From Bacteroidales bacterium (GTDB taxonomy: Bacteria; Bacteroidota; Bacteroidia; Bacteroidales; P3), in assembly GCA_017522105.1 (NCBI GenBank), contig JAFXAA010000031.1, forward strand, positions 1-64,000: DNA of 64,000 nt, read 5' to 3'. The position numbers were made by a program, and so were the translations under genes. The notes under the pieces were generated by a model that saw only the letters and a list, made by a program, of their open reading frames with translations, did no database searches and was not told where the DNA came from. Of this stretch, positions 1 to 64,000 are shown in pieces. The first letter of the stretch is position 1, and the number at the start of each line of letters is the position of its first letter.

Positions 1-82
1 AGTTCTTCAGTAGTTCTTCAGTCAAACACTGAAGAACTACTGAAGAACTACTGAAGAACGGCCGTAGGGGCTCCGTAGGGGA
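1..82. repeat. 11-bp-period palindromic intergenic repeat, copy 1 (cut by window edge)
   Basis: Bases 1-22 and 28-49 are perfect inverted repeats around a 5-base loop (CAAAC). Each arm is made of 11-bp units (ACTGAAGAACT on the right side), followed by two 11-bp units of the form CCGTAGGGGCT. The left side presumably continues before the window. The same modules recur near 10.6, 25.6, 48.0 and 54.7 kb. Confidence 0.85.
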
Positions 83-175
83 GGCGGTGGAGAAGCGGCG
101 TAGAAGCGGCGGAAATTAACCGCCGAGTATTGATAACTTTTGTCCGGCGGCGGGGTGCGGGCGGTGGAAAAGCGG

Positions 176-183
176 TATTTTTG
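176..183 (+). promoter_or_regulatory. Bacteroidota -7 promoter element
   Basis: TATTTTTG matches the TAnnTTTG -7 consensus of the Bacteroidota primary sigma factor and lies 30 bp upstream of the ATG at 214. No well-spaced TTTG -33 element is visible, so this is a moderate call. Confidence 0.5.
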
Positions 184-213
184 CATTTTGAATTAATATG
201 TAAACTACACGCT

Positions 214-3200
214 ATGAAAAGATATATAGTCCTTGTGGCGACAATGATGTGTGCTGTGGCCCTGATGGCACAGAAGCCGAAGCAGGCCACGGAGTTCAGC
301 GCGGCGGGCCTGCCCGACGAGCTGCAGGAATGGATCAACAAGAGCACCAACGACAGCGAGCGGCAACGCGAGGCGGCGAAGGCCGTCAAGGCTTTCCGGG
401 CCTCCTACGGGGCCATGGACGACGGCATGCAGGAGCGCGTTACGGAAGTGATGAACTACGGCGTGAAGGCCAAGCTCAAGGGCGGCACGGAGATGGTGCA
501 GCTGGTGCGCGTGCTGACGGCCTACGCCACAGCCCCCGGCGGGGGGCAGAACCTCGACGGATGGGTGAAGGCGATGGAGGGTATGAAGCGCAAAGCTGCC
601 AAAGGGAAGGCCGTCATGGAATGGGTGGACTTCAGCGGGCGGCTGCTGACGGAGCGCGTGCTCTACCGCAGCCAGACCAGCGAGTGGCGCCTCGACGCGC
701 GGACGGCGTTCCGCATAGGCGTGGACGAGGGGCTGCCGACGGTGTGGGTGGACTCACCGGCCGACCTGCACTACTCCTCGGCCAAGGACGACGGCGTGAT
801 ACGCGGCACCACGGGACGCTACGACTACAAGGAGAACATGTGGCACGGCGAGGGCGGCCGCATAGACTGGAGCCGCACGGGCCTCGGCGCCGAAGCCTGC
901 TATGCCGAGCTGCGGAGCTACCGCGCGGAGACCAAGTTCCCCAAGTTCAGCGCCGACTCGGCCCTGCTTGTGAACACGCACTACTTCAGCGAACCCGTGG
1001 CCGGGCGCGTAGAGGATGCCCTCTCGGTGCCGCAGGAGCCTGAGAAATACAGCTATCCGCGTTTCCGCAGCTACAAGCGCGACTTCGTCATCAAGGACAT
1101 CATGCCCGACGTGGACTACCGAGGCAGCTTCATGATGAACGGGGCCAAGTTCATCACCGCCAGCAGCAAGCACCCGGCGAGCCTCATCTTCAAGCGCGAG
1201 GGGCAGCGGCAGCTCGCGGTGACGGCACAGAAGTTCACCATCACCGCCGACCGCATTGTGGGCGAGAACGCCGCCGTGGCCTTCTATGTGGGTCCCGACG
1301 ACTCCATTGCCAACACCGGCATCACGGTGCGCTACACCACCGCCGACCACAAGCTGACGATGATCAACGACCCCAAGCGCAACTTCTACAGCCCCTACAC
1401 GGACTCTTACCACGAGCTGGACATCTACAGCGACGTCATGACGTGGGTCACCACGGGCGGCGTGCTGGAGTTCTCCAACCTCGGGACCACCAGCGGCACG
1501 GCCACCTTCGAGAGCAGCAACTACTACACCTACCGCAAGGCACGCGAGATACAGGGCATCGACGAGATTAGCCCCGTAAAGCGCGTCTACGACTACTTCG
1601 GAGGCTACAACTACACCTTCGCGGCCAAGGATTTCTCCACACACATAGGCCTCGACATGGGGCAGACCATGCTGATGATACACGGGCTGACGAAACACGG
1701 CCTGGTGTCGTACAACGAGATTACGGGCATGGTCACCGTGAAGGAGAAGCTGGAGGACTACATGAAAGCCCTCAGCAAGGCCAAGGGGGCCGACTACGAC
1801 GCCCTCTCCATAGAGAGCAACGCGAAGAACTACAACGCGCGCCTCAACCTCGACGACCGCCTGATAGAGATGCGCGGCGTGCAGCAGTTTGTGGTGAGCG
1901 ACAGCCAGCGCGTGGTGGTGTACCCCCGCGGGGGGCGCATCACCATGGGGCAGAACCGCTCCATACACTTCAACGGGCGCATTGACGCGGGCCGTTTCAC
2001 GATGTTCGTCACCGACTGCGACTTCAGCTACGAGCAGTTCGGCTTCGAGATGCCCAAGGTGGACTCGCTGTTCTTCTTTGTGCCGGAGTTTGACAACCCC
2101 GACACCGACCACATGGTGATGACGCCGCTCTACGGCCTTGCCGGCAGCCTGAAGGTGGACATGCCCGACAACCACTGCGGGCTGAAGAAGAACAAGGAGT
2201 ACCCCATCTTCGAGAGCCGCGAGAACAGCTACGTCTACTACGACAAGGCCGAGATCCGCGGAGGCCAGTATGTCAAGGAGCGCTTCTACTATACCCTTCA
2301 CCCCTTCACCATCAACAGCCTGGTGGACTTTGTGACCGACAGCCTTCAGTTCAACGGCGTGCTCACCTCCGGCGGCATATTCCCGGACATCACCTATCCG
2401 CTCAGCGTGCAGCGCGACTACTACCTGGGCTTCCAAGTGACCACACCGGAGGGCGGCTACCCGGCCTACGGCGGCAAAGGCACCTATCAGAGCCGAATAT
2501 CGCTCGACCACTTCGGCCTGCAAGGCTCCGGCAACCTCGACTACCTGACGGCGAACGTGCGCAGCAAGGACTTCCTCTTCCTGCTCGATTCCGCCGTGGC
2601 CAACACCGACACCTTCACCGTGCGCGAGGAGCAGGGCTTCCCGGACATCAAGGGCGGACGGCTCGCCATGCGGTGGCACCCCTACGCCGACTCCATGGCT
2701 GTGGCCACAACGGCCAAGGGACGCCCGATGAATATGTACCACGGCGACGCCACCTTCCGCGGACGCCTTGACCTCATGCCACAGGGCACACGCGGTGCCG
2801 GCACGGCGACGGTGAAGGAGGGCACCCTGACAAGCAGCCGCTTCGAGATGCTGGCCATGGAGATGAACGCCGAGGTGAGCGACTTCACCCTGCGCAGCGT
2901 GAAGCACAACAACATAGCATTCTCGGCACGCCATGTGCGGTCGCACGTGGACTACGACAAACGCAAGGCCGAGTTCACGATGCCCGACGGGCCTCAACGC
3001 ACGGAATTGCAACTCGTCAAGCAGGAAGCCTACGCCGACTTCTTTGCTTGGGACATGGACAGCAAGCTCCTGGACATCGTCAACGGCACACGCGCCACCA
3101 GCGAGGGCATGGACGCCATGGACTTGCGCATGCGCCTGCAGAAGCACGACGACCTGCCGGGAGTGCGCTTTGTGAGCACCGACCCCAAACAGGAGGGCCT

Positions 3201-4728
3201 GAGCTACAACTCGCTGCAGAGCACCTACAACTATGAGCAAGGCGAGTTGTCAAGCCGCGGCGTGTTCATAATCAACGTGGCCGACGCGGCCATAGCACCT
3301 GCCGCCGACACGCTGCACGTTGCCAACGGCGGCAAGATGAAGCAGCTGTCCAATGCACGCCTCGTCTTCAACCGCGACAGCGCCTACCACTACGTCACCG
3401 GTGCCGACCTGACGGTGGCAGGGGCACGCAGCTTCACCGGCAAGGGCTTCATGGACTACCGCAATGACACAGAGAAGAAGCAGCGCATATTCCTCGACGA
3501 CATCAGCGTTGACGGGCGCGGCGTCACCGTGGCTCGCGGCAAGATTAGCGACAGCGCCTCCTTCACCATCAGCTCGGCCTTCGGCTTCGCCGGCAAAGTG
3601 CGTGCCGAGGGCGACAAGAAGTGGCTCCACTTCGACGGCGGCGTGCGCCTGCTGCAGCAGTGCATACCGCAGCAGCAGATGGGCCTTCTGGCCTACGCCG
3701 ACTACACCGACCCCGAGCACGTGCACATCTCGGTGCCCGAAGAGCCTACCGACTGGAAGGGCAAACGCATAACGGCTTCCATCACCATGGACAAGAACAC
3801 CCTGCGACCCAGCGCGTCGTTCCTCACCAACGAGAAGGTGACGGGCAACGAACTCCTCACGGCACATGGCGTGCTCACCTACCTCGGCGACCGCAAGCAG
3901 TACATGATAGGCTCCGAGGCCAAGGTCTCGAACCCTGACGGGGTGGTGGCCCCCTACCTGTCCATGAGCACCACGGACTGCATCGTAGAGGGCGAGGGTC
4001 TGGTGGACTTCAGCCTCAAACCCACCCAGGCCTCGTTCTACGCCTATGGCACGGCGGCGGTGAACATTGGCGAGAGGACGGAGGAGGACCACCTGACCAC
4101 GGTGTTCGGCATGACATTCCCGCTGGCGCAGAGCGTGGTGGACGCCATGTACAACAACCTCAAGGACGACCTGCGCCTGCAGATGGCTGCCACAAGCACC
4201 AACGCCGAGATGCGCCACGCCTTGATGTACCACCTCGGTGCCGACAAGGGTGGCGGGGCCTATGCACTCTACAGCGCCACAGGCAAGCTCAACGACATGC
4301 CAGCAGCCATGCAGAGCACCATGCTCTTCGACAACATACGCTGGCAGTACAACCCCGCAGTGGGACTCTACTGCGACGGCAAGGTGGGTCTCGTGGCCAT
4401 GGGCGACAAGACCCTCGGCCTGGAGGTTCGCCTGAAAGCCCAAATCAGCAAGCAGGGCGGCAGCCAGATTATGCGCTACTATGTAGAGGCTGCCAAAGAC
4501 CACTGGTACTTCTTCGAGTATGACCTGTCGGCACAACAGCTCACCGTCTACAGTTCAGTGGGCACATGGCTTGACGGCATCAAGGCAATACCCCTCGACC
4601 AGCGCAAGATTGAAAAAGAAGGGCTCGGAATATTCCGCTATTCGGTGGGCAACGAGAGCACCAAGGTTCCCAACTGGCTCAAGTGGTTCTCCAAGACAGT
4701 GTACAGCAGCGACGATGAAGGCTTCTGA
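214..4728 (+). CDS. Very large secreted protein of unknown function
   Basis: This 1504-residue protein is unidentified. The ATG at 214 is chosen because it opens with a clear signal peptide (MKRYIVLVATMMCAVALMAQ) and follows a -7 element; an in-frame ATG at 130 would bury that peptide. The rest has no transmembrane segment. From about residue 270 it is rich in alternating polar/hydrophobic and aromatic stretches typical of extended beta structure, with recurring phrases such as 'F..G.....Y'. This suggests a long beta-rich periplasmic or outer-membrane-associated protein, perhaps like the OstA/AsmA-type bridges, but I see no diagnostic motif. It ends without a T9SS sorting domain. It is alone in its transcription unit, between an 11-bp palindromic repeat and an EEP-family gene that has its own promoter. 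Confidence 0.85.
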   Translation: MKRYIVLVATMMCAVALMAQKPKQATEFSAAGLPDELQEWINKSTNDSERQREAAKAVKAFRASYGAMDDGMQERVTEVMNYGVKAKLKGGTEMVQLVRVLTAYATAPGGGQNLDGWVKAMEGMKRKAAKGKAVMEWVDFSGRLLTERVLYRSQTSEWRLDARTAFRIGVDEGLPTVWVDSPADLHYSSAKDDGVIRGTTGRYDYKENMWHGEGGRIDWSRTGLGAEACYAELRSYRAETKFPKFSADSALLVNTHYFSEPVAGRVEDALSVPQEPEKYSYPRFRSYKRDFVIKDIMPDVDYRGSFMMNGAKFITASSKHPASLIFKREGQRQLAVTAQKFTITADRIVGENAAVAFYVGPDDSIANTGITVRYTTADHKLTMINDPKRNFYSPYTDSYHELDIYSDVMTWVTTGGVLEFSNLGTTSGTATFESSNYYTYRKAREIQGIDEISPVKRVYDYFGGYNYTFAAKDFSTHIGLDMGQTMLMIHGLTKHGLVSYNEITGMVTVKEKLEDYMKALSKAKGADYDALSIESNAKNYNARLNLDDRLIEMRGVQQFVVSDSQRVVVYPRGGRITMGQNRSIHFNGRIDAGRFTMFVTDCDFSYEQFGFEMPKVDSLFFFVPEFDNPDTDHMVMTPLYGLAGSLKVDMPDNHCGLKKNKEYPIFESRENSYVYYDKAEIRGGQYVKERFYYTLHPFTINSLVDFVTDSLQFNGVLTSGGIFPDITYPLSVQRDYYLGFQVTTPEGGYPAYGGKGTYQSRISLDHFGLQGSGNLDYLTANVRSKDFLFLLDSAVANTDTFTVREEQGFPDIKGGRLAMRWHPYADSMAVATTAKGRPMNMYHGDATFRGRLDLMPQGTRGAGTATVKEGTLTSSRFEMLAMEMNAEVSDFTLRSVKHNNIAFSARHVRSHVDYDKRKAEFTMPDGPQRTELQLVKQEAYADFFAWDMDSKLLDIVNGTRATSEGMDAMDLRMRLQKHDDLPGVRFVSTDPKQEGLSYNSLQSTYNYEQGELSSRGVFIINVADAAIAPAADTLHVANGGKMKQLSNARLVFNRDSAYHYVTGADLTVAGARSFTGKGFMDYRNDTEKKQRIFLDDISVDGRGVTVARGKISDSASFTISSAFGFAGKVRAEGDKKWLHFDGGVRLLQQCIPQQQMGLLAYADYTDPEHVHISVPEEPTDWKGKRITASITMDKNTLRPSASFLTNEKVTGNELLTAHGVLTYLGDRKQYMIGSEAKVSNPDGVVAPYLSMSTTDCIVEGEGLVDFSLKPTQASFYAYGTAAVNIGERTEEDHLTTVFGMTFPLAQSVVDAMYNNLKDDLRLQMAATSTNAEMRHALMYHLGADKGGGAYALYSATGKLNDMPAAMQSTMLFDNIRWQYNPAVGLYCDGKVGLVAMGDKTLGLEVRLKAQISKQGGSQIMRYYVEAAKDHWYFFEYDLSAQQLTVYSSVGTWLDGIKAIPLDQRKIEKEGLGIFRYSVGNESTKVPNWLKWFSKTVYSSDDEGF

Positions 4729-4760
4729 CAATAACGTCACGCCATAAGAGAAAAAATGCG

Positions 4761-4768
4761 TAACTTTG
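4761..4768 (+). promoter_or_regulatory. -7 promoter element for the EEP-nth-BatA unit
   Basis: TAACTTTG fits TAnnTTTG and lies 13 bp before the ATG at 4782, giving a very short leader. No clear -33 element is seen. Confidence 0.6.
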
Positions 4769-4781
4769 CAGACTGTAAACC

Positions 4782-5879
4782 ATGAAGATAATAAGAGCCA
4801 TACTACTCGTAGTCAACATATTATTGGCACTGGGGCTACTGCTGACCACCCTTGCACCCGTTGTGGCGCCGTCGCGCTCGCTCCTGCCCAGCCTACTGGC
4901 TTTCGGCTACCTGCCCATGCTGGCGGCCAACGTGCTGATGGTGGTGCTGTGGCTCATCATGGGCAAATGGCAGTTTCTCGTCAGCGTGGCCGCCATAGCC
5001 CTGCGCTGGAGCTTTGTCGGCCTATTTGTACAGGTGGGCGGCACCACCAAAACACCAGACCGCAGCGAGCACCCGCACATGGTGACAGTGATGAGCTACA
5101 ACGTTCATCAGTTTCATGGCTCTGACGACAAGCCGTCGCAGCCCGACTCCAACGCCCTCGGGTTCCTCTCGCTGGTGCGCGAGTACAACCCCGACATGCT
5201 GTGCCTGCTGGAGTTCGCCGCCGTCAAGTCCATGAACCTCGTGGACAGCCTCACCGTCATGGGCTACAACCACTACCACGGCGCCCACAGCAGCCGCCGC
5301 GGCATTCCCTACGGCACCGTAGTATTCTCGCGGCTGCCAATCACTTACGTCAACAAGATAGACGGTAACAAACTGCTCGTTGAACTCATGCTCGACGACA
5401 GGCGGTTCCGTCTCTGCTGCATACACATGGACAGCTACCAGCTTGACAGTACAGACATCAAAGAGATAGACAACATGCGTCACGGCGAGCTTAACCCGTC
5501 GAGCACCACCCTGGCCAAAGTCAAGGAGACCATCCTGAATCACGAGACCGAATGGCAGGACAAGCTGAAGCCCATAATCAGCGAAAGCTCGGTACCCATG
5601 CTGCTGGCTGGCGACTTCAACGACATACCGTCCTCCTGGCTCTACGCCCAAGTGAGCAAGCACCTCGACGACACCTACCGCGACAAGGGCATAGGCATGT
5701 GCCACACCTTCAACGGCGGCAACGACCGGCTGCTGCCCGTCAAACACGGCTGGCTGCCGAAGTTCCGCATCGACATGGTGTTCCACAGCAAAGAATTCAC
5801 CACCTTAAGCTACAAGCGCCCCAAGACGCCACTCTCCGACCACTACCCCGTCATCACATCTTTAGAGCTTACGCAATGA
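4782..5879 (+). CDS. Membrane-anchored endonuclease/exonuclease/phosphatase family protein
   Basis: The 365-residue protein has three N-terminal hydrophobic segments (about residues 5-28, 37-58 and 62-85), then an EEP domain from about residue 100. EEP signatures are visible in order: MSYNVHQF (the metal-binding Asn strand), a central CCIHMDS strand, LLAGDFND (metal/catalytic Asp-Asn) and the C-terminal SDHYPV (catalytic Asp-His). The family cleaves phosphodiester bonds in nucleic acids or phospho-lipid substrates. The membrane anchor argues for an extracytoplasmic domain, as in the common Bacteroidota version, but the substrate is unknown. Its stop overlaps the nth start (ATGA), so the two are translationally coupled. 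Confidence 0.85.
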   Translation: MKIIRAILLVVNILLALGLLLTTLAPVVAPSRSLLPSLLAFGYLPMLAANVLMVVLWLIMGKWQFLVSVAAIALRWSFVGLFVQVGGTTKTPDRSEHPHMVTVMSYNVHQFHGSDDKPSQPDSNALGFLSLVREYNPDMLCLLEFAAVKSMNLVDSLTVMGYNHYHGAHSSRRGIPYGTVVFSRLPITYVNKIDGNKLLVELMLDDRRFRLCCIHMDSYQLDSTDIKEIDNMRHGELNPSSTTLAKVKETILNHETEWQDKLKPIISESSVPMLLAGDFNDIPSSWLYAQVSKHLDDTYRDKGIGMCHTFNGGNDRLLPVKHGWLPKFRIDMVFHSKEFTTLSYKRPKTPLSDHYPVITSLELTQ

Positions 5880-6529
5880 AAAAAGCCGACCTATACAAGA
5901 GCGTGCTGGAGTACTTCGCCGAGGCCATGCCCGTGGCAGAGACGGAGCTCCACTATGGCTCGCCGTTCCAGCTGTTGGTGGCCGTGGTGCTCTCGGCGCA
6001 GTGCACCGACAAGCGCGTCAACATGGTCACGCCAGCCCTCTTCGCCGCCTACCCCGACGCCAGCCACATGGCCGAGGCCTCCGAAGACCAGATATTCGAC
6101 TACATACACTCCGTATCCTACCCCAACAGCAAGAGCCGCCACCTTGTGGCATTGGCGCGCATGCTGCGCGACGACTTCGGAGGCACGGTGCCCGCCGACA
6201 TCGACGCCCTGCAACGCCTCCCCGGCGTAGGCCGCAAGACTGCCAACGTGGTGGCCGCCGTGGTCTTTGACCAACCCGCCATGCCCGTGGACACTCACGT
6301 CTTCCGCGTGGCCAACCGTATAGGCCTCACCGTGAACAGCAAGACACCGCTGAGCACCGAGCGCGAACTGGTGAAACACATACCGCCGGAGCTTCTGTCC
6401 AAGGCCCACCACTGGCTCATCCTCCACGGCCGCTACGTGTGCCAGGCCCGCAAACCCAAGTGTGACAGCTGCGGCCTCACAGCCGTCTGCCGCTACCACA
6501 AGAGCATGGAGAAAGGGGGATGCGCATGA
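5876..6529 (+). CDS. nth: Endonuclease III (DNA glycosylase/AP lyase)
   Basis: Base-excision repair enzyme that removes oxidised pyrimidines and nicks the abasic site. The 217-residue length is normal. The helix-hairpin-helix LPGVGRKTANVV contains the catalytic Lys (about residue 121) and VDTHVFRVANR the catalytic Asp (about 139), matching K120/D138 of the E. coli enzyme. The C-terminus has the complete 4Fe-4S motif Cys-X6-Cys-X2-Cys-X5-Cys (VCQARKPKCDSCGLTAVC). The ATG at 5876 overlaps the previous gene's stop, and its own stop overlaps the ATG of the following BatA-like gene at 6526. Confidence 0.97.
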   Translation: MKKADLYKSVLEYFAEAMPVAETELHYGSPFQLLVAVVLSAQCTDKRVNMVTPALFAAYPDASHMAEASEDQIFDYIHSVSYPNSKSRHLVALARMLRDDFGGTVPADIDALQRLPGVGRKTANVVAAVVFDQPAMPVDTHVFRVANRIGLTVNSKTPLSTERELVKHIPPELLSKAHHWLILHGRYVCQARKPKCDSCGLTAVCRYHKSMEKGGCA

Positions 6530-8541
6530 TCTTTGCCAACCCCGCCTTCCTATGGGGGCTCCTGGCGGTGCTCATACCCATCGCCGTGCACCTATTCAAC
6601 TTCCACCGCTACCGCACGGTGTACTTCAGCAATGTGGACCGCCTCGCCGAGCTGCACACCGAGAGCCGTCGCAGCAGCAACCTGCGCCGCTGGCTGCTCC
6701 TCGCCCTCCGCATTCTCGCCGTGGTCTTCCTCGTCCTCGCCTTCGCACAACCCGTGATACCCGACCGTGCCAACAGCACCCGCAGCGGTGCCACGGTGGT
6801 GAGCGTCTATGTGGACAACACGCACAGCATGGAGAGCGCCTCAACCGAAGGCAGCCTGCTCGACGAAGCCGTGCGCAAAGCCCGCGAGATAGCCGGCGCC
6901 CACGCCATCGGCGACCGCTACCAGCTCGTCACCGCCGACCTCGGCGGCAAAAGCATGCGGTGGCTCAGCCGCGACGAGTTCCTCGAAGCCCTCGACGAAG
7001 TCAGGCCTTCGGCTGCATCGCCACGCATGAGCGATGTGGTGCGCCGCCAGCTCGACTTCATGCGCCAGAGCGGCGCCCCAAACCGCCACGCCTACGTGGT
7101 CAGCGACTTCCAGCGCTCCGCCAGCGACCTCGACGCCATGCCCGCCGACAGCCTCGCCTCCGTCACCCTCGTGCCGCTGCAAGGCACAGGAGCCGACAAC
7201 CTCTTCATAGACACCGTGCGGCTCAACGCCCCCGCCTACTTCGCAGGAGGCAGCGTCGACGTGGACGTCACGGTGCGCAACAGCGGCTCGCGCGATGCCG
7301 AGAAAGTGCCCCTGAAGCTCCTCGTCGGCGGCCACGAGCGCGCCATGGCCACCGTCGACATACCCGCCGGCGCAACGGCCAAGGCCACACTGCGCTTCGC
7401 CATCGACGCCACAGGCTGGGTGGACGGCAGCGTCAGCATCGAAGACTATCCCGTCATCTTTGACGACAACTACTTCTTCACCTTCCGCGTCGCCGACCGC
7501 ATAGCCGTCCTCGACCTCCACGGCGGCACCGCCAACCCGCACCTGCAACGACTCTTCGCCGACGACAGCACCATGGACTACAACACGGCCACACGCCTGC
7601 CTGCCGACCTCGCGGGCTTCGACTTCATTGTCCTCGACGAGGTGGGCGAGATGCCTTCCGGCGAAGTGCAGATGCTGGCGGCATGGGTGGCCGACGGCGG
7701 CACACTCCTTGTAGTGCCGTCGCCGCGCGGGGCCGACAACACGCTCCTCGCCACCCTCAAGGTGCCTCAACTCGCACGGTGGCATGCCGCCACCCTCAAG
7801 GCTTCACGGGTGGACTTTGCCAGCAGCCTCTTCAGCGGCGTCTTCAGCGCCAAGAGCGACGAGATGGAGATGCCCACTGTCCACGGCCACTTCCCCACCC
7901 TCAACGCCCAAGCCTCCGCCCCCGTCTCCATCATCACCCTTGCCGACGGCAGCGACCTGCTCTCCGCCACCACATGCGGCGACGGTCGCGTCTACCTGTT
8001 CTCCACACCGCTGCGCAACGACTACACCGACTTCACCTCGCAGGCCCTCTTCGTGCCGACGCTCTACAACATGGCCCTCTTCAGCCGCCCGCTGCCGCCG
8101 CCGTGCCACACCCTCGGCGACCCAGCCCCCATAGTGCTGCAGGGCCGCTACGACCCCGGCAACCCGCCCCATCTGGCATCGACCGGCAACGGACAGCCCG
8201 CCTTCAGCGTCATCCCCGACCTGCGACGCACAGGCAACCGCACACTCCTGGTGCCACACGGCGAGATAGGTGCGGACGGCATCTACACCCTCGCCGACGA
8301 ACACTTGGCCTTCAACCACCCGCGACGAGAATCGCAAATGGACTTCCTAAGTCCCTCCGAGGTGGCCGACGCCGTCGGCAGCGTGAGCGGCTACAGCGTC
8401 ATTGCCAACACCTCGCGCCACCTCGGCGACGAACTCCGCGCCCGCGACGGCGGCCGGCGGCTCTGGCTCCTCTGCCTCATCCTTGCACTCGCCGCACTCG
8501 CGGCGGAGACGGCGGTGCTCAAACTGAACACCAAACACTGA
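6526..8541 (+). CDS. BatA-like membrane protein with von Willebrand A-like domain
   Basis: The protein (671 residues from ATG 6526; an ATG at 6520 is also possible) begins with the N-terminal membrane module typical of the BatA/aerotolerance family: FANPAFLWGLLAVLIPIAVH, then an RRS/LRRWLLLALR linker and a second membrane helix at about residues 50-70. A vWA-like domain follows with VDNTHSM at its metal-site position, so the usual DxSxS is altered. A last transmembrane helix precedes the C-terminus (LWLLCLILALAALAAE). 6526 is preferred because GAAAGGGGG lies about 6 bases upstream and it overlaps the nth stop. Such proteins are membrane-bound and linked to stress or cell-envelope complexes; the exact role is unknown. 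No moxR-like ATPase neighbour is present, unlike in classical bat operons. Confidence 0.85.
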   Translation: MIFANPAFLWGLLAVLIPIAVHLFNFHRYRTVYFSNVDRLAELHTESRRSSNLRRWLLLALRILAVVFLVLAFAQPVIPDRANSTRSGATVVSVYVDNTHSMESASTEGSLLDEAVRKAREIAGAHAIGDRYQLVTADLGGKSMRWLSRDEFLEALDEVRPSAASPRMSDVVRRQLDFMRQSGAPNRHAYVVSDFQRSASDLDAMPADSLASVTLVPLQGTGADNLFIDTVRLNAPAYFAGGSVDVDVTVRNSGSRDAEKVPLKLLVGGHERAMATVDIPAGATAKATLRFAIDATGWVDGSVSIEDYPVIFDDNYFFTFRVADRIAVLDLHGGTANPHLQRLFADDSTMDYNTATRLPADLAGFDFIVLDEVGEMPSGEVQMLAAWVADGGTLLVVPSPRGADNTLLATLKVPQLARWHAATLKASRVDFASSLFSGVFSAKSDEMEMPTVHGHFPTLNAQASAPVSIITLADGSDLLSATTCGDGRVYLFSTPLRNDYTDFTSQALFVPTLYNMALFSRPLPPPCHTLGDPAPIVLQGRYDPGNPPHLASTGNGQPAFSVIPDLRRTGNRTLLVPHGEIGADGIYTLADEHLAFNHPRRESQMDFLSPSEVADAVGSVSGYSVIANTSRHLGDELRARDGGRRLWLLCLILALAALAAETAVLKLNTKH

Positions 8542-8554
8542 ACAATACAGCCAC

Positions 8555-9166
8555 ATGCTACTACAGGCGGAACACATCAGCAAATCCTTCGGCGCCAAGC
8601 GAGTGCTTGACGACGTGAACCTCGGCGCCGACAGCGGGCAGTGCGTGGCCCTCCTCGGCGGCAACGGCGCCGGCAAGACCACCCTGCTGCGCATCGTCAC
8701 GCGCCTCGTCGAACCCGACAGCGGCAGCATCCTCTTCGACGGCCACCCCCTCGGGCAGGCCGACCTGCGGCAGGTGGGCTACCTGCCCGAGGAGCGCGGC
8801 CTCTACCGCAACATGCGCGTCGGCGAGCAAGCCCTCTACCTGATGCGCCTCAAGGGCCTCGGACGCCGCGAGGCCGAAGCAGCCCTGCGCTCGTGGATGC
8901 CGCGCCTCGGCATGGACGGCTGGTGGCAGCAACCCACACGCAAGCTCAGCAAAGGCATGCAGCAACGGCTCCAGTTCCTCGTCAGCGTGGCCCACAACCC
9001 GCGCCTGCTCATCCTCGATGAACCCTTCTCCGGCCTCGACGCCGACGGCGCGGCCATGCTCACAGCCCAGATCCAGAGCCTCCGCGCCAGCGGCACGGCC
9101 ATCATCCTCTCCACCCACAACCTGCAGGCCGCCAGCGCGCTCTGCGACAAAACCGTACAGTTATGA
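8555..9166 (+). CDS. ABC transporter ATP-binding protein (short NatA-like)
   Basis: ATPase subunit of an ABC-2 type exporter. Visible motifs are Walker A (GGNGAGKTTLLRI), a Q-loop region with YLPEERGLY, the signature LSKGMQQRLQF, Walker B LLILDEPFSGLD and the H-loop STHN. The YLPEERGLY phrase is typical of the NatA/YhaQ-like exporter class. At 203 residues the protein stops right after the H-loop, lacking the roughly 90-residue C-terminal extension usual in Bacteroidota NatA-like ATPases. Its stop overlaps the permease ATG at 9163, so the short form appears genuine. Confidence 0.92.
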   Translation: MLLQAEHISKSFGAKRVLDDVNLGADSGQCVALLGGNGAGKTTLLRIVTRLVEPDSGSILFDGHPLGQADLRQVGYLPEERGLYRNMRVGEQALYLMRLKGLGRREAEAALRSWMPRLGMDGWWQQPTRKLSKGMQQRLQFLVSVAHNPRLLILDEPFSGLDADGAAMLTAQIQSLRASGTAIILSTHNLQAASALCDKTVQL

Positions 9167-10422
9167 GAAAGACCATCCTCGTCATCGGACGCGAGTGCCG
9201 CCTGCGCCTGCGGCGACCGGCTTTCTGGGTGCTCACACTCCTGGTGCCCGTCGTCATCACGCTGCTCTACGCCCTCCCCGTCGTCGCCGCACGCCATGCC
9301 GACGAACGCACCACCGTGTACGTCGTAGACCAGACAGGCCTCTTCGAGAACGGCCTCCAGTCCACCGAGGCACTGGCCTTCAAGCCCATGCCCTCGCTCG
9401 ACTACGCGCAGCGGCAAGCCGCCGACCGCGACGTAGTGCTCCTCATACCCCTGCGCGAGACCACCATACCGCACGACGCCTTCCTCTACTACCGCGGCAC
9501 GCCGCCGTCGCTCGACGTGCAGAGCGCCGTGGACGCACAGCTGCAGACCCTCCTGCACAACGCCATCCTCGAGGACGTCTACAACGTCGAGCCCGCCGTC
9601 TACCATTCTGTCGAAGCCGCGCACCTGCGCCTCCACACCCGCGACACCGCCACCGGCCACGAGAGCCACCTGCGCGTCAGGAGCGTCGTGGCCCTCGTGC
9701 TGGCAGTCCTCATGGCCCTCGCCCTGCTGCTCTTCGGCATCACGGTGACACGCGCCGTGCAGGAAGAGCGCCACAACCGCGTGGCCGAAATCGTGGCCAC
9801 CTCGGCGCGGCCCGGCGAGCTGCTTGCCGGCAAAGTGTGCGGCGTGGCCCTCACAGCCACCCTGCAGCTCGTCCTGTGGGTGACGCTCACCGCCGCTGCC
9901 ATAGGCGGCGTGCAGGCCGCCAACCCCGACCTCTTCGAGCAGGCCCGCCAAGCGCAGCAGATGCACTCCATAGCCACCAAGGGCGCCGAAGCCACGGCAC
10001 AGTACAGCGCCCCCGTGGAGCTGGTGGACCAGACCGTCCAAGGCCTCGCATCCATACAGCTGCCCCTCGTGGCAGGCATCTTCGCCCTCTTCTTCCTGCT
10101 GAGCTACATGCTCTACGGCTCGCTGCTGGCCGCCGTGGCAGCCCGCGCCGACAGCGAGAGCGACGCCACCCTGCGCACCCTCGTCGTAGGGTCGCCGCTG
10201 CTTCTGGCCCTCGCGCTGGCGCCCCTGGTGCTCCATGCCCCCTCGGGAGCCATGGCCTTGTGGCTCACCCTGGTGCCCTTCACCGCGCCCGTGGCGGCCA
10301 TGCTGCGCCTCCCCTTCGGCCTCCCGTTGTGGCAGGTAGCCCTCGCCGCAGCACTCCTGCTGCTCTTCGCCGCCGCCGCCACCGCCCTCGCCGCCCGCAC
10401 CTACCAGCGCCACGTGGTGTAA
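9163..10422 (+). CDS. ABC-2 type transporter permease (NatB-like)
   Basis: The 419-residue protein has the ABC-2 permease layout. One membrane helix at about residues 18-38 is followed by a large extracytoplasmic domain (about 40-170). A block of five or six helices then fills the C-terminal half, beginning with VVALVLAVLMALALLLFGITV, followed by the characteristic cytoplasmic phrase QEERHNRVAEIVATSARPGELLAGK. It pairs with the overlapping ATPase gene upstream. The pair probably exports a small molecule, ion or lipid; the substrate cannot be read from the sequence. It is the last gene before an intergenic repeat region. Confidence 0.9.
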   Translation: MRKTILVIGRECRLRLRRPAFWVLTLLVPVVITLLYALPVVAARHADERTTVYVVDQTGLFENGLQSTEALAFKPMPSLDYAQRQAADRDVVLLIPLRETTIPHDAFLYYRGTPPSLDVQSAVDAQLQTLLHNAILEDVYNVEPAVYHSVEAAHLRLHTRDTATGHESHLRVRSVVALVLAVLMALALLLFGITVTRAVQEERHNRVAEIVATSARPGELLAGKVCGVALTATLQLVLWVTLTAAAIGGVQAANPDLFEQARQAQQMHSIATKGAEATAQYSAPVELVDQTVQGLASIQLPLVAGIFALFFLLSYMLYGSLLAAVAARADSESDATLRTLVVGSPLLLALALAPLVLHAPSGAMALWLTLVPFTAPVAAMLRLPFGLPLWQVALAAALLLLFAAAATALAARTYQRHVV

Positions 10423-10627
10423 GCCCCACCCTGCACCGACGCCACCGACGCGAGCCCGCTCCGACATAGCCGCCGGGCCTCCGTTCTGCACATGCCATTG
10501 ACATGCACCCCCGACAGGGTTGAACCGCTCGACCCTGCCAGGGGTCGCATGCTAATAGCCTCATCCCGCCAACATCAACACACACGACCCCGCCAGGGGG
10601 CGCACCTTCCCTCCCCGGTACCGGTAC
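10423..10627. other. Gene-free spacer between ABC permease and recJ, upstream part
   Basis: No coding potential is visible. It is GC-rich and contains two 20-bp related palindromic copies at 10530-10549 and 10585-10604 (see separate entry). No terminator with a U-tract is visible. Confidence 0.6.
10530..10604. repeat. Two copies of a short REP-like palindrome
   Basis: CGACCCTGCCAGGGGTCGCA (10530-10549) and CGACCCCGCCAGGGGGCGCA (10585-10604) are near-identical imperfect palindromes 55 bp apart. A related GGGGGTGCGACATGCTA string follows the transposase gene near 23980, so this may be another REP type. Confidence 0.6.
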
Positions 10628-10715
10628 GGAGTCCCTACGGCATTTCTTCAGTAGTTCTTCAGTAGTTCTTCAGTGTTTGACTGAAGAACTACTGAAGAAA
10701 TGCCGTAGGGGCTCC
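10628..10715. repeat. 11-bp-period palindromic intergenic repeat, copy 2
   Basis: Left arm 10628-10663 and right arm 10680-10715 are 36-bp inverted repeats differing at one position, around a 16-base loop. Units of 11 bp (such as TCTTCAGTAGT) make up the inner part and CCGTAGGGGCT-type units the outer part. It lies between the ABC permease and the recJ promoter, without a U-tract, so it does not look like an ordinary terminator. Confidence 0.9.
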
Positions 10716-10806
10716 GGTGGTGATGCGGGGCAGAGGGGTATGAACAACACTATGGCGCTAAAGCTGACGAGTTTGAAATGCACAAAAAAACGCGCGTTGA
10801 AAAGTT

Positions 10807-10840
10807 TTTGCGCGTATGTAAAAAAAACTTCGTATCTTTA
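10807..10840 (+). promoter_or_regulatory. recJ promoter
   Basis: TTTG at 10807-10810 and TATCTTTA at 10833-10840 are separated by 22 bp, close to the Bacteroidota TTTG/TAnnTTTG arrangement. The recJ ATG follows at 10854. Confidence 0.65.
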
Positions 10841-10853
10841 CGGCCAGAAAAAT

Positions 10854-12701
10854 ATGAAAGAAAAACGTTGGATAATCAGAAAAGACTATGATTTAGAGAC
10901 TGTTGAAAAACTTGCTGCTTCGATTGGGGTAGACCGAATTATCGCCACACTGCTCGTAGAGCGGGGTGTTACGACGTATGAAGAGGCGAGGAAATTCTTC
11001 CGCCCGGGGCTCGACCAAATCCACGACCCCTTCCTGATGAAAGGCATGCGCGAAGCGATAGACCGCATCAACGAAGCAATCAGACGGCAAGAACGAATCA
11101 TGGTTTACGGCGACTACGATGTCGACGGGACGTCGGCCGTGGCGCTGGTGTACAGCTACTTCAAGGAGCTGGACCGCAACATAGACTTCTACGTGCCCGA
11201 CCGCGAACGCGAGGGCTACGGCATCTCCTACCAGGGCATCGACTATGCCCACGAGACGGGAGTGAAGCTGATGATAGCCCTGGACTGCGGCATCAAGGCC
11301 ATGGAGCAGGTGGACTATGCCAAGGAACGCGGCATAGACTTCATCATCGGCGACCACCACCTGCCCGGCGACGAGGTGCCGCGGGCCGTGGCGGTGCTCG
11401 ACCCCAAGCAAGCCGACTGCCCCTACCCCTACAAGGAGCTCAGCGGCTGCGGCATAGGTTTCAAGATAGTGGAAGCCCACTTGGAGGAGCGCATGGGCGT
11501 GCGCCTGTGCGACCTGCCGGAGCAGCTCGACGCCCACCGGCGCCAGCGCCAGGAGGAACTCAAGCTCCGCCTGCTGAAGTATCTTGACCTGGTGGCTGTG
11601 AGCATAGCCTCGGACATAGTGCCCATCATGGGCGAGAACCGCGTGCTGGCCTTCTTCGGCCTGCGCGTGCTCAACACCAAGCCGCGTCCCGGCATAGAGG
11701 CCATCCTGCACTACGGCCATGTGGACAAGCGGCGCGCCGACCAGAACGAGGGCGGCGAGCAGGGCGCCCCAGGCGAAAAGAAGCCCGGATACTTTGAGAA
11801 AGACCTCACCATCAGCGACCTGGTCTTCCTCATAGGGCCGCGCATCAACGCCGCCGGCCGCATCAGGTCGGCCTTCGACAGCGTGCGCCTCATGCTCACC
11901 GACGATCCTGCTATAGCGAGGCAGCTGGCCGACGACATCAACCAGTACAACATGGAGCGCAAGGACCTGGACACCAGTGCCACCGAGGAGGCCAAACGGC
12001 GCATCGACACCGACCCCTTCTACGCCGGGCGCCAGTCGCTGGTGCTCTACGACCCGGGGTGGCACCGCGGCGTGGTGGGCATCGTGGCCAGCCGCATCGT
12101 GGAGGCCTACAACAAGCCCGCCATAGTCTTCACCGAGGGCAGCGACGGCTTGATTACGGGTTCGGCGAGGTCGCTCAAGGAGTTCGACATGCACGAGGCC
12201 CTGGAGAAGTGCGCCGACCTGCTGGAGCACTTCGGCGGCCACAAGAGCGCCGCCGGCGTGAGCCTGCGCAAGGAGAACATGCGGGCCTTTGTGGACCGTC
12301 TTGAGAAGCTGGTGCGCGAGAGCATAGGCACCGAGGAGGTGGTGCCGGAGGTGGAGGTGGACGCCGAGATAGGCTTCTCGCAGGTGACGCCGAAGTTCCT
12401 GCGCATCCTCAAGCAGTTCGCCCCCTTCGGGCCGGAGAACAACGTGCCGGTCTTCGTCAGCCGCGAGCTGGTGGACACTGGCAACGCACGCATCGTTGGC
12501 ACCAACCACCTCAAGTTCAACGCCATCCCCCTCACCGAACGCTCGGCCCCCTACCCCGCCATAGCTTTCCAGATGGGCGAGGCCCTGCAGCGCACGCAGC
12601 ACGGCGAGCGGTTCGACCTCTGCTACCAGCTGGAGGAGAACTACTGGCGCGGCCGCACCGAGATACAGCTCAACGTGAAAGACATAAAATTCGTGGACTA
12701 A
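10854..12701 (+). CDS. recJ: Single-stranded-DNA-specific exonuclease RecJ
   Basis: 5'-3' exonuclease on single-stranded DNA, acting in recombination and repair. The 615-residue length is normal. DHH phosphoesterase motifs are present: YGDYDVDGTSA (about residues 84-94), DCGIKA, DHHLPG (about 167-172) and the DHHA1-region GGHKSAAG. ATG 10854 is chosen because it follows a good promoter and starts MKEKRWIIRKDYD; upstream in-frame ATGs lie in the repeat and promoter. Three bases separate it from ettA, so the two probably form an operon. Confidence 0.96.
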   Translation: MKEKRWIIRKDYDLETVEKLAASIGVDRIIATLLVERGVTTYEEARKFFRPGLDQIHDPFLMKGMREAIDRINEAIRRQERIMVYGDYDVDGTSAVALVYSYFKELDRNIDFYVPDREREGYGISYQGIDYAHETGVKLMIALDCGIKAMEQVDYAKERGIDFIIGDHHLPGDEVPRAVAVLDPKQADCPYPYKELSGCGIGFKIVEAHLEERMGVRLCDLPEQLDAHRRQRQEELKLRLLKYLDLVAVSIASDIVPIMGENRVLAFFGLRVLNTKPRPGIEAILHYGHVDKRRADQNEGGEQGAPGEKKPGYFEKDLTISDLVFLIGPRINAAGRIRSAFDSVRLMLTDDPAIARQLADDINQYNMERKDLDTSATEEAKRRIDTDPFYAGRQSLVLYDPGWHRGVVGIVASRIVEAYNKPAIVFTEGSDGLITGSARSLKEFDMHEALEKCADLLEHFGGHKSAAGVSLRKENMRAFVDRLEKLVRESIGTEEVVPEVEVDAEIGFSQVTPKFLRILKQFAPFGPENNVPVFVSRELVDTGNARIVGTNHLKFNAIPLTERSAPYPAIAFQMGEALQRTQHGERFDLCYQLEENYWRGRTEIQLNVKDIKFVD

Positions 12702-12704
12702 ACT

Positions 12705-14375
<1,671 letters not shown>

Positions 14376-14382
14376 CCACACA

Positions 14383-15441
14383 ATGACACTACTTATCATA
14401 TTCCTGTTAGGTGCGCTGTCGATATCGTTCCTCTGTTCGATATTGGAAGCTGTGCTGATGTCCACTCCGTTGTCGTATATCACCATGCGCGAGGACGAAG
14501 GCTACCGGTCTGCCACCCTGTTCAAGAAATACAAGCAGGATAATGCCCAGGCCATTGCTGCCATACTGAGTTTGAACACCATCGCCCACACCATCGGTGC
14601 AGCAGGTGTGGGACAACAGGCAGCCATAGCGCTGGACAGCGTGCCCTTCGGCGTAGTGTCGACGGTGACGACGGTGCTCATACTCATCTTTTCCGAGATT
14701 GTGCCCAAGACCATCGGCACCAACAACTGGCGACGCATGATGGGCTTCACGGCCAACACCATCCGGGTGCTCATCTTCGTGCTCTATCCTGTGGTGGTAC
14801 TGGTGCAATGGCTCACCAAGCTCATCTCGCGCAAGGACGAGGAGGAGACCGCCGTAAGCCGCGAGGAGGTGGCGGCGATGGCCGACATGGGCGAGGACGA
14901 GGGCGTCATTGACGAGGACGAGAACAAGATAATACAGAACGTCATAAAGCTGAACGACATAAAGGCCTACGACGTGATGACGCCGCGCGTGGTGGCCGCC
15001 ACCGCCAAGGAGAGCATGACCCTCAAGGCCTTCTACCGCAACGACGAGTACAGCCACTTCTCGCGCATACCCGTGTACGCCGAGGAGGAAGACTTCATCA
15101 CAGGCTACGTGCTGCGCAGCGAGGTGTTGGAAGAGCTGGCGGAGGACCACTTCGGCATGACGCTGGGCGAGATAAAACGCACCATACCGCTCTTCAACGA
15201 AGAGATGAGCGTGGCCGACATCTGGGATTCGCTACTGAAACACAAGGAGCAGATTGCCGGCATCATCGACGAGTTCGGCTCTTTCCAGGGCATCATCACC
15301 CTTGAGGACATCATAGAGACCATCTTCGGCCTTGAGATTATAGACGAAAGCGACGAGGTGGCCGACATGCAGCAGTACGCCCGCGAGCGGTGGCAGCAGC
15401 GCCAGCGCCGCTTCAAGGAGATAAAGCTGCCCGAAAACTAA
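14383..15441 (+). CDS. CNNM/CorC-type transporter with CBS pair
   Basis: The 352-residue protein has a DUF21/CNNM membrane domain (about residues 1-150; helices at the N-terminus, the SVPFGVVSTVTTVLILIFSE region and a third helix following), then a CBS-domain pair (about 190-330) with the conserved MTPRVV and IIDEFGSFQGIITLEDI phrases. The CorC_HlyC C-terminal domain is missing; after the CBS pair only a charged tail (ARERWQQRQRRFKEIKL) remains. Homologues move Mg2+ or other divalent cations, with nucleotide sensing by the CBS domains. It follows ettA by 7 bp and may be co-transcribed. Confidence 0.9.
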   Translation: MTLLIIFLLGALSISFLCSILEAVLMSTPLSYITMREDEGYRSATLFKKYKQDNAQAIAAILSLNTIAHTIGAAGVGQQAAIALDSVPFGVVSTVTTVLILIFSEIVPKTIGTNNWRRMMGFTANTIRVLIFVLYPVVVLVQWLTKLISRKDEEETAVSREEVAAMADMGEDEGVIDEDENKIIQNVIKLNDIKAYDVMTPRVVAATAKESMTLKAFYRNDEYSHFSRIPVYAEEEDFITGYVLRSEVLEELAEDHFGMTLGEIKRTIPLFNEEMSVADIWDSLLKHKEQIAGIIDEFGSFQGIITLEDIIETIFGLEIIDESDEVADMQQYARERWQQRQRRFKEIKLPEN

Positions 15442-15476
15442 ACCCCACATACAACAATAATCATTAGTTCTCACCA

Positions 15477-17213
15477 ATGACAACCACAGACATCATCTTC
15501 ATCATCGTCAACCTGGCAGGTGCATTGGCGGTCTTCCTGTTTGCCATGAAGCTCATGAGCGAGGGCCTGCAGAAGATAGCCGGCAGCAAGATGCGCTCCG
15601 TACTGAAACACATCACCGGCAACCCCGTCAGCGGCATCCTCACAGGTACAGTCGTCACCGCAGCCATCCAGAGCTCCTCGGCCACAACGGTCATGGTGGT
15701 GAGCTTTGTCAATGCCGGCCTACTGTCGCTGGCGGGCGCCGTTGCCGTCATCATGGGCGCCAACATCGGCACCACGGTTACGGCATGGATAATCACGCTC
15801 TTCGGCCTCGGCGAAGGGGCTGGAGGGTTCAGCCTGCCCATGTTGCTGGCCGCCATAAGCCTGTTCTTCATATTCTCCAGCCGCGACAGGATGAAGTCCA
15901 TAGGCCAGACGGTCATAGGCCTTGCCCTGCTGCTGGTCGGCATGGAGCTACTACAGAAACCTCTGGCCAACCTTGACCAATACCCGGAGTTTCTCAACAT
16001 GCTTGGCACGCTGAGCGGCTACGGCTTCTGGTCCATCCTGCTCTTCGTGGCCATCGGCGCCATCCTGACATGTCTGGTGCAGGCCTCGGCGGCCATGATG
16101 GCCATCACGCTGGTGATGTGCTATAACGGCTGGATAGGCTTCGACGTGGCCGTCGCCCTCGTCATGGGCCAGAATATCGGCACCACGATAACAGCCAACC
16201 TGGCGGCAATTGTGGCCAACGCCGCAGGCAAGAAAGCGGCCCGCGCCCACCTGGTGTTCAACGTCATCGGTGTCATCATCACGCTCATCGTTTTCTCTCC
16301 CCTCATGCACTTCATTGCCTTCCTCACACAGAACATTACCGGCTGCAGCCCCTACACCGCCGTCGACGACCCGGCATACAACCACGACTCTGTACCTCTG
16401 GCCATCTCACTCTTCCACACAATCTTCAACGTTGGCAACACCATCATCCTCGCTTTCTTCATACCACAGATACTGAAGATTGTCAACTGGATGGTGAAGA
16501 CCAAGACCGAGGACACCGAGGATGACTTCCGCCTGACCTACATTGAGGGCAACTGGCTCTCCACAGCCGAGCTCAACTTGCAGAGCGCCAAGAGCGAGAT
16601 AGAGGAGTTCAGCAAGCGCGTGCTGCGAATGTACACCTTCCTGCCGGGTCTGCGCACCGCCAAGAGCGACGAGGAGTTCGACGCCATCATGGACCGCATA
16701 GCCAAATACGAGAACATCACAGACCGTATGGACCTTGAGCTGACCAAGTTCCTCACCAAGGTGGGCTCCGGCGACATCAGCGCCCATGCCTCGACGCGCG
16801 TCAGCACTATGCTGCGCATCATAGACAACCTTGAGAGCATCGGCGACGCCGTCTACCAGATAGCCATGACACGCAAGAACAAGCGCGAGGACGCCGTCCA
16901 CTTCGACGCAAGCCTCAACGCCAACCTCTCCCACATGAGTGAACTGGTGCAGAACGCCCTTGACGTCATGGACAAGAACCTCCACGACTACGACCACGTG
17001 GACCTCGACACCGCCTATGCCGCCGAACACGCCATCAACACATACCGAGACCAGCTGCGTTCGCAGCATCTCGACGCCCTCAAGCACGGTACCTACGACT
17101 ACTCTATAGGCAACGCCTACAGCAGTCTCTACGCCCTCTACGAGAAGCTTGGCGACTATGTTATCAACATCTCTGAGGCCATCGACGGCTCACGCAAGCA
17201 TACCGAAGACTAA
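15477..17213 (+). CDS. Na+/phosphate symporter family protein with PhoU-like C-terminus
   Basis: The 578-residue protein has the two inverted Na/Pi-cotransporter repeats, each marked by a Q-S/A-S motif in a membrane helix: TAAIQSSSATTVMVV (about residues 57-71) and CLVQASAAMMAITLV (about 197-211), plus GANIGTT and GQNIGTT. From about residue 355 a helical PhoU-like domain follows. It likely imports phosphate with sodium. It is convergent with the SGNH-like gene; the two CDS overlap by 4 bp at their stops. No terminator is visible there. Confidence 0.93.
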   Translation: MTTTDIIFIIVNLAGALAVFLFAMKLMSEGLQKIAGSKMRSVLKHITGNPVSGILTGTVVTAAIQSSSATTVMVVSFVNAGLLSLAGAVAVIMGANIGTTVTAWIITLFGLGEGAGGFSLPMLLAAISLFFIFSSRDRMKSIGQTVIGLALLLVGMELLQKPLANLDQYPEFLNMLGTLSGYGFWSILLFVAIGAILTCLVQASAAMMAITLVMCYNGWIGFDVAVALVMGQNIGTTITANLAAIVANAAGKKAARAHLVFNVIGVIITLIVFSPLMHFIAFLTQNITGCSPYTAVDDPAYNHDSVPLAISLFHTIFNVGNTIILAFFIPQILKIVNWMVKTKTEDTEDDFRLTYIEGNWLSTAELNLQSAKSEIEEFSKRVLRMYTFLPGLRTAKSDEEFDAIMDRIAKYENITDRMDLELTKFLTKVGSGDISAHASTRVSTMLRIIDNLESIGDAVYQIAMTRKNKREDAVHFDASLNANLSHMSELVQNALDVMDKNLHDYDHVDLDTAYAAEHAINTYRDQLRSQHLDALKHGTYDYSIGNAYSSLYALYEKLGDYVINISEAIDGSRKHTED

Positions 17214-18130
17214 AGATTCCTGATACTATCGCCAACCATCTGAGTAAACCGCAGTGCACCGCGCCGGTTCAGATGGTTGGCATTACTCATGTCATCCGCC
17301 GTAAACAGCGGACTGGACATATAGTCCATGTAGACCACATTGTGGTACTCGGCACACAGGCTGTCGGTTGCAGCGTGCAATACATCCAACTGACGCTGCT
17401 CGATAAAAGACCGGAAGTACTCATGTACGGGGCAGCTAATCAGAACCACCGTGACTCCGCGCCCAGCGCACATTTCCGCTATCTTCCGAAGGCAGGCCAT
17501 GTTGCCAGAATAGATTGTCATCGCAGTACTGTCGTTTACCTTCGTATGTTCTAACGCAGTTTGCCAGCCGTAATAGCGCCAATACTCATCATTGTAGGAC
17601 TCTACGGCAAGTGAGGCATGGCCGTCTTCATGTATGGTATCAGTCCGCGAGAGAGTCTCCTGCCACCACACAAGCCAGTTGAAGCGGCTCACTTCAAGCC
17701 GTTCAAGTGCTGACACTGAATAGTGAGGATTGTCCCAATATATTGCATATTTCTTTCGCAAGGCGGCATAGTCTTCATCGTAGTCTATATTGAGAAACAG
17801 TGACAGGTAATTCAAGTCCAGCACCACATATTTCAGCGAGTCCATCCTGTCAATATAACGCTTCAGTATCCAATAGTCGTTCTGTATATCCTGCGACGAA
17901 CCTGCACAGGAGAAGCCTCTGCCGAGCCCCAGACCGTTTGGTATAACGGCGCGGTTGGTGTTCGACGAGCCAAGTACCAGCACCTGCACCTCCTCGGCGT
18001 GGCGCTCCATCCAATGGCTTTTGTACATGTGCTCATGCGGGAAAGCATGCAGGACAAACTCCCACAGTACAACGACAGCCATAATCAACACCAACGACGG
18101 AACAATTATTTTCAGCAGGAATCTCTTCAT
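17210..18130 (-). CDS. SGNH-hydrolase-like membrane-anchored protein
   Basis: The 306-residue protein has one N-terminal membrane helix (about residues 7-27), then an extracytoplasmic domain with SGNH-like landmarks: LGSSNTNRA (block I, nucleophile Ser near residue 55), LDLNYLSL, and a C-terminal DMSNANHLN whose Asp..His spacing fits block V. Family members in this setting (AlgJ/AlgX/DltD-like partners of MBOAT proteins) transfer or remove acyl groups on surface polymers. It is the last gene of the minus-strand operon, 3 bp after the MBOAT gene. GC content is visibly lower than in neighbouring genes. Confidence 0.75.
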   Translation of the reverse strand: MKRFLLKIIVPSLVLIMAVVVLWEFVLHAFPHEHMYKSHWMERHAEEVQVLVLGSSNTNRAVIPNGLGLGRGFSCAGSSQDIQNDYWILKRYIDRMDSLKYVVLDLNYLSLFLNIDYDEDYAALRKKYAIYWDNPHYSVSALERLEVSRFNWLVWWQETLSRTDTIHEDGHASLAVESYNDEYWRYYGWQTALEHTKVNDSTAMTIYSGNMACLRKIAEMCAGRGVTVVLISCPVHEYFRSFIEQRQLDVLHAATDSLCAEYHNVVYMDYMSSPLFTADDMSNANHLNRRGALRFTQMVGDSIRNL

Positions 18131-18133
18131 GGC

Positions 18134-19582
18134 CTAAAACTTTTGGTATATAAACACCTGTGTAGTTGACGAGCCCAGGAACAACACCAGCGCCACCAGC
18201 ACCACCACCAATGCCACCACAGCCACTGGCCGTTCAGCGCGCAGCAGTCCGTCACCTATCTTTCCGCCACGGCATTCCTCCATCCAGTCGTTGACCACCA
18301 CTACTGCCAGGCACAGCAGACCAGCCGCAAGGCTATGAGCCATATATGGCGGTAGCTCGTTCTTACCATTATTAAACACTTGCGCCATGAAGCCGATAGC
18401 ATCCGGAACACTAACACTGCGGAAAATTATCTGCCCCACAACTATCAGCAGGTAAGTACCTATTATCCGCAATAGAACAGCCGGCGGCAGCAGCCAGCCG
18501 TAGCGCCACTTGAACTTGTTTTTCTTGTTCATGCGGCCGCGCAGTATCAGCGGCACAAAAAGCAAAGCATAGTAGAAGCCGAAGAGGCCGTAAGTCCAGT
18601 TGGCACCGTGCCAGAACCCGACCAACAGGAAGTTCACCACACAAGCCAGCACCGTACCCCAACGGTCTAAATTACGAAAACTCAAGTTAAGCGGTATGAA
18701 CACATAGTCCGTAAGCCACGAGGTGAGACTCATGTGCCACCGCCGCCAGTATTCCGCAACATTTTGCGCGAAGAACGGGCGGTTGAAGTTCTCTGCCACC
18801 TTTAACCCCAGCATACTCGACAAGCCAATGGCCATGTGAGAATAGCCAGCGAAATCGGCATACAACTGCAACGGATACAACAATGCAGCCAGCACAACCA
18901 TACCTCCACTCCACTCGCTGTATTGCGCGAAGATCACATCCACAAAGACAAACAGCTGGTCGGCAACGCATACCTTCATAAAACATCCCCATACAAAACG
19001 CTTAAGGCCACCGACAAGCACGCCATAGTCCCCCCTGCGTTCCACAGCCAGCTGAGGAAGCAGCTGCTGCGGTCTGTCGATGGGGCCTGCCATCAGCGTG
19101 GGGAAAAACATAACATAGATGCCGAAAGCCACCACATCACGTGTAGGCTCCAGCGTGCCGCGGTTCACCTCGATGGCATAGCTCAACAGCCTGAAGGTGA
19201 AGAACGAGATGCCCATAGGCAACAAGAGTTCCAATGCCACGCTCTCACGCCCCAGCATGGTGCATATCTCACTGTAGAAAAAGCCATAATACTTGAAATA
19301 CAGCAGTGGCAACAGCCCCACAACCACAGTGGCACGTGTCAGCCACGCCGCAGCATTCGCTGCACCTTTATTCTTCAGGTTCCCTATCCACAAGCCTGCG
19401 CCATAAAACATCAGTGTCATCGCCACCAACATCGGCAACATGCGAAGATCCATTATCGCATAGAAGACGAGGCTGGCCGCCAACAGCAGCACGTTCTGCC
19501 ACATCCGGCGCCTTTGCAGCAGGTAATACGCAGCGAAGACCACCGCGAAGAACCCCAAGAACTTCCACGATGCCAGTGTCAT
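18134..19582 (-). CDS. MBOAT family O-acyltransferase
   Basis: The 482-residue polytopic protein belongs to the MBOAT (AlgI/DltB-like) family, which moves acyl groups across the membrane onto extracellular acceptors. Landmarks are the N-terminal FFAVVFAAYYLLQRR, the central PTLMAGPIDRPQQLLPQL, YWRRWHMSLTSWLTDYVFIP (typical AlgI signature) and the catalytic-His region VGFWHGANWTYGLFG. The start at 19582 gives MTLASWKFLGFF, 1 bp after the ACP stop; an upstream ATG at 19621 would overlap the ACP gene. The adjacent ACP and SGNH-like genes support an acyl-transfer relay. Confidence 0.92.
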   Translation of the reverse strand: MTLASWKFLGFFAVVFAAYYLLQRRRMWQNVLLLAASLVFYAIMDLRMLPMLVAMTLMFYGAGLWIGNLKNKGAANAAAWLTRATVVVGLLPLLYFKYYGFFYSEICTMLGRESVALELLLPMGISFFTFRLLSYAIEVNRGTLEPTRDVVAFGIYVMFFPTLMAGPIDRPQQLLPQLAVERRGDYGVLVGGLKRFVWGCFMKVCVADQLFVFVDVIFAQYSEWSGGMVVLAALLYPLQLYADFAGYSHMAIGLSSMLGLKVAENFNRPFFAQNVAEYWRRWHMSLTSWLTDYVFIPLNLSFRNLDRWGTVLACVVNFLLVGFWHGANWTYGLFGFYYALLFVPLILRGRMNKKNKFKWRYGWLLPPAVLLRIIGTYLLIVVGQIIFRSVSVPDAIGFMAQVFNNGKNELPPYMAHSLAAGLLCLAVVVVNDWMEECRGGKIGDGLLRAERPVAVVALVVVLVALVLFLGSSTTQVFIYQKF

Positions 19583-19583
19583 G

Positions 19584-19826
19584 CTATGCTTTGTGCCTTG
19601 CCACGCTCTCCACCATCTCACCCACGTTCTTCCAGGTCAATATTTCGGCCGATGTAAATCTTATGCCAAAAGCCTTCTCCACGGCACGCACCAGCTCCAC
19701 ATGCGTCAGCGAGTCCCAATCTTCTATGTCGTTGGCGGTGGTAGCCATCGTGAGTGCTATTTCTTCATCGTCGAGCACATCGCGGAACACCTCTTCCACT
19801 TTGTGCAGTATCTCTGCGTTCTCCAT
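19584..19826 (-). CDS. Acyl carrier protein
   Basis: An 80-residue acidic ACP with the phosphopantetheine attachment motif DWDSLTHVEL (Ser about residue 39). The start at 19826 (MENAEILHK) lies 2 bp after the FkbH stop; a longer frame starting at 19853 would overlap that gene. In this operon it probably carries the group loaded by the FkbH-like protein to the MBOAT protein rather than serving fatty-acid synthesis. Confidence 0.93.
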   Translation of the reverse strand: MENAEILHKVEEVFRDVLDDEEIALTMATTANDIEDWDSLTHVELVRAVEKAFGIRFTSAEILTWKNVGEMVESVARHKA

Positions 19827-19828
19827 AT

Positions 19829-21565
19829 CTATGCCTTGTTTTCTATACAACATTCGTGCGGAATATAGCCGTCAGTCTCCAAAGCCCAGCGTGACGAAGC
19901 AGATCCCATAACCTCCGCGAAGCCAAGCTTCCTGTAGTGGTCGGCCACCATACCGTTCTTCGCCGTGGGCAAATACTCACCCACTATGCGCTTGTATCCA
20001 CGCTCCTTGGCGACGGCCACCATGGTGTTGAGCGTGAAGTCTTCCATACCGCGTTTCAGCACGCGGCAGCTCATCAGCCATGTCTCCACAAAGAGGCTCT
20101 CGGAATCTATCGGCTTCATGACCACCACGGCCACGAGCCCATTGTCGCCAAAGCGGTCTTCGAGGGTCAAGGCCAAGCACACCGTCTGCCCATCGGCAGC
20201 CAGAGCCGCCACGTCGGCTTCGGTGTAGCGCACCGTGCGCAGGTTGAACTGGTTGCTGCGCTGGCTCAACTGCGCCACTCGCGGCGTATTGAAGGGCGTG
20301 AAGCCGCTCACCGTAGCCTTCATGTCAAGCGAGCGCAGAAAATCAGCCTCACTGTCGAAACTCCTCGCCAGCGTCACACGCCGCGCCTCGGCCTGATACT
20401 GCCGTGTGCGCTCCGCGTCGGCACCGCTAAACGAAGCCGTCTCGAAGAGATTGAGCCCATACAAGTACTCGAGCCATTCCGCCGGGTCTTCAGGCATCTC
20501 CGGCACCTCTATGCCAGCTATGTTCTCCCTCACCATGGCACGCTCAAATGGATTGTCGTCGACAAACACCATACTGTCGAAGCCTATATTCAGCACCTTC
20601 TGTATGGCTCTTATGTTGTCCACCTTGGTCTCCCAGTTGGCCATGAAGACCGCTATATCGTCCAGCCGCAGCACCATGTCGGGGTGCTTCTCAAAGGGCT
20701 CACGGGCTTTGTCATCGTCATTCTTCGAACAGACACATATTATAATGCCTCTCTGGCGCAACTTCTTCACCCACATCTGGAACTCCGTATACGCCTTGCC
20801 TATGCCAAGTCCGTGACCGAGCTGCAATGCCGCCCAGCCATCGTCACCGACGACCCCGCCCCACAGCGTGTTGTCAAGGTCGAGTATCAGGCATTTCTTT
20901 ATGCTGCCACGCACGGCACAGATGATATCAAGCACTCTCGACGCCACAGCAGGCACAACGTCAACCGACAGCACCATCTCTGTGCTGGTGTACACGTTGG
21001 GGGCGAACATCATGTCGCGTCCCACTTTGTTCTGCAACGCCGCCACATCGCACACATATAGGTTCGGCATCCACTGCGCAAGGGTCATGAGGCCATAGTT
21101 GAGCTTCCTCACCTGCCACGTGAACGACGACGTCACCTTGTCGGCATAGCTGCCGAAGACCGCATCGTCAATCTCTGGATAGTTGAAGCATACAACCTTC
21201 TTGCCAGCCATCCGCGGGTTGCCGCACACGGCCTCGACGAAAGCCAGCCGTCCGTCGGCCAGCGCCTCTTGCCCGGCGGTGTCGAGCAGGCTGTGGTGCT
21301 CGCCGAGCTTATGGGTGCTCTGGAACAGCACCACATACTCGGCATCGAAGGCATAGAGCTCGCTTGCGGGGTCCAGCAGCTGCCTCTCCACCTGGCTGTA
21401 CTCGGCCTCGAAGAGGTCGATGTTCAAGCCACGCAACACCCCGGTGCCACGTATGGCCGTAGCCAACAGCTGGGTGGCGCTGTCACCCAACAGCGCCACC
21501 TTCACCGAAGGCAGCGCTGTGTTGTCCTGCTTGAGCAGGCGTTTCAGTTGCTTCAGGTCTGTCAT
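19829..21565 (-). CDS. FkbH-like HAD-family protein (acyl-ACP loading)
   Basis: The 578-residue protein has an N-terminal SGNH-like region (about residues 1-200), a HAD-IIIC domain with ILDLDNTLWGGVVGDDG (about 225-245; catalytic Asp pair) and FVDDNPFERAMV, then a GNAT-like C-terminal domain ending in MVADHYRKLGF. FkbH homologues take the glyceryl group from 1,3-bisphosphoglycerate, dephosphorylate it and load it on an ACP. The ACP gene is immediately downstream, which supports that reaction here, although the actual acyl unit cannot be read from the sequence. It starts 6 bp after the carboxyltransferase stop, so the five genes form one operon. Confidence 0.88.
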   Translation of the reverse strand: MTDLKQLKRLLKQDNTALPSVKVALLGDSATQLLATAIRGTGVLRGLNIDLFEAEYSQVERQLLDPASELYAFDAEYVVLFQSTHKLGEHHSLLDTAGQEALADGRLAFVEAVCGNPRMAGKKVVCFNYPEIDDAVFGSYADKVTSSFTWQVRKLNYGLMTLAQWMPNLYVCDVAALQNKVGRDMMFAPNVYTSTEMVLSVDVVPAVASRVLDIICAVRGSIKKCLILDLDNTLWGGVVGDDGWAALQLGHGLGIGKAYTEFQMWVKKLRQRGIIICVCSKNDDDKAREPFEKHPDMVLRLDDIAVFMANWETKVDNIRAIQKVLNIGFDSMVFVDDNPFERAMVRENIAGIEVPEMPEDPAEWLEYLYGLNLFETASFSGADAERTRQYQAEARRVTLARSFDSEADFLRSLDMKATVSGFTPFNTPRVAQLSQRSNQFNLRTVRYTEADVAALAADGQTVCLALTLEDRFGDNGLVAVVVMKPIDSESLFVETWLMSCRVLKRGMEDFTLNTMVAVAKERGYKRIVGEYLPTAKNGMVADHYRKLGFAEVMGSASSRWALETDGYIPHECCIENKA

Positions 21566-21571
21566 GTGGCT

Positions 21572-23341
21572 TTATTCCACCCAACCTATCACGTCGCCCT
21601 TCTTGACCATCTGGCCCTGCTTGATGCAGGTGTCCACCACCTTGCCACCCTTCAGGGCCACAACGGGGACAACGGCGTAGCTGGCCTCAATGTTGGCCAG
21701 CACAGCACCCTCCTTCACCTCGGTACCGGGGGCCGGGGCCGTACTCTTGTCGTCGAAGCGCACCTCCCACAGCATACGGCCTGTCGCCGTGGCCACCACC
21801 GGCGTGGCGCCGGGGTGCTTGGGGGTGATATAGTTGAGGGCCAAGCTCTCGGCGGTGGCGGGAGCCTTGGGGGCGTCCTTCTCGGCGCGCAGCTGCGCCA
21901 CCTCTTTGTTGAAGCGCTCCTTGGCAACACCGCTCTTATAGTCGCGATACTGGCGGTCGTGCATGGCCAGCTCGAAGAGCTCCTCGTCGTCCTCGCCGCG
22001 CTCCCAGCCGTTCTGCTCCATCTCCTTGATATACTCCGGCAGCGCATCGGGATAGGCATCCTGCGGTACTCCGGTGTAGAACTCCATACCCTGCTGCTTG
22101 GCGAGTTCCACAATCTCGGGGGCCAGCTGGCCTGGCAGCTTGCCGGCACGTCCCAGGATCATGCTCCACGAGTCCTTGTCTATCTGGCTGAAGCGCGGCT
22201 TACCCTGCGCCATGGCCAACAGGTTCATGACCGCTATGTTCTTGGTATACTGGCTGAAGGGGGTCACCAGCGGAGGGTAGCCCAGCATGGGCCAGATGTG
22301 CTCCACCTCCTGGAAGAGTTGCACCGTCAGCTCCTCGAAGCTCACCTCGGGCTTGCCGCTCTTCTTCAGAGCCATGTTGATGGCACCGTGCACACCGCGC
22401 AGGTCGCTCATCATGCTACCCATCATGCCGCCAGGCAGGCCGCAGCCCACCAGCAGCGAGGTGCTCACGCGGTTGCCGGGGTTGATGTAGAGGCCCAGGA
22501 AGTCGTCGATGAACTCCTGCGTCAGCTTGCGGGCCTCCATGTAGGCGTCCATGTTGATGTCCTTCACCATGAAGCCTGCGTCCTTGAGCATGGCCTGCAC
22601 GCTGATGACGTCGGGGTGCACCATGCCCCACGACAGGGGCTCCATGGCGCAGTCTATCACGTCGGCTCCCGCCTCGGCCACCATCAGGGTGCTGGCCATC
22701 GACAGGCCGGGACCCGTATGGCCGTGGTACTGCACCACGATATGCGAATACTTGGTCTTGATCTCCTTCACCAGACGGCCCAGCGTGGCGGGACGCCCCA
22801 CGCCGGCCATGTCCTTCAGGCATATCTCGTCGGCGCCAAACTCCACCAGCTTGTCCACGATGCCCATGTAGTACTCCACCGTGTGCACCGGCGAATGGGT
22901 GATGCTCAGGGCCGCCTGGCTGATCATGCCGGCTTCCTTGGCGTATTTCACAGAGAGCTCAAGGTTGCGCGGGTCGTTCAAGCCGCAGAACGAGCGCATG
23001 ATGTCAACACCCTGCGCCTTCTTCACCTTGGGCATCAGCCGGCGCACATCCTTCGGCACCCCATACATGCGCAGGCCGTTCAGCGCGCGCTCCAGCATGT
23101 GCGTCTGTATGCCGGCCTTGTTGAAGGCCTTGGTCCATGCACGCACCGCCTTGTTGGGGTTCTCGCCATACATGAGGTTCACCTGCTCAAAGGCGCCGCC
23201 GTTGGTCTCTATGCGGTCGAAGCACCCCATGTCGACTATCACCGGCGCAATACGCACCAACTGGTCCACTCGGGGCTGGTATTTTCCACTGCTCTGCCAC
23301 ATATCGCGGTACACCAGACTGAATTTTATCTCCTTTGCCAT
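21572..23341 (-). CDS. Oxaloacetate decarboxylase/pyruvate carboxylase-like carboxyltransferase, carrier domain lacking biotin Lys
   Basis: The 589-residue protein has the carboxyltransferase TIM barrel (about residues 1-290; LVYRDMWQS, CLKDMAGVG with the carbamylated Lys, and the metal site YHGHTGPG), the helical conserved carboxylase region (about 300-450), and a C-terminal biotinyl-type domain (about 515-589). The family decarboxylates oxaloacetate or carboxylates pyruvate through protein-bound biotin. Here the biotin motif EAMKM reads EASYA (E552-A553-S554-Y555), so the acceptor Lys is Tyr; the distance to the downstream GKV matches the normal domain, so it is a substitution, not a gap. 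The domain cannot carry biotin in the usual way. It may use a separate carrier protein, or the carrier may be vestigial. It is first in the operon with fkbH-like, ACP, MBOAT and SGNH genes. Confidence 0.88.
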   Translation of the reverse strand: MAKEIKFSLVYRDMWQSSGKYQPRVDQLVRIAPVIVDMGCFDRIETNGGAFEQVNLMYGENPNKAVRAWTKAFNKAGIQTHMLERALNGLRMYGVPKDVRRLMPKVKKAQGVDIMRSFCGLNDPRNLELSVKYAKEAGMISQAALSITHSPVHTVEYYMGIVDKLVEFGADEICLKDMAGVGRPATLGRLVKEIKTKYSHIVVQYHGHTGPGLSMASTLMVAEAGADVIDCAMEPLSWGMVHPDVISVQAMLKDAGFMVKDINMDAYMEARKLTQEFIDDFLGLYINPGNRVSTSLLVGCGLPGGMMGSMMSDLRGVHGAINMALKKSGKPEVSFEELTVQLFQEVEHIWPMLGYPPLVTPFSQYTKNIAVMNLLAMAQGKPRFSQIDKDSWSMILGRAGKLPGQLAPEIVELAKQQGMEFYTGVPQDAYPDALPEYIKEMEQNGWERGEDDEELFELAMHDRQYRDYKSGVAKERFNKEVAQLRAEKDAPKAPATAESLALNYITPKHPGATPVVATATGRMLWEVRFDDKSTAPAPGTEVKEGAVLANIEASYAVVPVVALKGGKVVDTCIKQGQMVKKGDVIGWVE

Positions 23342-23369
23342 ATCTAATTTGTTTAATATAAAAACATTA

Positions 23370-23392
23370 CCCCAAATTTACAATATTTGGGG
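23370..23392 (-). promoter_or_regulatory. 5'-leader hairpin of the carboxyltransferase operon
   Basis: CCCCAAAT and ATTTGGGG form an 8-bp perfect stem with a 7-base loop. It lies just downstream of the minus-strand -7 element and 28 bp before the start codon, so it would sit at the very 5' end of the mRNA and may stabilise it. Confidence 0.5.
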
Positions 23393-23397
23393 CAATG

Positions 23398-23405
23398 CAA
23401 ATATA
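23398..23405 (-). promoter_or_regulatory. -7 promoter element of the carboxyltransferase operon
   Basis: Read on the minus strand, TATATTTG matches TAnnTTTG and lies about 57 bp upstream of the ATG at 23341. No convincing -33 TTTG was found. Confidence 0.55.
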
Positions 23406-23506
23406 CAATTTTTTCCTTAAACGACAGTTTTTTTTCTGCGACACGCACGTTATCACCCACCACAGCAACCATAGATCCAGAACCCCGACGGTGTTGTCTT
23501 AATCGT

Positions 23507-23593
23507 CGCGTACCTACGGCACGCATGTTTTTTCCCGTCTCATATTCCAGCCGTTGAAACGGCTGGCTACCGTTGTCTGGCGCCTACGGCGCC
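23507..23593. repeat. 87-bp direct repeat, left copy
   Basis: This 87-bp segment recurs at 24479-24565 with one mismatch (C versus T at the seventh base). It contains the palindrome CCAGCCGTTGAAACGGCTGG (23547-23566) followed by CTGGCGCCTACGGCGCC. The two copies bracket the transposase gene and the repeat array. Confidence 0.92.
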
Positions 23594-23840
23594 ACTGCAT
23601 CGTCCTCCACACTCCATTTGTACGGCCACACAATGGCACCGACTCCCGGCTACCGTTGTCTGGCGCCCACGGCACCTCCGCACCGTCCTTCACATTCCAT
23701 TTGTACGGCCACACAATGACACCTACTTCCGGCTACCGTTGTCTGGCGCCTACGGCGCCGCCGCACCGTCCTACACTCCAATTGTACTGCCACAAATTAC
23801 ATCGACACCTGGCCACCGTTGTCTGGCGCCTACGGCGCCA
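23565..23840. repeat. REP-like tandem array, about 83-bp period
   Basis: Four copies of the core (ggcTACCGTTGTCTGGCGCC, followed by the hairpin-forming TACGGCGCC) start at 23565, 23648, 23731 and 23811, that is spacings of 83, 83 and 80 bp. Spacers also repeat (CCATTTGTACGGCCACACAA). The core hairpin GGCGCCTACGGCGCC is self-complementary. This gene-free stretch is fully explained as a transposase-associated repeat array. Confidence 0.88.
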
Positions 23841-23925
23841 CCGTACTTTCTGCACACACTTAATGTGCGGCCACCACACCCATCACACGGCCGCTCCCGG
23901 CACCAGAGGTGCCTGATTGCGGTAG

Positions 23926-23945
23926 CCAGCCGTTTCAACGGCTGG
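23926..23945. repeat. Inverted REP palindrome 3' of the transposase
   Basis: CCAGCCGTTTCAACGGCTGG lies in the opposite orientation to the copies at 23547 and 24519, judged by the flanking GGTAG versus CTACC. The transposase gene therefore sits between inverted REP units. Confidence 0.85.
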
Positions 23946-23968
23946 TAATCATGGCACACACATTCTTG

Positions 23969-23984
23969 CACCCCCTTGGGGGTG
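23969..23984. terminator. 16-bp perfect palindrome next to the transposase stop
   Basis: CACCCCCTTGGGGGTG lies 7 bp beyond the transposase stop codon on its 3' side. No U-tract follows in the direction of transcription, so it may be a REP component rather than a true terminator. Confidence 0.4.
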
Positions 23985-23991
23985 CGACATG

Positions 23992-24462
23992 CTACCCTTC
24001 GGCGGCGACAAAACCCTTCATCGCATATTCCGGGGCATACTCCAGACCCGCCTTGCGGAACATTTCTTCCACCTCCTCCCTGAATGTGACCTTCCTATGA
24101 TGCTCACGCTGTCTTTCAATGTATAACTTCACTGCAGGCAACAATGACCGGCTGTAAGAAAAAGCCGCGTAACCGGCCTGCCAGGCAAACGTCCCATGCA
24201 GGTAAGTATCGTTAATCCACTTCGAGCTCTGCCCCTTCAACTCTTTCACCAAGGCAGAAACACTCTCCGATGGATGCATACCCACGAGCAGATGCACATG
24301 GTCTGCTGTGCCGCCCAGGGCGATTAAATGGTGCTTGCGGTTGCGACATGCACCTGCAATATACGCGTACAGGCTGTCAACCCATTCGTCGGCAATCATC
24401 GCTTCGCGGTGCGATACCGCGAAGACGATATGCATATAAATCTGTGTATACGTGTTGGCCAT
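23992..24462 (-). CDS. REP-associated tyrosine transposase (RAYT, Y1/IS200-like)
   Basis: The 156-residue Y1-type HUH transposase has the HUH pair in DHVHLLV (H55, H57) and the nucleophilic Tyr in KLYIERQREHH (Y114). The start at 24462 (MANTYTQIYMHIVFAV) fits the family; an ATG at 24498 adds 12 residues encoded by repeat DNA. All catalytic residues are present, so it may be active. RAYTs process REP hairpins as single-stranded DNA. The surrounding REP palindromes, tandem array and flanking 87-bp direct repeats match such a locus. Confidence 0.9.
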   Translation of the reverse strand: MANTYTQIYMHIVFAVSHREAMIADEWVDSLYAYIAGACRNRKHHLIALGGTADHVHLLVGMHPSESVSALVKELKGQSSKWINDTYLHGTFAWQAGYAAFSYSRSLLPAVKLYIERQREHHRKVTFREEVEEMFRKAGLEYAPEYAMKGFVAAEG

Positions 24463-24478
24463 CGTGTTGTGTTTTTTT

Positions 24479-24565
24479 CGCGTATCTACGGCACGCATGT
24501 TTTTTCCCGTCTCATATTCCAGCCGTTGAAACGGCTGGCTACCGTTGTCTGGCGCCTACGGCGCC
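24479..24565. repeat. 87-bp direct repeat, right copy (overlaps EamA gene end)
   Basis: Second copy of the 23507-23593 repeat, with the palindrome at 24519-24538. Its last 27 bp are read as the final eight codons plus stop of the minus-strand EamA transporter gene. Confidence 0.92.
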
Positions 24566-25498
24566 GCCGCACTCCATCTCCCTGTCTGCCGGCGGCGCCG
24601 CTGCACGGCTCTTGTTGACGACCCACACGCCGGCGAAGACCAGCAGCGCCGCCAGCACCTTGGTCACCGTCAGGCGGTCCATCCCCGTCCAGATGGCCAC
24701 GGCGATGGCTATGATGGGCTGCAGGTAGCCGTACATGCTCACCAGCGTGGGCCTTATGCGCTTCTGCCCCACGGGCACGAGGTAGTAGGCCACGAAGGTG
24801 GAGAAGAATATCATGAACCCTATCTCCCACCACACAGACTGCGGCACCGCGCCGAAGTCGCTCTGCGGCAGGTGCGGCAGCGCAAAGGGCACCGACAGCA
24901 GGAACGACGCCAGGAACATCCACTTCATGCTCGTCACCACCGTGTAGCGCGCTATCAGCGGCCGGCAGGTGCCGAGGTAGAGGGCGAAGACTATGTAGTT
25001 GGCGAAGCAGTAGAGTATGCCCACGGGCTCCGTCTCCGACGCACCGCTGCCGCCGAAGGTGCTCTGCAGTATCAGCCACAGGATGCCGCCGAAGCTCAAG
25101 GCCACACCCAGGGCTTTCTTCCATGTGATGGGCTCCTTCAGGAAGATGGCCGCCACGAACATGGTGAATATCGGCGTCGTGGTGCTCATCACCGACAGGT
25201 CCACCGGCGTGGTGTGCGCTATGGCGTGGAGGAACGTCAGCTGCGGCAGGAAAAGACCCAGCATGCCGGCACCTGCCAGCCGCAGCAGGTCGCGCCACGG
25301 CATACGCTCACGCGGCCCGAAGAGCGACACCAGCCAGAACAGGCCGCCGGCCACCAGGCTCCGCATGGCGAACAGCACTATGGGCGCCAGACCACCGTCG
25401 GTGGCTATGTCGCGACACACCACCACGTTGATACCGAAAATCACATACGCCGCCGCGCACGCCAGATGCCCTATTGCAATATCTTTATTCCTACTCAT
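24539..25498 (-). CDS. EamA/DMT family transporter with repeat-derived C-terminus
   Basis: The 319-residue protein has about ten membrane helices in two EamA repeats; conserved features include VDLSVMSTTTPIFTMFVAAIFLKEPITW in the first half (read 25130-25215) and VSMYGYLQPIIAIAVAIW in the second. Such proteins export metabolites or amino acids; the substrate is unknown. The start at 25498 (MSRNKDIAIGHLA) is preferred over an ATG at 25516. The tail after VNKSRAAAPPADREMEC is GGAVGARQR and stop, encoded within the transposase-linked REP repeat. The original C-terminus was therefore replaced or extended by the repeat. Confidence 0.88.
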   Translation of the reverse strand: MSRNKDIAIGHLACAAAYVIFGINVVVCRDIATDGGLAPIVLFAMRSLVAGGLFWLVSLFGPRERMPWRDLLRLAGAGMLGLFLPQLTFLHAIAHTTPVDLSVMSTTTPIFTMFVAAIFLKEPITWKKALGVALSFGGILWLILQSTFGGSGASETEPVGILYCFANYIVFALYLGTCRPLIARYTVVTSMKWMFLASFLLSVPFALPHLPQSDFGAVPQSVWWEIGFMIFFSTFVAYYLVPVGQKRIRPTLVSMYGYLQPIIAIAVAIWTGMDRLTVTKVLAALLVFAGVWVVNKSRAAAPPADREMECGGAVGARQR

Positions 25499-25544
25499 AT
25501 TTTTTATAACGCCCATGCCGCCATTTTATTGTTTCCTCACACAA

Positions 25545-25579
25545 AACTCACAACTCCTAACTCATAACTCTTAACTCAC
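25545..25579. repeat. 7-bp tandem repeat (AACTCNN x5)
   Basis: Five consecutive 7-bp units (AACTCAC, AACTCCT, AACTCAT, AACTCTT, AACTCAC) lie in the spacer upstream of the EamA gene. Related 7-bp tracts occur at 27651, 41932, 46188 and 46933. Confidence 0.85.
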
Positions 25580-25694
25580 CCTCCCCTCTTCGGCCCCTCT
25601 TCGGCCCCTCTCCGGCATCCCTACGGCCCTCCTACGGTCTTCCACTGAAGAACGGCCGTAGGGACTCCGTAGGGGGGCCGTAGGGACTCCGTAC
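25580..25694. repeat. 11-bp-period palindromic intergenic repeat, copy 3
   Basis: A run of 11-bp units (CTCTTCGGCCC twice, CTCTCCGGCAT, CCCTACGGCCC, TCCTACGGTCT) is followed by their inverted counterparts (CCGTAGGGACT type) around a TTCCACTGAAGAAC centre. The central 36 bp are shared with copy 5 near 54.7 kb. It lies between the divergently transcribed EamA gene and the lipoprotein-manA unit. Confidence 0.85.
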
Positions 25695-25766
25695 GAAAAA
25701 GTGAGGGGAAAAGGTGCTTTTCATACTTTTTTACGCCTTCCGCTTGCGCCAATCAAAAATAATGTG

Positions 25767-25774
25767 TACCTTTG
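25767..25774 (+). promoter_or_regulatory. -7 element of the lipoprotein-manA unit
   Basis: TACCTTTG matches TAnnTTTG; a TTGC at about 25744 could act as a weak -33 element. The leader to the ATG at 25832 is about 50 bases. Confidence 0.6.
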
Positions 25775-25831
25775 CCATGTGGGTGAATTAGCATACAGGG
25801 GCACTATAGCACTGAAAAACAACAGATAACA

Positions 25832-26032
25832 ATGAAATACAGAGCAAAAAAAACATTGTCGTTGATGCTGATGGCCGCCATCGTGGCCATGAGCTGCGCC
25901 GCCCTCGGAGCCTGCCGCTCGGAGCAGACCATGTACGGCCGCAAGCAATCCAACAAAGGGGCTACGGTGAAGTCGAACATCAAAGTGAAGGGCAGCAACA
26001 AGGCCAACGGCCACACAACACGTTCCTACTGA
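25832..26032 (+). CDS. Small putative lipoprotein
   Basis: The 66-residue peptide starts with a signal sequence (MKYRAKKTLSLMLMAAIVAM) and a lipobox-like LGAC, so the mature form would be a lipidated peptide of about 39 residues beginning CRSEQTMYGRKQ. It is basic, with a Ser/Thr/Lys/Asn-rich tail ending HTTRSY. I do not recognise a named family, although short lipoproteins of this kind are common in Bacteroidales. Gly at position -2 of the lipobox is uncommon, so cleavage by signal peptidase II is probable but not certain. It has its own promoter and ends directly against the manA ATG with no spacer, which indicates translational coupling. Confidence 0.75.
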   Translation: MKYRAKKTLSLMLMAAIVAMSCAALGACRSEQTMYGRKQSNKGATVKSNIKVKGSNKANGHTTRSY

Positions 26033-27070
26033 ATGATCTATCCGCTGAAATTCCTGCCGCTCTACAAGAATGTCATCTGGGGCGGCAACCGACTGAAAGA
26101 CTATGGTTTCAACTACGACCCACTGCCCAACTGCGGCGAGTTGTGGGCCCTCTCGGCCGTTGAGGGGCACGAGAGTGTCATCGCCAACGGCTTCCTGGCC
26201 GACAACACGCTGAACGAGGCCATAGAGATATACATGGGCGAACTGGTGGGCGACAAGGTGTTCAACCGCTACGGCACCGAGTTCCCGCTGCTGATGAAGG
26301 TCATCGACGCAGCGCGCGACCTCTCCATACAGGTGCACCCCGACGACGCGCTGGCTATGCGGCGCGGCATGCCGTGGGGCAAGACGGAGATGTGGTACGT
26401 CATGCAGGCCAGCCAGGGCGCCAGGCTCATCAGCGGCTTCCGCCGCGACACCACGCCCGAAGAGTACACCGCAGCCCTTGGCGCAGGCCATCTCATGGAT
26501 TTGCTGCACAGCGAGCAGCCTGCCCCGGGCGACGTCTTCTTCATCCCCGCCGGCCGCGTCCACGCCCTCGGCGCCGGACTCATGGTGGCCGAGATACAGC
26601 AGACCTCGGACTGCACCTACCGCATCTACGACTACGACCGCGTAGACGCCGACGGCCGCAAACGGCAGCTGCACACCGCAGAGGCCATGGAGGCCATAGA
26701 CTTCGGCGGCGTCAGCGGGCACGCCAACACGCGCTACGACGCCCGCACCAACGAGACCACCACGGTGGCCCACTGCGAGCATTTCACCACCAACATTTTG
26801 CCGCTCGACACCCCCATGCGCAAGAACCTCGAAGCGGTGGACTGCTTCGTCGTCTACTTCTGCGTGCAGGGGCTGGCGGCGGTGAAGAGCATGGAGACCA
26901 TCGTGCCGCTGCACGCCGGCGAATGCTGCCTGGTGCCCGCGGCGGCCGACAGCGTGGAGCTCTTCCCCGAAGGCAAGGCTACATTCCTCGAGGTGACCAT
27001 AGACACCGACGGCTGGGACGACGCCCCGCGCGGGGCCGACTGGCTGGCGGACTACTCCCCGAACGCGTAA
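26033..27070 (+). CDS. manA: Mannose-6-phosphate isomerase, class I
   Basis: Interconverts fructose-6-phosphate and mannose-6-phosphate for mannose use and GDP-mannose synthesis. The 345-residue protein has the zinc-binding cupin residues of the class: IQVHPDD (His about 102), KTEMWYV (Glu about 119) and GRVHALG. The start directly abuts the small lipoprotein stop. The 3' end overlaps the convergent DUF4159 gene by 19 bp. Confidence 0.95.
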   Translation: MIYPLKFLPLYKNVIWGGNRLKDYGFNYDPLPNCGELWALSAVEGHESVIANGFLADNTLNEAIEIYMGELVGDKVFNRYGTEFPLLMKVIDAARDLSIQVHPDDALAMRRGMPWGKTEMWYVMQASQGARLISGFRRDTTPEEYTAALGAGHLMDLLHSEQPAPGDVFFIPAGRVHALGAGLMVAEIQQTSDCTYRIYDYDRVDADGRKRQLHTAEAMEAIDFGGVSGHANTRYDARTNETTTVAHCEHFTTNILPLDTPMRKNLEAVDCFVVYFCVQGLAAVKSMETIVPLHAGECCLVPAAADSVELFPEGKATFLEVTIDTDGWDDAPRGADWLADYSPNA

Positions 27071-27699
27071 CGCACTATGTTGCTGCCCATGCGGAGGGCT
27101 TTCTGGCGCGTGGCAGGGCTGTCATTGTGCACGTCCTGGTCTTCCCAGCCGTCGCCGAGGTCGCACTCCCATGTGAAGAAACACACCAAGCGTCCCTCCC
27201 AGATGAGGCCGTAGCCCTTGGGCGGCAGGTTGTCGTGCTCGTGTATCTTGGGCAGGCCGTTGGGGAACTGGTACTTCTGGTGGTAGATGGGGTGCGTGAA
27301 GGGCAGTTCCACGAACTCCAGCTCAGGAAAGACTTTCTTCATCTGCGGCACTATGAACTCGCGCAGACCGTAGTTGTCATCGATGTGCAGGAAACCGCCA
27401 CCGATGAGGTAGTTGCGCAGGTTCTGCGCATCGGCGTCGCTGAAGACGACGTTGCCGTGGCCCGTCATGTGCACGAAGGGGTGGCTGAAGAGTTCCGCGC
27501 TGCCCACGTCGACGGTGGCAGGCTCGGGGGCAAGCCCCATTTGCTGGTCGGCGTTGCAGAAGGCTATAAGGTTGGGCAGCGAGGTGGGGTTGGCATACCA
27601 GTCGCCACCGCCGCCGTACTTCAGCAGGGCTATCTGCGGCTGGGCTGTCAAAATGAGAAATGAAAAATGAAAAATGAGAAATAGGACAGTCTTTTTCAT
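27052..27699 (-). CDS. DUF4159 domain protein with repeat-encoded signal peptide
   Basis: The 215-residue exported protein matches the DUF4159 family (class-I glutamine-amidotransferase-like fold): IALLKYGGGGDWY at the N-terminus, then HMTGHGNVVFSD, GGGFLHIDDNYGLREFI, PFTHPIYH and RLVCFFTWECDLGDGWED. Family members are often found beside BatA/vWA and MoxR systems, but here it overlaps rsmE (ATGA at 27696-27699). The signal peptide core (FLIFHFSFLIL) is translated from five 7-bp tandem repeats at 27651-27685; a unit change would shift the frame. Function unknown. Confidence 0.85.
   Translation of the reverse strand: MKKTVLFLIFHFSFLILTAQPQIALLKYGGGGDWYANPTSLPNLIAFCNADQQMGLAPEPATVDVGSAELFSHPFVHMTGHGNVVFSDADAQNLRNYLIGGGFLHIDDNYGLREFIVPQMKKVFPELEFVELPFTHPIYHQKYQFPNGLPKIHEHDNLPPKGYGLIWEGRLVCFFTWECDLGDGWEDQDVHNDSPATRQKALRMGSNIVRYAFGE
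27651..27685. repeat. 7-bp tandem repeat inside a signal-peptide coding region
   Basis: Five consecutive 7-bp units (AAATGAG, AAATGAA, AAATGAA, AAATGAG, AAATAGG) lie inside the 5' end of the DUF4159 gene. Because 7 is not a multiple of 3, slippage by one unit would put the gene out of frame. Confidence 0.9.
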
Positions 27700-28421
27700 A
27701 GGCTTCGGTCGTTGACAAGGTTGAAAGCGCAACAAACGTAGAGGGCCGCCGTCTCGGTGCGCAGACGGCTGGGGCCGAGGCTCACGGGCTGGAAGCCCTG
27801 CTCCTGTGCCAGCGCTATCTCCTCCGCCGAGAAATCGCCCTCGGGGCCTATCAGCACCACGGCGTCCGCTCCGGCCTGCAGGGCCGTGCCAAGCGGCGTG
27901 CGCGGCTGCCCGGCCTCGCAGTGGGCGATGAACTTTTGTGTGGGATTTGCAAAGCGGAAAGAGGAAAGCCAGTCGCGGAGGAGGACGGCGGGGTGGATTT
28001 CAGGAAGGATGAGGTGGAGGCTCTGCTTCATGGCGCTGAGGGCTATGCGCTCCAGGCGCTCGGTCTTGAGGAAGGTGCGCTCGCTGTGGTCGCACTCCAG
28101 GAGGGTGACCTCCCCCACCCCGACCTCCACGGCCTTCTCCACGAGCCACTCCATGCGCGACGGGTTCTTCGTGGGCGCCACGGCAAGATGGAGCGCGGGT
28201 AGCGGTGATTGCGGGGTGCGCAGAGCCTCTTCCGGCTCCACGGCGCAAGCGCGGTCGTCGGCCTGGAGCACGCGGCACCGGTAGAGGTGCCCCTGCCCGT
28301 CGGTGACGTTGAGGGTGTCGCCCGCGCGCAGACGCAGCACGCGCACTGCATGGCGGCTCTCCTCGGCGTCGAGGGTGCAGATGCCGCCGAGGGCAATGTC
28401 TTTACTGTAGAATAACTGCAT
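27696..28421 (-). CDS. rsmE: 16S rRNA m3U1498 methyltransferase
   Basis: SPOUT-class methyltransferase that methylates N3 of U1498 of 16S rRNA. At 241 residues it is of normal length, with an N-terminal PUA-like domain (HAVRVLRLRAGDTLNVTDGQG) and the C-terminal knot motifs VLIGPEGDFSAEEI and SLGPSRLRTETAAL that bind S-adenosylmethionine. It lies 3 bp downstream of mnmA and overlaps the DUF4159 start, so the three genes are likely one operon. Confidence 0.94.
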   Translation of the reverse strand: MQLFYSKDIALGGICTLDAEESRHAVRVLRLRAGDTLNVTDGQGHLYRCRVLQADDRACAVEPEEALRTPQSPLPALHLAVAPTKNPSRMEWLVEKAVEVGVGEVTLLECDHSERTFLKTERLERIALSAMKQSLHLILPEIHPAVLLRDWLSSFRFANPTQKFIAHCEAGQPRTPLGTALQAGADAVVLIGPEGDFSAEEIALAQEQGFQPVSLGPSRLRTETAALYVCCAFNLVNDRSL

Positions 28422-28424
28422 AGG

Positions 28425-29483
28425 CTAATCTATCATTCCTGAGGCGATGACCAAGTGGGCGTCGGCATCGTAGATGGTGGCATACTGGCCCGCGGCGATG
28501 CCCTGTATCAGCTCGCCGCTCTCTATCTGCACGAGGCCGTCGGGCAGCTGCACGAGGCGCCCCGGATGGAACTCAGGCGTGTGGCGTATCTTGAACTTCA
28601 CCTCCATTGGCAGCGGCAACTCAACGGGTGCCAGCGGATGGAAGCCCATGAGGGTGATGCGGTCGCCGTACTGCTCGCGCGGGTCGTAGCCCTGGCTCAC
28701 ATACAGCACGTTGTTCTCTATGTCCTTGCGCACGACGAACCAGGGGCCACCGCTGAGGTAGAGGCCTTTGCGCTGCCCAATGGTGTGGAACCAGTAGCCT
28801 TTGTGGGTGCCAAGCACCTTGCCGCTCTCCAGCTCCACAATCTTGCCCTCGCGCTCGCCAAGGTAGCGCTTTATGAAGTCGTTGTAGTTGATCTTGCCAA
28901 GGAAGCAGATGCCCTGGCTGTCCTTCCTGTCCGCACTGGGCAAGCCGGCCTCGTGGGCTATGGCGCGCACCTCGCCCTTCATGAGGTGGCCGATGGGGAA
29001 CATAAGCTTCTGTATCTGCTTGTAGCTTAGTTGCGACAGGAAGTCCGTCTGGTCCTTCACAGGGTCTTTGGCGGTGGCGAGGAAGGTGTTGCCGTCGACG
29101 ATGGCCGTAGTGGCGTAATGGCCTGTGGCTATGCGGTCGTAGGCGTGGCCACGGCGGTCGTCGAAAGCACCGAACTTGATGAGTTTGTTGCACATCACGT
29201 CGGGATTAGGCGTCAAGCCCTTGCGCACGCTCTCTATGGTGTAGCTCACAACATTGTCCCAGTACTCCTTGTGCAGGTTCACCTCCTCGAAGCGGCAGCC
29301 GTATTTCCTGGCTATCCACTGCGTGATCTCTATGTCTTCCTCCGCCGGACAGTCGATATACCCCTCCTCATCCTCCATGCCGATGCGGATGTAGAAGATG
29401 TCAGGCGTGTAGCCCTGCTCCTTGAGCAGGTGCACCACGACGGAGCTGTCCACGCCCCCCGATACCAATGCCGCGATAGTCAT
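28425..29483 (-). CDS. mnmA: tRNA-specific 2-thiouridylase
   Basis: Forms 2-thiouridine at the wobble position 34 of tRNA Lys, Glu and Gln, taking sulfur from a persulfide carrier. The 352-residue protein carries the PP-loop SGGVDSS (about residues 8-14), the first catalytic Cys in NPDVMCN (C98) and the persulfide Cys in [10 protein letters not shown] (C193). The C-terminal beta-barrel is present. It is first in the operon with rsmE and the DUF4159 gene. Confidence 0.95.
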
Positions 29484-29540
29484 ATTAATAATAACGTTGA
29501 GGCCTGAAGTTTAGTATAGGTTAAAAAAAGTTAAAAAATG

Positions 29541-29552
29541 TTACTTTTTTGC
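29541..29552 (+). promoter_or_regulatory. Possible -7 element of the T9SS type B protein gene
   Basis: TACTTTTTTG resembles TAnnTTTG with two extra T residues, upstream of the ATG at 29588. Weak call. Confidence 0.3.
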
Positions 29553-29587
29553 CACCTCATCGTCATATATATAAAGCCCCGAAAAGC

Positions 29588-31438
29588 ATGAAGTCTCTTT
29601 CGCATATCATCGTCGTGCTTCTCGCCACCATCAGCCTAACGGCGGCGGCGCAGAGCGGCTGCCCTGCAAGAGCGCTGCCCTACCACGAGAACTTCGACCG
29701 CAGCTTCACAGACGACAGTCCTGCAAGCTGGTGGGTAACAGGCTCTAACTACCAGCAATGTCCGGGAGGGACGACGGTGAACAACTGCTGGACGTTGTGG
29801 CGCGAAGGTGGATTCAGGTGCCCGTCGGTCGACTCGCTGTGGGATGGTAACGACGAATGCAAGTCGCTGGGGCTGGGCTTCGTGCTGCCCATCTGCGGCG
29901 ACAGTACGCGGGGCGCCACCACACAGCACGGCCGTGGAGCGGTGATAGTGTCGCCACCCTTCCAGCAGCAACCACGCGCGCTGGTATTCAACAGCCTTAA
30001 TCTCACCAGCAGAAACGGCAGCCCATTACACTTCACCGTGGAGGTGGGCTATGTCACAGACATGAGCGACTGCTACAACAGCTTTGTGGCCGTGGACAGC
30101 GTGGTGTTCCACAGCCGTATCAACTCTTGGATAGCTCTTGAGCACCAAGCGCTGCCACTCTACGGCATACCGCAGCCCTACCACGTGGCGTGGCGCACGC
30201 TGTACCAACCCGATCAATACTTCGACTGCTGGGGATTATACATTGACGACGTCTCCATACTGCCGTCGCCACACTACGACGAGATAACGGCCACGATATG
30301 CGAAGGTGGATACTATACGGATAACGGCTTTCTTGTGGCAGCCAACGACCTCGGCCCTGGACAGCATATACTGACACATTGCGACGACACGCCAGACTCA
30401 ACAGGCGAGGTGCTCTGTCATATACTCTGCCTGACCGTTGTGCCACGTCCTGTCATAGACATCGACACCGCGATAATGCCGGGCGACGCCCTGCTATTGG
30501 CCGACTCGGCTTATGTGCTGCCTGGCACCTATACCTACGACCGTCATGCCGCCGAGGACGCATGTGACCCACTCGAACGCATACATCTGCACATGAAGCC
30601 CCTGCCTCCGGTGCAGTGCAGCGTCGATATTGAGGGGGAGCGGACAGTATATGCCGACACAACAGTCACCGTCCAAGCCTATGTCGCCGACAGCAACATC
30701 CGTCTTCGCTGGGAACCGGCGCATCTCTTCGCAAACCCCGAGGGTGATACCGTAGACTTCCCTCTCAAACGCAACGAACGGCGTTGTATAGCGGTGACAG
30801 CCGCAATGGAAGACCCCATCAACGTCATCTACAAAGCCGACACCATAGACACCGTCGACAACCCGCTATGGTTCCGGGCTCCGATAGAGCCAGGCGTCGT
30901 ATACAACCTGAATGTCACCATCGGTGACGGCAGTCCGCGCCACGTGATGGTGTATTTCAACGGCACATTCGTGCTCGATGACACCGTGGGCACCGCACCG
31001 CTGACCGTCGACATCGTCGACGACAACGACAGCACGGCACACATAGGCATACTGTTGCCCGACGCCGACCGCTTCAACAACATAACACTCAAGCGGATAT
31101 GCACGGTCACCGACACCGCCTGCTTCACCTCATGGGACACCTCGTCAAGAGCCATGCCGACCGAGAACATCCAAGGGTGGTGGATGCCTAACGTATTCAC
31201 TCCGGGAGGCGAGAGCAACCGCACCATCGGCGTCGTCGGCAACGTGTCATTCAAAGACTTCAAGCTAACTATATACAACCGCGAGGGGCTGCAGGTATGG
31301 CAAAGCGACGACCCATCCAAACAATGGGATGGCGGCAACTGCCAGCAGGGAGCCTACGTTTGGCGTCTGCACTATAGCCTTACCGACACCCCACTGCGTA
31401 GCCACAGCGCCACAGGCACCATACTGCTGCTAAGATAA
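29588..31438 (+). CDS. Secreted protein with T9SS type B (gliding-motility-type) sorting domain
   Basis: The 616-residue protein has a signal peptide (MKSLSHIIVVLLATISLTAA) and then an N-terminal MAM/choice-of-anchor-J-like region starting CPARALPYHENFDRSF and continuing to about residue 235. A middle part of Ig-like modules follows. The C-terminal domain of about 85 residues carries the type B landmarks MPNVFTPGGE, FKLTIYNREGLQVW and QWDGGNCQQGAYVWRLHY. The protein should cross the outer membrane by the type IX system and stay at or leave the surface. Binding target unknown. ATG 29588 is chosen for its signal peptide. Confidence 0.88.
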   Translation: MKSLSHIIVVLLATISLTAAAQSGCPARALPYHENFDRSFTDDSPASWWVTGSNYQQCPGGTTVNNCWTLWREGGFRCPSVDSLWDGNDECKSLGLGFVLPICGDSTRGATTQHGRGAVIVSPPFQQQPRALVFNSLNLTSRNGSPLHFTVEVGYVTDMSDCYNSFVAVDSVVFHSRINSWIALEHQALPLYGIPQPYHVAWRTLYQPDQYFDCWGLYIDDVSILPSPHYDEITATICEGGYYTDNGFLVAANDLGPGQHILTHCDDTPDSTGEVLCHILCLTVVPRPVIDIDTAIMPGDALLLADSAYVLPGTYTYDRHAAEDACDPLERIHLHMKPLPPVQCSVDIEGERTVYADTTVTVQAYVADSNIRLRWEPAHLFANPEGDTVDFPLKRNERRCIAVTAAMEDPINVIYKADTIDTVDNPLWFRAPIEPGVVYNLNVTIGDGSPRHVMVYFNGTFVLDDTVGTAPLTVDIVDDNDSTAHIGILLPDADRFNNITLKRICTVTDTACFTSWDTSSRAMPTENIQGWWMPNVFTPGGESNRTIGVVGNVSFKDFKLTIYNREGLQVWQSDDPSKQWDGGNCQQGAYVWRLHYSLTDTPLRSHSATGTILLLR

Positions 31439-31453
31439 CTTAACGACAAGCCT

Positions 31454-32350
31454 TCATTTACTATCCACCGCACGCTTATTGCCTTTGGCAAGGACGACAA
31501 TCGTCACGGCGGCGAGGATGAGCACTATGCCGCAAAGGAGGCGCAGGGAGAACGGCTCGCCGAAGACGAGGACCCCGATGAGTACAGCCGTAGTGGGTTC
31601 CAAGGCACCAAGGATGGCCGTAGGCGTGGAGCCTATATACTTGGCGGCATAGACCATCATCACCAAGGCCATGATGGCCGGCACCACGGCAAGCCACGAG
31701 ACCCATAGCCATGCACGCGGCGTGGACGGCAACTGCAACGACTGGCCGCTCAGCAAGGCGAACATAGCCATACCGGCAGCACAGTAGAAGAGGACGTAGA
31801 AATTAATCTTGAAGGACGACATGGCCAACGGTGACTTGTCTACGACAATGATATACAGCGCGTATGTGAGCGCAGAGACGAGCACCAAGACAACGCCTCC
31901 AAGGTGCAGGGCTCCGCCGTCAGTATCGCCCCAGTAGAGAAGCAGAACACCCAAAAGGCTGAGGAGAATACTTGCCACAGTGGCGAAACGGATGCGCTCG
32001 CGGAAGAAGAACGCCATGATGGCTGCCGTCATCACCGGGTAGGTGAAGAGAATGGTGGAGGCCACGCCGGCAGGCATGAGGTGGAAGCTCAGATAGAGGG
32101 TGAGCGACGAGAAGATGAAGAGGATGCCAAGAGCGGTGAGCGTCAAGAACTCGCGCTTGTTGACCCTAAGGCTCTCCCGACGGAAAAGCATGACGACGGC
32201 AATAATGAGCCACGCAAGGCCGAAGCGATAGAAAAGAACCGACGGCGTGTTCATGCCTTCGGCATAAAGATTGAGGGCGCCAAGAGGGTTGGTGCCGTAG
32301 CACACGGCGGCACCTACGGCACAGAGTATTCCTATTAGTTTCTTATTCAT
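31454..32350 (-). CDS. EamA/DMT family transporter
   Basis: The 298-residue protein has ten predicted membrane helices in two EamA repeats. Features include FYRFGLAWLIIAVVMLF, LMPAGVASTILFTYPVMTAA (conserved PV in helix 4) and IGSTPTAILGALEPTTAVLIG in the second half. It probably exports or exchanges a small metabolite; the substrate is unknown. It is convergent with the T9SS type B gene (15-bp gap) and lies downstream of the ftsZ terminator on the same strand, so it is probably a separate unit. It is not closely similar in sequence to the EamA gene at 25 kb. Confidence 0.9.
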   Translation of the reverse strand: MNKKLIGILCAVGAAVCYGTNPLGALNLYAEGMNTPSVLFYRFGLAWLIIAVVMLFRRESLRVNKREFLTLTALGILFIFSSLTLYLSFHLMPAGVASTILFTYPVMTAAIMAFFFRERIRFATVASILLSLLGVLLLYWGDTDGGALHLGGVVLVLVSALTYALYIIVVDKSPLAMSSFKINFYVLFYCAAGMAMFALLSGQSLQLPSTPRAWLWVSWLAVVPAIMALVMMVYAAKYIGSTPTAILGALEPTTAVLIGVLVFGEPFSLRLLCGIVLILAAVTIVVLAKGNKRAVDSK

Positions 32351-32359
32351 TGCGACAGA

Positions 32360-32405
32360 AAAAGAAGAAAGCCAAAGAGTCTTCGTCTGGACGAGAGCCT
32401 TTGGC
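32360..32405 (-). terminator. Terminator of the dcw operon
   Basis: GCCAAAG (32371-32377) and CTTTGGC (32399-32405) pair. An inner CGTC/GACG stem extends the hairpin, and on the minus strand it is followed by TTTCTTCTTTTT. It lies 27 bp after the ftsZ stop and just before the EamA start. Confidence 0.75.
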
Positions 32406-32431
32406 CTTCTCCGGGTTATATTATGCTTGCA

Positions 32432-34144
32432 TCAATCGGGCTGGTTGCCATAGAGAAAGGAGTTCTTGGCCATGGTTCCGTCGGCACGCATGGTGTAGGC
32501 CGACGCTTCGCGTGCGGCAGAATGCTGCCCCTCGAAGAGGGCGTCCTCGGAAATCTGGCTGGTGGTCATCTGCTGCACTATGTCGGCACCGTTGGGGTTG
32601 CTGCGCAGCAACTCGTGGATGCGGCGTATGCGGTCGGCGGCAGTGGTGACATCATTGTCGTTGCCAAAAGCCGAAGTGAAAGGGTCTTTTGCTGGGGCTG
32701 CCACAGGAGCGGGCTCCGCGACACGCTCTTTGGCCGCAACAGGAGCTTCAACACGCACACTCTGTTCGGGCTGAACGATGTGAATCTCGTCCACCATGGT
32801 GTCTATCTCTGTCTTGAAGTCGTCAGCAACGGCGCGGGTACGAGGGGTGGCTGCAGGCGCGGATGCCATAGGCTCGTCGTCGTCAAGAACGAACACATGT
32901 CTTTCCACAGAGGCTGGTTGGGGTTGCGCCACAATGGGTTCGGTTGCCACCACAGCTTCCGGCACTATGACGCTTTCCGGCACGAAAACAGGCTCGGACA
33001 CCGATGCTTTGGCATCATCGGCAGGACGATGGATGATAGACATTCCCTCCTCGTCAACCTTTGCTTCTGCCGGCTTTTCCTGGACAGTGGCATCAGCATC
33101 CGAAGGAAGCTCATAACGCTTGGGTTGCGTCGGCACTTGTTTGGAGCCTTTCTCGAAACCCGTAGCAATAAGAATAACCTTGAGCTCATCGCCAAGGCTC
33201 TCATCGGTACCAGCACCCCATATAAAGTCGGCCGTGCCGTTGGTACGGTCGAGGATATAGTCCGTAATCTCGGCCTGCTCGTCCATAGTGAGCTCATGCT
33301 CGGAGGAGTAGGAGAAATAGAGGAGGACGTTCTTGGCGCCGCTGATATCGCTGTCGTCAAGCAGGACTGACGTTGTAGCGGCAGTGATAGCATCGATGGC
33401 GCGGTTCTCGCCACGGCCGCTGCCGGTGCCCATAAGGGCTGTGCCGCTGTTCTCCATTACGGTGTTGACATCCTGGAAATCAACAATGATATAGGCATTC
33501 TTGGTGATTATTTCCGCAATACCTTTGGCTGCTGTGAGCAACACGTCGTTAGCCAATCCAAAAGCCTCGGAAATACGCATATTCCCATAGGAGCGCAGTT
33601 TGTCGTTATTAATAACGATGATGGAGTCAACATGCTTGCGAAGCTCCTCTATGCCTGCCTCTGCCTGCTCAAGGCGACGCTTGCCCTCAAAGCTGAAAGG
33701 CTTGGTGACAATGGCGACAACAAGGATTTTCTTGTTTTCATCGTTGTCGAGGTCTATGCTCTTCGCGATCTCAGCAATGACAGGAGCCGCACCTGTACCA
33801 GTGCCACCTCCCATGCCGGCGGTGATAAAGAGCATCTGCGTGTTATGTGAAATTGCCTCACGAATCTCGTCAGCCTTGTCCATGGCGGCCTTGCGAGCCC
33901 GCTCAGGCTTGTTGCCTGCTCCAAGACCAAGATCCCCGAGAGGTATCTTATTGGGGACAGGACTCGCATTGAGAGCCTTCATATCCGTGTTGCAAACGAT
34001 GAAGTCCACACCCTCAATGCCCTTGTCGAACATGTGGTTCACCGCGTTGCCACCGCCACCACCTACACCAATAACCTTGATGTAAGACGACTGACCCTTG
34101 GGGGAATCAAAGGTGAAGAGGGCAGAATTTGTGTTGTCTTCCAT
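32432..34144 (-). CDS. ftsZ: Cell division protein FtsZ
   Basis: Tubulin-like GTPase that forms the division ring. In the 570-residue protein the GTPase domain covers about residues 20-330, with the tubulin signature GMGGGTGTGAAP (about 111-122) and the T7-loop region VDFQDVNTVM. The C-terminal linker is long (about 200 residues, rich in Pro, Val, Glu and Ala), and the protein ends with a conserved tail KNSFLYGNQPD for FtsA binding. The linker makes it longer than typical 350-450-residue FtsZ. It is last in the dcw operon, followed by a terminator; a possible internal promoter lies upstream (34171-34178). Confidence 0.97.
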   Translation of the reverse strand: MEDNTNSALFTFDSPKGQSSYIKVIGVGGGGGNAVNHMFDKGIEGVDFIVCNTDMKALNASPVPNKIPLGDLGLGAGNKPERARKAAMDKADEIREAISHNTQMLFITAGMGGGTGTGAAPVIAEIAKSIDLDNDENKKILVVAIVTKPFSFEGKRRLEQAEAGIEELRKHVDSIIVINNDKLRSYGNMRISEAFGLANDVLLTAAKGIAEIITKNAYIIVDFQDVNTVMENSGTALMGTGSGRGENRAIDAITAATTSVLLDDSDISGAKNVLLYFSYSSEHELTMDEQAEITDYILDRTNGTADFIWGAGTDESLGDELKVILIATGFEKGSKQVPTQPKRYELPSDADATVQEKPAEAKVDEEGMSIIHRPADDAKASVSEPVFVPESVIVPEAVVATEPIVAQPQPASVERHVFVLDDDEPMASAPAATPRTRAVADDFKTEIDTMVDEIHIVQPEQSVRVEAPVAAKERVAEPAPVAAPAKDPFTSAFGNDNDVTTAADRIRRIHELLRSNPNGADIVQQMTTSQISEDALFEGQHSAAREASAYTMRADGTMAKNSFLYGNQPD

Positions 34145-34170
34145 GTGCTTGTATGTGTTTATCTCGTTGA

Positions 34171-34178
34171 TAAAGATA
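34171..34178 (-). promoter_or_regulatory. Possible ftsZ promoter -7 element
   Basis: On the minus strand TATCTTTA lies 27 bp upstream of the ftsZ ATG, in the 148-bp ftsA-ftsZ spacer, the longest spacer in the cluster. No -33 TTTG is obvious. Confidence 0.4.
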
Positions 34179-34292
34179 TCGTTATTCAGTTATCGCCTAT
34201 AACTTTGGCAGTGTAAAATTACTCGTTTTTTACGAAATATCGGAAGCGTATAGATATTAGTTATCAACAGGTTGTGTACAATAACTTTTCAT

Positions 34293-35663
34293 CTACTCAT
34301 CAATGTCCTCATTGAAGATATTGTTGAGAAAACGTCCAAGAACATCATCGAACTTCCCTTTTCCTTTAACTTTCTTGTCCTTACCTTTGGACTGCTCGGC
34401 AGGTTGCGGAGCAGGTTCAGCAGGAGCTTCTGCACCCATGTCGGCGAAAATGTCCACGTGTGCATTACCACGCTTCTCCTCCTCATCTACTTGGGGTGCC
34501 TCAGTCTTCTCAAGTCCATAAAGAACAAGGCCAATACCTGTAGCATACATGGGATGCGCAAGGTCGGCAAAGGCAACGCTCTCGGGGTCGAGGTGCTCGT
34601 TGGGAACACCTATGCGAGTGTCTGTGGTGGTCATAAGCTCGCAGAGGTCTTTTATGTTCTTCAGTTGAGCACCGCCTCCAGTGAGAACAACACCGGCAAT
34701 TAGTTTCTTGTGATAACCGGAAAGCTTTATCTCATAATCCACCTGCTCCATTATCATCTTGGCGCGAGCATTGATAATGCCGGCGAGAGTTTTGACGTAA
34801 ATCTCGCGCGGAGCCTGGCTACGGATGCCGGGGATCGAAATGACATCATTCTCACTCACAGCCTGCACAAGGCACGAGCCAAACTTAACCTTCAGATTCT
34901 CGGCTTGGCGTTTAAGAATATTGCACCCTTCCCTGATATCATTCGTAATGGCATTGCCGGCCAGCGGCAACACTGATGTATGGCGGATGATGCCATCGTG
35001 GAAAATTGCAATGTCCGTGGTCCCACCACCAATATCCACCATGGCCACACCGGCATCTCTATCACTGTCATCGAGAACAGCTTTTGCCGATGCTATGGGC
35101 TCAAGGACCACTCCTTTTATCTTAAGACCTGCACGCTCCACAGCATACTTGATGTATTGCAGATTCTGCACATTGGCAGTCACCATGTGAAAATCTGCCT
35201 CAAGACTCTTTCCTGCAACACCAACTGGCGGTATATCACGACTCAGCGGTTCACGGTCAACAATATACTGTTGCGGAAAAACATGGATAATTTCCTCGCC
35301 AGGCGGGAGCTGTATATTGTACTGCTCATCAATCAAGCGGTCAACATCCTCCTGCTCTATGAGAGTGTGCTCGGCTGGAATCATTATGCTGCCATGGCTT
35401 GGATTGGACTTGATGTGCTGACCGGCAATGCCAACCCACACCTCGTCGATATCCACATTGGCCTGGTCGGCAGCCTCGTTCACGGCTTTGGTGATGGAAT
35501 CTGCCGTCTGCGTAATGCCCTTCACAACGCCATGCTCCACACCGATGGACTCTGTCTTGCCGAAGCCAAGGATCTTCACCTTGCCATTTTCGCCTCTCAT
35601 ACCGACGAAGCATGCAATCTTCGTGGTGCCGATATCGAGGCCTACAATTATTTCATTTGCCAT
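34293..35663 (-). CDS. ftsA: Cell division protein FtsA
   Basis: Actin-like ATPase that anchors FtsZ to the membrane. The 456-residue protein has the phosphate-1 motif VGLDIGTTKIACFVG at the N-terminus, VDIGGGTTDIAIFHDG (phosphate 2) and the adenosine loop GVVLTGGGAQLKNI. The C-terminus has a Lys-rich linker and a short amphipathic tail (VLGRFLNNIFNEDIDE), the expected membrane-targeting helix. It is 18 bp downstream of ftsQ. Confidence 0.96.
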   Translation of the reverse strand: MANEIIVGLDIGTTKIACFVGMRGENGKVKILGFGKTESIGVEHGVVKGITQTADSITKAVNEAADQANVDIDEVWVGIAGQHIKSNPSHGSIMIPAEHTLIEQEDVDRLIDEQYNIQLPPGEEIIHVFPQQYIVDREPLSRDIPPVGVAGKSLEADFHMVTANVQNLQYIKYAVERAGLKIKGVVLEPIASAKAVLDDSDRDAGVAMVDIGGGTTDIAIFHDGIIRHTSVLPLAGNAITNDIREGCNILKRQAENLKVKFGSCLVQAVSENDVISIPGIRSQAPREIYVKTLAGIINARAKMIMEQVDYEIKLSGYHKKLIAGVVLTGGGAQLKNIKDLCELMTTTDTRIGVPNEHLDPESVAFADLAHPMYATGIGLVLYGLEKTEAPQVDEEEKRGNAHVDIFADMGAEAPAEPAPQPAEQSKGKDKKVKGKGKFDDVLGRFLNNIFNEDIDE

Positions 35664-35681
35664 AATACGTATTGTTTTTGT

Positions 35682-36440
35682 TTATTTCTTCTCTTTTGTA
35701 CATACCACCTGGTTGCGGAATTTGAGGCTTATCTTCGTGTAGGTGTTCCACCCCGCCCGAGGCATGCCCTTACGGTAAAATGTCATCAAGTTGGCGAACT
35801 TGTTGTCAAGATCTTCCGCCGGACCAAGCTCTATGACATGGTCGCCAAGCTTAGGCACCATTATCATGTCGCCGTCACGCTCTATATATACCTGATCCAC
35901 CAGCCCCTTATATTGATGTTTGTCATCAAGGAACCTTGCAACAGTCAGCAGCGACTGCATCTGATTATTCAAACTGTCTACCCGCAATGGTTCCACAAAG
36001 TCCCCACCAGTCACCAGCACATCACAGTCTCCCACTTTACTCACTGGCATAATCGCTCCTTCTTCATCAAAATACAGCTCGTTTGCACCATAGAAAAGTC
36101 GCGCTATCGGCCTACGTTGTGTGGCTCTTACCACCACCTTGCCGCTGACGCTCACCGATGCCGAAACATCCTTCAAGTACGGCACTCGCGAAGCAGCATC
36201 CGCGACCATTGCTCGATCAACATCCTTCACCAACACGGCATAAATTGTGGGAATGGCCGCAGTAATACTGTCGACTACGGTCTGGCCATCGATGATTTTA
36301 GGTGCAGAACCGTAACGGATGTTCACCTCTATGCCTTGTACATGTCGACGAGACCGGTTGACATTGGCCACAATGACCAATATTGCCACCACTACGGTGC
36401 CAAGGAGGATGAACAGTATTCTATACGGTTTTTTTATCAC
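35682..36440 (-). CDS. ftsQ: Cell division protein FtsQ
   Basis: The 252-residue bitopic protein has one N-terminal membrane helix (about residues 7-25: ILFILLGTVVVAILVIVANV), followed by a POTRA-like domain and the FtsQ beta domain (VVRATQRRPIARLFYGANELYFDEEGAIM is split across the two, read 36040-36150). FtsQ links FtsL to the early divisome. Identification rests on topology, the PIARL phrase and position between murC and ftsA. Confidence 0.9.
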   Translation of the reverse strand: MIKKPYRILFILLGTVVVAILVIVANVNRSRRHVQGIEVNIRYGSAPKIIDGQTVVDSITAAIPTIYAVLVKDVDRAMVADAASRVPYLKDVSASVSVSGKVVVRATQRRPIARLFYGANELYFDEEGAIMPVSKVGDCDVLVTGGDFVEPLRVDSLNNQMQSLLTVARFLDDKHQYKGLVDQVYIERDGDMIMVPKLGDHVIELGPAEDLDNKFANLMTFYRKGMPRAGWNTYTKISLKFRNQVVCTKEKK

Positions 36441-36458
36441 TGCTGTTCTCTTTGATGT

Positions 36459-37874
36459 TTATAACATTTGTTCCCTCAATGTAGATTCAAGCCGTGGCAC
36501 AAGACGGTCGATATCTCCGGCGCCAAGCGTTAGCACAACATCGGGACATAGCGCCGGCACGAGCTCCAGCACTTGATCCGGCGTACACAGGTACTTTGAC
36601 ATACTCTCCATCTTTCGCAACACCATACTTGATGTAACACCCTGAATAGGTCTCTCGCGAGCCGGGTATATTGGCATCATCACCACCTCATCAAGCTCCT
36701 GAAGGACCTTGGCAAACTCATCGGCAAAGTCACGCGTACGTGTATACAGATGTGGCTGGAATACGCCTACGACACGTTTGCCCGGATAAAGGAACCGGAT
36801 AGATTCAATTGTAGAAGCAATCTCTTTGGGATGATGTGCATAGTCATCAACATACACCAAGTTTTTCTCCCTTATCCTATAATCAAAGCGCCTCTGCACA
36901 CCGGCAAAGCTTTTCAGACCGCTACGGAGCTGATACTGGTCAAGACCACAGGTGAGGGCCACTGCAGATGCCGCAACAGCGTTCTCCACATTGAACAGGG
37001 CAGTGCCATCAAGCTCAAGGTCGTACATCACACCGTCAGGGGTGCGCATATCAAAGAATATGTTGCCATTATACGCCCGTACATTTATTGCATAATAATC
37101 GGCCTCCACACCGTGCGCTGTATAGGTGCTATATGGCCTGTCAATAAAATCGTACTGACCATGGTCATGATTATCATGATCATCGTGGTCTTCATGGTGC
37201 CCAAACATTTCGCCATCAGCTGTGGTAAAGACACCATGTTTGAGGAACAGACACCCATCAACATCTACCTGGTTCGCAAACTGGGCATATGCTTCAAGCA
37301 TTGCTTCATGTGTGCCATACACATCCAAATGGTCGGGGTCAGTGGCCGTAATAACAGCATAGTGTGGATGCAGCTGCAAAAATGAACGGTCAAACTCATC
37401 AGCCTCCACCACCACATACTCACTCTTGTTGTCCACATGCAAATTACTGCCAAAATTTTTGCTGATTCCGCCAAGGAAAGCACTACAGCCATAATCCGCA
37501 TTGCTGAGCAAATGCGCGATAAGAGTTGTTGTAGTGGTTTTACCATGGCTACCAGCTACAGCTATGCATTTCTTCCCCCTCGTTAGTTCGCCAAGTACTT
37601 GGGAACGCTTCTCCATACGTACACCTCTTTCTTTTAGCGCCACAAACTCGTGCAGCTCCTGCGGCACGGCAGGGGTGTATATAACCATATCGACATCGGA
37701 TGGTATCAACTCGGGATTATCCTCATAGTGAATACATATGCCTTCGCGTTCTAATTCTTCTGTCAGCGGTGACGGCGTACGGTCATAGCCACTGACCCTG
37801 TCGCCTCTCTGGTTGAAGAAACGTGCCAAGGCACTCATGCCTATCCCGCCTATACCCAAAAAAAAGTAATTCAT
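36459..37874 (-). CDS. murC: UDP-N-acetylmuramate-L-alanine ligase with His/Asp-rich insertion
   Basis: Adds L-Ala to UDP-MurNAc, the first peptide step of peptidoglycan synthesis. The 471-residue protein has N-terminal GIGGIGMSALA, the ATP loop AGSHGKTTTT (about residues 107-116), EADEFDRSF, and C-terminal YVDDYAHHPKEI and VFQPHLYTRTRDF. An insertion at about residues 226-238 (seven His, four Asp, also Glu and Asn) sits in the central domain and is not part of typical MurC; it could bind a metal. The gene is 19 bp from ftsQ and overlaps the murG stop by 4 bp. Confidence 0.96.
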   Translation of the reverse strand: MNYFFLGIGGIGMSALARFFNQRGDRVSGYDRTPSPLTEELEREGICIHYEDNPELIPSDVDMVIYTPAVPQELHEFVALKERGVRMEKRSQVLGELTRGKKCIAVAGSHGKTTTTTLIAHLLSNADYGCSAFLGGISKNFGSNLHVDNKSEYVVVEADEFDRSFLQLHPHYAVITATDPDHLDVYGTHEAMLEAYAQFANQVDVDGCLFLKHGVFTTADGEMFGHHEDHDDHDNHDHGQYDFIDRPYSTYTAHGVEADYYAINVRAYNGNIFFDMRTPDGVMYDLELDGTALFNVENAVAASAVALTCGLDQYQLRSGLKSFAGVQRRFDYRIREKNLVYVDDYAHHPKEIASTIESIRFLYPGKRVVGVFQPHLYTRTRDFADEFAKVLQELDEVVMMPIYPARERPIQGVTSSMVLRKMESMSKYLCTPDQVLELVPALCPDVVLTLGAGDIDRLVPRLESTLREQML

Positions 37875-38977
37875 CCCACAATTCTTTCTATCTGATCCAC
37901 AATTTTATCTGCAGCACCGTACACCGCCATTTTCTTGATAGCTGCACTCATAGCTTCGCGATGGGCTGTGTTCTCAAACAATTCCTGCACCTGCGGTAGG
38001 CACAGGGCATCGCACTCAACGTCACGCACCATGACGGCAGCGCCCCTGTCCACGAGGGCAAGTGCATTCTTAGTCTGATGGTCTTCGGCCACATTGGGCG
38101 ATGGTATCAGTACCACTGGCTTCCCCACTATACAGAGCTCAGAGATGGCTATTGCACCAGCACGCGACATAACGACATCTGCGGCAGCATAGGCCATATC
38201 CATCCTGCTGATAAACTGGTGCACCTTAACCCATTCCTCAACGTTGGCCTTCTTGACCGCGGACACGGCTTCGTCATACATCCAACGTCCAGTCTGCCAT
38301 ATCAACTGAATACGGTTTTCCTTGAAGAAATGCAGATGCCCCATAATCATCTGGTTTATACTACGTGCGCCAAGACTCCCTCCTACAGACAGCAGCACCC
38401 GCCCATCGGCTTTGAGACCAAACGTTGAACAGCCTTCTTCACGTGTGGCATTCATCTTCTCTATATCTCCTCGCACCGGATTGCCTGTGAAAACAATCTT
38501 GTCTTTGGGGAAGAAGCGTTCCATACCCTCATAGGCCACACATATCTTTCTGGCACTTCTCGCAAGCATTTTGTTGGTCAGACCAGCATATGAATTCTGC
38601 TCTTGGAGCAATGTTGGGTATCCCATATCCGCTGCAGCTTTAAGGGTCGGTTCGCTGGCAAAGCCACCTACTCCAACAACGATGTCCGGGGCAAAGTCAC
38701 TGATAATGCTTCTCACCTTTCTGCGGCTCTTAGCCATCTTGAACGGAAGCTGAAGATTCTTTACAATATTTTCAAGTGTCAGCTTACGCTGCAATCCGGC
38801 TATAGGCAACCCTTCTATTCTGTAGCCCGCAGCAGGCACTTTCTCCATCTCCATACGTCCTTCGGCTCCTACAAAAAGGATATCAGCATCTGGATGACGA
38901 CGCTTCAACGCTCCTGCAATGGCCACGGCGGGGAATATGTGTCCTCCGCTTCCTCCTCCACTGATTATTGCTTTCAT
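37871..38977 (-). CDS. murG: UDP-N-acetylglucosamine:lipid I transferase MurG
   Basis: Glycosyltransferase that converts lipid I to lipid II at the inner membrane. The 368-residue GT-B protein has the N-terminal glycine-rich loop ISGGGSGGHIFPAVAIA, GVGGFASEPTL, QEQNSYAGLTNKML, the second-domain loop VGGSLGARSINQM and the UDP-GlcNAc region SRAGAIAISEL, with PSPNVAEDHQTKNA close to the end. It is 10 bp downstream of ftsW, and its stop overlaps the murC start. Confidence 0.97.
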   Translation of the reverse strand: MKAIISGGGSGGHIFPAVAIAGALKRRHPDADILFVGAEGRMEMEKVPAAGYRIEGLPIAGLQRKLTLENIVKNLQLPFKMAKSRRKVRSIISDFAPDIVVGVGGFASEPTLKAAADMGYPTLLQEQNSYAGLTNKMLARSARKICVAYEGMERFFPKDKIVFTGNPVRGDIEKMNATREEGCSTFGLKADGRVLLSVGGSLGARSINQMIMGHLHFFKENRIQLIWQTGRWMYDEAVSAVKKANVEEWVKVHQFISRMDMAYAAADVVMSRAGAIAISELCIVGKPVVLIPSPNVAEDHQTKNALALVDRGAAVMVRDVECDALCLPQVQELFENTAHREAMSAAIKKMAVYGAADKIVDQIERIVG

Positions 38978-38987
38978 ATCCTGATAT

Positions 38988-40202
38988 TCATTTTTCTGTT
39001 TTACTTTCTTCTATCTGTTCGGGGTCCACATCCGGCTGCGGTTCGTCCCCAGCCTTCTCGTGTACTTCAACATCTGCTGCCACCGACTGTATCACCCCCA
39101 ACGCACACCCAAGGAAAAGGTATGCCGTTCCTCCATAGCTGATAAAAGGCAATGTCTGTCCGGTTACAGGCAACACGCCTACAGCAACACTCATATTCAC
39201 CAATGCTTGCAGGTAGATAACGGTACCAAGCCCCGCCACAGTGAGTGCGCCAAAACGGCCCTTGCATCTACGTGCTACACGAATGCATCGGAAAAAGAAC
39301 ACACTATAGAGTGCAAACACTAACAAACCGCCAATCATGCCAGACTCTTCAATAATTATAGCATATATGAAATCGTTGTGAGCCTGTGTCATCAAGCGGG
39401 CGTGCACCGTAGTACCCACCCCGAGGCGGGCAAAGCCGCCACGTGCTATAGCCATCCTGGCCATATTTTCTTGCGTCAACTCATCAGGTTCGGGGTTTAT
39501 CCACGAGTACACACGGTGCCCCCAAGTCTCTTGACGCTCCATAACCATTTCTGTCTCCTCACCCGTCTGGCCCAATGATTTCTCATATTTATAGTAGCTC
39601 ACTGCCAAAAATCCCACAACCAACACCACTCCGACAAGGAACAGACGCCACCAGTAGGTCTTATTCACCCCGCCGAAATACATCACAAGGTATGCCGACA
39701 GGAATATCAGCGCCGCCGTGGAAAAGTTTTCGGGAAGCACAAGAAGCACCACAGCAGCAATATATATCAGCAGCATCAGGAATGTTCCGAGTTCTCCGAC
39801 ATGTTCTTTCTTCAGGGCGAGAAGTCTTGCCACAAAGATTATCAGCACAACCTTGGCAATCTCCGACGGCTGGAACTGGCCTATCACAGGTATGTGGAAC
39901 CAGCGTCCGCGGTTTAGAGCCAGCAGCACCACAAGCAGCACAATAGCAGCCCAGTATCCGAGAACTGCAAAGCGAGAGAAGTACCTGTAGTTCACATGCG
40001 ACAATGCTGCCACTACAACGTATGTCACTACTACTATAAGCAGGTGGCGCAGGAACAGGCTCGTCGGAGTCTTGCTGGCAAAGGCCGAATAGGCATACAG
40101 CCCTATGGAGCTATACACCGCCAGCAACGAGATAATGCTGAGCAGGAAGAACACCACCCAGATTGTCTTGTCGCCTTTGAAAATCCTCGCCAGTTTCATC
40201 AT
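38988..40202 (-). CDS. ftsW: Septal peptidoglycan polymerase FtsW
   Basis: SEDS-family glycosyltransferase that polymerises lipid II with FtsI. The 404-residue protein has ten membrane helices. Landmarks are IPVIGQFQPSEIAKVVLIIF, GGFARLGVGTTVHARLMTQAHNDFIYAIIIEESG (read 39350-39450; contains the catalytic-site Asp region) and GQTLPFISYGGTAYLF. The tail is acidic (EKAGDEPQPDVDPEQIEE). It lies between the murD remnant and murG in the conserved order. Confidence 0.97.
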   Translation of the reverse strand: MMKLARIFKGDKTIWVVFFLLSIISLLAVYSSIGLYAYSAFASKTPTSLFLRHLLIVVVTYVVVAALSHVNYRYFSRFAVLGYWAAIVLLVVLLALNRGRWFHIPVIGQFQPSEIAKVVLIIFVARLLALKKEHVGELGTFLMLLIYIAAVVLLVLPENFSTAALIFLSAYLVMYFGGVNKTYWWRLFLVGVVLVVGFLAVSYYKYEKSLGQTGEETEMVMERQETWGHRVYSWINPEPDELTQENMARMAIARGGFARLGVGTTVHARLMTQAHNDFIYAIIIEESGMIGGLLVFALYSVFFFRCIRVARRCKGRFGALTVAGLGTVIYLQALVNMSVAVGVLPVTGQTLPFISYGGTAYLFLGCALGVIQSVAADVEVHEKAGDEPQPDVDPEQIEESKTEK

Positions 40203-40212
40203 TTATATATCT

Positions 40213-40743
40213 TTACAGTTCATTCACCTCGTTGCGGAAAGCTTCGCCCAGCGCGTTCGTAGGGGTTCCGTCATTGCACGCCGGCGAAAAGAGCACTTTC
40301 ACGTCGGTGGAGTCATACAGATATGCCCTGTGCAGTGCTTCCGACATCGATTGGCACTCCACAATCGAAGGCACAACACCCGCAAACGCCTTGGTCAACT
40401 GGCCAGAAGGCCCTATCACAAGCATCATGCGCACCTTGCGCAACGCCACTGGCACCAGTTTGCTGTAGTCGGTCTCCGCTGCCGTTCCACAAACTATCCA
40501 TACAATTCCTCCTTGCAGGCTCTCAAGAGCATACCATGTGGCATTGACGTTTCTCGCTCCGGCATCGTTGATATATTCCCGACCCAGTATGCGACCCACA
40601 AACTCAAGCCTGTAACGGGTGTCCTCCAGTCTGTTGAAACAGGATCTCAGCATGGCATTGCGCATGGCTTTCAGTCGTGCAGTGTCTATGCCGGCCAATC
40701 CGGTGTGGGGTGTGCCTTGTTTGGCAAGTGTCTCTATAGTCAT
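40213..40743 (-). CDS. Stand-alone, degenerate MurD C-terminal domain
   Basis: This 176-residue frame occupies the murD place between mraY (4-bp gap) and ftsW (10 bp) but matches only the C-terminal third of MurD (D-glutamate ligase, normally about 450 residues). Recognisable pieces in order are YRLEFVGRILGREYINDAGARNVNATWYALESL (read 40555-40610), TDYSKLV, and LFSPACN near the end. The UDP-binding N-terminal domain and the central ATPase domain are absent; mraY fills the DNA upstream. Key residues are changed: INDSKATN reads INDAGARN, the GGKDKG-like Lys loop reads CGTAAE, and SPACASxDxF reads SPACNDGTPT. It cannot be a MurD enzyme. The frame is open, with a good ATG. A full MurD must be elsewhere, or another ligase replaces it. 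Confidence 0.82.
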   Translation of the reverse strand: MTIETLAKQGTPHTGLAGIDTARLKAMRNAMLRSCFNRLEDTRYRLEFVGRILGREYINDAGARNVNATWYALESLQGGIVWIVCGTAAETDYSKLVPVALRKVRMMLVIGPSGQLTKAFAGVVPSIVECQSMSEALHRAYLYDSTDVKVLFSPACNDGTPTNALGEAFRNEVNEL

Positions 40744-40747
40744 GTTT

Positions 40748-41926
40748 TTATCTTAGTTTCAGTGTTGACAATGTGAATATAGCCAGCAGTATGGCAATGA
40801 TTACAAAGCGCATCACCACTTTCTCCTCCGCGATGCCCTTCTTCTGGTAATGATGGTGCAGCGGCGACATGAGGAACGGCCTCTTTTCAACAGGTACCGG
40901 CACTCCGGCAGGCAACTTGTGCTTGCGGCGATAGCGCTTGCATCCCGTAGTCTGTATTATTACCGACAGGTCCTCTATCAAGTATATACCGCAGAGCAAC
41001 GGCAACAGCAGCTCCTTGCGGATGAGCACCGCGAAGACAGCAATGATGCCACCGATGGCCAGCGACCCGGTGTCGCCCATGAATATCTCGGCCGGATGGG
41101 TGTTGTACCATAGGAAGCCTAACGTGGCACCGACAAATGCTGTGCTGAATACCGCCAGCTCGCCAATGTTGGGCAGATATACTATATTAAGGTATGACGA
41201 CATGATAACGTTGCCGCTCACCCACGCCAACAGCGCCAGGGCGCCACCATTGACAGCGGCCACACCTGTGGCAATGCCGTCTATGCCGTCGGTCAGGTTG
41301 GAGGCATTACTCACGGCTGTAACAATGAATATCACAATGACGACATATATCACCCATGCGTAATCCACAGCCCAGTCACCCATCCACGACACCAGCCATG
41401 TATAGTCGAACTCATTGTTCTTCACAAAAGGTATCGTGGTCTTCAACGGCTCGTTGATGTCGGGGTGGAACGTTATCAGCAAGCCAACGGCAAGCCCGAG
41501 AAGCACCTGGCCTATGACCTTGTACTTGCCCGGCAATCCAGCTTTACCGCGAGTTTTCTTGAGATAGTCGTCCAGGAAGCCCACCATACCCATCCACAGT
41601 GTGGTGCCAAGCATGATAAGCACATAGATGTTGTCCAGTTTGGCAAAGAGCAGTGTCGGCACAACGACGGCCGTCAGGATCAGCAGCCCGCCCATCGTGG
41701 GGGTCTTGGCTTTCTGCTCTGCACCCTCCAGGCCCAGCTCAGTACGTACCTCGTCCATCATCCCCAGCTTGTTCTTCATCCACTTGATGAAGGGCTTGCC
41801 AAGCACAAGCATGATAAACAACGATGTTACTATGCTCGCCGCAGCCCTGAACGAGATGTACTGGAACACTCCCGCTCCGGGAAAGTCAAACACTCTATCC
41901 AACCAATCGAATAAATAGTATAGCAT
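40748..41926 (-). CDS. mraY: Phospho-N-acetylmuramoyl-pentapeptide transferase
   Basis: Makes lipid I by transferring phospho-MurNAc-pentapeptide to undecaprenyl phosphate. The 392-residue polytopic protein includes KAKTPTMGGLLIL, LDDYLKKTRGKAGLPG, NASNLTDGIDGIATG (catalytic Asp region), FMGDTGSLAIGG and the C-terminal PLHHHYQKKGIAEEKVVMRF. As in other Bacteroidota it has an enlarged periplasmic loop (about residues 130-180). The downstream murE stop tract is an AT-rich 7-bp repeat. Confidence 0.97.
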   Translation of the reverse strand: MLYYLFDWLDRVFDFPGAGVFQYISFRAAASIVTSLFIMLVLGKPFIKWMKNKLGMMDEVRTELGLEGAEQKAKTPTMGGLLILTAVVVPTLLFAKLDNIYVLIMLGTTLWMGMVGFLDDYLKKTRGKAGLPGKYKVIGQVLLGLAVGLLITFHPDINEPLKTTIPFVKNNEFDYTWLVSWMGDWAVDYAWVIYVVIVIFIVTAVSNASNLTDGIDGIATGVAAVNGGALALLAWVSGNVIMSSYLNIVYLPNIGELAVFSTAFVGATLGFLWYNTHPAEIFMGDTGSLAIGGIIAVFAVLIRKELLLPLLCGIYLIEDLSVIIQTTGCKRYRRKHKLPAGVPVPVEKRPFLMSPLHHHYQKKGIAEEKVVMRFVIIAILLAIFTLSTLKLR

Positions 41927-41931
41927 ATCTT

Positions 41932-41959
41932 TAACTCTTAATTCTTAACTCCTAACTCT
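41932..41959. repeat. 7-bp tandem repeat at the murE stop
   Basis: Four 7-bp units (TAACTCT, TAATTCT, TAACTCC, TAACTCT) span the murE stop codon (41938-41940). They encode the final murE residues LGVKN and fill the spacer to the mraY start. Confidence 0.85.
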
Positions 41960-43389
41960 CTCTCCAGTTCCTCCACATCGTCGAAGTGATGCCGCACTCC
42001 GTTCACTTCCTGGTATGTCTCATGCCCCTTGCCTGCCACAAGCACTATGTCACCCTCTTTGGCCATCATGCAGGCCGTGCGAATGGCCTGGTGGCGGTCG
42101 GTGATACGGACCGTACGACACAACTGCTGCGGAGTGAGGCCCGCCTCCATCTCGTCGAGAATGGCTTCGGGTTTCTCCGTGCGCGGATTGTCGCTTGTGA
42201 GCACCACCTTGTCGCTGCCCTCGACGGCTATCTTGGCCATCTCGGGACGCTTGGTGCGGTCGCGGTCGCCACCACAGCCCACAACAGTGATGAGCTGCTG
42301 TGTCTGACGACGTATTTCGTCGATGGTGGAGATGACATTCTGCAAAGCATCGGGAGTGTGGGCATAGTCCACGATACCGGTAATGCCACGTCCGCTGACA
42401 TACTGGAAGCGGCCAGGGGCTGCCTCCAGCATGCTGAGTATCCTCAGCACTTCATCTTTTTCAGCACCACACAGCACCGCGGCACCGTATATCGCCAGCA
42501 GATTGTAGGCATTGAACCGACCGACAAGCCTGCACCACATCTCCTTGCCGTCAACCCTAAGGTGCATACCCTCAAAGGTGTTCTCCATTATCTTGCAGCG
42601 AAAGTCGGCATCGTGTTGCAGACCGTAAGTATGCACTTCGGCTTTCGTGTTCTGCACCATCACGCGCCCGTTCTTGTCGTCCACGTTCACAAGCGCCCAC
42701 GCATCCTTGTCAAGACCGTCGAAGAAGCCTTTCTTGGCTGCTATATAGTTGGCCATGGTCTTGTGGAAGTCCAGGTGATCGTGCGTAATATTGCTGAATA
42801 TGGCGCCAGCAAAACGCACTCCGGCTATACGGTGCTGCACCACAGCATGGCTGCTCACCTCCATGAAAGCATACTTGCAGCCCGCATCCACCATACGGCG
42901 CAACAGGGCGTTGAGCTCCAATGCGTCGGGGGTGGTGTGGCCTGTAGCTATTTCCTCCTCGTCTATCTTGTTGACTATGGTAGAGACCAAGCCCACATGG
43001 TATCCCAGCTGGCGGAACATCCTGTGCAGCAGGGTCACCGTGGTCGTCTTGCCGTTGGTACCGGTGATGCCCACAAGGGTCAACTGTTTCGACGGATGTC
43101 CGTACCAGTTGTCGGCAATCAGTCCGAGAGCCTTGCTGCTGTCGGCCACTCTCACGTATGTCACGCCACACGCCATGTCGGCAGGCAACTCCTCGCACAC
43201 CACAGCCACGGCCCCCTGCTTTACGGCACCGCCAATGTAGCTGTGGCCGTCCACCTTGGTGCCTCGCTGTGCCACAAAGAGCGTACCTTCCGACACACGA
43301 CGCGAGTCAAACTGAATGTCTTTCACCTCAACATCCATCGCGCCACGCACATCGGCATCAATACCTTTTATTATATCTTTCAGTATCAT
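41938..43389 (-). CDS. murE: UDP-MurNAc-tripeptide synthetase
   Basis: Adds the third amino acid (probably meso-diaminopimelate) to UDP-MurNAc-dipeptide. The 483-residue protein has N-terminal FDSRRVSEGTLFVAQRG, the ATP loop GITGTNGKTTTV, and C-terminal VVGCGGDRDRTKRPEM and LTSDNPRTEKPE; the Asp-Asn-Pro-Arg motif is typical of the meso-diaminopimelate-adding enzymes. The last five residues are encoded by a 7-bp repeat tract. Start 43389 is 18 bp after ftsI. Confidence 0.97.
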   Translation of the reverse strand: MILKDIIKGIDADVRGAMDVEVKDIQFDSRRVSEGTLFVAQRGTKVDGHSYIGGAVKQGAVAVVCEELPADMACGVTYVRVADSSKALGLIADNWYGHPSKQLTLVGITGTNGKTTTVTLLHRMFRQLGYHVGLVSTIVNKIDEEEIATGHTTPDALELNALLRRMVDAGCKYAFMEVSSHAVVQHRIAGVRFAGAIFSNITHDHLDFHKTMANYIAAKKGFFDGLDKDAWALVNVDDKNGRVMVQNTKAEVHTYGLQHDADFRCKIMENTFEGMHLRVDGKEMWCRLVGRFNAYNLLAIYGAAVLCGAEKDEVLRILSMLEAAPGRFQYVSGRGITGIVDYAHTPDALQNVISTIDEIRRQTQQLITVVGCGGDRDRTKRPEMAKIAVEGSDKVVLTSDNPRTEKPEAILDEMEAGLTPQQLCRTVRITDRHQAIRTACMMAKEGDIVLVAGKGHETYQEVNGVRHHFDDVEELERELGVKN

Positions 43390-43407
43390 CTATTATATCT
43401 TTCTTGC

Positions 43408-45666
43408 CTATCTCAGTTCAAGCACCACCGTCACGCCCCTCTTGGCAGCATTATTTGCTTTGGGGTTCTGCGAGCGAACCTTGCCGTATCCGTTCACCTT
43501 CACTTTGTATCCGTTCTCATGCAGCAGGGCTATGGCATCCTTGGCCGTCATGCCGTAGCAGTTGGGCACCCTGCCACCGACAGGCTCGTATGCCACATAG
43601 CGTCCCTCTGCCGAATCGCTCGCCGCCACGTATGAGACCCACGTCCCAACGCTGTCGTCACAGGCAAAGGGCAGCTTGAAGCGCTTGTAGAGGTCGCGTA
43701 TATCGTCGGCACGTCCCTTGGCGAGCGTCGGGCGCTGCTGCGCCATGGCACTGTCCTCCTCCAGACGCGGCCACACGCTCTTCACGGCACCGTCACTCAA
43801 CCCCTTGTCCACAGCCACCACACAGTCGCTGATGGTCTTGAAGACCACGGCAGCCTGACGTCCGTAAACAGGTATGTTCTCCAACATCACCAAGCAGGTG
43901 TAGCGAGGGCTTTCCGAAGGGAAGAAGCCTGCAAAGGAAGCATTGTAACGTCTCTTGTTAGAGTAGCTGTGCACTGCCGTGCCTGTCTTGCCGGCAATGC
44001 CATAGGTGGTGTTCTTGATGTTGTTGCCCGTACCGTTTTCCACCACACCTTCCAGCATGTCGTGCATCAGCGCGGCCGCGCGGCGATTGCAGATGTGCTC
44101 GTTGAGCACCACAGGCTTAATTTCACTACGGCTGCCGTCGCTCTCTATGACAGCACGGCAGAAGAGTGGTTTGACCATGCGCCCGCCAGCCCCAAGGCCA
44201 TTGTAGAAGGTGAGGAGCTGCAGGGCAGACACACGCGTGGAATAGCCGTAGCAGAAGTTCAGGAAGTCACGGTTGGAGGCATGCAGGTTGTTCACATAAG
44301 TCTTATACTCCGGCGCCTTGATGTCGGGGTTCAGCTTGCCGTAGGGGAACATCCGCTCCACCAACGCACGAAGGGTGTCGCGGCGGTTGTTGTAGAGACG
44401 CCAGCCCAGGTCGCTCATTCCCACGTTCGACGACTGCTCCATCACGCCCTTCAGCGTCAGCGAGTCCCAATCGCCATGGTCGTCCTTTATTTCACCGTTC
44501 ACGCCACCGAAGTTCTTATAGCGCGCCGGCAACATCATGGTGGTGTCTATCCTCACATTGGGGTCGTTGAGCATAGCCGTGAGGATGACGGTCTTGAAGG
44601 TGGAGCCTGGCTCATAGACATCGCTCACCGCCACGTTGCGGTCGCGCACTTCAAGGTAGTCGTGCGCCGCCGTGTCAATGGCCAGGTTGACGCAGGCCAG
44701 CATGTAGCCGGTACTCATCTCCATGAGCATGGCGCATCCCGCCGTGCCGCCATACATGTTGAGGGCTTTGCGGAGCGAGCTCTCGGCGATATCCTGGTAG
44801 CGGGTGTCTATGGTGGAGACAATGCTGCGCCCGTCCACACGACGCTGCAGCACTATGGTGTCTATCGTTGCCGTGTCGGTGCGTTGCGCCACCTCCCTTG
44901 GGGCGTGAGGCTCGTCGGGCAGCCAGATGCCTTTGGTCAGGCGGCGGCAGTTGAGCAGACCGTCCTGACCGCGCAGGATGCTGTCGTAGTAGCCCTCCAG
45001 GCCCGTGTACGAACCGCTCTCCTTGCGGTTGCGGAAGCCTATGGTGTTGCCGGCCAGGTTGCCGTAGATGTGCGCGCGCACCTGGTGCACCACGCTCTGG
45101 CCGTCCACCTGGCGCACCACGCCATGGCTCCACCCCGGCAGACGCGTAATCTGAAGCCACACCGAATAGGGCACACCCCGCTGCACGAGGAAGCAGCGCC
45201 GCGGACGCTCCTTGCAGCGCTCCACAGCTATGCGTTCGCGGTAATAGGAGACATCGTGTCCCGGCATGGCGTCGGCAAGCATGATGCACAGGGTGTCAAG
45301 GTAAAGGTTGAAGCTGCTGTCCACTATGGGGCCCGTCTGCATCGGGCGACCCTGCTTGTCATACTTCGCGTTGCCTCGCTCGTCAAGTTCGGGCTTGTTG
45401 TGCAGGTCGAGGTACAGGTCGCACTCCGTCACCGTGGTGGCCAATATCTTGCCGTCACTGGAGTATATGTTGCCGCGGCGCGCGGGGTCGCTGCGCAGGC
45501 CGGCCTCGCGGCGCTCGCCGAGGGCGCGCCACTCGTCGCCGTGCACAAACTGGATGTTCACCATGGCCAGCGTGATGGCCAGGCCCACACCCACCGTGAG
45601 CACAAGGTAAAGCACCATGAGCCCGCGCGACAGACGCCTGTCTTTGTTATCTTCCTTTTCCTTCAC
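43408..45666 (-). CDS. ftsI: Septal transpeptidase FtsI (class B PBP) with PASTA-like tail
   Basis: Crosslinks septal peptidoglycan with FtsW. The 752-residue protein starts with GTG at 45666 and has a short cytoplasmic part, one membrane helix (about residues 13-37), the dimerisation/pedestal domain (RSDPARRGNIYSSDGKILA), then the transpeptidase domain: active-site S355-T-F-K358 in EPGSTFKTV, S412-S-N in EQSSNVG and the KTG triad in GIAGKTGTAV. The last about 50 residues (CYGMTAKDAIALLHENGY and following) look like one PASTA domain. Confidence 0.96.
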   Translation of the reverse strand: MKEKEDNKDRRLSRGLMVLYLVLTVGVGLAITLAMVNIQFVHGDEWRALGERREAGLRSDPARRGNIYSSDGKILATTVTECDLYLDLHNKPELDERGNAKYDKQGRPMQTGPIVDSSFNLYLDTLCIMLADAMPGHDVSYYRERIAVERCKERPRRCFLVQRGVPYSVWLQITRLPGWSHGVVRQVDGQSVVHQVRAHIYGNLAGNTIGFRNRKESGSYTGLEGYYDSILRGQDGLLNCRRLTKGIWLPDEPHAPREVAQRTDTATIDTIVLQRRVDGRSIVSTIDTRYQDIAESSLRKALNMYGGTAGCAMLMEMSTGYMLACVNLAIDTAAHDYLEVRDRNVAVSDVYEPGSTFKTVILTAMLNDPNVRIDTTMMLPARYKNFGGVNGEIKDDHGDWDSLTLKGVMEQSSNVGMSDLGWRLYNNRRDTLRALVERMFPYGKLNPDIKAPEYKTYVNNLHASNRDFLNFCYGYSTRVSALQLLTFYNGLGAGGRMVKPLFCRAVIESDGSRSEIKPVVLNEHICNRRAAALMHDMLEGVVENGTGNNIKNTTYGIAGKTGTAVHSYSNKRRYNASFAGFFPSESPRYTCLVMLENIPVYGRQAAVVFKTISDCVVAVDKGLSDGAVKSVWPRLEEDSAMAQQRPTLAKGRADDIRDLYKRFKLPFACDDSVGTWVSYVAASDSAEGRYVAYEPVGGRVPNCYGMTAKDAIALLHENGYKVKVNGYGKVRSQNPKANNAAKRGVTVVLELR

Positions 45667-45734
45667 AAATCCTTTCTATATTATATTGTATGTCCTTTTA
45701 TAGTATTGTCTTAACCTCTCATCTTCTGCACCCC

Positions 45735-46172
45735 TCACAACTCATACGGCGGCCCTGCCGTGATTCCCACGCCCGTCTCCTTCAGGTCCTCAGCTATCTG
45801 CGACATCTTGACGCTCTGCTGATACTGCTTCTGCATCTGTATGCGCTGCTCGCGCAGGTAGTTGATGCGCTCCTCGGTGGCAAGCTTTTCGCGGCTCATG
45901 CTCTCTATGCGGTAGCGGTTGCCGATAATCAGGAGCAGGTACAGCAAGCAGAGCAGCAGCAGCGGTATCTGGCGCAGCACCAGCTTGTCGGCCAGCAGGT
46001 CGCCCCCGAGCAGGCGCCCGAGGCCGCGTGCAGCCTTGTCGGCGCGCCCCTTCTTGCGGGGCTTTGCCTCCTCGGCGGCGACAGGCTCGGAGGCCACCGT
46101 CTCCACGACAGGTTCCTCGACCTTCGCCTTAGGCTCTTCCGCAGCCTGTTTCTCTCTGAACTTGTTGCCCAT
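45735..46172 (-). CDS. FtsL-like bitopic division protein
   Basis: The 145-residue protein has an N-terminal acidic and Ala/Lys-rich cytoplasmic part (about 65 residues), one membrane helix (LVLRQIPLLLLCLLYLLLII, about 66-85), and a short periplasmic coiled-coil-like part (EKLATEERINYLREQRIQMQKQY). Size, topology and place between rsmH and ftsI identify it as the FtsL-equivalent, although FtsL sequences diverge too far for a sequence-only call. Its start lies 17 bp from the rsmH stop, across a 7-bp repeat tract. Confidence 0.82.
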   Translation of the reverse strand: MGNKFREKQAAEEPKAKVEEPVVETVASEPVAAEEAKPRKKGRADKAARGLGRLLGGDLLADKLVLRQIPLLLLCLLYLLLIIGNRYRIESMSREKLATEERINYLREQRIQMQKQYQQSVKMSQIAEDLKETGVGITAGPPYEL

Positions 46173-46187
46173 ATATCAACTATCCGT

Positions 46188-46229
46188 TTTCAACTCTCCA
46201 CTTTCAACTTTCCACTCTCTACTCGCTCC
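46188..46229. repeat. 7-bp tandem repeat over the rsmH stop
   Basis: Six 7-bp units (TTTCAAC, TCTCCAC, TTTCAAC, TTTCCAC, TCTCTAC, TCGCTCC) encode the last rsmH residues (ERVESGKLKVES) and include its stop codon at 46190-46192. Confidence 0.85.
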
Positions 46230-47149
46230 CCCACCCTGAGCCTCGCGCTGCGGGCGCGGCTGTTGGCGGCCACTTCCTCGGGCGATGCCGCAAGGCTCGC
46301 CAGCTGCTTCAGCGGCACCAACGGGTTGCCGTAAAAATCCTTCTCCACCACACCCTCGAAATTGCCGCTGCGCATGAAGTTCTTGACCAGGCGGTCTTCG
46401 AGCGAATGGTAGCTGATGACCACCAGGCGGCCGCCCGGCGGCAGCAGTTCCACAGCCTGCGACAGCATCTCGCGCAGGGCGTCAAGCTCGCCGTTCACCT
46501 CTATGCGCAGAGCCTGGAAGAGCATGGCCAGGTACTTGTTCTCCATGCCACGCGGCAGGTGGTGGCTCACAGCCTCCTTCAGGTCGGTGGTCGTCACGAT
46601 GTCGCGACGCTCGCCGCCCGTCCTCCACCTCACTATGGCCCGTGCCATCTGCCTGGCGTTGGGCAGCTCGCCGTAGAGGCGCAGCACGCGTGCCAACTCC
46701 TCCTCGTCGGCACCGTTCACAAGGTCGCGCGCCGTGGTGGCGGCGCGGCGGTCCATGCGCAAGTCCAACGCACCCTCGAAACGAGTGGAAAAGCCGCGCT
46801 CGGCCACGTCGAACTGGTGGCTGCTCACCCCAAGGTCGGCCAGCAGGCCGTCGATGCGGCGCACACCGTGCAGCCGCAGGTAGCTCTTCAGGTAGCGGAA
46901 GTTCTCGCCGATGAAAGTAAAGCGTGCATCGCTCTCCACTCTCCACTCTCCACTTTCCACCCGCTTGGCGGCATCCTCGTCCTGGTCGAAAGCCACGAGG
47001 TGCCCCTCAGGACCCAGACGCTCCATGATGGCACGCGAATGGCCGCCGCCGCCGAAGGTGACGTCGACATAGGTGCCGTCGGGGCGGATGTTCAAACCGT
47101 CCACCGCCTCGGCAAGCATCACGGGTCTATGGTACTCAAATTCTTGCAT
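46190..47149 (-). CDS. rsmH: 16S rRNA m4C1402 methyltransferase with repeat insertion
   Basis: Methylates N4 of C1402 in 16S rRNA. The 319-residue protein has HRPVMLAEAVDGL, the SAM loop VDVTFGGGGHSRAI, FDQDEDA, LADLGVSSHQFD, FSTRFEGALDLRMD and VISYHSLEDRLVKNFM. ATG 47149 is preferred; an upstream ATG at 47218 lies deep in mraZ. Two 7-bp repeat tracts are coded: an internal one giving RVESGEWRVES (46933-46960) between the SAM-binding Asp and the next strand, and one forming the C-terminus. Overlaps the mraZ 3' end by 14 bp. Confidence 0.95.
   Translation of the reverse strand: MQEFEYHRPVMLAEAVDGLNIRPDGTYVDVTFGGGGHSRAIMERLGPEGHLVAFDQDEDAAKRVESGEWRVESDARFTFIGENFRYLKSYLRLHGVRRIDGLLADLGVSSHQFDVAERGFSTRFEGALDLRMDRRAATTARDLVNGADEEELARVLRLYGELPNARQMARAIVRWRTGGERRDIVTTTDLKEAVSHHLPRGMENKYLAMLFQALRIEVNGELDALREMLSQAVELLPPGGRLVVISYHSLEDRLVKNFMRSGNFEGVVEKDFYGNPLVPLKQLASLAASPEEVAANSRARSARLRVGERVESGKLKVES
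46933..46960. repeat. 7-bp tandem repeat inside rsmH
   Basis: Four 7-bp units (TCTCCAC three times, TTTCCAC once; GTGGAGA on the coding strand) sit inside the rsmH frame and encode ESGEWRVES. A change of one unit would shift the frame. Confidence 0.9.
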
Positions 47150-47624
47150 CGCTCTCGACTGGTCCTTTGCCCTCCGCGTCCACGCGGCGGCCCAGCAGCT
47201 CCTCTGCGCGCTCCGCATAGTCGCCGCCGGCTTCTTCCATCTTGTCGTAGGTCTTGCGGTCCCAGAGCTCGATGAACTTGCCAGTCGATTGCAGCACCAC
47301 CTCTTTGGCCTCGGCCACCACTGCTTTCTGCTCGGCGGGAATCAGGAGCCGGTCGTTGGTGTCCAGCTCGATGATGTTGCCCTCCGTCAGCTTGCGCAGC
47401 AAGTCGCGGTCTTCGCGGCGGTAAGGATTCAGGCGTTCCTGCAGTTTCTCCACTTCCTCCCTGAAACTGGCGTAAGTCCACAGCTCCAAACACTCGGCAT
47501 AGACACTGCGGCGGATGACGAAACGCCCGTCCTCGGTCTCCAGCTGCCTCTTCAGGGCAATTGGGAACTTGAAGCGACCGTTCGAGTCCACCTTACAGTA
47601 TTCTTTTCCAAGTATTAAGACCAT
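47136..47624 (-). CDS. mraZ: Transcriptional regulator MraZ
   Basis: DNA-binding regulator of the dcw operon it heads. The 162-residue protein has two SpoVT/AbrB-like MraZ repeats: KVDSNGRFKFPIALKRQLE near the N-terminus and IIELDTNDRLLIPAEQKAV in the second half. The ATG at 47624 (MVLILGKEY) follows AGGTGG; an in-frame GTG at 47630 is an alternative. It is the first gene of the cluster. No MraZ-binding box array (repeated GTGGG) is obvious upstream, but GTAGGTGG overlaps the start. Confidence 0.93.
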   Translation of the reverse strand: MVLILGKEYCKVDSNGRFKFPIALKRQLETEDGRFVIRRSVYAECLELWTYASFREEVEKLQERLNPYRREDRDLLRKLTEGNIIELDTNDRLLIPAEQKAVVAEAKEVVLQSTGKFIELWDRKTYDKMEEAGGDYAERAEELLGRRVDAEGKGPVESDARI

Positions 47625-47970
47625 TTCCACCTACTTTTTTTCAGGTTGTAAAATTACGAAGAAATTTCCAATTACTGCCTAAAAATTACTTTTTTTGTTT
47701 TTTTTATCCTTTTTTTGTTGTTCATAACCCTTAACGCAACTTCGCCGAAAAAGTTTCACTTTGCCGAAAATTTATTTTTACAAGACTGTATCACAGCTAT
47801 TTGTATTGTCAAAAATCTTCCGCTCCGCTCGCGCCGCGCCGCCACCGGATGCTGTTGATAAAAAAACGCCCGCCAACCACCACTCCGTCATCCCCTCGCC
47901 ACCATCTCTTCTCCTCCTTTTCGCCTCCGCCTCCCGCCCTTTCCCCTACGGAGTCCCTACGGCCCCGCTA
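47625..47970. other. Gene-free spacer upstream of mraZ
   Basis: The first about 140 bp are AT-rich (T-runs on the plus strand) and should hold the mraZ/dcw promoter on the minus strand; a TAATTTTA string near 47649-47656 (minus) is a weak -7 candidate. The part 47820-47940 is GC-rich, with no gene and no clear element. Confidence 0.5.
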
Positions 47971-48070
47971 CGGCTGTTCTACGGTTGTTTAACGGTTGTT
48001 CTACGGTTGTTCTACGGTTTTAACCGTAGAACAACCGTAGAACAACCGTTAAACAACCGTAGAACAGCCG
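47971..48070. repeat. Perfect 49-bp inverted repeat made of 11-bp units (copy 4)
   Basis: Bases 47971-48019 and 48022-48070 are exact reverse complements over 49 bp, with a 2-base centre. Each arm is about four and a half 11-bp units of the form ACGGTTGTTCT; one unit carries a variant (TTTA for TTCT) matched exactly in the other arm, so the arms have been kept identical. It is preceded by CCCTACGGAGT-type units (47945-47970). It lies between the divergent mraZ and DPP7 genes. Confidence 0.97.
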
Positions 48071-48117
48071 CACGGGAGTGATGGCAGCAGCATGGCTGCC
48101 GAAGCGGAAAACGAAAC

Positions 48118-48144
48118 AAAAAGTGCGCCGAATGGCACTTTTTT
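48118..48144. terminator. Bidirectional terminator-like hairpin upstream of the DPP7 promoter
   Basis: AAAAAGTGC (48118-48126) pairs with GCACTTTTT (48135-48143) around an 8-base loop, giving A- and T-runs on both sides. It lies directly before the -33 element of the DPP7 gene. Confidence 0.5.
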
Positions 48145-48145
48145 C

Positions 48146-48176
48146 TTTGCCACATTGAGAAAAAGTCGTATCTTTG
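48146..48176 (+). promoter_or_regulatory. Promoter of the DPP7-rpoN unit
   Basis: TTTG at 48146-48149 and TATCTTTG at 48169-48176 are 19 bp apart, a near-perfect Bacteroidota promoter. The ATG follows at 48224. Confidence 0.85.
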
Positions 48177-48223
48177 CATTTTGTAAATACACGGGCAAAA
48201 CAACAATAAATAAAAATAATACA

Positions 48224-50383
48224 ATGAAAATTCGCACTTTAATCGTAACAATGGCCCTTGCGCTGATGCTGCCCACGGCAGCCCGCGCCGACGAGGGCAT
48301 GTGGCTTCTGTCACTAATCGGAAAGAACTACAGCGACATGCAGAAGGCTGGCTTCAAGCTGACGCCCGAGGACATCTACAGCGTCAACCAGAGCTGCCTG
48401 AAGGATGCCATCGTGGGCCTCGGCCGCGAGGGGCGTCCCTTCAGCCACTTCTGCACGGGCGAGATCATCAGCAAGCAGGGCCTGGTGAGCACCAACCACC
48501 ACTGCGGCTACGGCTACCTGCAGAGCCACTCCACCGTGGAGCACGACTACCTGCGCGACGGCTTCTGGGCCTACACCCTGGACCAGGAGCTGCCCAACCC
48601 GGGCCTCACGGCCTCGGTGCTGGTGCGCATGGAGGATGTCACCGACAAGGTGAAGGAAGCCCTGAGCGACGACATGAGCGAGGGCGACCGCGAGGCGGCC
48701 ATCAACAAGGTGTGTGACGAGATTGCCGACGCCGCACGCGAGGGCAAGGGCATCGACGCCAAGGTGATACCGATGTTCAACGGCAACCAGTTCTTCCTCT
48801 TCGTGCACAAAATCTACAAGGACGTGCGCCTCGTGGGCGCTCCCCCATCGTCGATGGGCAAGTTCGGCGGCGACACCGACAACTGGTCGTGGCCCCGTCA
48901 CACCTGCGACTTCAGCATGTTCCGCATCTACACCGACAAGGATGGCAACCCCGCCCCCTACAGCAAGGAGAACATACCCCTGCAGCCTAAGCACCACCTG
49001 CCCGTGAGCGCAGGCGAGCTGAAAGACGGCGACTTCGCCATGGTCATGGGCTTCCCCGGCACCACCGACCACTTCCTCACCAGCTACGGTCTGGAGGAGA
49101 CGATGAACATCACCAACAAGCTGCGCTACGAGATACGCACCGTGAAGATCAACATCCTGCGCGAGGAGATGGCCGCCAGCCAGCAGACGCGCATCAAATA
49201 CGCTTCGAAGTACGCCAGCTGCTCCAACTACTGGAAGTACAGCAACGAGCAGAACAAGGCTCTGAAGGCCCTGAACACCATGGGGCTGAAGAAAGAGGTG
49301 GAGAAGGAGTACAGCGAGTGGGCACGCAGCCACGCCCCCAAATACGGCCGCGCCCTTGGCCTCATAGAGAAAGGCTACGCCGACCGCGCCAAGGTGGAGG
49401 AAGCCAACCAGTATGTGCTGGAAGGCCTGCTGACGGGCCCCGAGGCCCCGATGATGGCAGCACGCCTGGGTTCCAGCTTCATGAAAGACCTTGAGAAAGA
49501 CAAGAACGCCGACCTGGGCCGCTACGAGAACTATGTGGCGGGCTTCTTCAAGGACTATGACGAACAGGTGGACCGCCGCCTGACGGCAGCCCTCTTCGGC
49601 TATGTCTACGCCCACATCAATCCCGAAATCTGCCCCGAGTTCCTCAAGACCGCCCAAAAGAAATACAAGGGCGACTGGGAGAAGTACACCAACGACCTCT
49701 ACGGCAAGAGTATCTTCGCCAACGAGGAGACCGTGGGACGCTTCATGAACAAGCCCAACCTCAAGCAGCTGCAGAAAGACCCCCTGTTTGCCGCCGGCAA
49801 GGAGGCCCTGGAGCTCTACTTCAGCCTTGACGACCAAGTGTCGCAGGAGAGCAAGGACGGCCTGCAGCGCGGCATACGCGACTTCACCGACGGTGTGCTG
49901 CAGATGAACGAGGGCAAGAAGCTCATGTCGCCCGACGCCAACAGCACCATACGCCTCACCTACGGCAACGTGATGAGCTACGAGCCCAAGGACGGCGTCA
50001 CCTACCACCACTACACCACCATGAAGGGCGTCATAGAGAAGGAAGACCCGACGAGCAGCGAGTTCGCCGTGCCGGAGCGTCTGAAGAAGCTCTACAATGC
50101 CAAGGAGTTCGGCCCCTACACCAACAAGAAGGGCGAGATGCCCACATGCTTCATCACCAACAACGACATCACCGGCGGCAACAGCGGCTCGCCCGTCATC
50201 AACGCCAATGGCGTGCTGATAGGCCTGGCCTTCGACGGCAACAGCGAGGCCATGAGCGGCGACATCGACTTCGAGGAGAACCTGCAGCGCTGCATCTGCC
50301 TCGACAGCCGCTACATGCTCTGGGTCATCGACGTCTATGCCGGCGCCAAGAACCTCATCGAGGAGATGGACATCGTCAGATAA
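48224..50383 (+). CDS. S46 family dipeptidyl peptidase, DPP7-like
   Basis: The 719-residue periplasmic serine exopeptidase removes N-terminal dipeptides for peptide nutrition. It has a signal peptide (MKIRTLIVTMALALMLPTAA, ending ARA), mature N-terminus DEGMWLL, catalytic-His region STNHHCGYG (about residues 89-97) and nucleophile Ser in TGGNSGSPV (about 654). The specificity position in LAFDGNSEAMSGDI is Gly, as in DPP7 (hydrophobic P1), not Arg as in DPP11 (acidic P1). Ser replaces the usual Trp two residues on. ATG 48224 is chosen for the signal peptide and promoter. The next gene, rpoN, begins 7 bp later. Confidence 0.93.
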   Translation: MKIRTLIVTMALALMLPTAARADEGMWLLSLIGKNYSDMQKAGFKLTPEDIYSVNQSCLKDAIVGLGREGRPFSHFCTGEIISKQGLVSTNHHCGYGYLQSHSTVEHDYLRDGFWAYTLDQELPNPGLTASVLVRMEDVTDKVKEALSDDMSEGDREAAINKVCDEIADAAREGKGIDAKVIPMFNGNQFFLFVHKIYKDVRLVGAPPSSMGKFGGDTDNWSWPRHTCDFSMFRIYTDKDGNPAPYSKENIPLQPKHHLPVSAGELKDGDFAMVMGFPGTTDHFLTSYGLEETMNITNKLRYEIRTVKINILREEMAASQQTRIKYASKYASCSNYWKYSNEQNKALKALNTMGLKKEVEKEYSEWARSHAPKYGRALGLIEKGYADRAKVEEANQYVLEGLLTGPEAPMMAARLGSSFMKDLEKDKNADLGRYENYVAGFFKDYDEQVDRRLTAALFGYVYAHINPEICPEFLKTAQKKYKGDWEKYTNDLYGKSIFANEETVGRFMNKPNLKQLQKDPLFAAGKEALELYFSLDDQVSQESKDGLQRGIRDFTDGVLQMNEGKKLMSPDANSTIRLTYGNVMSYEPKDGVTYHHYTTMKGVIEKEDPTSSEFAVPERLKKLYNAKEFGPYTNKKGEMPTCFITNNDITGGNSGSPVINANGVLIGLAFDGNSEAMSGDIDFEENLQRCICLDSRYMLWVIDVYAGAKNLIEEMDIVR

Positions 50384-50390
50384 AGAAGGC

Positions 50391-52679
50391 ATGAAACAAA
50401 TCCAGCGACAGCAACTGCAGCAGAAACTATCGCCTCAGCAGATACAGCTGATGCGGCTGCTGCAGTTGCCTGTCACCGAGCTGGAGCAGGCCATCAAGGA
50501 GGAGGTGGAGAAAAACCCCCTGCTGGAGGCCGAAGTGCAAGACGAGACGCCCCTGCCACAGTCCGACAACCGCTCGGATTGGGACAGCGACGAGGACGAG
50601 GACTACGAGTACGACTACCACGAACATCAGGAAGGCGACCCCAACGAAACGCGCCGCGAGTTCGTGGTGAGCGACAGCCAGACGGCATCGGAGCGCCTCA
50701 TGCAGCAGCTCTCATTGCGCCACATGACCGAACGCCAGGAGAAGATAGCCACCGAGCTGGTGGGCACCCTCGACGATGCCGGCTACCTGGGGCGCGACCT
50801 GGCACTAATCACCAACGACCTGGCATTCCGCCAAGGCATAGACGCCACGCAGGAAGAAGTGGAGGAGGTGCTGCACATCATACAGAGCCTCGACCCCGCA
50901 GGCATAGGAGCCCGCAGCCTGCAGGAATGCCTGTTGCTGCAGATGGAACGCCAGCATCCGGCAGACAGCACGCGGCAGACGGCCATAGCCGTGCTGCGCG
51001 ACCACTTCGACGACTTCGCCAACCACCGCTACGAACACATCTGCCAAGCCCTCGGCATAGGCAACGACGAGATGGAGGCCGCCGCCAACGCCATCCGGAA
51101 CCTCAACCCCAAGCCCCTGGGTTCGGACAGCGAGGACAACGACACCGCGGCCTACGTCATACCAGACATAGTGCTCACACAGCACGAAGGACAACTCAGC
51201 TTCTACGTCAACGACAGCTACCTGCCACGGCTGAGCCTCAACACCTACTACACCGACATGCTTGCCGCCATGGAGAAGAACGGCGGCGACCGCGAGACGG
51301 TGCGCTTCCTGCGCTCCAAACAAGGCGACGCGCAAGGCTTCATAGACATGCTGCAACAACGCCACGACACCATCGTACGTGTGATGCACTATATTGTGAA
51401 GCACCAACGCCGCTTCCTGCTCAGCGGCAACCCCGACCTGCTGGTGCCCATGCGCCAGCGCGAAGTGGCCGAAGCCACCGGACTCGACATCAGCACGGTG
51501 AGCCGCATGGCCAACAGCAAGTACCTGCAGACAGACTTTGGCACCATCCCCCTCAAGGAATGCTTCTCGAAAGGCATGTCCACAGACGGTGGCGAAGAGG
51601 TGGCCGTTGAGACAATAAAGCAATACCTCTCCGACACCATTGCCGCCGAGGACAAGCACGCACCGCTGTCCGACGATGCCATCACCAAGCTCTTCAACGA
51701 GAAAGGCCTGCCCATAGCCCGCCGCACGGTGGCCAAATACCGCGAACAGCTGGGCATACCGGTGGCGCGCCTGCGCCGCACGCTGGTGCTGCTGCTGGCA
51801 ATGCTGGCGTCCTATGGCGCACAAGGTCAGATGTCATACTATGACAGCATCATAGCCGCCCGCATGGAGAAGGCCGCCCGCATCGAAAGCGCCGTCAAGC
51901 CGCTACCGGCACCGAAAGCCGCCAAAGCTGCAGCGGCCAAGGCTGCACCGCAACCAAAAGCGGCGCCGCAGCGCCAACACGCAGAAAGCTCCGCCACCGA
52001 GACACCCTCACTGACGCCCATCGAGGCCTTCATGGTGCCGATGTGGTACGACGGTTTTCCGCGCAACCGCGTAAACCCGCACGGCAAGACAATGGTCAGC
52101 ATGCTGCCCGACGAGATTAACCTGGTGCTGATAAAAGACACCGCAGACTTCTGCTTCCCCGTGAAGAACACGAAGACCAGCCCCTACGGATGGCGCTGGC
52201 GCCGCGGGCACCACGGCGTGGACATACGTCTGCGCACCGGCGACCCCATACACGCGGCCTTCGGCGGCACGGTGCGTGTGGCATCGCGCATGGGCGGTTA
52301 TGGCAACTGCGTGGTGCTGCGCCACCCCAACGGACTTGAGACGCTCTACGGACACCTCTCAAAAATCAACGTCAAACACGGCCAGCAGGTGGCCGCTGGC
52401 GACGTGATAGGCCTCGGCGGCAGCACCGGCAACAGCACCGGCCCGCACCTGCACTTCGAGTGCCGCTTCCTCTACCAGACTTTCGACCCAGAATGGATAC
52501 TGGACTTCAGCAACTATTCCCTGCGCACGCGACGCCTGCACCTCGACAAAAGCTACTTCGGCATCCGCCAGCCCCGCAAGGGCGAGGAGCTGCAATACAA
52601 GGCCGACAACAGCATCATACGCGAGAGCAAGAAGAACCGCAAGGCACAGGCAACAACCATCAACCCAAAAGACTTTTAA
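50391..52679 (+). CDS. rpoN: Sigma-54 factor fused in frame to a secreted-type M23 metallopeptidase
   Basis: This single 762-residue frame first encodes a complete sigma-54: Gln/Leu-rich region I (QQLQQKLSPQQIQLMRLLQL), an acidic region II (about residues 55-85), the core-binding domain, the helix-turn-helix region and the RpoN box ARRTVAKYRE at about 443-452. Sigma-54 normally stops soon after. Here IPVARLRR is followed without a stop by TLVLLLAMLASYGAQGQ (464-480), which reads as a signal peptide or membrane helix. Then come an Ala/Lys/Pro linker and an M23 (LytM) domain with zinc residues H607 and D611 (HHGVD) and H686-L-H688. An in-frame GTG at 51762 would give a normal secreted M23 preprotein (n-region VARLRR), so nested initiation is possible. 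The neighbours are DPP7 upstream and ribH 2 bp downstream. Confidence 0.88.
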   Translation: MKQIQRQQLQQKLSPQQIQLMRLLQLPVTELEQAIKEEVEKNPLLEAEVQDETPLPQSDNRSDWDSDEDEDYEYDYHEHQEGDPNETRREFVVSDSQTASERLMQQLSLRHMTERQEKIATELVGTLDDAGYLGRDLALITNDLAFRQGIDATQEEVEEVLHIIQSLDPAGIGARSLQECLLLQMERQHPADSTRQTAIAVLRDHFDDFANHRYEHICQALGIGNDEMEAAANAIRNLNPKPLGSDSEDNDTAAYVIPDIVLTQHEGQLSFYVNDSYLPRLSLNTYYTDMLAAMEKNGGDRETVRFLRSKQGDAQGFIDMLQQRHDTIVRVMHYIVKHQRRFLLSGNPDLLVPMRQREVAEATGLDISTVSRMANSKYLQTDFGTIPLKECFSKGMSTDGGEEVAVETIKQYLSDTIAAEDKHAPLSDDAITKLFNEKGLPIARRTVAKYREQLGIPVARLRRTLVLLLAMLASYGAQGQMSYYDSIIAARMEKAARIESAVKPLPAPKAAKAAAAKAAPQPKAAPQRQHAESSATETPSLTPIEAFMVPMWYDGFPRNRVNPHGKTMVSMLPDEINLVLIKDTADFCFPVKNTKTSPYGWRWRRGHHGVDIRLRTGDPIHAAFGGTVRVASRMGGYGNCVVLRHPNGLETLYGHLSKINVKHGQQVAAGDVIGLGGSTGNSTGPHLHFECRFLYQTFDPEWILDFSNYSLRTRRLHLDKSYFGIRQPRKGEELQYKADNSIIRESKKNRKAQATTINPKDF

Positions 52680-52681
52680 GC

Positions 52682-53179
52682 ATGACCGAGAAGAAAACCA
52701 ATCTCTCAGACTACAACCGCGACGCCGTGCCCGACGGCAGCAAATACCGCATAGGCGTCATAGCCGCCGAATGGAACCCCACTGTGACCGACGCCATGCT
52801 CAATGGCGCCGTGGAGACCCTCGCGGCCAACGGAGTGAAAGAGGAAAACATCATGGTGAAACGCGTGCCGGGCACCTTCGAGCTCAGCTCGGCAGCCGAC
52901 ATGATGCTGCGCCACTGCCTCCTTGACGCCGTGATATGCATAGGCTGCGTCATACAGGGCGAGACACGGCACTTTGAGTTCATCTGCCAGGCAGTGTCGC
53001 AGGGGCTCACCAACGTGGCTGTCAAACACGAGCGCCCAGTCATTTTCAGCGTCCTCACCACCGACACCATGCAGCAGGCCCTCGACCGCGCAGGCGGCAA
53101 ACACGGCAACAAAGGCGTAGAAGGCGCCGTGACCGCACTGAAGATGTGCGCCTACAGAGAGTCGCTAAACAATAACTAA
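52682..53179 (+). CDS. ribH: 6,7-dimethyl-8-ribityllumazine synthase
   Basis: Penultimate enzyme of riboflavin synthesis; condenses the ribitylamino-pyrimidine with dihydroxybutanone phosphate. The 165-residue protein has the family landmarks GVIAAEWNPTVTDAML, VPGTFELSSAADMML, VICIGCVIQGETRHFEFIC (His of the active site) and GLTNVAVKHERPVIFSVLTTDT (read 53008-53070). ATG 52682 lies 2 bp after the sigma-54/M23 stop. Confidence 0.96.
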   Translation: MTEKKTNLSDYNRDAVPDGSKYRIGVIAAEWNPTVTDAMLNGAVETLAANGVKEENIMVKRVPGTFELSSAADMMLRHCLLDAVICIGCVIQGETRHFEFICQAVSQGLTNVAVKHERPVIFSVLTTDTMQQALDRAGGKHGNKGVEGAVTALKMCAYRESLNNN

Positions 53180-53189
53180 AACAAGCATC

Positions 53190-54134
53190 ATGCGCGTAGT
53201 GTTTTTTGGCACACCGGATTTCGCCGTGGAGAGCCTCGACGCCATCATGCAGTCAAGCCACGAGGTGGCCGCCGTTGTCACCGTGCCCGACCGGCAGGCG
53301 GGGCGCGGCCAGAAGGTAATCCATAGCGCCGTGAAGGACTATGCCCTCGCCCACAACCTGCCCCTGCTGCAGCCCGAAAAGCTTCGCGAGCCAGCTTTCC
53401 TCGAAGCCCTGGCATCATACAGGGCCGACGTGTTCGTGGTCGTTGCCTTCCGCATGCTCCCCGAGGCCGTGTGGAACATGCCTCCCCGAGGCACCTTCAA
53501 CCTGCACGCCTCGCTGCTGCCGCGCTACCGCGGCGCCGCGCCCATCAACTGGGCCATCATCAACGGCGAGAGCGAAACCGGCGTCACCACATTCCTGCTC
53601 AACCACAACATCGACGAAGGAGCCATCCTCCTGCAGGAAAGCACGCCCATTGCCCCCGACGAGACCGCGGGTTCGCTGCACGACCGCCTGGCCGCCATGG
53701 GGCGCACGCTCGTGGTGCGCACGCTCGACGCCCTGGCCGACGGCACCGCAGCACCAAGGCCACAGCAAGGCACGCCATGCCCGGCACCCAAGATATTCAA
53801 GGAAGACTGCCGTATAGACTTCGGCCGCACCGCCGCAGAGGTAGACCGCTTTGTGCGCGGCCTCTCGCCCTACCCCGCCGCCACCATGACCCTCCGCCCC
53901 CCAAAAGGCGACGAGGTCACATTCAAGGTATACTCCGTAAACCCCGTCGCAGAACCCCACGACACCCCTTGCAGCACACTGATTTGCGATGGAAAAAAGG
54001 TCCTAAAACTCGCAACAGCAGACGGTTTTGTACAAATTTTGGAACTGCAAATGGCTGGAAAAAAGAGAAATTGCGTCGAAGACTTTCTTCGCGGCAATTC
54101 GCTAACCAACTGGAAATCAACACAGGCCGACTGA
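53190..54134 (+). CDS. fmt: Methionyl-tRNA formyltransferase
   Basis: Formylates initiator Met-tRNA using 10-formyl-tetrahydrofolate. At 314 residues the length is normal: MRVVFFGTPDFAVESL at the N-terminus, PDRQAGRGQK, the catalytic FNLHASLLPRYRGAAPINWA (Asn-His) and ETGVTTFLLN with the following Asp (NIDEGAILLQ). A C-terminal domain from about residue 205 includes ICDGKKVLKLATADGFVQIL. It follows ribH by 10 bp. Confidence 0.97.
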   Translation: MRVVFFGTPDFAVESLDAIMQSSHEVAAVVTVPDRQAGRGQKVIHSAVKDYALAHNLPLLQPEKLREPAFLEALASYRADVFVVVAFRMLPEAVWNMPPRGTFNLHASLLPRYRGAAPINWAIINGESETGVTTFLLNHNIDEGAILLQESTPIAPDETAGSLHDRLAAMGRTLVVRTLDALADGTAAPRPQQGTPCPAPKIFKEDCRIDFGRTAAEVDRFVRGLSPYPAATMTLRPPKGDEVTFKVYSVNPVAEPHDTPCSTLICDGKKVLKLATADGFVQILELQMAGKKRNCVEDFLRGNSLTNWKSTQAD

Positions 54135-54169
54135 CGGTTGAAAAAAGTTAGAAAAAAAGCAAAAAAAAA

Positions 54170-54202
54170 TTTGGTGTGTATCAAAAAAAATACATACATT
54201 TG
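54170..54202 (+). promoter_or_regulatory. HU gene promoter
   Basis: TTTG at 54170-54173 and TACATTTG at 54195-54202, 21 bp apart, match the Bacteroidota promoter. The leader to the ATG at 54252 is about 40 bases. Confidence 0.8.
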
Positions 54203-54251
54203 CAGCGAAAAACAAAAGGCAATCATTATTAACCCATTAACAAAAAACATT

Positions 54252-54548
54252 ATGAACAAAACCGAACTTGTTAACGCAATGGCCGAGAAAACCGGCATGA
54301 CCAAAGTTGCCGCCAAGGCCGCCATGAACGCCTGCTTCGCCACCATTCAGGAGCAGCTTAACAAAGGTCAGAAGGTCAGCCTCATCGGCTTCGGCACCTT
54401 CAGCGTTGTCGAGCGCAAGGCCCGCACCGCCAAGAACCCCCAGACCGGCGAGAAAGTGAAAGTGCCCGCCAAGAAGGTCGCCAAATTCAAGGCTGGCAGC
54501 AGCATGCTCGCCAAGAAAGGTGCCAAGAAAGTCGCCAAGAAGAAATAA
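54252..54548 (+). CDS. HU-family DNA-binding protein with Lys/Ala tail
   Basis: Small histone-like nucleoid protein of 98 residues: MNKTELVNAMAEKTGMTKVA, the beta-arm region KVSLIGFGTFSVVERKARTAKNPQTGEKV (DNA-minor-groove clamp; read 54375-54460) and a short C-terminal KKGAKKVAKKK extension, slightly longer than classical HU. It has a strong promoter and a strong terminator, so it is an abundant monocistronic gene. ATG 54252 is clear; an upstream in-frame ATG at 54138 overlaps the fmt-promoter spacer. Confidence 0.96.
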   Translation: MNKTELVNAMAEKTGMTKVAAKAAMNACFATIQEQLNKGQKVSLIGFGTFSVVERKARTAKNPQTGEKVKVPAKKVAKFKAGSSMLAKKGAKKVAKKK

Positions 54549-54572
54549 GACTTTCTGCACAAACCAACCATG

Positions 54573-54605
54573 AAGAGGGCGTCCCGATCGGGACGCCCTC
54601 TTTGC
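54573..54605 (+). terminator. Rho-independent terminator of the HU gene
   Basis: A 14-bp perfect stem (AAGAGGGCGTCCCG and its complement at 54589-54602) with an AT centre, followed by TTTGCTTT. It starts 25 bp after the HU stop. Confidence 0.9.
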
Positions 54606-54642
54606 TTTGCTCCTCCCGAACAGGCTTTCCGAACAGCACCGC

Positions 54643-54732
54643 CACGGACTCCCTATGGGACCCCCGCGGCTGTTTTACGGCTTTCCACTGAAGAACGGCC
54701 GTAGGGACTCCGTAGGGGCTCCGTAGGGGCTC
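54643..54732. repeat. 11-bp-period palindromic intergenic repeat, copy 5
   Basis: Contains the 36-bp core shared with copy 3 (TTCCACTGAAGAACGGCC and the following CGTAGGGACTCCGTAGGGG), then further CCGTAGGGGCT units of 11 bp. The left side (ACTCCCTATGGGACC, GCGGCTGTTTTACGG) has diverged. It lies between the HU terminator and the gpsA promoter. Confidence 0.85.
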
Positions 54733-54802
54733 GGGGAAACGACAGAGGGGTGTATTATGGATTTTTAACACAAAAATGTTATAAAGTGTGAAATAAAACT
54801 TA

Positions 54803-54810
54803 TATCTTTG
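54803..54810 (+). promoter_or_regulatory. gpsA promoter -7 element
   Basis: TATCTTTG is a perfect TAnnTTTG, 20 bp before the ATG at 54831. No clear -33 TTTG is seen. Confidence 0.7.
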
Positions 54811-54830
54811 CATGTCGTTTTGCGTTTGAC

Positions 54831-55865
54831 ATGGGCAATGCCAACCAACGGCAAGCAATGATACAGAACATGATAGGAATTATAGGCAGTGGCAGCTGGG
54901 CCACTGCAATAGTCAAAATACTGCTCGAAAGGAGCTCCCGGAAGGTGAATTGGTGGGTGCGCAGCGAGGAGACTCGTGAAAAAATAGCCCGTGACGGACG
55001 CAACCCGCGCCACCTGCCCGAAGCCGTGCTCGACGCCGGACGCATACAAGTATCGACCGACCTGCGTGGAGTGATTGCCGACAGCACACACCTGCTGCTC
55101 GCCATCCCGTCGGCCTACCTGCACCAGGTGCTCGACCCGCTACCCGAGACCGCCTTTGCCGGCAAGAAAATCATTTCGGCCATCAAGGGCAGTGTGCCGG
55201 ACTGCGTGACGAGCGTGTCAGTATACATGCAGCAACGCTTCGGCGTCAGCCACGACGACATTTGCGTCGTCAGCGGTCCCTCGCACGCCGAGGAGGTGTG
55301 CCGCGAGATGCCGACGTTTCTCACTGTGGCGTCGGCCAACATAGCGCTGGCCGACGAGGTGGCCGCCATGCTTCGCTGCCGCTACCTGCACACGCGCACC
55401 ACAGCAGACATCGACGGAGTGGAGCGCTGCGGGCTGGCCAAGAACATCTACGCCATAGCCGCCGGCATCTGCCAAGGGCTTGACTACGGCGACAACCTCA
55501 ACGCCGTGCTCACAGCAGCAGCCATGCGCGAGATACACAACCTGCTGGATCACAATCTGCCGTTTCCCGACCGCAATATCTACGACAGCTACTACATGGG
55601 CGACCTGGTGGTGACGTGCTGGTCACGCCACAGCCGCAACCGCGCCCTCGGCGAGGCCGTGGCCAAGGGCGAGAAACCCGCCGAGGTCTTTGCCCGCACG
55701 GGGTCGGTGGCCGAGGGCTACTATTCAGTGAAAAACCTTCACCAGCTCGCTACGGCACAGGGGATGCTGGACAAGGTGCCGATTGCCGAGACGGTGTACC
55801 GCATCCTCTACGAGGACGCAGAGCCCCGGGCCGCCATGGAATACCTTATAGACAACGTTTTCTGA
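54831..55865 (+). CDS. gpsA: Glycerol-3-phosphate dehydrogenase (NAD(P)+)
   Basis: Reduces dihydroxyacetone phosphate to sn-glycerol-3-phosphate for phospholipid synthesis. The protein (344 residues from 54831) has the nucleotide-binding loop IGIIGSGSWATAIV, LLLAIPSAYLHQVL, SAIKGSVPD, VVSGPSHAEEV and the catalytic Lys region GLAKNIYAIAAGICQGL, then NLNAVLTAAAMREI. ATGs at 54858 and 54870 are alternative starts; the latter gives the more usual short N-terminus. The stop overlaps the acyltransferase ATG (TGATG), which would next acylate the product. Confidence 0.95.
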   Translation: MGNANQRQAMIQNMIGIIGSGSWATAIVKILLERSSRKVNWWVRSEETREKIARDGRNPRHLPEAVLDAGRIQVSTDLRGVIADSTHLLLAIPSAYLHQVLDPLPETAFAGKKIISAIKGSVPDCVTSVSVYMQQRFGVSHDDICVVSGPSHAEEVCREMPTFLTVASANIALADEVAAMLRCRYLHTRTTADIDGVERCGLAKNIYAIAAGICQGLDYGDNLNAVLTAAAMREIHNLLDHNLPFPDRNIYDSYYMGDLVVTCWSRHSRNRALGEAVAKGEKPAEVFARTGSVAEGYYSVKNLHQLATAQGMLDKVPIAETVYRILYEDAEPRAAMEYLIDNVF

Positions 55866-56971
55866 TGCCGGACTTCGACGACATAAGGCCTTACACCGAC
55901 GCCGAGATTCCGGCGGCAATGCAGCAGATAGCGGACTGGGAGCTTTTCCCACAGATAATACGCTTCATCTATCCCGACGGCGACATCGGCGAGGCTCGAC
56001 GGAGGCTGCTCGCAACCACGAGCATACACCAGTTCCAGGCCACATTCATGAACGACGCCATAAAACGCATCGTCAAAGAGACCACGGACGGTTTCACCTT
56101 CAGCGGACTGCACCACCTGCGCCGCGGCATGCCCTATCTCTTCGTGAGCAACCACCGCGACATAAGCCTCGACGCTTTCCTGCTTCAACACCTGCTCATA
56201 GAGCACCACGGCACCACATCGCACATAGTCTTCGGCGAGAACCTCCTCGCCATGCCGATTATGGAGGTGCTCTTCCGCAGCAACAAACTCATCCGCATGG
56301 AGCGCGGCGGCACGCCACGGGCCTTCTACAACAGCCTGCAACACCTCTCCGACTACCTCAACCACCTCGTTGTGGAGCAACGGCAGTCGGTATGGATTGC
56401 GCAGAAAAACGGGCGCGCCAAGGACGGTCGCGACATCACGGCACCGGCTGTGATAAAGATGCTCACCCTCGGCGGTAAGGGCAACGCACAGCAGACGCTG
56501 GCCAACCTGCACATAGTGCCCATGGCCATCAGCTACGAGTGGGACCCCTGCGACACCATGAAAGCCAATGAGCTGATGCTCAGCCAAAGCGGCACCTATA
56601 CCAAAGCACCTGACGAAGACCTGCGCTCCGTGGTGAGCGGCATCATAGGGCAAAAAGGACACGTACACCTCGCCATAGGCAAACCCCTTGCCGCCCGCGA
56701 GCTGCTGCCTCCAGCAGGCACCGACATTGCAGAGCACGCGGCCGCCATCCTCGACCAGCGCATACAGCGCTCGTACCGCCTCATGCCCAGCAACTACGCT
56801 GCCTACAGCCTGCTCTACGGGGCTTCCGCACCCATGCACTACACGCAGCGCACCCTCGACACCCTCAAGGCACGCACCGCAGGGCTTCATCCCGAAGCAC
56901 GACGCATTCTCTACGAGACCTATGCCAACCCCGTGGTGGCGGCACGAGGGCAAGGGAACACACAAATATAG
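55865..56971 (+). CDS. Lysophospholipid acyltransferase-like (LPLAT) protein
   Basis: The 368-residue cytosolic-faced acyltransferase of the LPLAT superfamily has LFVSNHRDISLDAFLL as the catalytic His-Asp motif. The His-to-Asp distance is HX5D rather than the usual HX4D (Asp at +2 is an alternative), a variant I believe common in Bacteroidota homologues. The glycerophosphate-binding block follows (FRSNKLIRMERGGTPRAF, with Glu-Arg-Gly-Gly), then IAQKNGRAKDG. Coupled to gpsA by stop/start overlap, it may acylate glycerol-3-phosphate or its monoacyl form. Start 55865 (MPDFDDIRPYTD) is set by that overlap. Convergent with the RecD-like helicase, 3-bp gap. Confidence 0.85.
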   Translation: MPDFDDIRPYTDAEIPAAMQQIADWELFPQIIRFIYPDGDIGEARRRLLATTSIHQFQATFMNDAIKRIVKETTDGFTFSGLHHLRRGMPYLFVSNHRDISLDAFLLQHLLIEHHGTTSHIVFGENLLAMPIMEVLFRSNKLIRMERGGTPRAFYNSLQHLSDYLNHLVVEQRQSVWIAQKNGRAKDGRDITAPAVIKMLTLGGKGNAQQTLANLHIVPMAISYEWDPCDTMKANELMLSQSGTYTKAPDEDLRSVVSGIIGQKGHVHLAIGKPLAARELLPPAGTDIAEHAAAILDQRIQRSYRLMPSNYAAYSLLYGASAPMHYTQRTLDTLKARTAGLHPEARRILYETYANPVVAARGQGNTQI

Positions 56972-56974
56972 GAG

Positions 56975-58405
56975 TCAGGCAAAGAAGCGCCCGTCGAAGC
57001 CCAGAAGGTACACCTTATCCGTGGCACGCGTGAACGCAGTGTATAGCCACCGCAGGTAGTCGCGCCCCAGAGGCTGGTCCGGAGGCAGAAAACCCTGGTC
57101 AATAATGACGGTGCTCCACTGGCCGCCCTGGGTCTTATGGCAGGTCAGCGCGTAGGCGAACTTCACCTGCAAAGCATTGTAGTACGGATTTTGGCGCATT
57201 TCGCGCAGGCGATCGGCCTTGTTGGGAAGGTCAGCATAGTCCTCCATGACGGCGCTGTACAGGCGGCCCTGCTCGTCAGAAGTGAGAGACGGCGACTCGC
57301 TATACAGTGTAGAAAGCAACAGCTTGCAGTCGCGCGGCTGCTCGTCGGGATAGTCTACAAAGCGCAACGTGGCGTCGGCAAAGCGGAAACCATACAGTTC
57401 CTGCACATTGCGCACACCGAGCACTTCAACGATATCACCGTTTGCAATGAAACCGATCTCACTGTCGTCGTCGAGCCAATAGTAGTTGTTCTTCACCACC
57501 ATAAGAAAGTCGCCCGCATTGACCTCCTGCTCGCGGTAGAGGACACTGTTGCGAATCCCCTGGTTGAAGAGGTTGGCGCGCTTGTTGCTGCGCGTGACGA
57601 CAACGACCTCTTCGAGATTGTGCGCGTCGTATTCGCCGTATAGAGTCTCCATGAGGTCTGCCCCACCGAGGTTGACAACGTCCGGCGCTTCGCTGAAGAG
57701 TGGCAACGAAGCCTCGTCGTCGCCGGCCATGGAAGCTATCTGGCCTCGCAAGGCCGTGGCATTGGCGAGGATGCCTGAGAGACTCTGCTGGCGCACCACC
57801 TCGGTGAGCTCGCATGTAGTGACACTCAAAGCATAGGCGGCAGCGAGGCAGTGCTCATCGAGGGCCGGGCTTTCGCTCTGGCCCACAGGAGGCAGCTGGG
57901 CGGTATCGCCGATAAGCATCAAGCGGCAGTGGTTACCGTCGTAGACATAGTCCACGAGGTCTTCGAGCAGGCTGTGTCCACTCGAAGAGGGTTCAACGCC
58001 AATCATGGAGGCTTCATCGACGATGAAAAGAGTATAGCTGTGTTTGTTGATGGCCTTGACAGTGCGCACGGCGCCAGACGCGTCGGTGGCAGTCATGTAA
58101 ATCTTCTTGTGTATAGTGTAGGCTTGACGTCCAGAATAGCCGGAGAGGACCTTGGCAGCGCGACCTGTTGGCGCAAGCAGGACACAATTCACACGCAGCT
58201 GGGGCAGTGTCTGGATGAGGGCCGAAACAAGCGATGTCTTGCCGGTACCGGCATAGCCACGCAGCAGCATAGCCGAACGTGGATCTGCGTCATAGAGGAA
58301 ACGCGACATCATGGCACAAGCAACCCGCTGCCCGTCGGTTGGTCTGTGCGGGAAGCGGGATAGAATGAGCGCTGTGACAGATTGCTCTACGCTGCTGGCA
58401 GCCAC
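56975..58405 (-). CDS. RecD-like ATP-dependent DNA helicase
   Basis: The 476-residue superfamily-1B helicase has Walker A LLRGYAGTGKTSLVSAL (about residues 46-62), the APTGRAAKVL motif Ia, FIVDEASMIG (Walker B; Asp-Glu), LIGDTAQLPPVGQSESPAL (motif III) and a UvrD-like C-terminal domain with VKFAYALTCHKTQGGQWS and YTAFTRATDKVYLLGF (motifs V-VI). It lacks the long N-terminal region of RecD2, as do other Bacteroidota AAA/UvrD-C helicases. Probable role is DNA repair or replication restart. Last gene of the minus-strand unit with secG. Confidence 0.9.
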   Translation of the reverse strand: MAASSVEQSVTALILSRFPHRPTDGQRVACAMMSRFLYDADPRSAMLLRGYAGTGKTSLVSALIQTLPQLRVNCVLLAPTGRAAKVLSGYSGRQAYTIHKKIYMTATDASGAVRTVKAINKHSYTLFIVDEASMIGVEPSSSGHSLLEDLVDYVYDGNHCRLMLIGDTAQLPPVGQSESPALDEHCLAAAYALSVTTCELTEVVRQQSLSGILANATALRGQIASMAGDDEASLPLFSEAPDVVNLGGADLMETLYGEYDAHNLEEVVVVTRSNKRANLFNQGIRNSVLYREQEVNAGDFLMVVKNNYYWLDDDSEIGFIANGDIVEVLGVRNVQELYGFRFADATLRFVDYPDEQPRDCKLLLSTLYSESPSLTSDEQGRLYSAVMEDYADLPNKADRLREMRQNPYYNALQVKFAYALTCHKTQGGQWSTVIIDQGFLPPDQPLGRDYLRWLYTAFTRATDKVYLLGFDGRFFA

Positions 58406-58410
58406 GGCTT

Positions 58411-58740
58411 TTATTCAGCGACAGGAGTGGCTGCGGGAGCGGCGTTCTGCTGCACAGGGCTGTAGTCGGTAGCAGTGGAGACCTCGGTCTTCATGGGGTC
58501 GGCAGCACCGCCACGCGTCGTGGAGATGGAGATGGTGGCGGCAAGGCAGAGCACCACGAGGATGCCGGCGAGCCACCAGGTGGCCTTCTCTATGAAGTCG
58601 GCCGACTGACGGGCGCCGAGCACCTGTGTCGGAGCCGAGAAGTTGGCAGCCAGGCCGCCGCCTTTGGAGTTCTGTACCAGTACGACCAGTGCAAGGAGCA
58701 CGCAGACAATCAGGATAAGAATTACGAGAAACGTGTACAT
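58411..58740 (-). CDS. secG: Preprotein translocase subunit SecG
   Basis: The 109-residue SecYEG accessory subunit has two membrane helices (about 3-22 and 50-72) around the conserved cytoplasmic VVLVQNSKGGGLAANFSAP segment, a clear SecG hallmark. The tail is Ala/Thr/Pro-rich, as in Bacteroidota SecG. It lies 25 bp downstream of the TPR-like gene and 5 bp before the helicase start. Confidence 0.95.
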   Translation of the reverse strand: MYTFLVILILIVCVLLALVVLVQNSKGGGLAANFSAPTQVLGARQSADFIEKATWWLAGILVVLCLAATISISTTRGGAADPMKTEVSTATDYSPVQQNAAPAATPVAE

Positions 58741-58765
58741 CTTACTTCTATTTGTTATTGTTTTC

Positions 58766-59347
58766 TTACTTTTTCAAAAGCGCTTCGAGGCGTTTGATTT
58801 GGGGTGCAAAATTACTACTTTTTTCGGGATTGTGCGCCATTAAATTTTTATAAACAGACAACGCCTGCTCGACATTCCCCTGCTGTTCAAGGATAACAGC
58901 AAGTGTTTCAGTGCCTAATATATCATCCGGCAAAAGGCTTTTTTTGTCGTCGTGCGTGCTTGCCGGAGTGGCAGACTCTACCCTTTTCACCTCCTCGGCC
59001 GGGCCGGCCTGAAGGAAATTGGAGAGGATGACGCTCTTCGGAGCCGTCTTGAACGAGACTTCCTGAAAGGTGTTTATCTCGCTGAATATGTCGTAGGATG
59101 CATTGTCGGTGGCATTCTGCGCACGCTTGAGCATGGTGTCGAGACGCTCGCTGTCACACATGGCCAGTGTCACTGCGCGGCGTTGTTCAGGTGTGTCGAA
59201 CCCATAGGCATGGTCGGCCAGGAGCGCAAGCACGGCAATCACCGACGAGTGTGGGTAGCGTGCCTGCACGGCACGAAGCCATCCGCGGTCCTGCGCGCTG
59301 AACTTCTCGTGGTTGCCAACCATACCGATAAACTGATTTTTGTCCAT
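58766..59347 (-). CDS. TPR-like hypothetical protein preceding secG
   Basis: The 193-residue soluble protein has no signal peptide. The C-terminal part (GTETLAVILEQQGNVEQALSVYKNLMAHNPE, read 58800-58900) reads as one tetratricopeptide-like helix pair, followed by a short basic helix (IKRLEALLKK). The first half is helical (GWLRAVQARYPHSSVIAVLALLADHAY). Genes like this often precede secG in Bacteroidota, but I know of no assigned function. It has its own promoter and starts the unit that includes secG and the helicase. Confidence 0.75.
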   Translation of the reverse strand: MDKNQFIGMVGNHEKFSAQDRGWLRAVQARYPHSSVIAVLALLADHAYGFDTPEQRRAVTLAMCDSERLDTMLKRAQNATDNASYDIFSEINTFQEVSFKTAPKSVILSNFLQAGPAEEVKRVESATPASTHDDKKSLLPDDILGTETLAVILEQQGNVEQALSVYKNLMAHNPEKSSNFAPQIKRLEALLKK

Positions 59348-59445
59348 AATCCTTTCCCTTGAAACTAAAATGTCGTTTTCTTACCGTTTTCTATGCTTCT
59401 CTATCAAGCTCAATTAACACTTTTTTACTCTTAAAATTGGAAATG

Positions 59446-59476
59446 CAAATGTACAAATTATTTTTTAAACAGCAAA
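59446..59476 (-). promoter_or_regulatory. Promoter of the TPR-secG-helicase unit
   Basis: On the minus strand TACATTTG (59446-59453) lies 19 bp downstream of a TTTG (59473-59476), a good Bacteroidota promoter about 100 bp before the start codon. Confidence 0.75.
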
Positions 59477-59553
59477 ACAAGAATTTATTTCATCTCGGTT
59501 AAACACTAAAATACAGTATATTGTATAGAAAAAAGATTTTTTTTAGAACATTT

Positions 59554-59587
59554 TTTGTTCACAATTCAAAAAAAATGTGTACTTTTG
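59554..59587 (+). promoter_or_regulatory. rpmH promoter
   Basis: TTTG at 59554-59557 and TACTTTTG at 59580-59587 are 22 bp apart, followed by a leader of about 60 bases. Confidence 0.8.
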
Positions 59588-59654
59588 CAAACTCAAATTT
59601 GCGGCAGGAAAGCAGTCGCGACTTTGCAAAAAAGAACAAAAAAATATTGATGAT

Positions 59655-59801
59655 ATGAAGAGAACATTCCAACCCTCGCTGAGAAAAAGAGCCAACAAGC
59701 ACGGTTTCCGCAAGAGAATGTCCACCGCCAACGGTAGGAAAGTGCTGGCCGCCCGTCGCCGCAAAGGCAGAAAGAGACTGACCGTTTCTGACGAACGATA
59801 G
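59655..59801 (+). CDS. rpmH: Ribosomal protein bL34
   Basis: The 48-residue, very basic large-subunit protein has the invariant MKRTFQPS start, [20 protein letters not shown] core and [13 protein letters not shown] end. ATG 59655 is set by family length; an upstream in-frame ATG at 59577 lies in the promoter. It has its own promoter and terminator. The usual dnaA/rnpA neighbours are not adjacent. Confidence 0.97.
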
Positions 59802-59827
59802 TCTTGCCGCACAGGGCTGAAACGCTA

Positions 59828-59866
59828 ACGAGGCGCAACGCAATATGTGTTGCGCCTCGTTTTATT
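59828..59866 (+). terminator. Rho-independent terminator of rpmH
   Basis: ACGAGGCGCAAC (59828-59839) pairs perfectly with GTTGCGCCTCGT (59849-59860), a 12-bp stem with a 9-base loop, followed by TTTATTTT. Confidence 0.92.
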
Positions 59867-59887
59867 TTGCATCGACAACCTGCACGC

Positions 59888-59957
59888 CCCTATTCTCATG
59901 CAACTCTGGCGCCGGTGAGCCCAGGCAAAGCCAGCAAATAGGGAGAGTCTTTTTTCT
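59888..59957 (+). ncRNA. Possible structured RNA or attenuator upstream of the rlmD-like gene
   Basis: CCCTATT (59888-59894) pairs with AATAGGG (59937-59943), enclosing a second stem CTGGC (59906-59910)/GCCAG (59930-59934), with TCTTTTTTCT just after. It lies between the rpmH terminator and the methyltransferase start. It fits no riboswitch I recognise and could be a terminator, a leader attenuator or a small RNA. Confidence 0.3.
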
Positions 59958-60020
59958 ACTCACACATAATATTTTACGTTTTTCAGCGTTTTGGGATGCA
60001 AACAACAACGACAGAACGCA

Positions 60021-61439
60021 ATGGGAAGAAAAAACAAGGAACTACCTCTGCTTGAGCGAGTGGAGATTACAGATGCAGGCGCCGAAGGGATGTCCATAGC
60101 CAAGGTGGACGGATTGGTGGTTTTCGTGCCTTTCGTGGTGCCGGGCGATGTGGCAGACATCCAGCTGTACCGCAAGAAGAAAAACTATGCTGAAGGACGC
60201 GCCATACGATTCCACCGGCTGTCGGAGTTGCGCGTTGAAGCCGCATGCCCACACTTCGGCGTCTGTGGCGGATGCAAGTGGCAGACAATGAAGTACGAGG
60301 CACAACTCGAGGCCAAGCAGCGCCAGGTACGCGATAATCTGGAGCGACTCGGCGGAGTAAACTGCGACGGCATGCGACCCATCTGCGGCTCGGAAAGCAT
60401 ATATCATTACCGCAACAAGCTGGAATACACATTCTCCTCACGGGCATGGCTCACCGACCCCGCCGCACGCCAAGAGAATATCTGGGGGGCACTGGGTTTC
60501 CACATCCCGCAACTGTTTGACAAGGTGCTGCCTATCGAGCGTTGTGTCCTACAACCCGAACCGAGCAATGACATACGGCTGGCCATCAGGAACTACGCCA
60601 TTGAGCACGGCCTCGAATGCTACGACATACGCCAGCACACAGGCTACTTGCGCAACATCGTGATCCGCAATACATCGCTGGGGCACTGGATGGTCATCGT
60701 GGTTATTGCAGACGAGGACACGTCGCGCCTCTTCCCGCTACTTGATATGCTGCGAGAGCGCTTCCCGCAGATTACGTCGCTACAGTATATCATCAACACA
60801 AAGCTGAACGATTCGTACTCCGACCTTGACGTGCACACCTACGCCGGCACAGACCACATCGAAGAGGAGATGGAGGGATGGAACGGAGGCAAGGCGCTGC
60901 GCTACATTATAAACCCCAAATCGTTCTACCAGACCAACTCGGCGCAAGCACGACGGCTGTACGGATTTGTGGCCGAGCTCGCCGAGTTACAACCCACGGA
61001 CACCCTATACGACCTTTACACTGGCACGGGCACCATAGCGCTGTTCCTTGCCTCGCAGGCAAAAAAAGTGGTAGGCATAGAATATGTGGAGGAGGCTATT
61101 GCCGACGCAAAGATCAACGCGCAGCGCAACGGCTTCGACAACACGGTGTTCTACGCTGGCGACATGGCCAAGGTGCTCACCGCCGAATTCATCAAGCAGA
61201 ACGGACGCCCCGACGTTGTAGTCACCGACCCGCCACGGGCCGGCATGCACGAGCGTGTCGTGGCGCAACTACTTGATGCCGCCCCGCGCAAGATAGTGTA
61301 TGTCAGCTGCAACCCCGCCACACAGGCCCGCGACTTGAAGCTGCTCGCCGAACGCTACGAGGTACGCCGCATACAACCTGTAGATATGTTCCCCCACACA
61401 CAGCATGTGGAGAACGTGGCAGAGCTTGTCCTGCGGTAA
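60021..61439 (+). CDS. rlmD: 23S rRNA (uracil-C5)-methyltransferase, RlmD/RumA family
   Basis: The 472-residue SAM-dependent methyltransferase forms m5U in 23S rRNA. It has an N-terminal TRAM domain (VEITDAGAEGMSIAKVDGLVVFVPFVVPGD; read 60063-60150), a Cys cluster for a 4Fe-4S centre (CPHFGVCGGCKW), the SAM region LYDLYTGTGTIALFLA, DPPRAGMHERV and the catalytic-Cys motif VSCNPATQARDL. ATG 60021 (MGRKNKELPLLE) is preferred; an ATG at 59991 adds ten residues. RlmD and RlmCD cannot be told apart by sequence alone. Confidence 0.9.
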   Translation: MGRKNKELPLLERVEITDAGAEGMSIAKVDGLVVFVPFVVPGDVADIQLYRKKKNYAEGRAIRFHRLSELRVEAACPHFGVCGGCKWQTMKYEAQLEAKQRQVRDNLERLGGVNCDGMRPICGSESIYHYRNKLEYTFSSRAWLTDPAARQENIWGALGFHIPQLFDKVLPIERCVLQPEPSNDIRLAIRNYAIEHGLECYDIRQHTGYLRNIVIRNTSLGHWMVIVVIADEDTSRLFPLLDMLRERFPQITSLQYIINTKLNDSYSDLDVHTYAGTDHIEEEMEGWNGGKALRYIINPKSFYQTNSAQARRLYGFVAELAELQPTDTLYDLYTGTGTIALFLASQAKKVVGIEYVEEAIADAKINAQRNGFDNTVFYAGDMAKVLTAEFIKQNGRPDVVVTDPPRAGMHERVVAQLLDAAPRKIVYVSCNPATQARDLKLLAERYEVRRIQPVDMFPHTQHVENVAELVLR

Positions 61440-61516
61440 CAGACATGCCAATAAGTTAAAATATTGCAAAAACACTTTTTTTTAAACAAAAAGTCCACTA
61501 TAATAAAAAAAAGTGT

Positions 61517-61524
61517 TATCTTTG
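61517..61524 (+). promoter_or_regulatory. -7 promoter element of the T9SS type A protein gene
   Basis: TATCTTTG, a perfect TAnnTTTG, lies about 105 bp upstream of the start codon. Confidence 0.7.
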
Positions 61525-61547
61525 CACGTTGTACATGTTGACGCGCG

Positions 61548-61566
61548 GTGGCACTCAAAGTGCCAC
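61548..61566 (+). promoter_or_regulatory. 5'-leader hairpin
   Basis: GTGGCACT and AGTGCCAC form an 8-bp perfect stem with a CAA loop, about 20 bases after the expected transcription start of the T9SS type A gene. It is probably an mRNA-stabilising element or a protein-binding site. Confidence 0.5.
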
Positions 61567-61628
61567 AACGAGCTACACGACAACATAATAACAAAAGATA
61601 ATAATAATAAAAAATACAAACCAACAAG

Positions 61629-63914
61629 ATGAAAAAAGCATTATTAAGTCTATTTTTGGCTTTCACTTGCATGCCTGTATTCGCACAGACTAAATCTGTC
61701 GTCGTAGAGCACATCAACCTTGTACGGTGCACCCCTTTCTTCTGGAGCATCACAGATAGCACCTACAGCGAGAGTACAGTTGTAACCGTGACACGACCAG
61801 ACACAGTATATGTCTTAGACCTCACCATTGACCCCGATGGAATCATAAGAGACACCGTAAATGTGACTGCCAACTGCACCTATATCTGGCGAGACAGCCT
61901 GACATTCCACACCTCCGGTCTTGATTCTGCCAGAGTTCTTGCCACCAGCGGATGTGACAGCATTCACTACTTCAACCTGACCATAAATGGAGACTTTGAT
62001 ACGTTAATGCTTGACACCACAGTGTGTGGCTACTATATGGCACCTTGGGGAGAAAGACTTACCCATGACACAATAATTGATACCAACTATACCACCGAAG
62101 CTGGATGCCAGCGCCGCGACAGTCTTATTCTCAAAGTAAACCCCACCTACAACATGCCACCCGTCATCAAAGAGGCTGATTGTAGTTATACATGGCGTGC
62201 GGCCAACGATCTCGTCATCACCGACACCATGATACACTCGTTCAAGACCAGAGGCACCAATGCCGGATGCGACAGCATAATAAACATCAAAGTCAATATG
62301 TCTTTCCACATAGATACAACTTATGACACTGTAGTATGCGACAAATATATTGCCCCATGGGATAACATCTACACAGCTACTGGCACACATGTGCATCGCG
62401 ACACATCGGCCACTGGCTGTATCACCACGACCACCGTAGAGCTCACTGTCAACAACAGCTTTACCGACACCGCATGGGCACTTAACAATACTATTGACAC
62501 CACCATTGGCTGCTACCTTACGTGGGGCGACACAACCATAAAAAACATTACCGCCGACACCGTGCTGCGCAGACTCAGCAATGTCGCTGTCAACGGCTGC
62601 GACAGCGTGGCCGCAGTGCATGTAATAGCCCTTTCTCACATGGAAGATGTAGATACCACTGTCACTCCATGTTTCCACCCATATAGGTGGCATCCCTACA
62701 CCGGCAAAGTACACTCCCTTAGTAATAGCGGCGTTTATCGTGACACAAACATAACAGGTACCGGGGAAAACACATGTACAACCCATTATACACTCAACCT
62801 CAACTTCGGTGATTCCATCAGCAACAAGTATGCCAAACGTAAACTCCGCTGCGAGTTTGACAGCCTAAAGATTGGCACGCCGCGCTACTCGTTCCGCATT
62901 GAAAACGGCGATACCGTTGTACGCAAATATGCCAATAACAATATGACAATTGTAGACATAGATAGTATTTTCACATACAACTCATCCAAAAAGTGTACCA
63001 CATACTTCAAGATAGGCCTAAACATAATGCAACCCATAGACACAACCAGGACCAACACCAAAGTTGCCTGCGACAAATATCAGGATCTGACATTTAACCA
63101 TGTATTTACAAAAAGTATAGACACTTCCATTGTTCACAAAGGAAGACCCGATATCAATTCATATAGTGACCTTAATGTGGATATTCCTCATGAGGCAGCA
63201 GCATGCTACAACAGAATATATACGCTAAACCTTACAATAAACAACAGCGATACTTTGAGAAGGGCGAGTGACACTGTGACGAGCTGCGATAAATATGTGT
63301 GGCCATTCAATGACTCAACATATATAAGAACAACTAACATTTATCGCAAAACAAAAGACACAACTATTCATGGATGTGCAGTATATTGCAACCTGAACCT
63401 GACTATCAACAACACCCCGTTATCATATATTACGGGCGATTGGATGCTTGCTCCCGACGGCAGTACAACCCTGCATGCTGTGAGCCAGGACAACAACCTC
63501 ACCTACGCATGGTACGAGAACGGCACCTATGCAGCTGATGGCGATACCTATGAGGTGACCGACCGCAACAACCACGAGAATATTGACATCCTTCTCACCG
63601 CCAGCAACGGCAACGGCTGCCCCGACAGCAACTGGCTGACCATCGTCTTCGCCCCCATTGGCATCGACGACGTTGATGGTGTTGACGTGAGCATCTTCCC
63701 CAACCCCGCCACGCGTTTTGTCAACCTGCGCACCTCCGAGGCCATCAGCACCGTTAGCGTGTTCAACGCCATCGGCCAGCAGGTGATGTTGCGCCAGGGC
63801 GACGGCGAGGACATGCAGATAGACCTCACCGGCCTTGCCAGCGGACACTACACCATGCGCATCCGCACCATTGAAGGCCATGAAGCAATCCGCAAATTTA
63901 TCGTCAACAAATAA
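61629..63914 (+). CDS. Large secreted repeat protein with T9SS type A sorting domain
   Basis: The 761-residue protein has a signal peptide (MKKALLSLFLAFTCMPVFAQ), then about seven degenerate modules of 60-90 residues. They recur as a Cys plus 'Y.W' start and a 'GCDSI..L.LTIN' end (for example SGCDSIHYFNLTING, NAGCDSIINIKVNM, VNGCDSVAAVHV). An Ig-like/PKD-like module follows (TGDWMLAPDGSTTLHAVS), then the type A C-terminal sorting domain (about 680-761): VSIFPNPATRFVNL, VSVFNAIGQQVM, DLTGLASGHYTMRI, AIRKFIVNK. It should be exported by the type IX system and attached to or released from the surface. The modules are AT-rich (visibly lower GC than the window), while the last about 460 bp are GC-rich like the core genome. 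Confidence 0.87.
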   Translation: MKKALLSLFLAFTCMPVFAQTKSVVVEHINLVRCTPFFWSITDSTYSESTVVTVTRPDTVYVLDLTIDPDGIIRDTVNVTANCTYIWRDSLTFHTSGLDSARVLATSGCDSIHYFNLTINGDFDTLMLDTTVCGYYMAPWGERLTHDTIIDTNYTTEAGCQRRDSLILKVNPTYNMPPVIKEADCSYTWRAANDLVITDTMIHSFKTRGTNAGCDSIINIKVNMSFHIDTTYDTVVCDKYIAPWDNIYTATGTHVHRDTSATGCITTTTVELTVNNSFTDTAWALNNTIDTTIGCYLTWGDTTIKNITADTVLRRLSNVAVNGCDSVAAVHVIALSHMEDVDTTVTPCFHPYRWHPYTGKVHSLSNSGVYRDTNITGTGENTCTTHYTLNLNFGDSISNKYAKRKLRCEFDSLKIGTPRYSFRIENGDTVVRKYANNNMTIVDIDSIFTYNSSKKCTTYFKIGLNIMQPIDTTRTNTKVACDKYQDLTFNHVFTKSIDTSIVHKGRPDINSYSDLNVDIPHEAAACYNRIYTLNLTINNSDTLRRASDTVTSCDKYVWPFNDSTYIRTTNIYRKTKDTTIHGCAVYCNLNLTINNTPLSYITGDWMLAPDGSTTLHAVSQDNNLTYAWYENGTYAADGDTYEVTDRNNHENIDILLTASNGNGCPDSNWLTIVFAPIGIDDVDGVDVSIFPNPATRFVNLRTSEAISTVSVFNAIGQQVMLRQGDGEDMQIDLTGLASGHYTMRIRTIEGHEAIRKFIVNK

Positions 63915-63934
63915 ATGACCACCACGGTAAACAC

Positions 63935-63973
63935 AAAAAGCGTTCGGCACCGCCGTGCCGGACGCTTTTTTTT
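63935..63973 (+). terminator. Rho-independent terminator
   Basis: AAAAAGCGTTCGGCAC pairs with GTGCCGGACGCTTTTT (one G-U pair), loop CGCC, followed by a T-run of eight. It begins 21 bp after the T9SS type A stop. Confidence 0.93.
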
Positions 63974-64000
63974 GTGCCTTGCAGCGCTTCTCAGCGCCTC

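Follow-up and report, generated by a model that had tools for sequence, protein, structure and literature searches.

A sigma-54 factor fused in frame to a signal-peptide-like segment and an M23 peptidase in uncultured Bacteroidales, and its possible tethering to the membrane

Sigma factors are expected to be soluble proteins. The membrane-bound transcription factors of the ToxR/CadC type resemble the protein described here in their arrangement, with an N-terminal DNA-binding part inside the cell, one membrane segment and a domain outside, but they are not sigma factors, carry no peptidase and keep their membrane segment uncleaved. Among sigma factors proper, pro-sigma-K of Bacillus subtilis is described as a pro-protein that is freed by proteolysis, in this case by the site-2 protease SpoIVFB. 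Pro-sigma-K differs in that its pro-sequence is N-terminal, it belongs to the sigma-70 family, and neither an exported enzyme nor a signal peptidase step is involved.

Another comparison is with E. coli sigma-32, which is reported to be brought to the membrane by SRP. With 99% of it inserted in the membrane through an added tag, sigma-32 sustains growth and remains subject to degradation and inhibition (PMC3866087), so that a heat-shock sigma factor can work while tethered. The likeness lies in a sigma factor that was artificially tethered and yet stayed functional and controlled; the differences are that sigma-32 belongs to the sigma-70 family, is not known to have a naturally fused signal peptide or enzyme, and received its engineered tag at the N-terminus. 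The ECF52 sigma factors of the actinobacteria (SCO4117; PMC5826349) combine a sigma domain with a transmembrane region and an additional C-terminal domain on a single chain, but they are of the ECF family, with a zinc finger and a carbohydrate-binding domain, and the abstract names neither a peptidase nor a cleavable signal peptide. For the Bacteroidota, sigma-54 promoters have been predicted before the genes for GroES/GroEL, DnaK, DnaJ, GrpE and HSP90 (PMC12316311), chaperone promoters of the kind we find here, and the excerpts of that account available to us mention no fused or membrane-bound sigma-54. In the open-licence literature, as far as its texts were accessible, we found no fitting paper on a sigma-54/M23 fusion or on a membrane-tethered sigma-54.

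The fusion gene and its junction

The window, by which we mean the whole stretch of 64,000 nucleotides of Bacteroidales DNA that was analysed, holds on its forward strand a frame (50391-52679) that runs for 762 residues from an ATG at 50391 to a TAA at 52677-52679 with zero internal stops. The first-pass annotation had read this as a single uninterrupted frame of 762 codons joining sigma-54, a hydrophobic segment and an M23 peptidase, and the domain profiles confirm it, all Pfam matches lying over cut-off (Sigma54_AID 2-46, Sigma54_CBD 92-287, Sigma54_DBD 306-463 and Peptidase_M23 606-700). The places it gave for the RpoN box (443-452), the hydrophobic segment (464-480), the zinc residues H607, D611 and H688 and the GTG at 51762 are all as claimed. 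The locus is laid out as follows.

48092..50383, forward strand: S46 peptidase gene, 7 nt upstream of the fusion (frame list, Pfam)
50391..52679, forward strand: rpoN::M23 fusion gene, 762 residues plus stop (open frame, Pfam)
50391..51779, forward strand: sigma-54 part, residues 1-463, with the activator-interacting, core-binding and DNA-binding domains (Pfam, TIGR02395, alignment to a solved sigma-54)
51717..51746, forward strand: RpoN box ARRTVAKYRE, residues 443-452 (residue conservation count)
51762..51764, forward strand: GTG codon (V458), candidate internal start whose start-codon identity is not conserved (codon comparison)
51765..51779, forward strand: ARLRR, residues 459-463, the sigma-54 tail and putative basic n-region of the signal peptide (R462 in 86/86 fusions)
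51780..51830, forward strand: hydrophobic core and signal-peptidase-like end, residues 464-480, closing with AQG↓Q (hydropathy script, AlphaFold model)
51831..52205, forward strand: linker of MSYYDS, a variable Ala/Lys/Pro-rich stretch and then a conserved stretch ahead of the peptidase (alignment)
52206..52490, forward strand: Peptidase_M23 domain, residues 606-700 (Pfam, residue conservation)
52682..53179, forward strand: ribH-like gene (lumazine synthase, named by eye), 2 nt downstream of the fusion (frame list)

The sigma-54 part scores 417.7 bits against TIGR02395 rpoN_sigma (cut-off 277.35), covering positions 1-434 of the 434 of the profile, and it has the AID, CBD and DBD in order, followed by an RpoN box in which A443, R444, R445, T446, Y450 and R451 are kept in 86/86 fusions. 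The genome also has -24/-12 promoters and an AAA+ activator, as befits an RpoN protein, but where such a chain would end just past the RpoN box some 300 further residues follow, and on its sequence we regard the protein as an RpoN variant rather than a standard member. Similarly, the peptidase part has the HxxxD and HxH zinc motifs of M23 enzymes in all 86 fusions (H607, D611, H655, H686 and H688 are invariant), whereas the start codon and signal peptide that an M23 protein would have of its own are replaced by a signal segment internal to the fusion, with no conserved start. Both ends of the fusion look functional.

The junction falls where sigma-54 normally stops: chain M of PDB 9mse, a solved sigma-54, ends opposite window residue 466, at the onset of the hydrophobic core. 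Scored with a script of our own rather than a dedicated predictor, the hydrophobic segment is the most hydrophobic 12-mer of the protein in 86/86 fusions, with a median Kyte-Doolittle mean of 2.73 as against 1.53 for the best stretch elsewhere; two other signal peptides from the window genome score 2.49 and 2.67. The hydrophobic run has a median of 14 residues (range 8-19), as in cleavable signal peptides, and [AG]Q follows it in 85/86 fusions, so that the basic n-region, hydrophobic core and small residues before the cut of a type I signal peptide are all present. The sigma-54 tail itself differs between the two states of the gene, with R-[RK]-acidic in 32/40 unfused genes vs 1/86 fusions; an acidic residue in this place would border the core, so that its loss matches what selection for export predicts. 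The basic sigma-54 tail appears to have become the n-region of a signal peptide, remodelled for export, and the junction would illustrate how a signal peptide can begin in what was the tail of a DNA-binding domain. In an AlphaFold model of the fusion (23 sequences; protein without membrane or DNA; mean pLDDT 66.1, pTM 0.38), the recognition helix (444-454) is separated by a four-residue break from a second helix (459-477, pLDDT about 60-76), with block means over 451-480 of 76, 70 and 59 pLDDT.

An S46 peptidase gene stands upstream in 49 of the 86 fused loci and in 0 of the 40 unfused ones, some loci having little upstream sequence, and it probably shares an operon with the fusion. The ribH-like gene was found in 61/86 fused and 37/40 unfused loci. 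At the far end of the protein, two other loci (L131 and L089) carry a C-terminal LysM domain by Pfam, which was not found in the window protein (52491-52676).

Spread and origin of the fusion

The first-pass annotation had proposed a search for the same fusion in related Bacteroidales. A genus-wide protein search of 119 genomes places it in 84, with 31 having an unfused sigma-54 and 4 no sigma-54 match (loci mapped by us onto the 119 genomes); in 29 of the 31 a separate M23 was found within the locus. Of 132 loci tested for one open frame, 6 were dropped because one part was missing, and the remaining 126 divide into 86 with an uninterrupted fusion and 40 without. The 86 comprise those of the 84 genus genomes, one from a further member of the genus (G124) and one from another genus of the family (L131, in G180). 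Within the genus, fusions can be as little as about 46% identical over their full length, and the junction is still recognisable throughout, as the RpoN box, YRE..G.P.ARLRR, the hydrophobic core and A/G-Q. The window genome is a draft of 38 contigs, and an error in sequencing or assembly, or a stop codon lost only very recently, one of three readings first proposed, might be suspected from that alone; however, a frame kept in 86 of 126 loci from different genomes, with a conserved junction at such low identities, excludes a lost stop or an error for practical purposes, and we give it next to no probability.

Among the 70 family genomes searched outside the genus, the rpoN loci of 14 were classed and 12 had both parts; the second fusion, in G180, first appeared as no more than a match reaching residue 471 and a long frame. 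Outside the family no fusion was found among the matches listed for the 393 order and 395 class genomes searched. Fourteen long-frame loci of other families (L221-L225 and L339-L347) hold no fusion, their frames being long in the upstream direction only and stopping at most 14-16 residues past the RpoN box region, and four more (L228-L231) have normal sigma-54 ends. The genus, family, order and class counts all rest on matches listed, and weakly scoring fusions could be missed by them. A scan of contigs returned at least 80 matching loci, two of which (L133 and L134, from the uncultured Bacteroidales/Bacteroidetes bins RUG377 and RUG11969) match nearly the whole fusion, while the matched residues of the other 78 lie within 465-762.

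A tree of the sigma and M23 parts, with the junction excluded, needs 3 changes of state (the short L117 was left out of all trees, and the long-branched L085 and L112 also of this one and of those for the topology tests). A single origin of all 86 fusions is rejected (AU p 2.7e-65) and, because it is, the trees indicate at least two independent origins, the second in another genus of the family. The steps that might lead to a fusion can be followed in unfused relatives. In eight loci read in other genera, as well as in L088 and L093 of this genus, a gene for a protein of about 200 residues, multi-pass membrane by eye, stands between rpoN and M23. The loci with this intervening gene are L088, L093, L120-L122, L124-L127 and L129, and the gene is absent where rpoN and M23 are fused. 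By our own count (classes S and I), the tree includes 28 unfused loci of the genus, and 26 of them have no room for it. Six unfused loci (L098, L107, L108, L110, L112 and L118) show a 4-nt overlap between the rpoN stop and the M23 start, and in L085 (G141, another genus) the M23 start follows the rpoN stop immediately and in the same frame, one change short of a fusion. In this series the fusion appears to be the next step.

The same compaction suggests that the fusion might be a neutral passenger: adjacent genes would have run together, the product being inserted, cut and quickly trimmed, with sigma-54 soluble and no regulatory meaning attached. That the distance from the rpoN stop to the M23 match is below 450 nt in 28 of the 39 unfused loci in the tree (class S) speaks for such a course, as do the six overlaps and the arrangement in L085, and relatives live without the fusion. 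On the other hand, the fusion arose a second time independently, and a tail fixed in the membrane beside the RpoN box would hardly be without effect. Moreover, the 85 genus fusions as one clade are not rejected (p 0.524), and if they are one clade none of them has split again. We consider a passenger without consequence rather unlikely.

Supply of sigma-54 and the predicted tether

Sigma54_DBD was found in 115 of the 119 genus genomes, as a single match in 114 and as two adjoining pieces in G071, where the sigma-54 gene is interrupted in a frameshift-like manner (C13:48541-48982). Since no second rpoN was found in these draft genomes and no stop precedes the M23 part, every finished sigma-54 chain would carry the signal segment, and fused genomes would have no free sigma-54 without proteolysis. 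For the majority of species sampled in this large genus, no sigma-54 was found other than one that has a signal peptide and a predicted exported enzyme behind it.

Alternatively, two products might come from one frame, the fusion itself and a normal secreted M23 preprotein initiated internally at the GTG at 51762 or nearby, a possibility the first-pass annotation had raised for that codon. At V458, 48 of the 86 fusions have GTG and 2 have ATG. The GTG share exceeds the average of the gene, with 48/67 valines vs 51.6% expected (naive P 0.0007, which treats related sequences as independent), and reaches 0.82 in the clade of the window, whereas the same valine column in unfused genes has GTG in 9/30, without excess. 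Yet 36/86 fusions have neither ATG nor GTG there, and among conserved valine columns V458 ranks no higher than 3/23 in the clade of the window and 5/20 over all fusions. Four fusions of the 86 (L027, L035, L074 and L105) lack any ATG, GTG or TTG from which a protein with a basic n-region ahead of the core could start. As a general rule, initiation at 51762 is rejected. Initiation inside the frame could give many species an additional product, and we hold such a dual output to be unlikely; it would in any case yield extra M23 at most, and no free sigma-54.

The reading we prefer, with a probability of roughly 0.6, is that a single polyprotein is made, a pro-sigma-54 that would be inserted N-in by Sec, its M23 part cut free and its sigma-54 part tethered until freed or degraded. 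We infer topology, cleavage, tethering and release, as well as any regulation that follows from them, from the anatomy of the gene. Sigma-54 would be translated first and fold in the cytoplasm, after which the ARLRR tail and the hydrophobic core would together serve as a cleavable signal peptide within the chain, which SRP/Sec would insert N-in/C-out. Signal peptidase would then cut at A/G-Q and free an active M23 peptidoglycan peptidase outside the cell, and sigma-54 would stay anchored by a short stretch in the membrane, some ten residues past its DNA-reading element, until released by proteolysis. A tether so near the recognition helix could block DNA binding, which counts against the tethered pro-sigma-54. 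As for its release, an M50-family site-2 protease is encoded in the window genome, but one occurs in all 14 control genomes as well and is therefore no special evidence.

If the topology is as proposed, the fusion would be a natural counterpart to the tethering experiment with E. coli sigma-32, and it would make testable, in a second, unrelated sigma family, why heat-shock sigma factors are taken to the membrane.

Sigma-54 promoters and activator

Scanning the window genome for -24/-12 elements gave 6 exact sites, of which 2 lie outside any ATG-started frame of more than 100 residues, among them one before htpG and behind a palindrome. Allowing one mismatch raises the number to 107, only weakly above the 83 found with the pattern reversed. 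The genome has 7 copies of the palindrome, CTGNCANWNTGNCAG, and 0 of its reversed control. At four of the seven a -24/-12 element follows 11-32 nt on and then a gene start, the genes being groES, clpB, htpG and dnaK (named by NCBIfam on their N-terminal parts); the remaining three have no -24/-12 element behind them.

G000 C1:7174, C1:30664, C37:18552 and C37:51435 (L300, L301, L305 and L306): palindrome CTGNCA-N3-TGNCAG ahead of the -24/-12 elements of groES, clpB, htpG and dnaK

We predict this palindrome to be the probable binding site of the sigma-54 activator. In our comparison of htpG, for which 59 genus genomes were searched, 48 matched and the best 30, all fused, were read, palindrome and promoter stand before the gene in 27/30 (20 of them free of mismatches, 7 with a single palindrome mismatch), as compared to 0/600 Markov shuffles. 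For dnaK the set was order-wide (119 genomes searched, 108 matched, the best 30 read, with L333 left out as it has 73 nt upstream): TGGYAY-N5-TTG lies within 160 nt in 26/29, vs 2/1450 shuffles and 0/29 on the other strand, and the palindrome accompanies the promoter in 3/29 only. The sigma-54 promoters of the chaperone genes thus predate the fusion. Since the dnaK promoter of this kind extends across the order, where no fusion is listed, tethering is not needed for a chaperone regulon.

Among the 6 activator matches listed for the window genome one is strong (222 bits), its AAA+ domain beginning at residue 12 and followed by HTH_8, and a domain search found neither a receiver nor a GAF domain in it. 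The gene lies at L233:4804-6033 (minus strand), between dnaG-like and aroA-like genes (named by eye). The fused sigma-54 thus probably drives heat-shock chaperones together with one strong activator that has no sensor domain; regulation could therefore act on sigma-54 and need not go through the activator. With a chaperone regulon and such an activator, tethering, release or failed insertion would be a natural place for regulation, in the manner of membrane-bound sigma-32 in E. coli, and in many uncultured Bacteroidales the sigma-54 behind the heat-shock chaperones may begin its existence tied to the cell membrane. The first-pass annotation had suggested a membrane-tethered sigma-54 with an outside peptidase, coupling the state of the cell wall to transcription. 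Of this the tethered protein fits the sequences best, whereas the coupling to the cell wall finds no direct support, the predicted regulon being one of heat-shock chaperones.

A further possibility, namely that the tethered pro-sigma-54 serves as a monitor of export, follows a logic like that of transcription factors with an organelle import signal, which come into action once import fails. As long as Sec/SRP functions, the signal peptide would draw every new sigma-54 chain to the membrane, where it would be held or degraded, and export jammed by heat or misfolding would leave in the cytoplasm an uninserted sigma-54::M23 with a free RpoN box, able to activate GroES, ClpB, HtpG and DnaK; the secreted peptidase would be the cargo whose export is gauged. 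We offer this extension as a speculation that we ourselves think doubtful.

Elsewhere in the window, a palindrome with one mismatch and a -24/-12 element at 62863 (minus strand) lie inside an opposite reading frame and are put down to chance. Four genus genomes without a sigma-54 match (G003, G032, G037 and G102) have a strong activator gene nevertheless, through gene loss or an assembly gap. In 10 of the 119 genus genomes, drafts that are 64-92% complete, no activator match is better than weak (E above 7e-9). Seven of these are fused (G040, G051, G074, G089, G097, G104 and G110), and they have either a gap in the draft or a sigma-54 without its usual activator. The picture of a lone activator does not apply to every genome of the genus, and some of its genomes have several strong activator matches.
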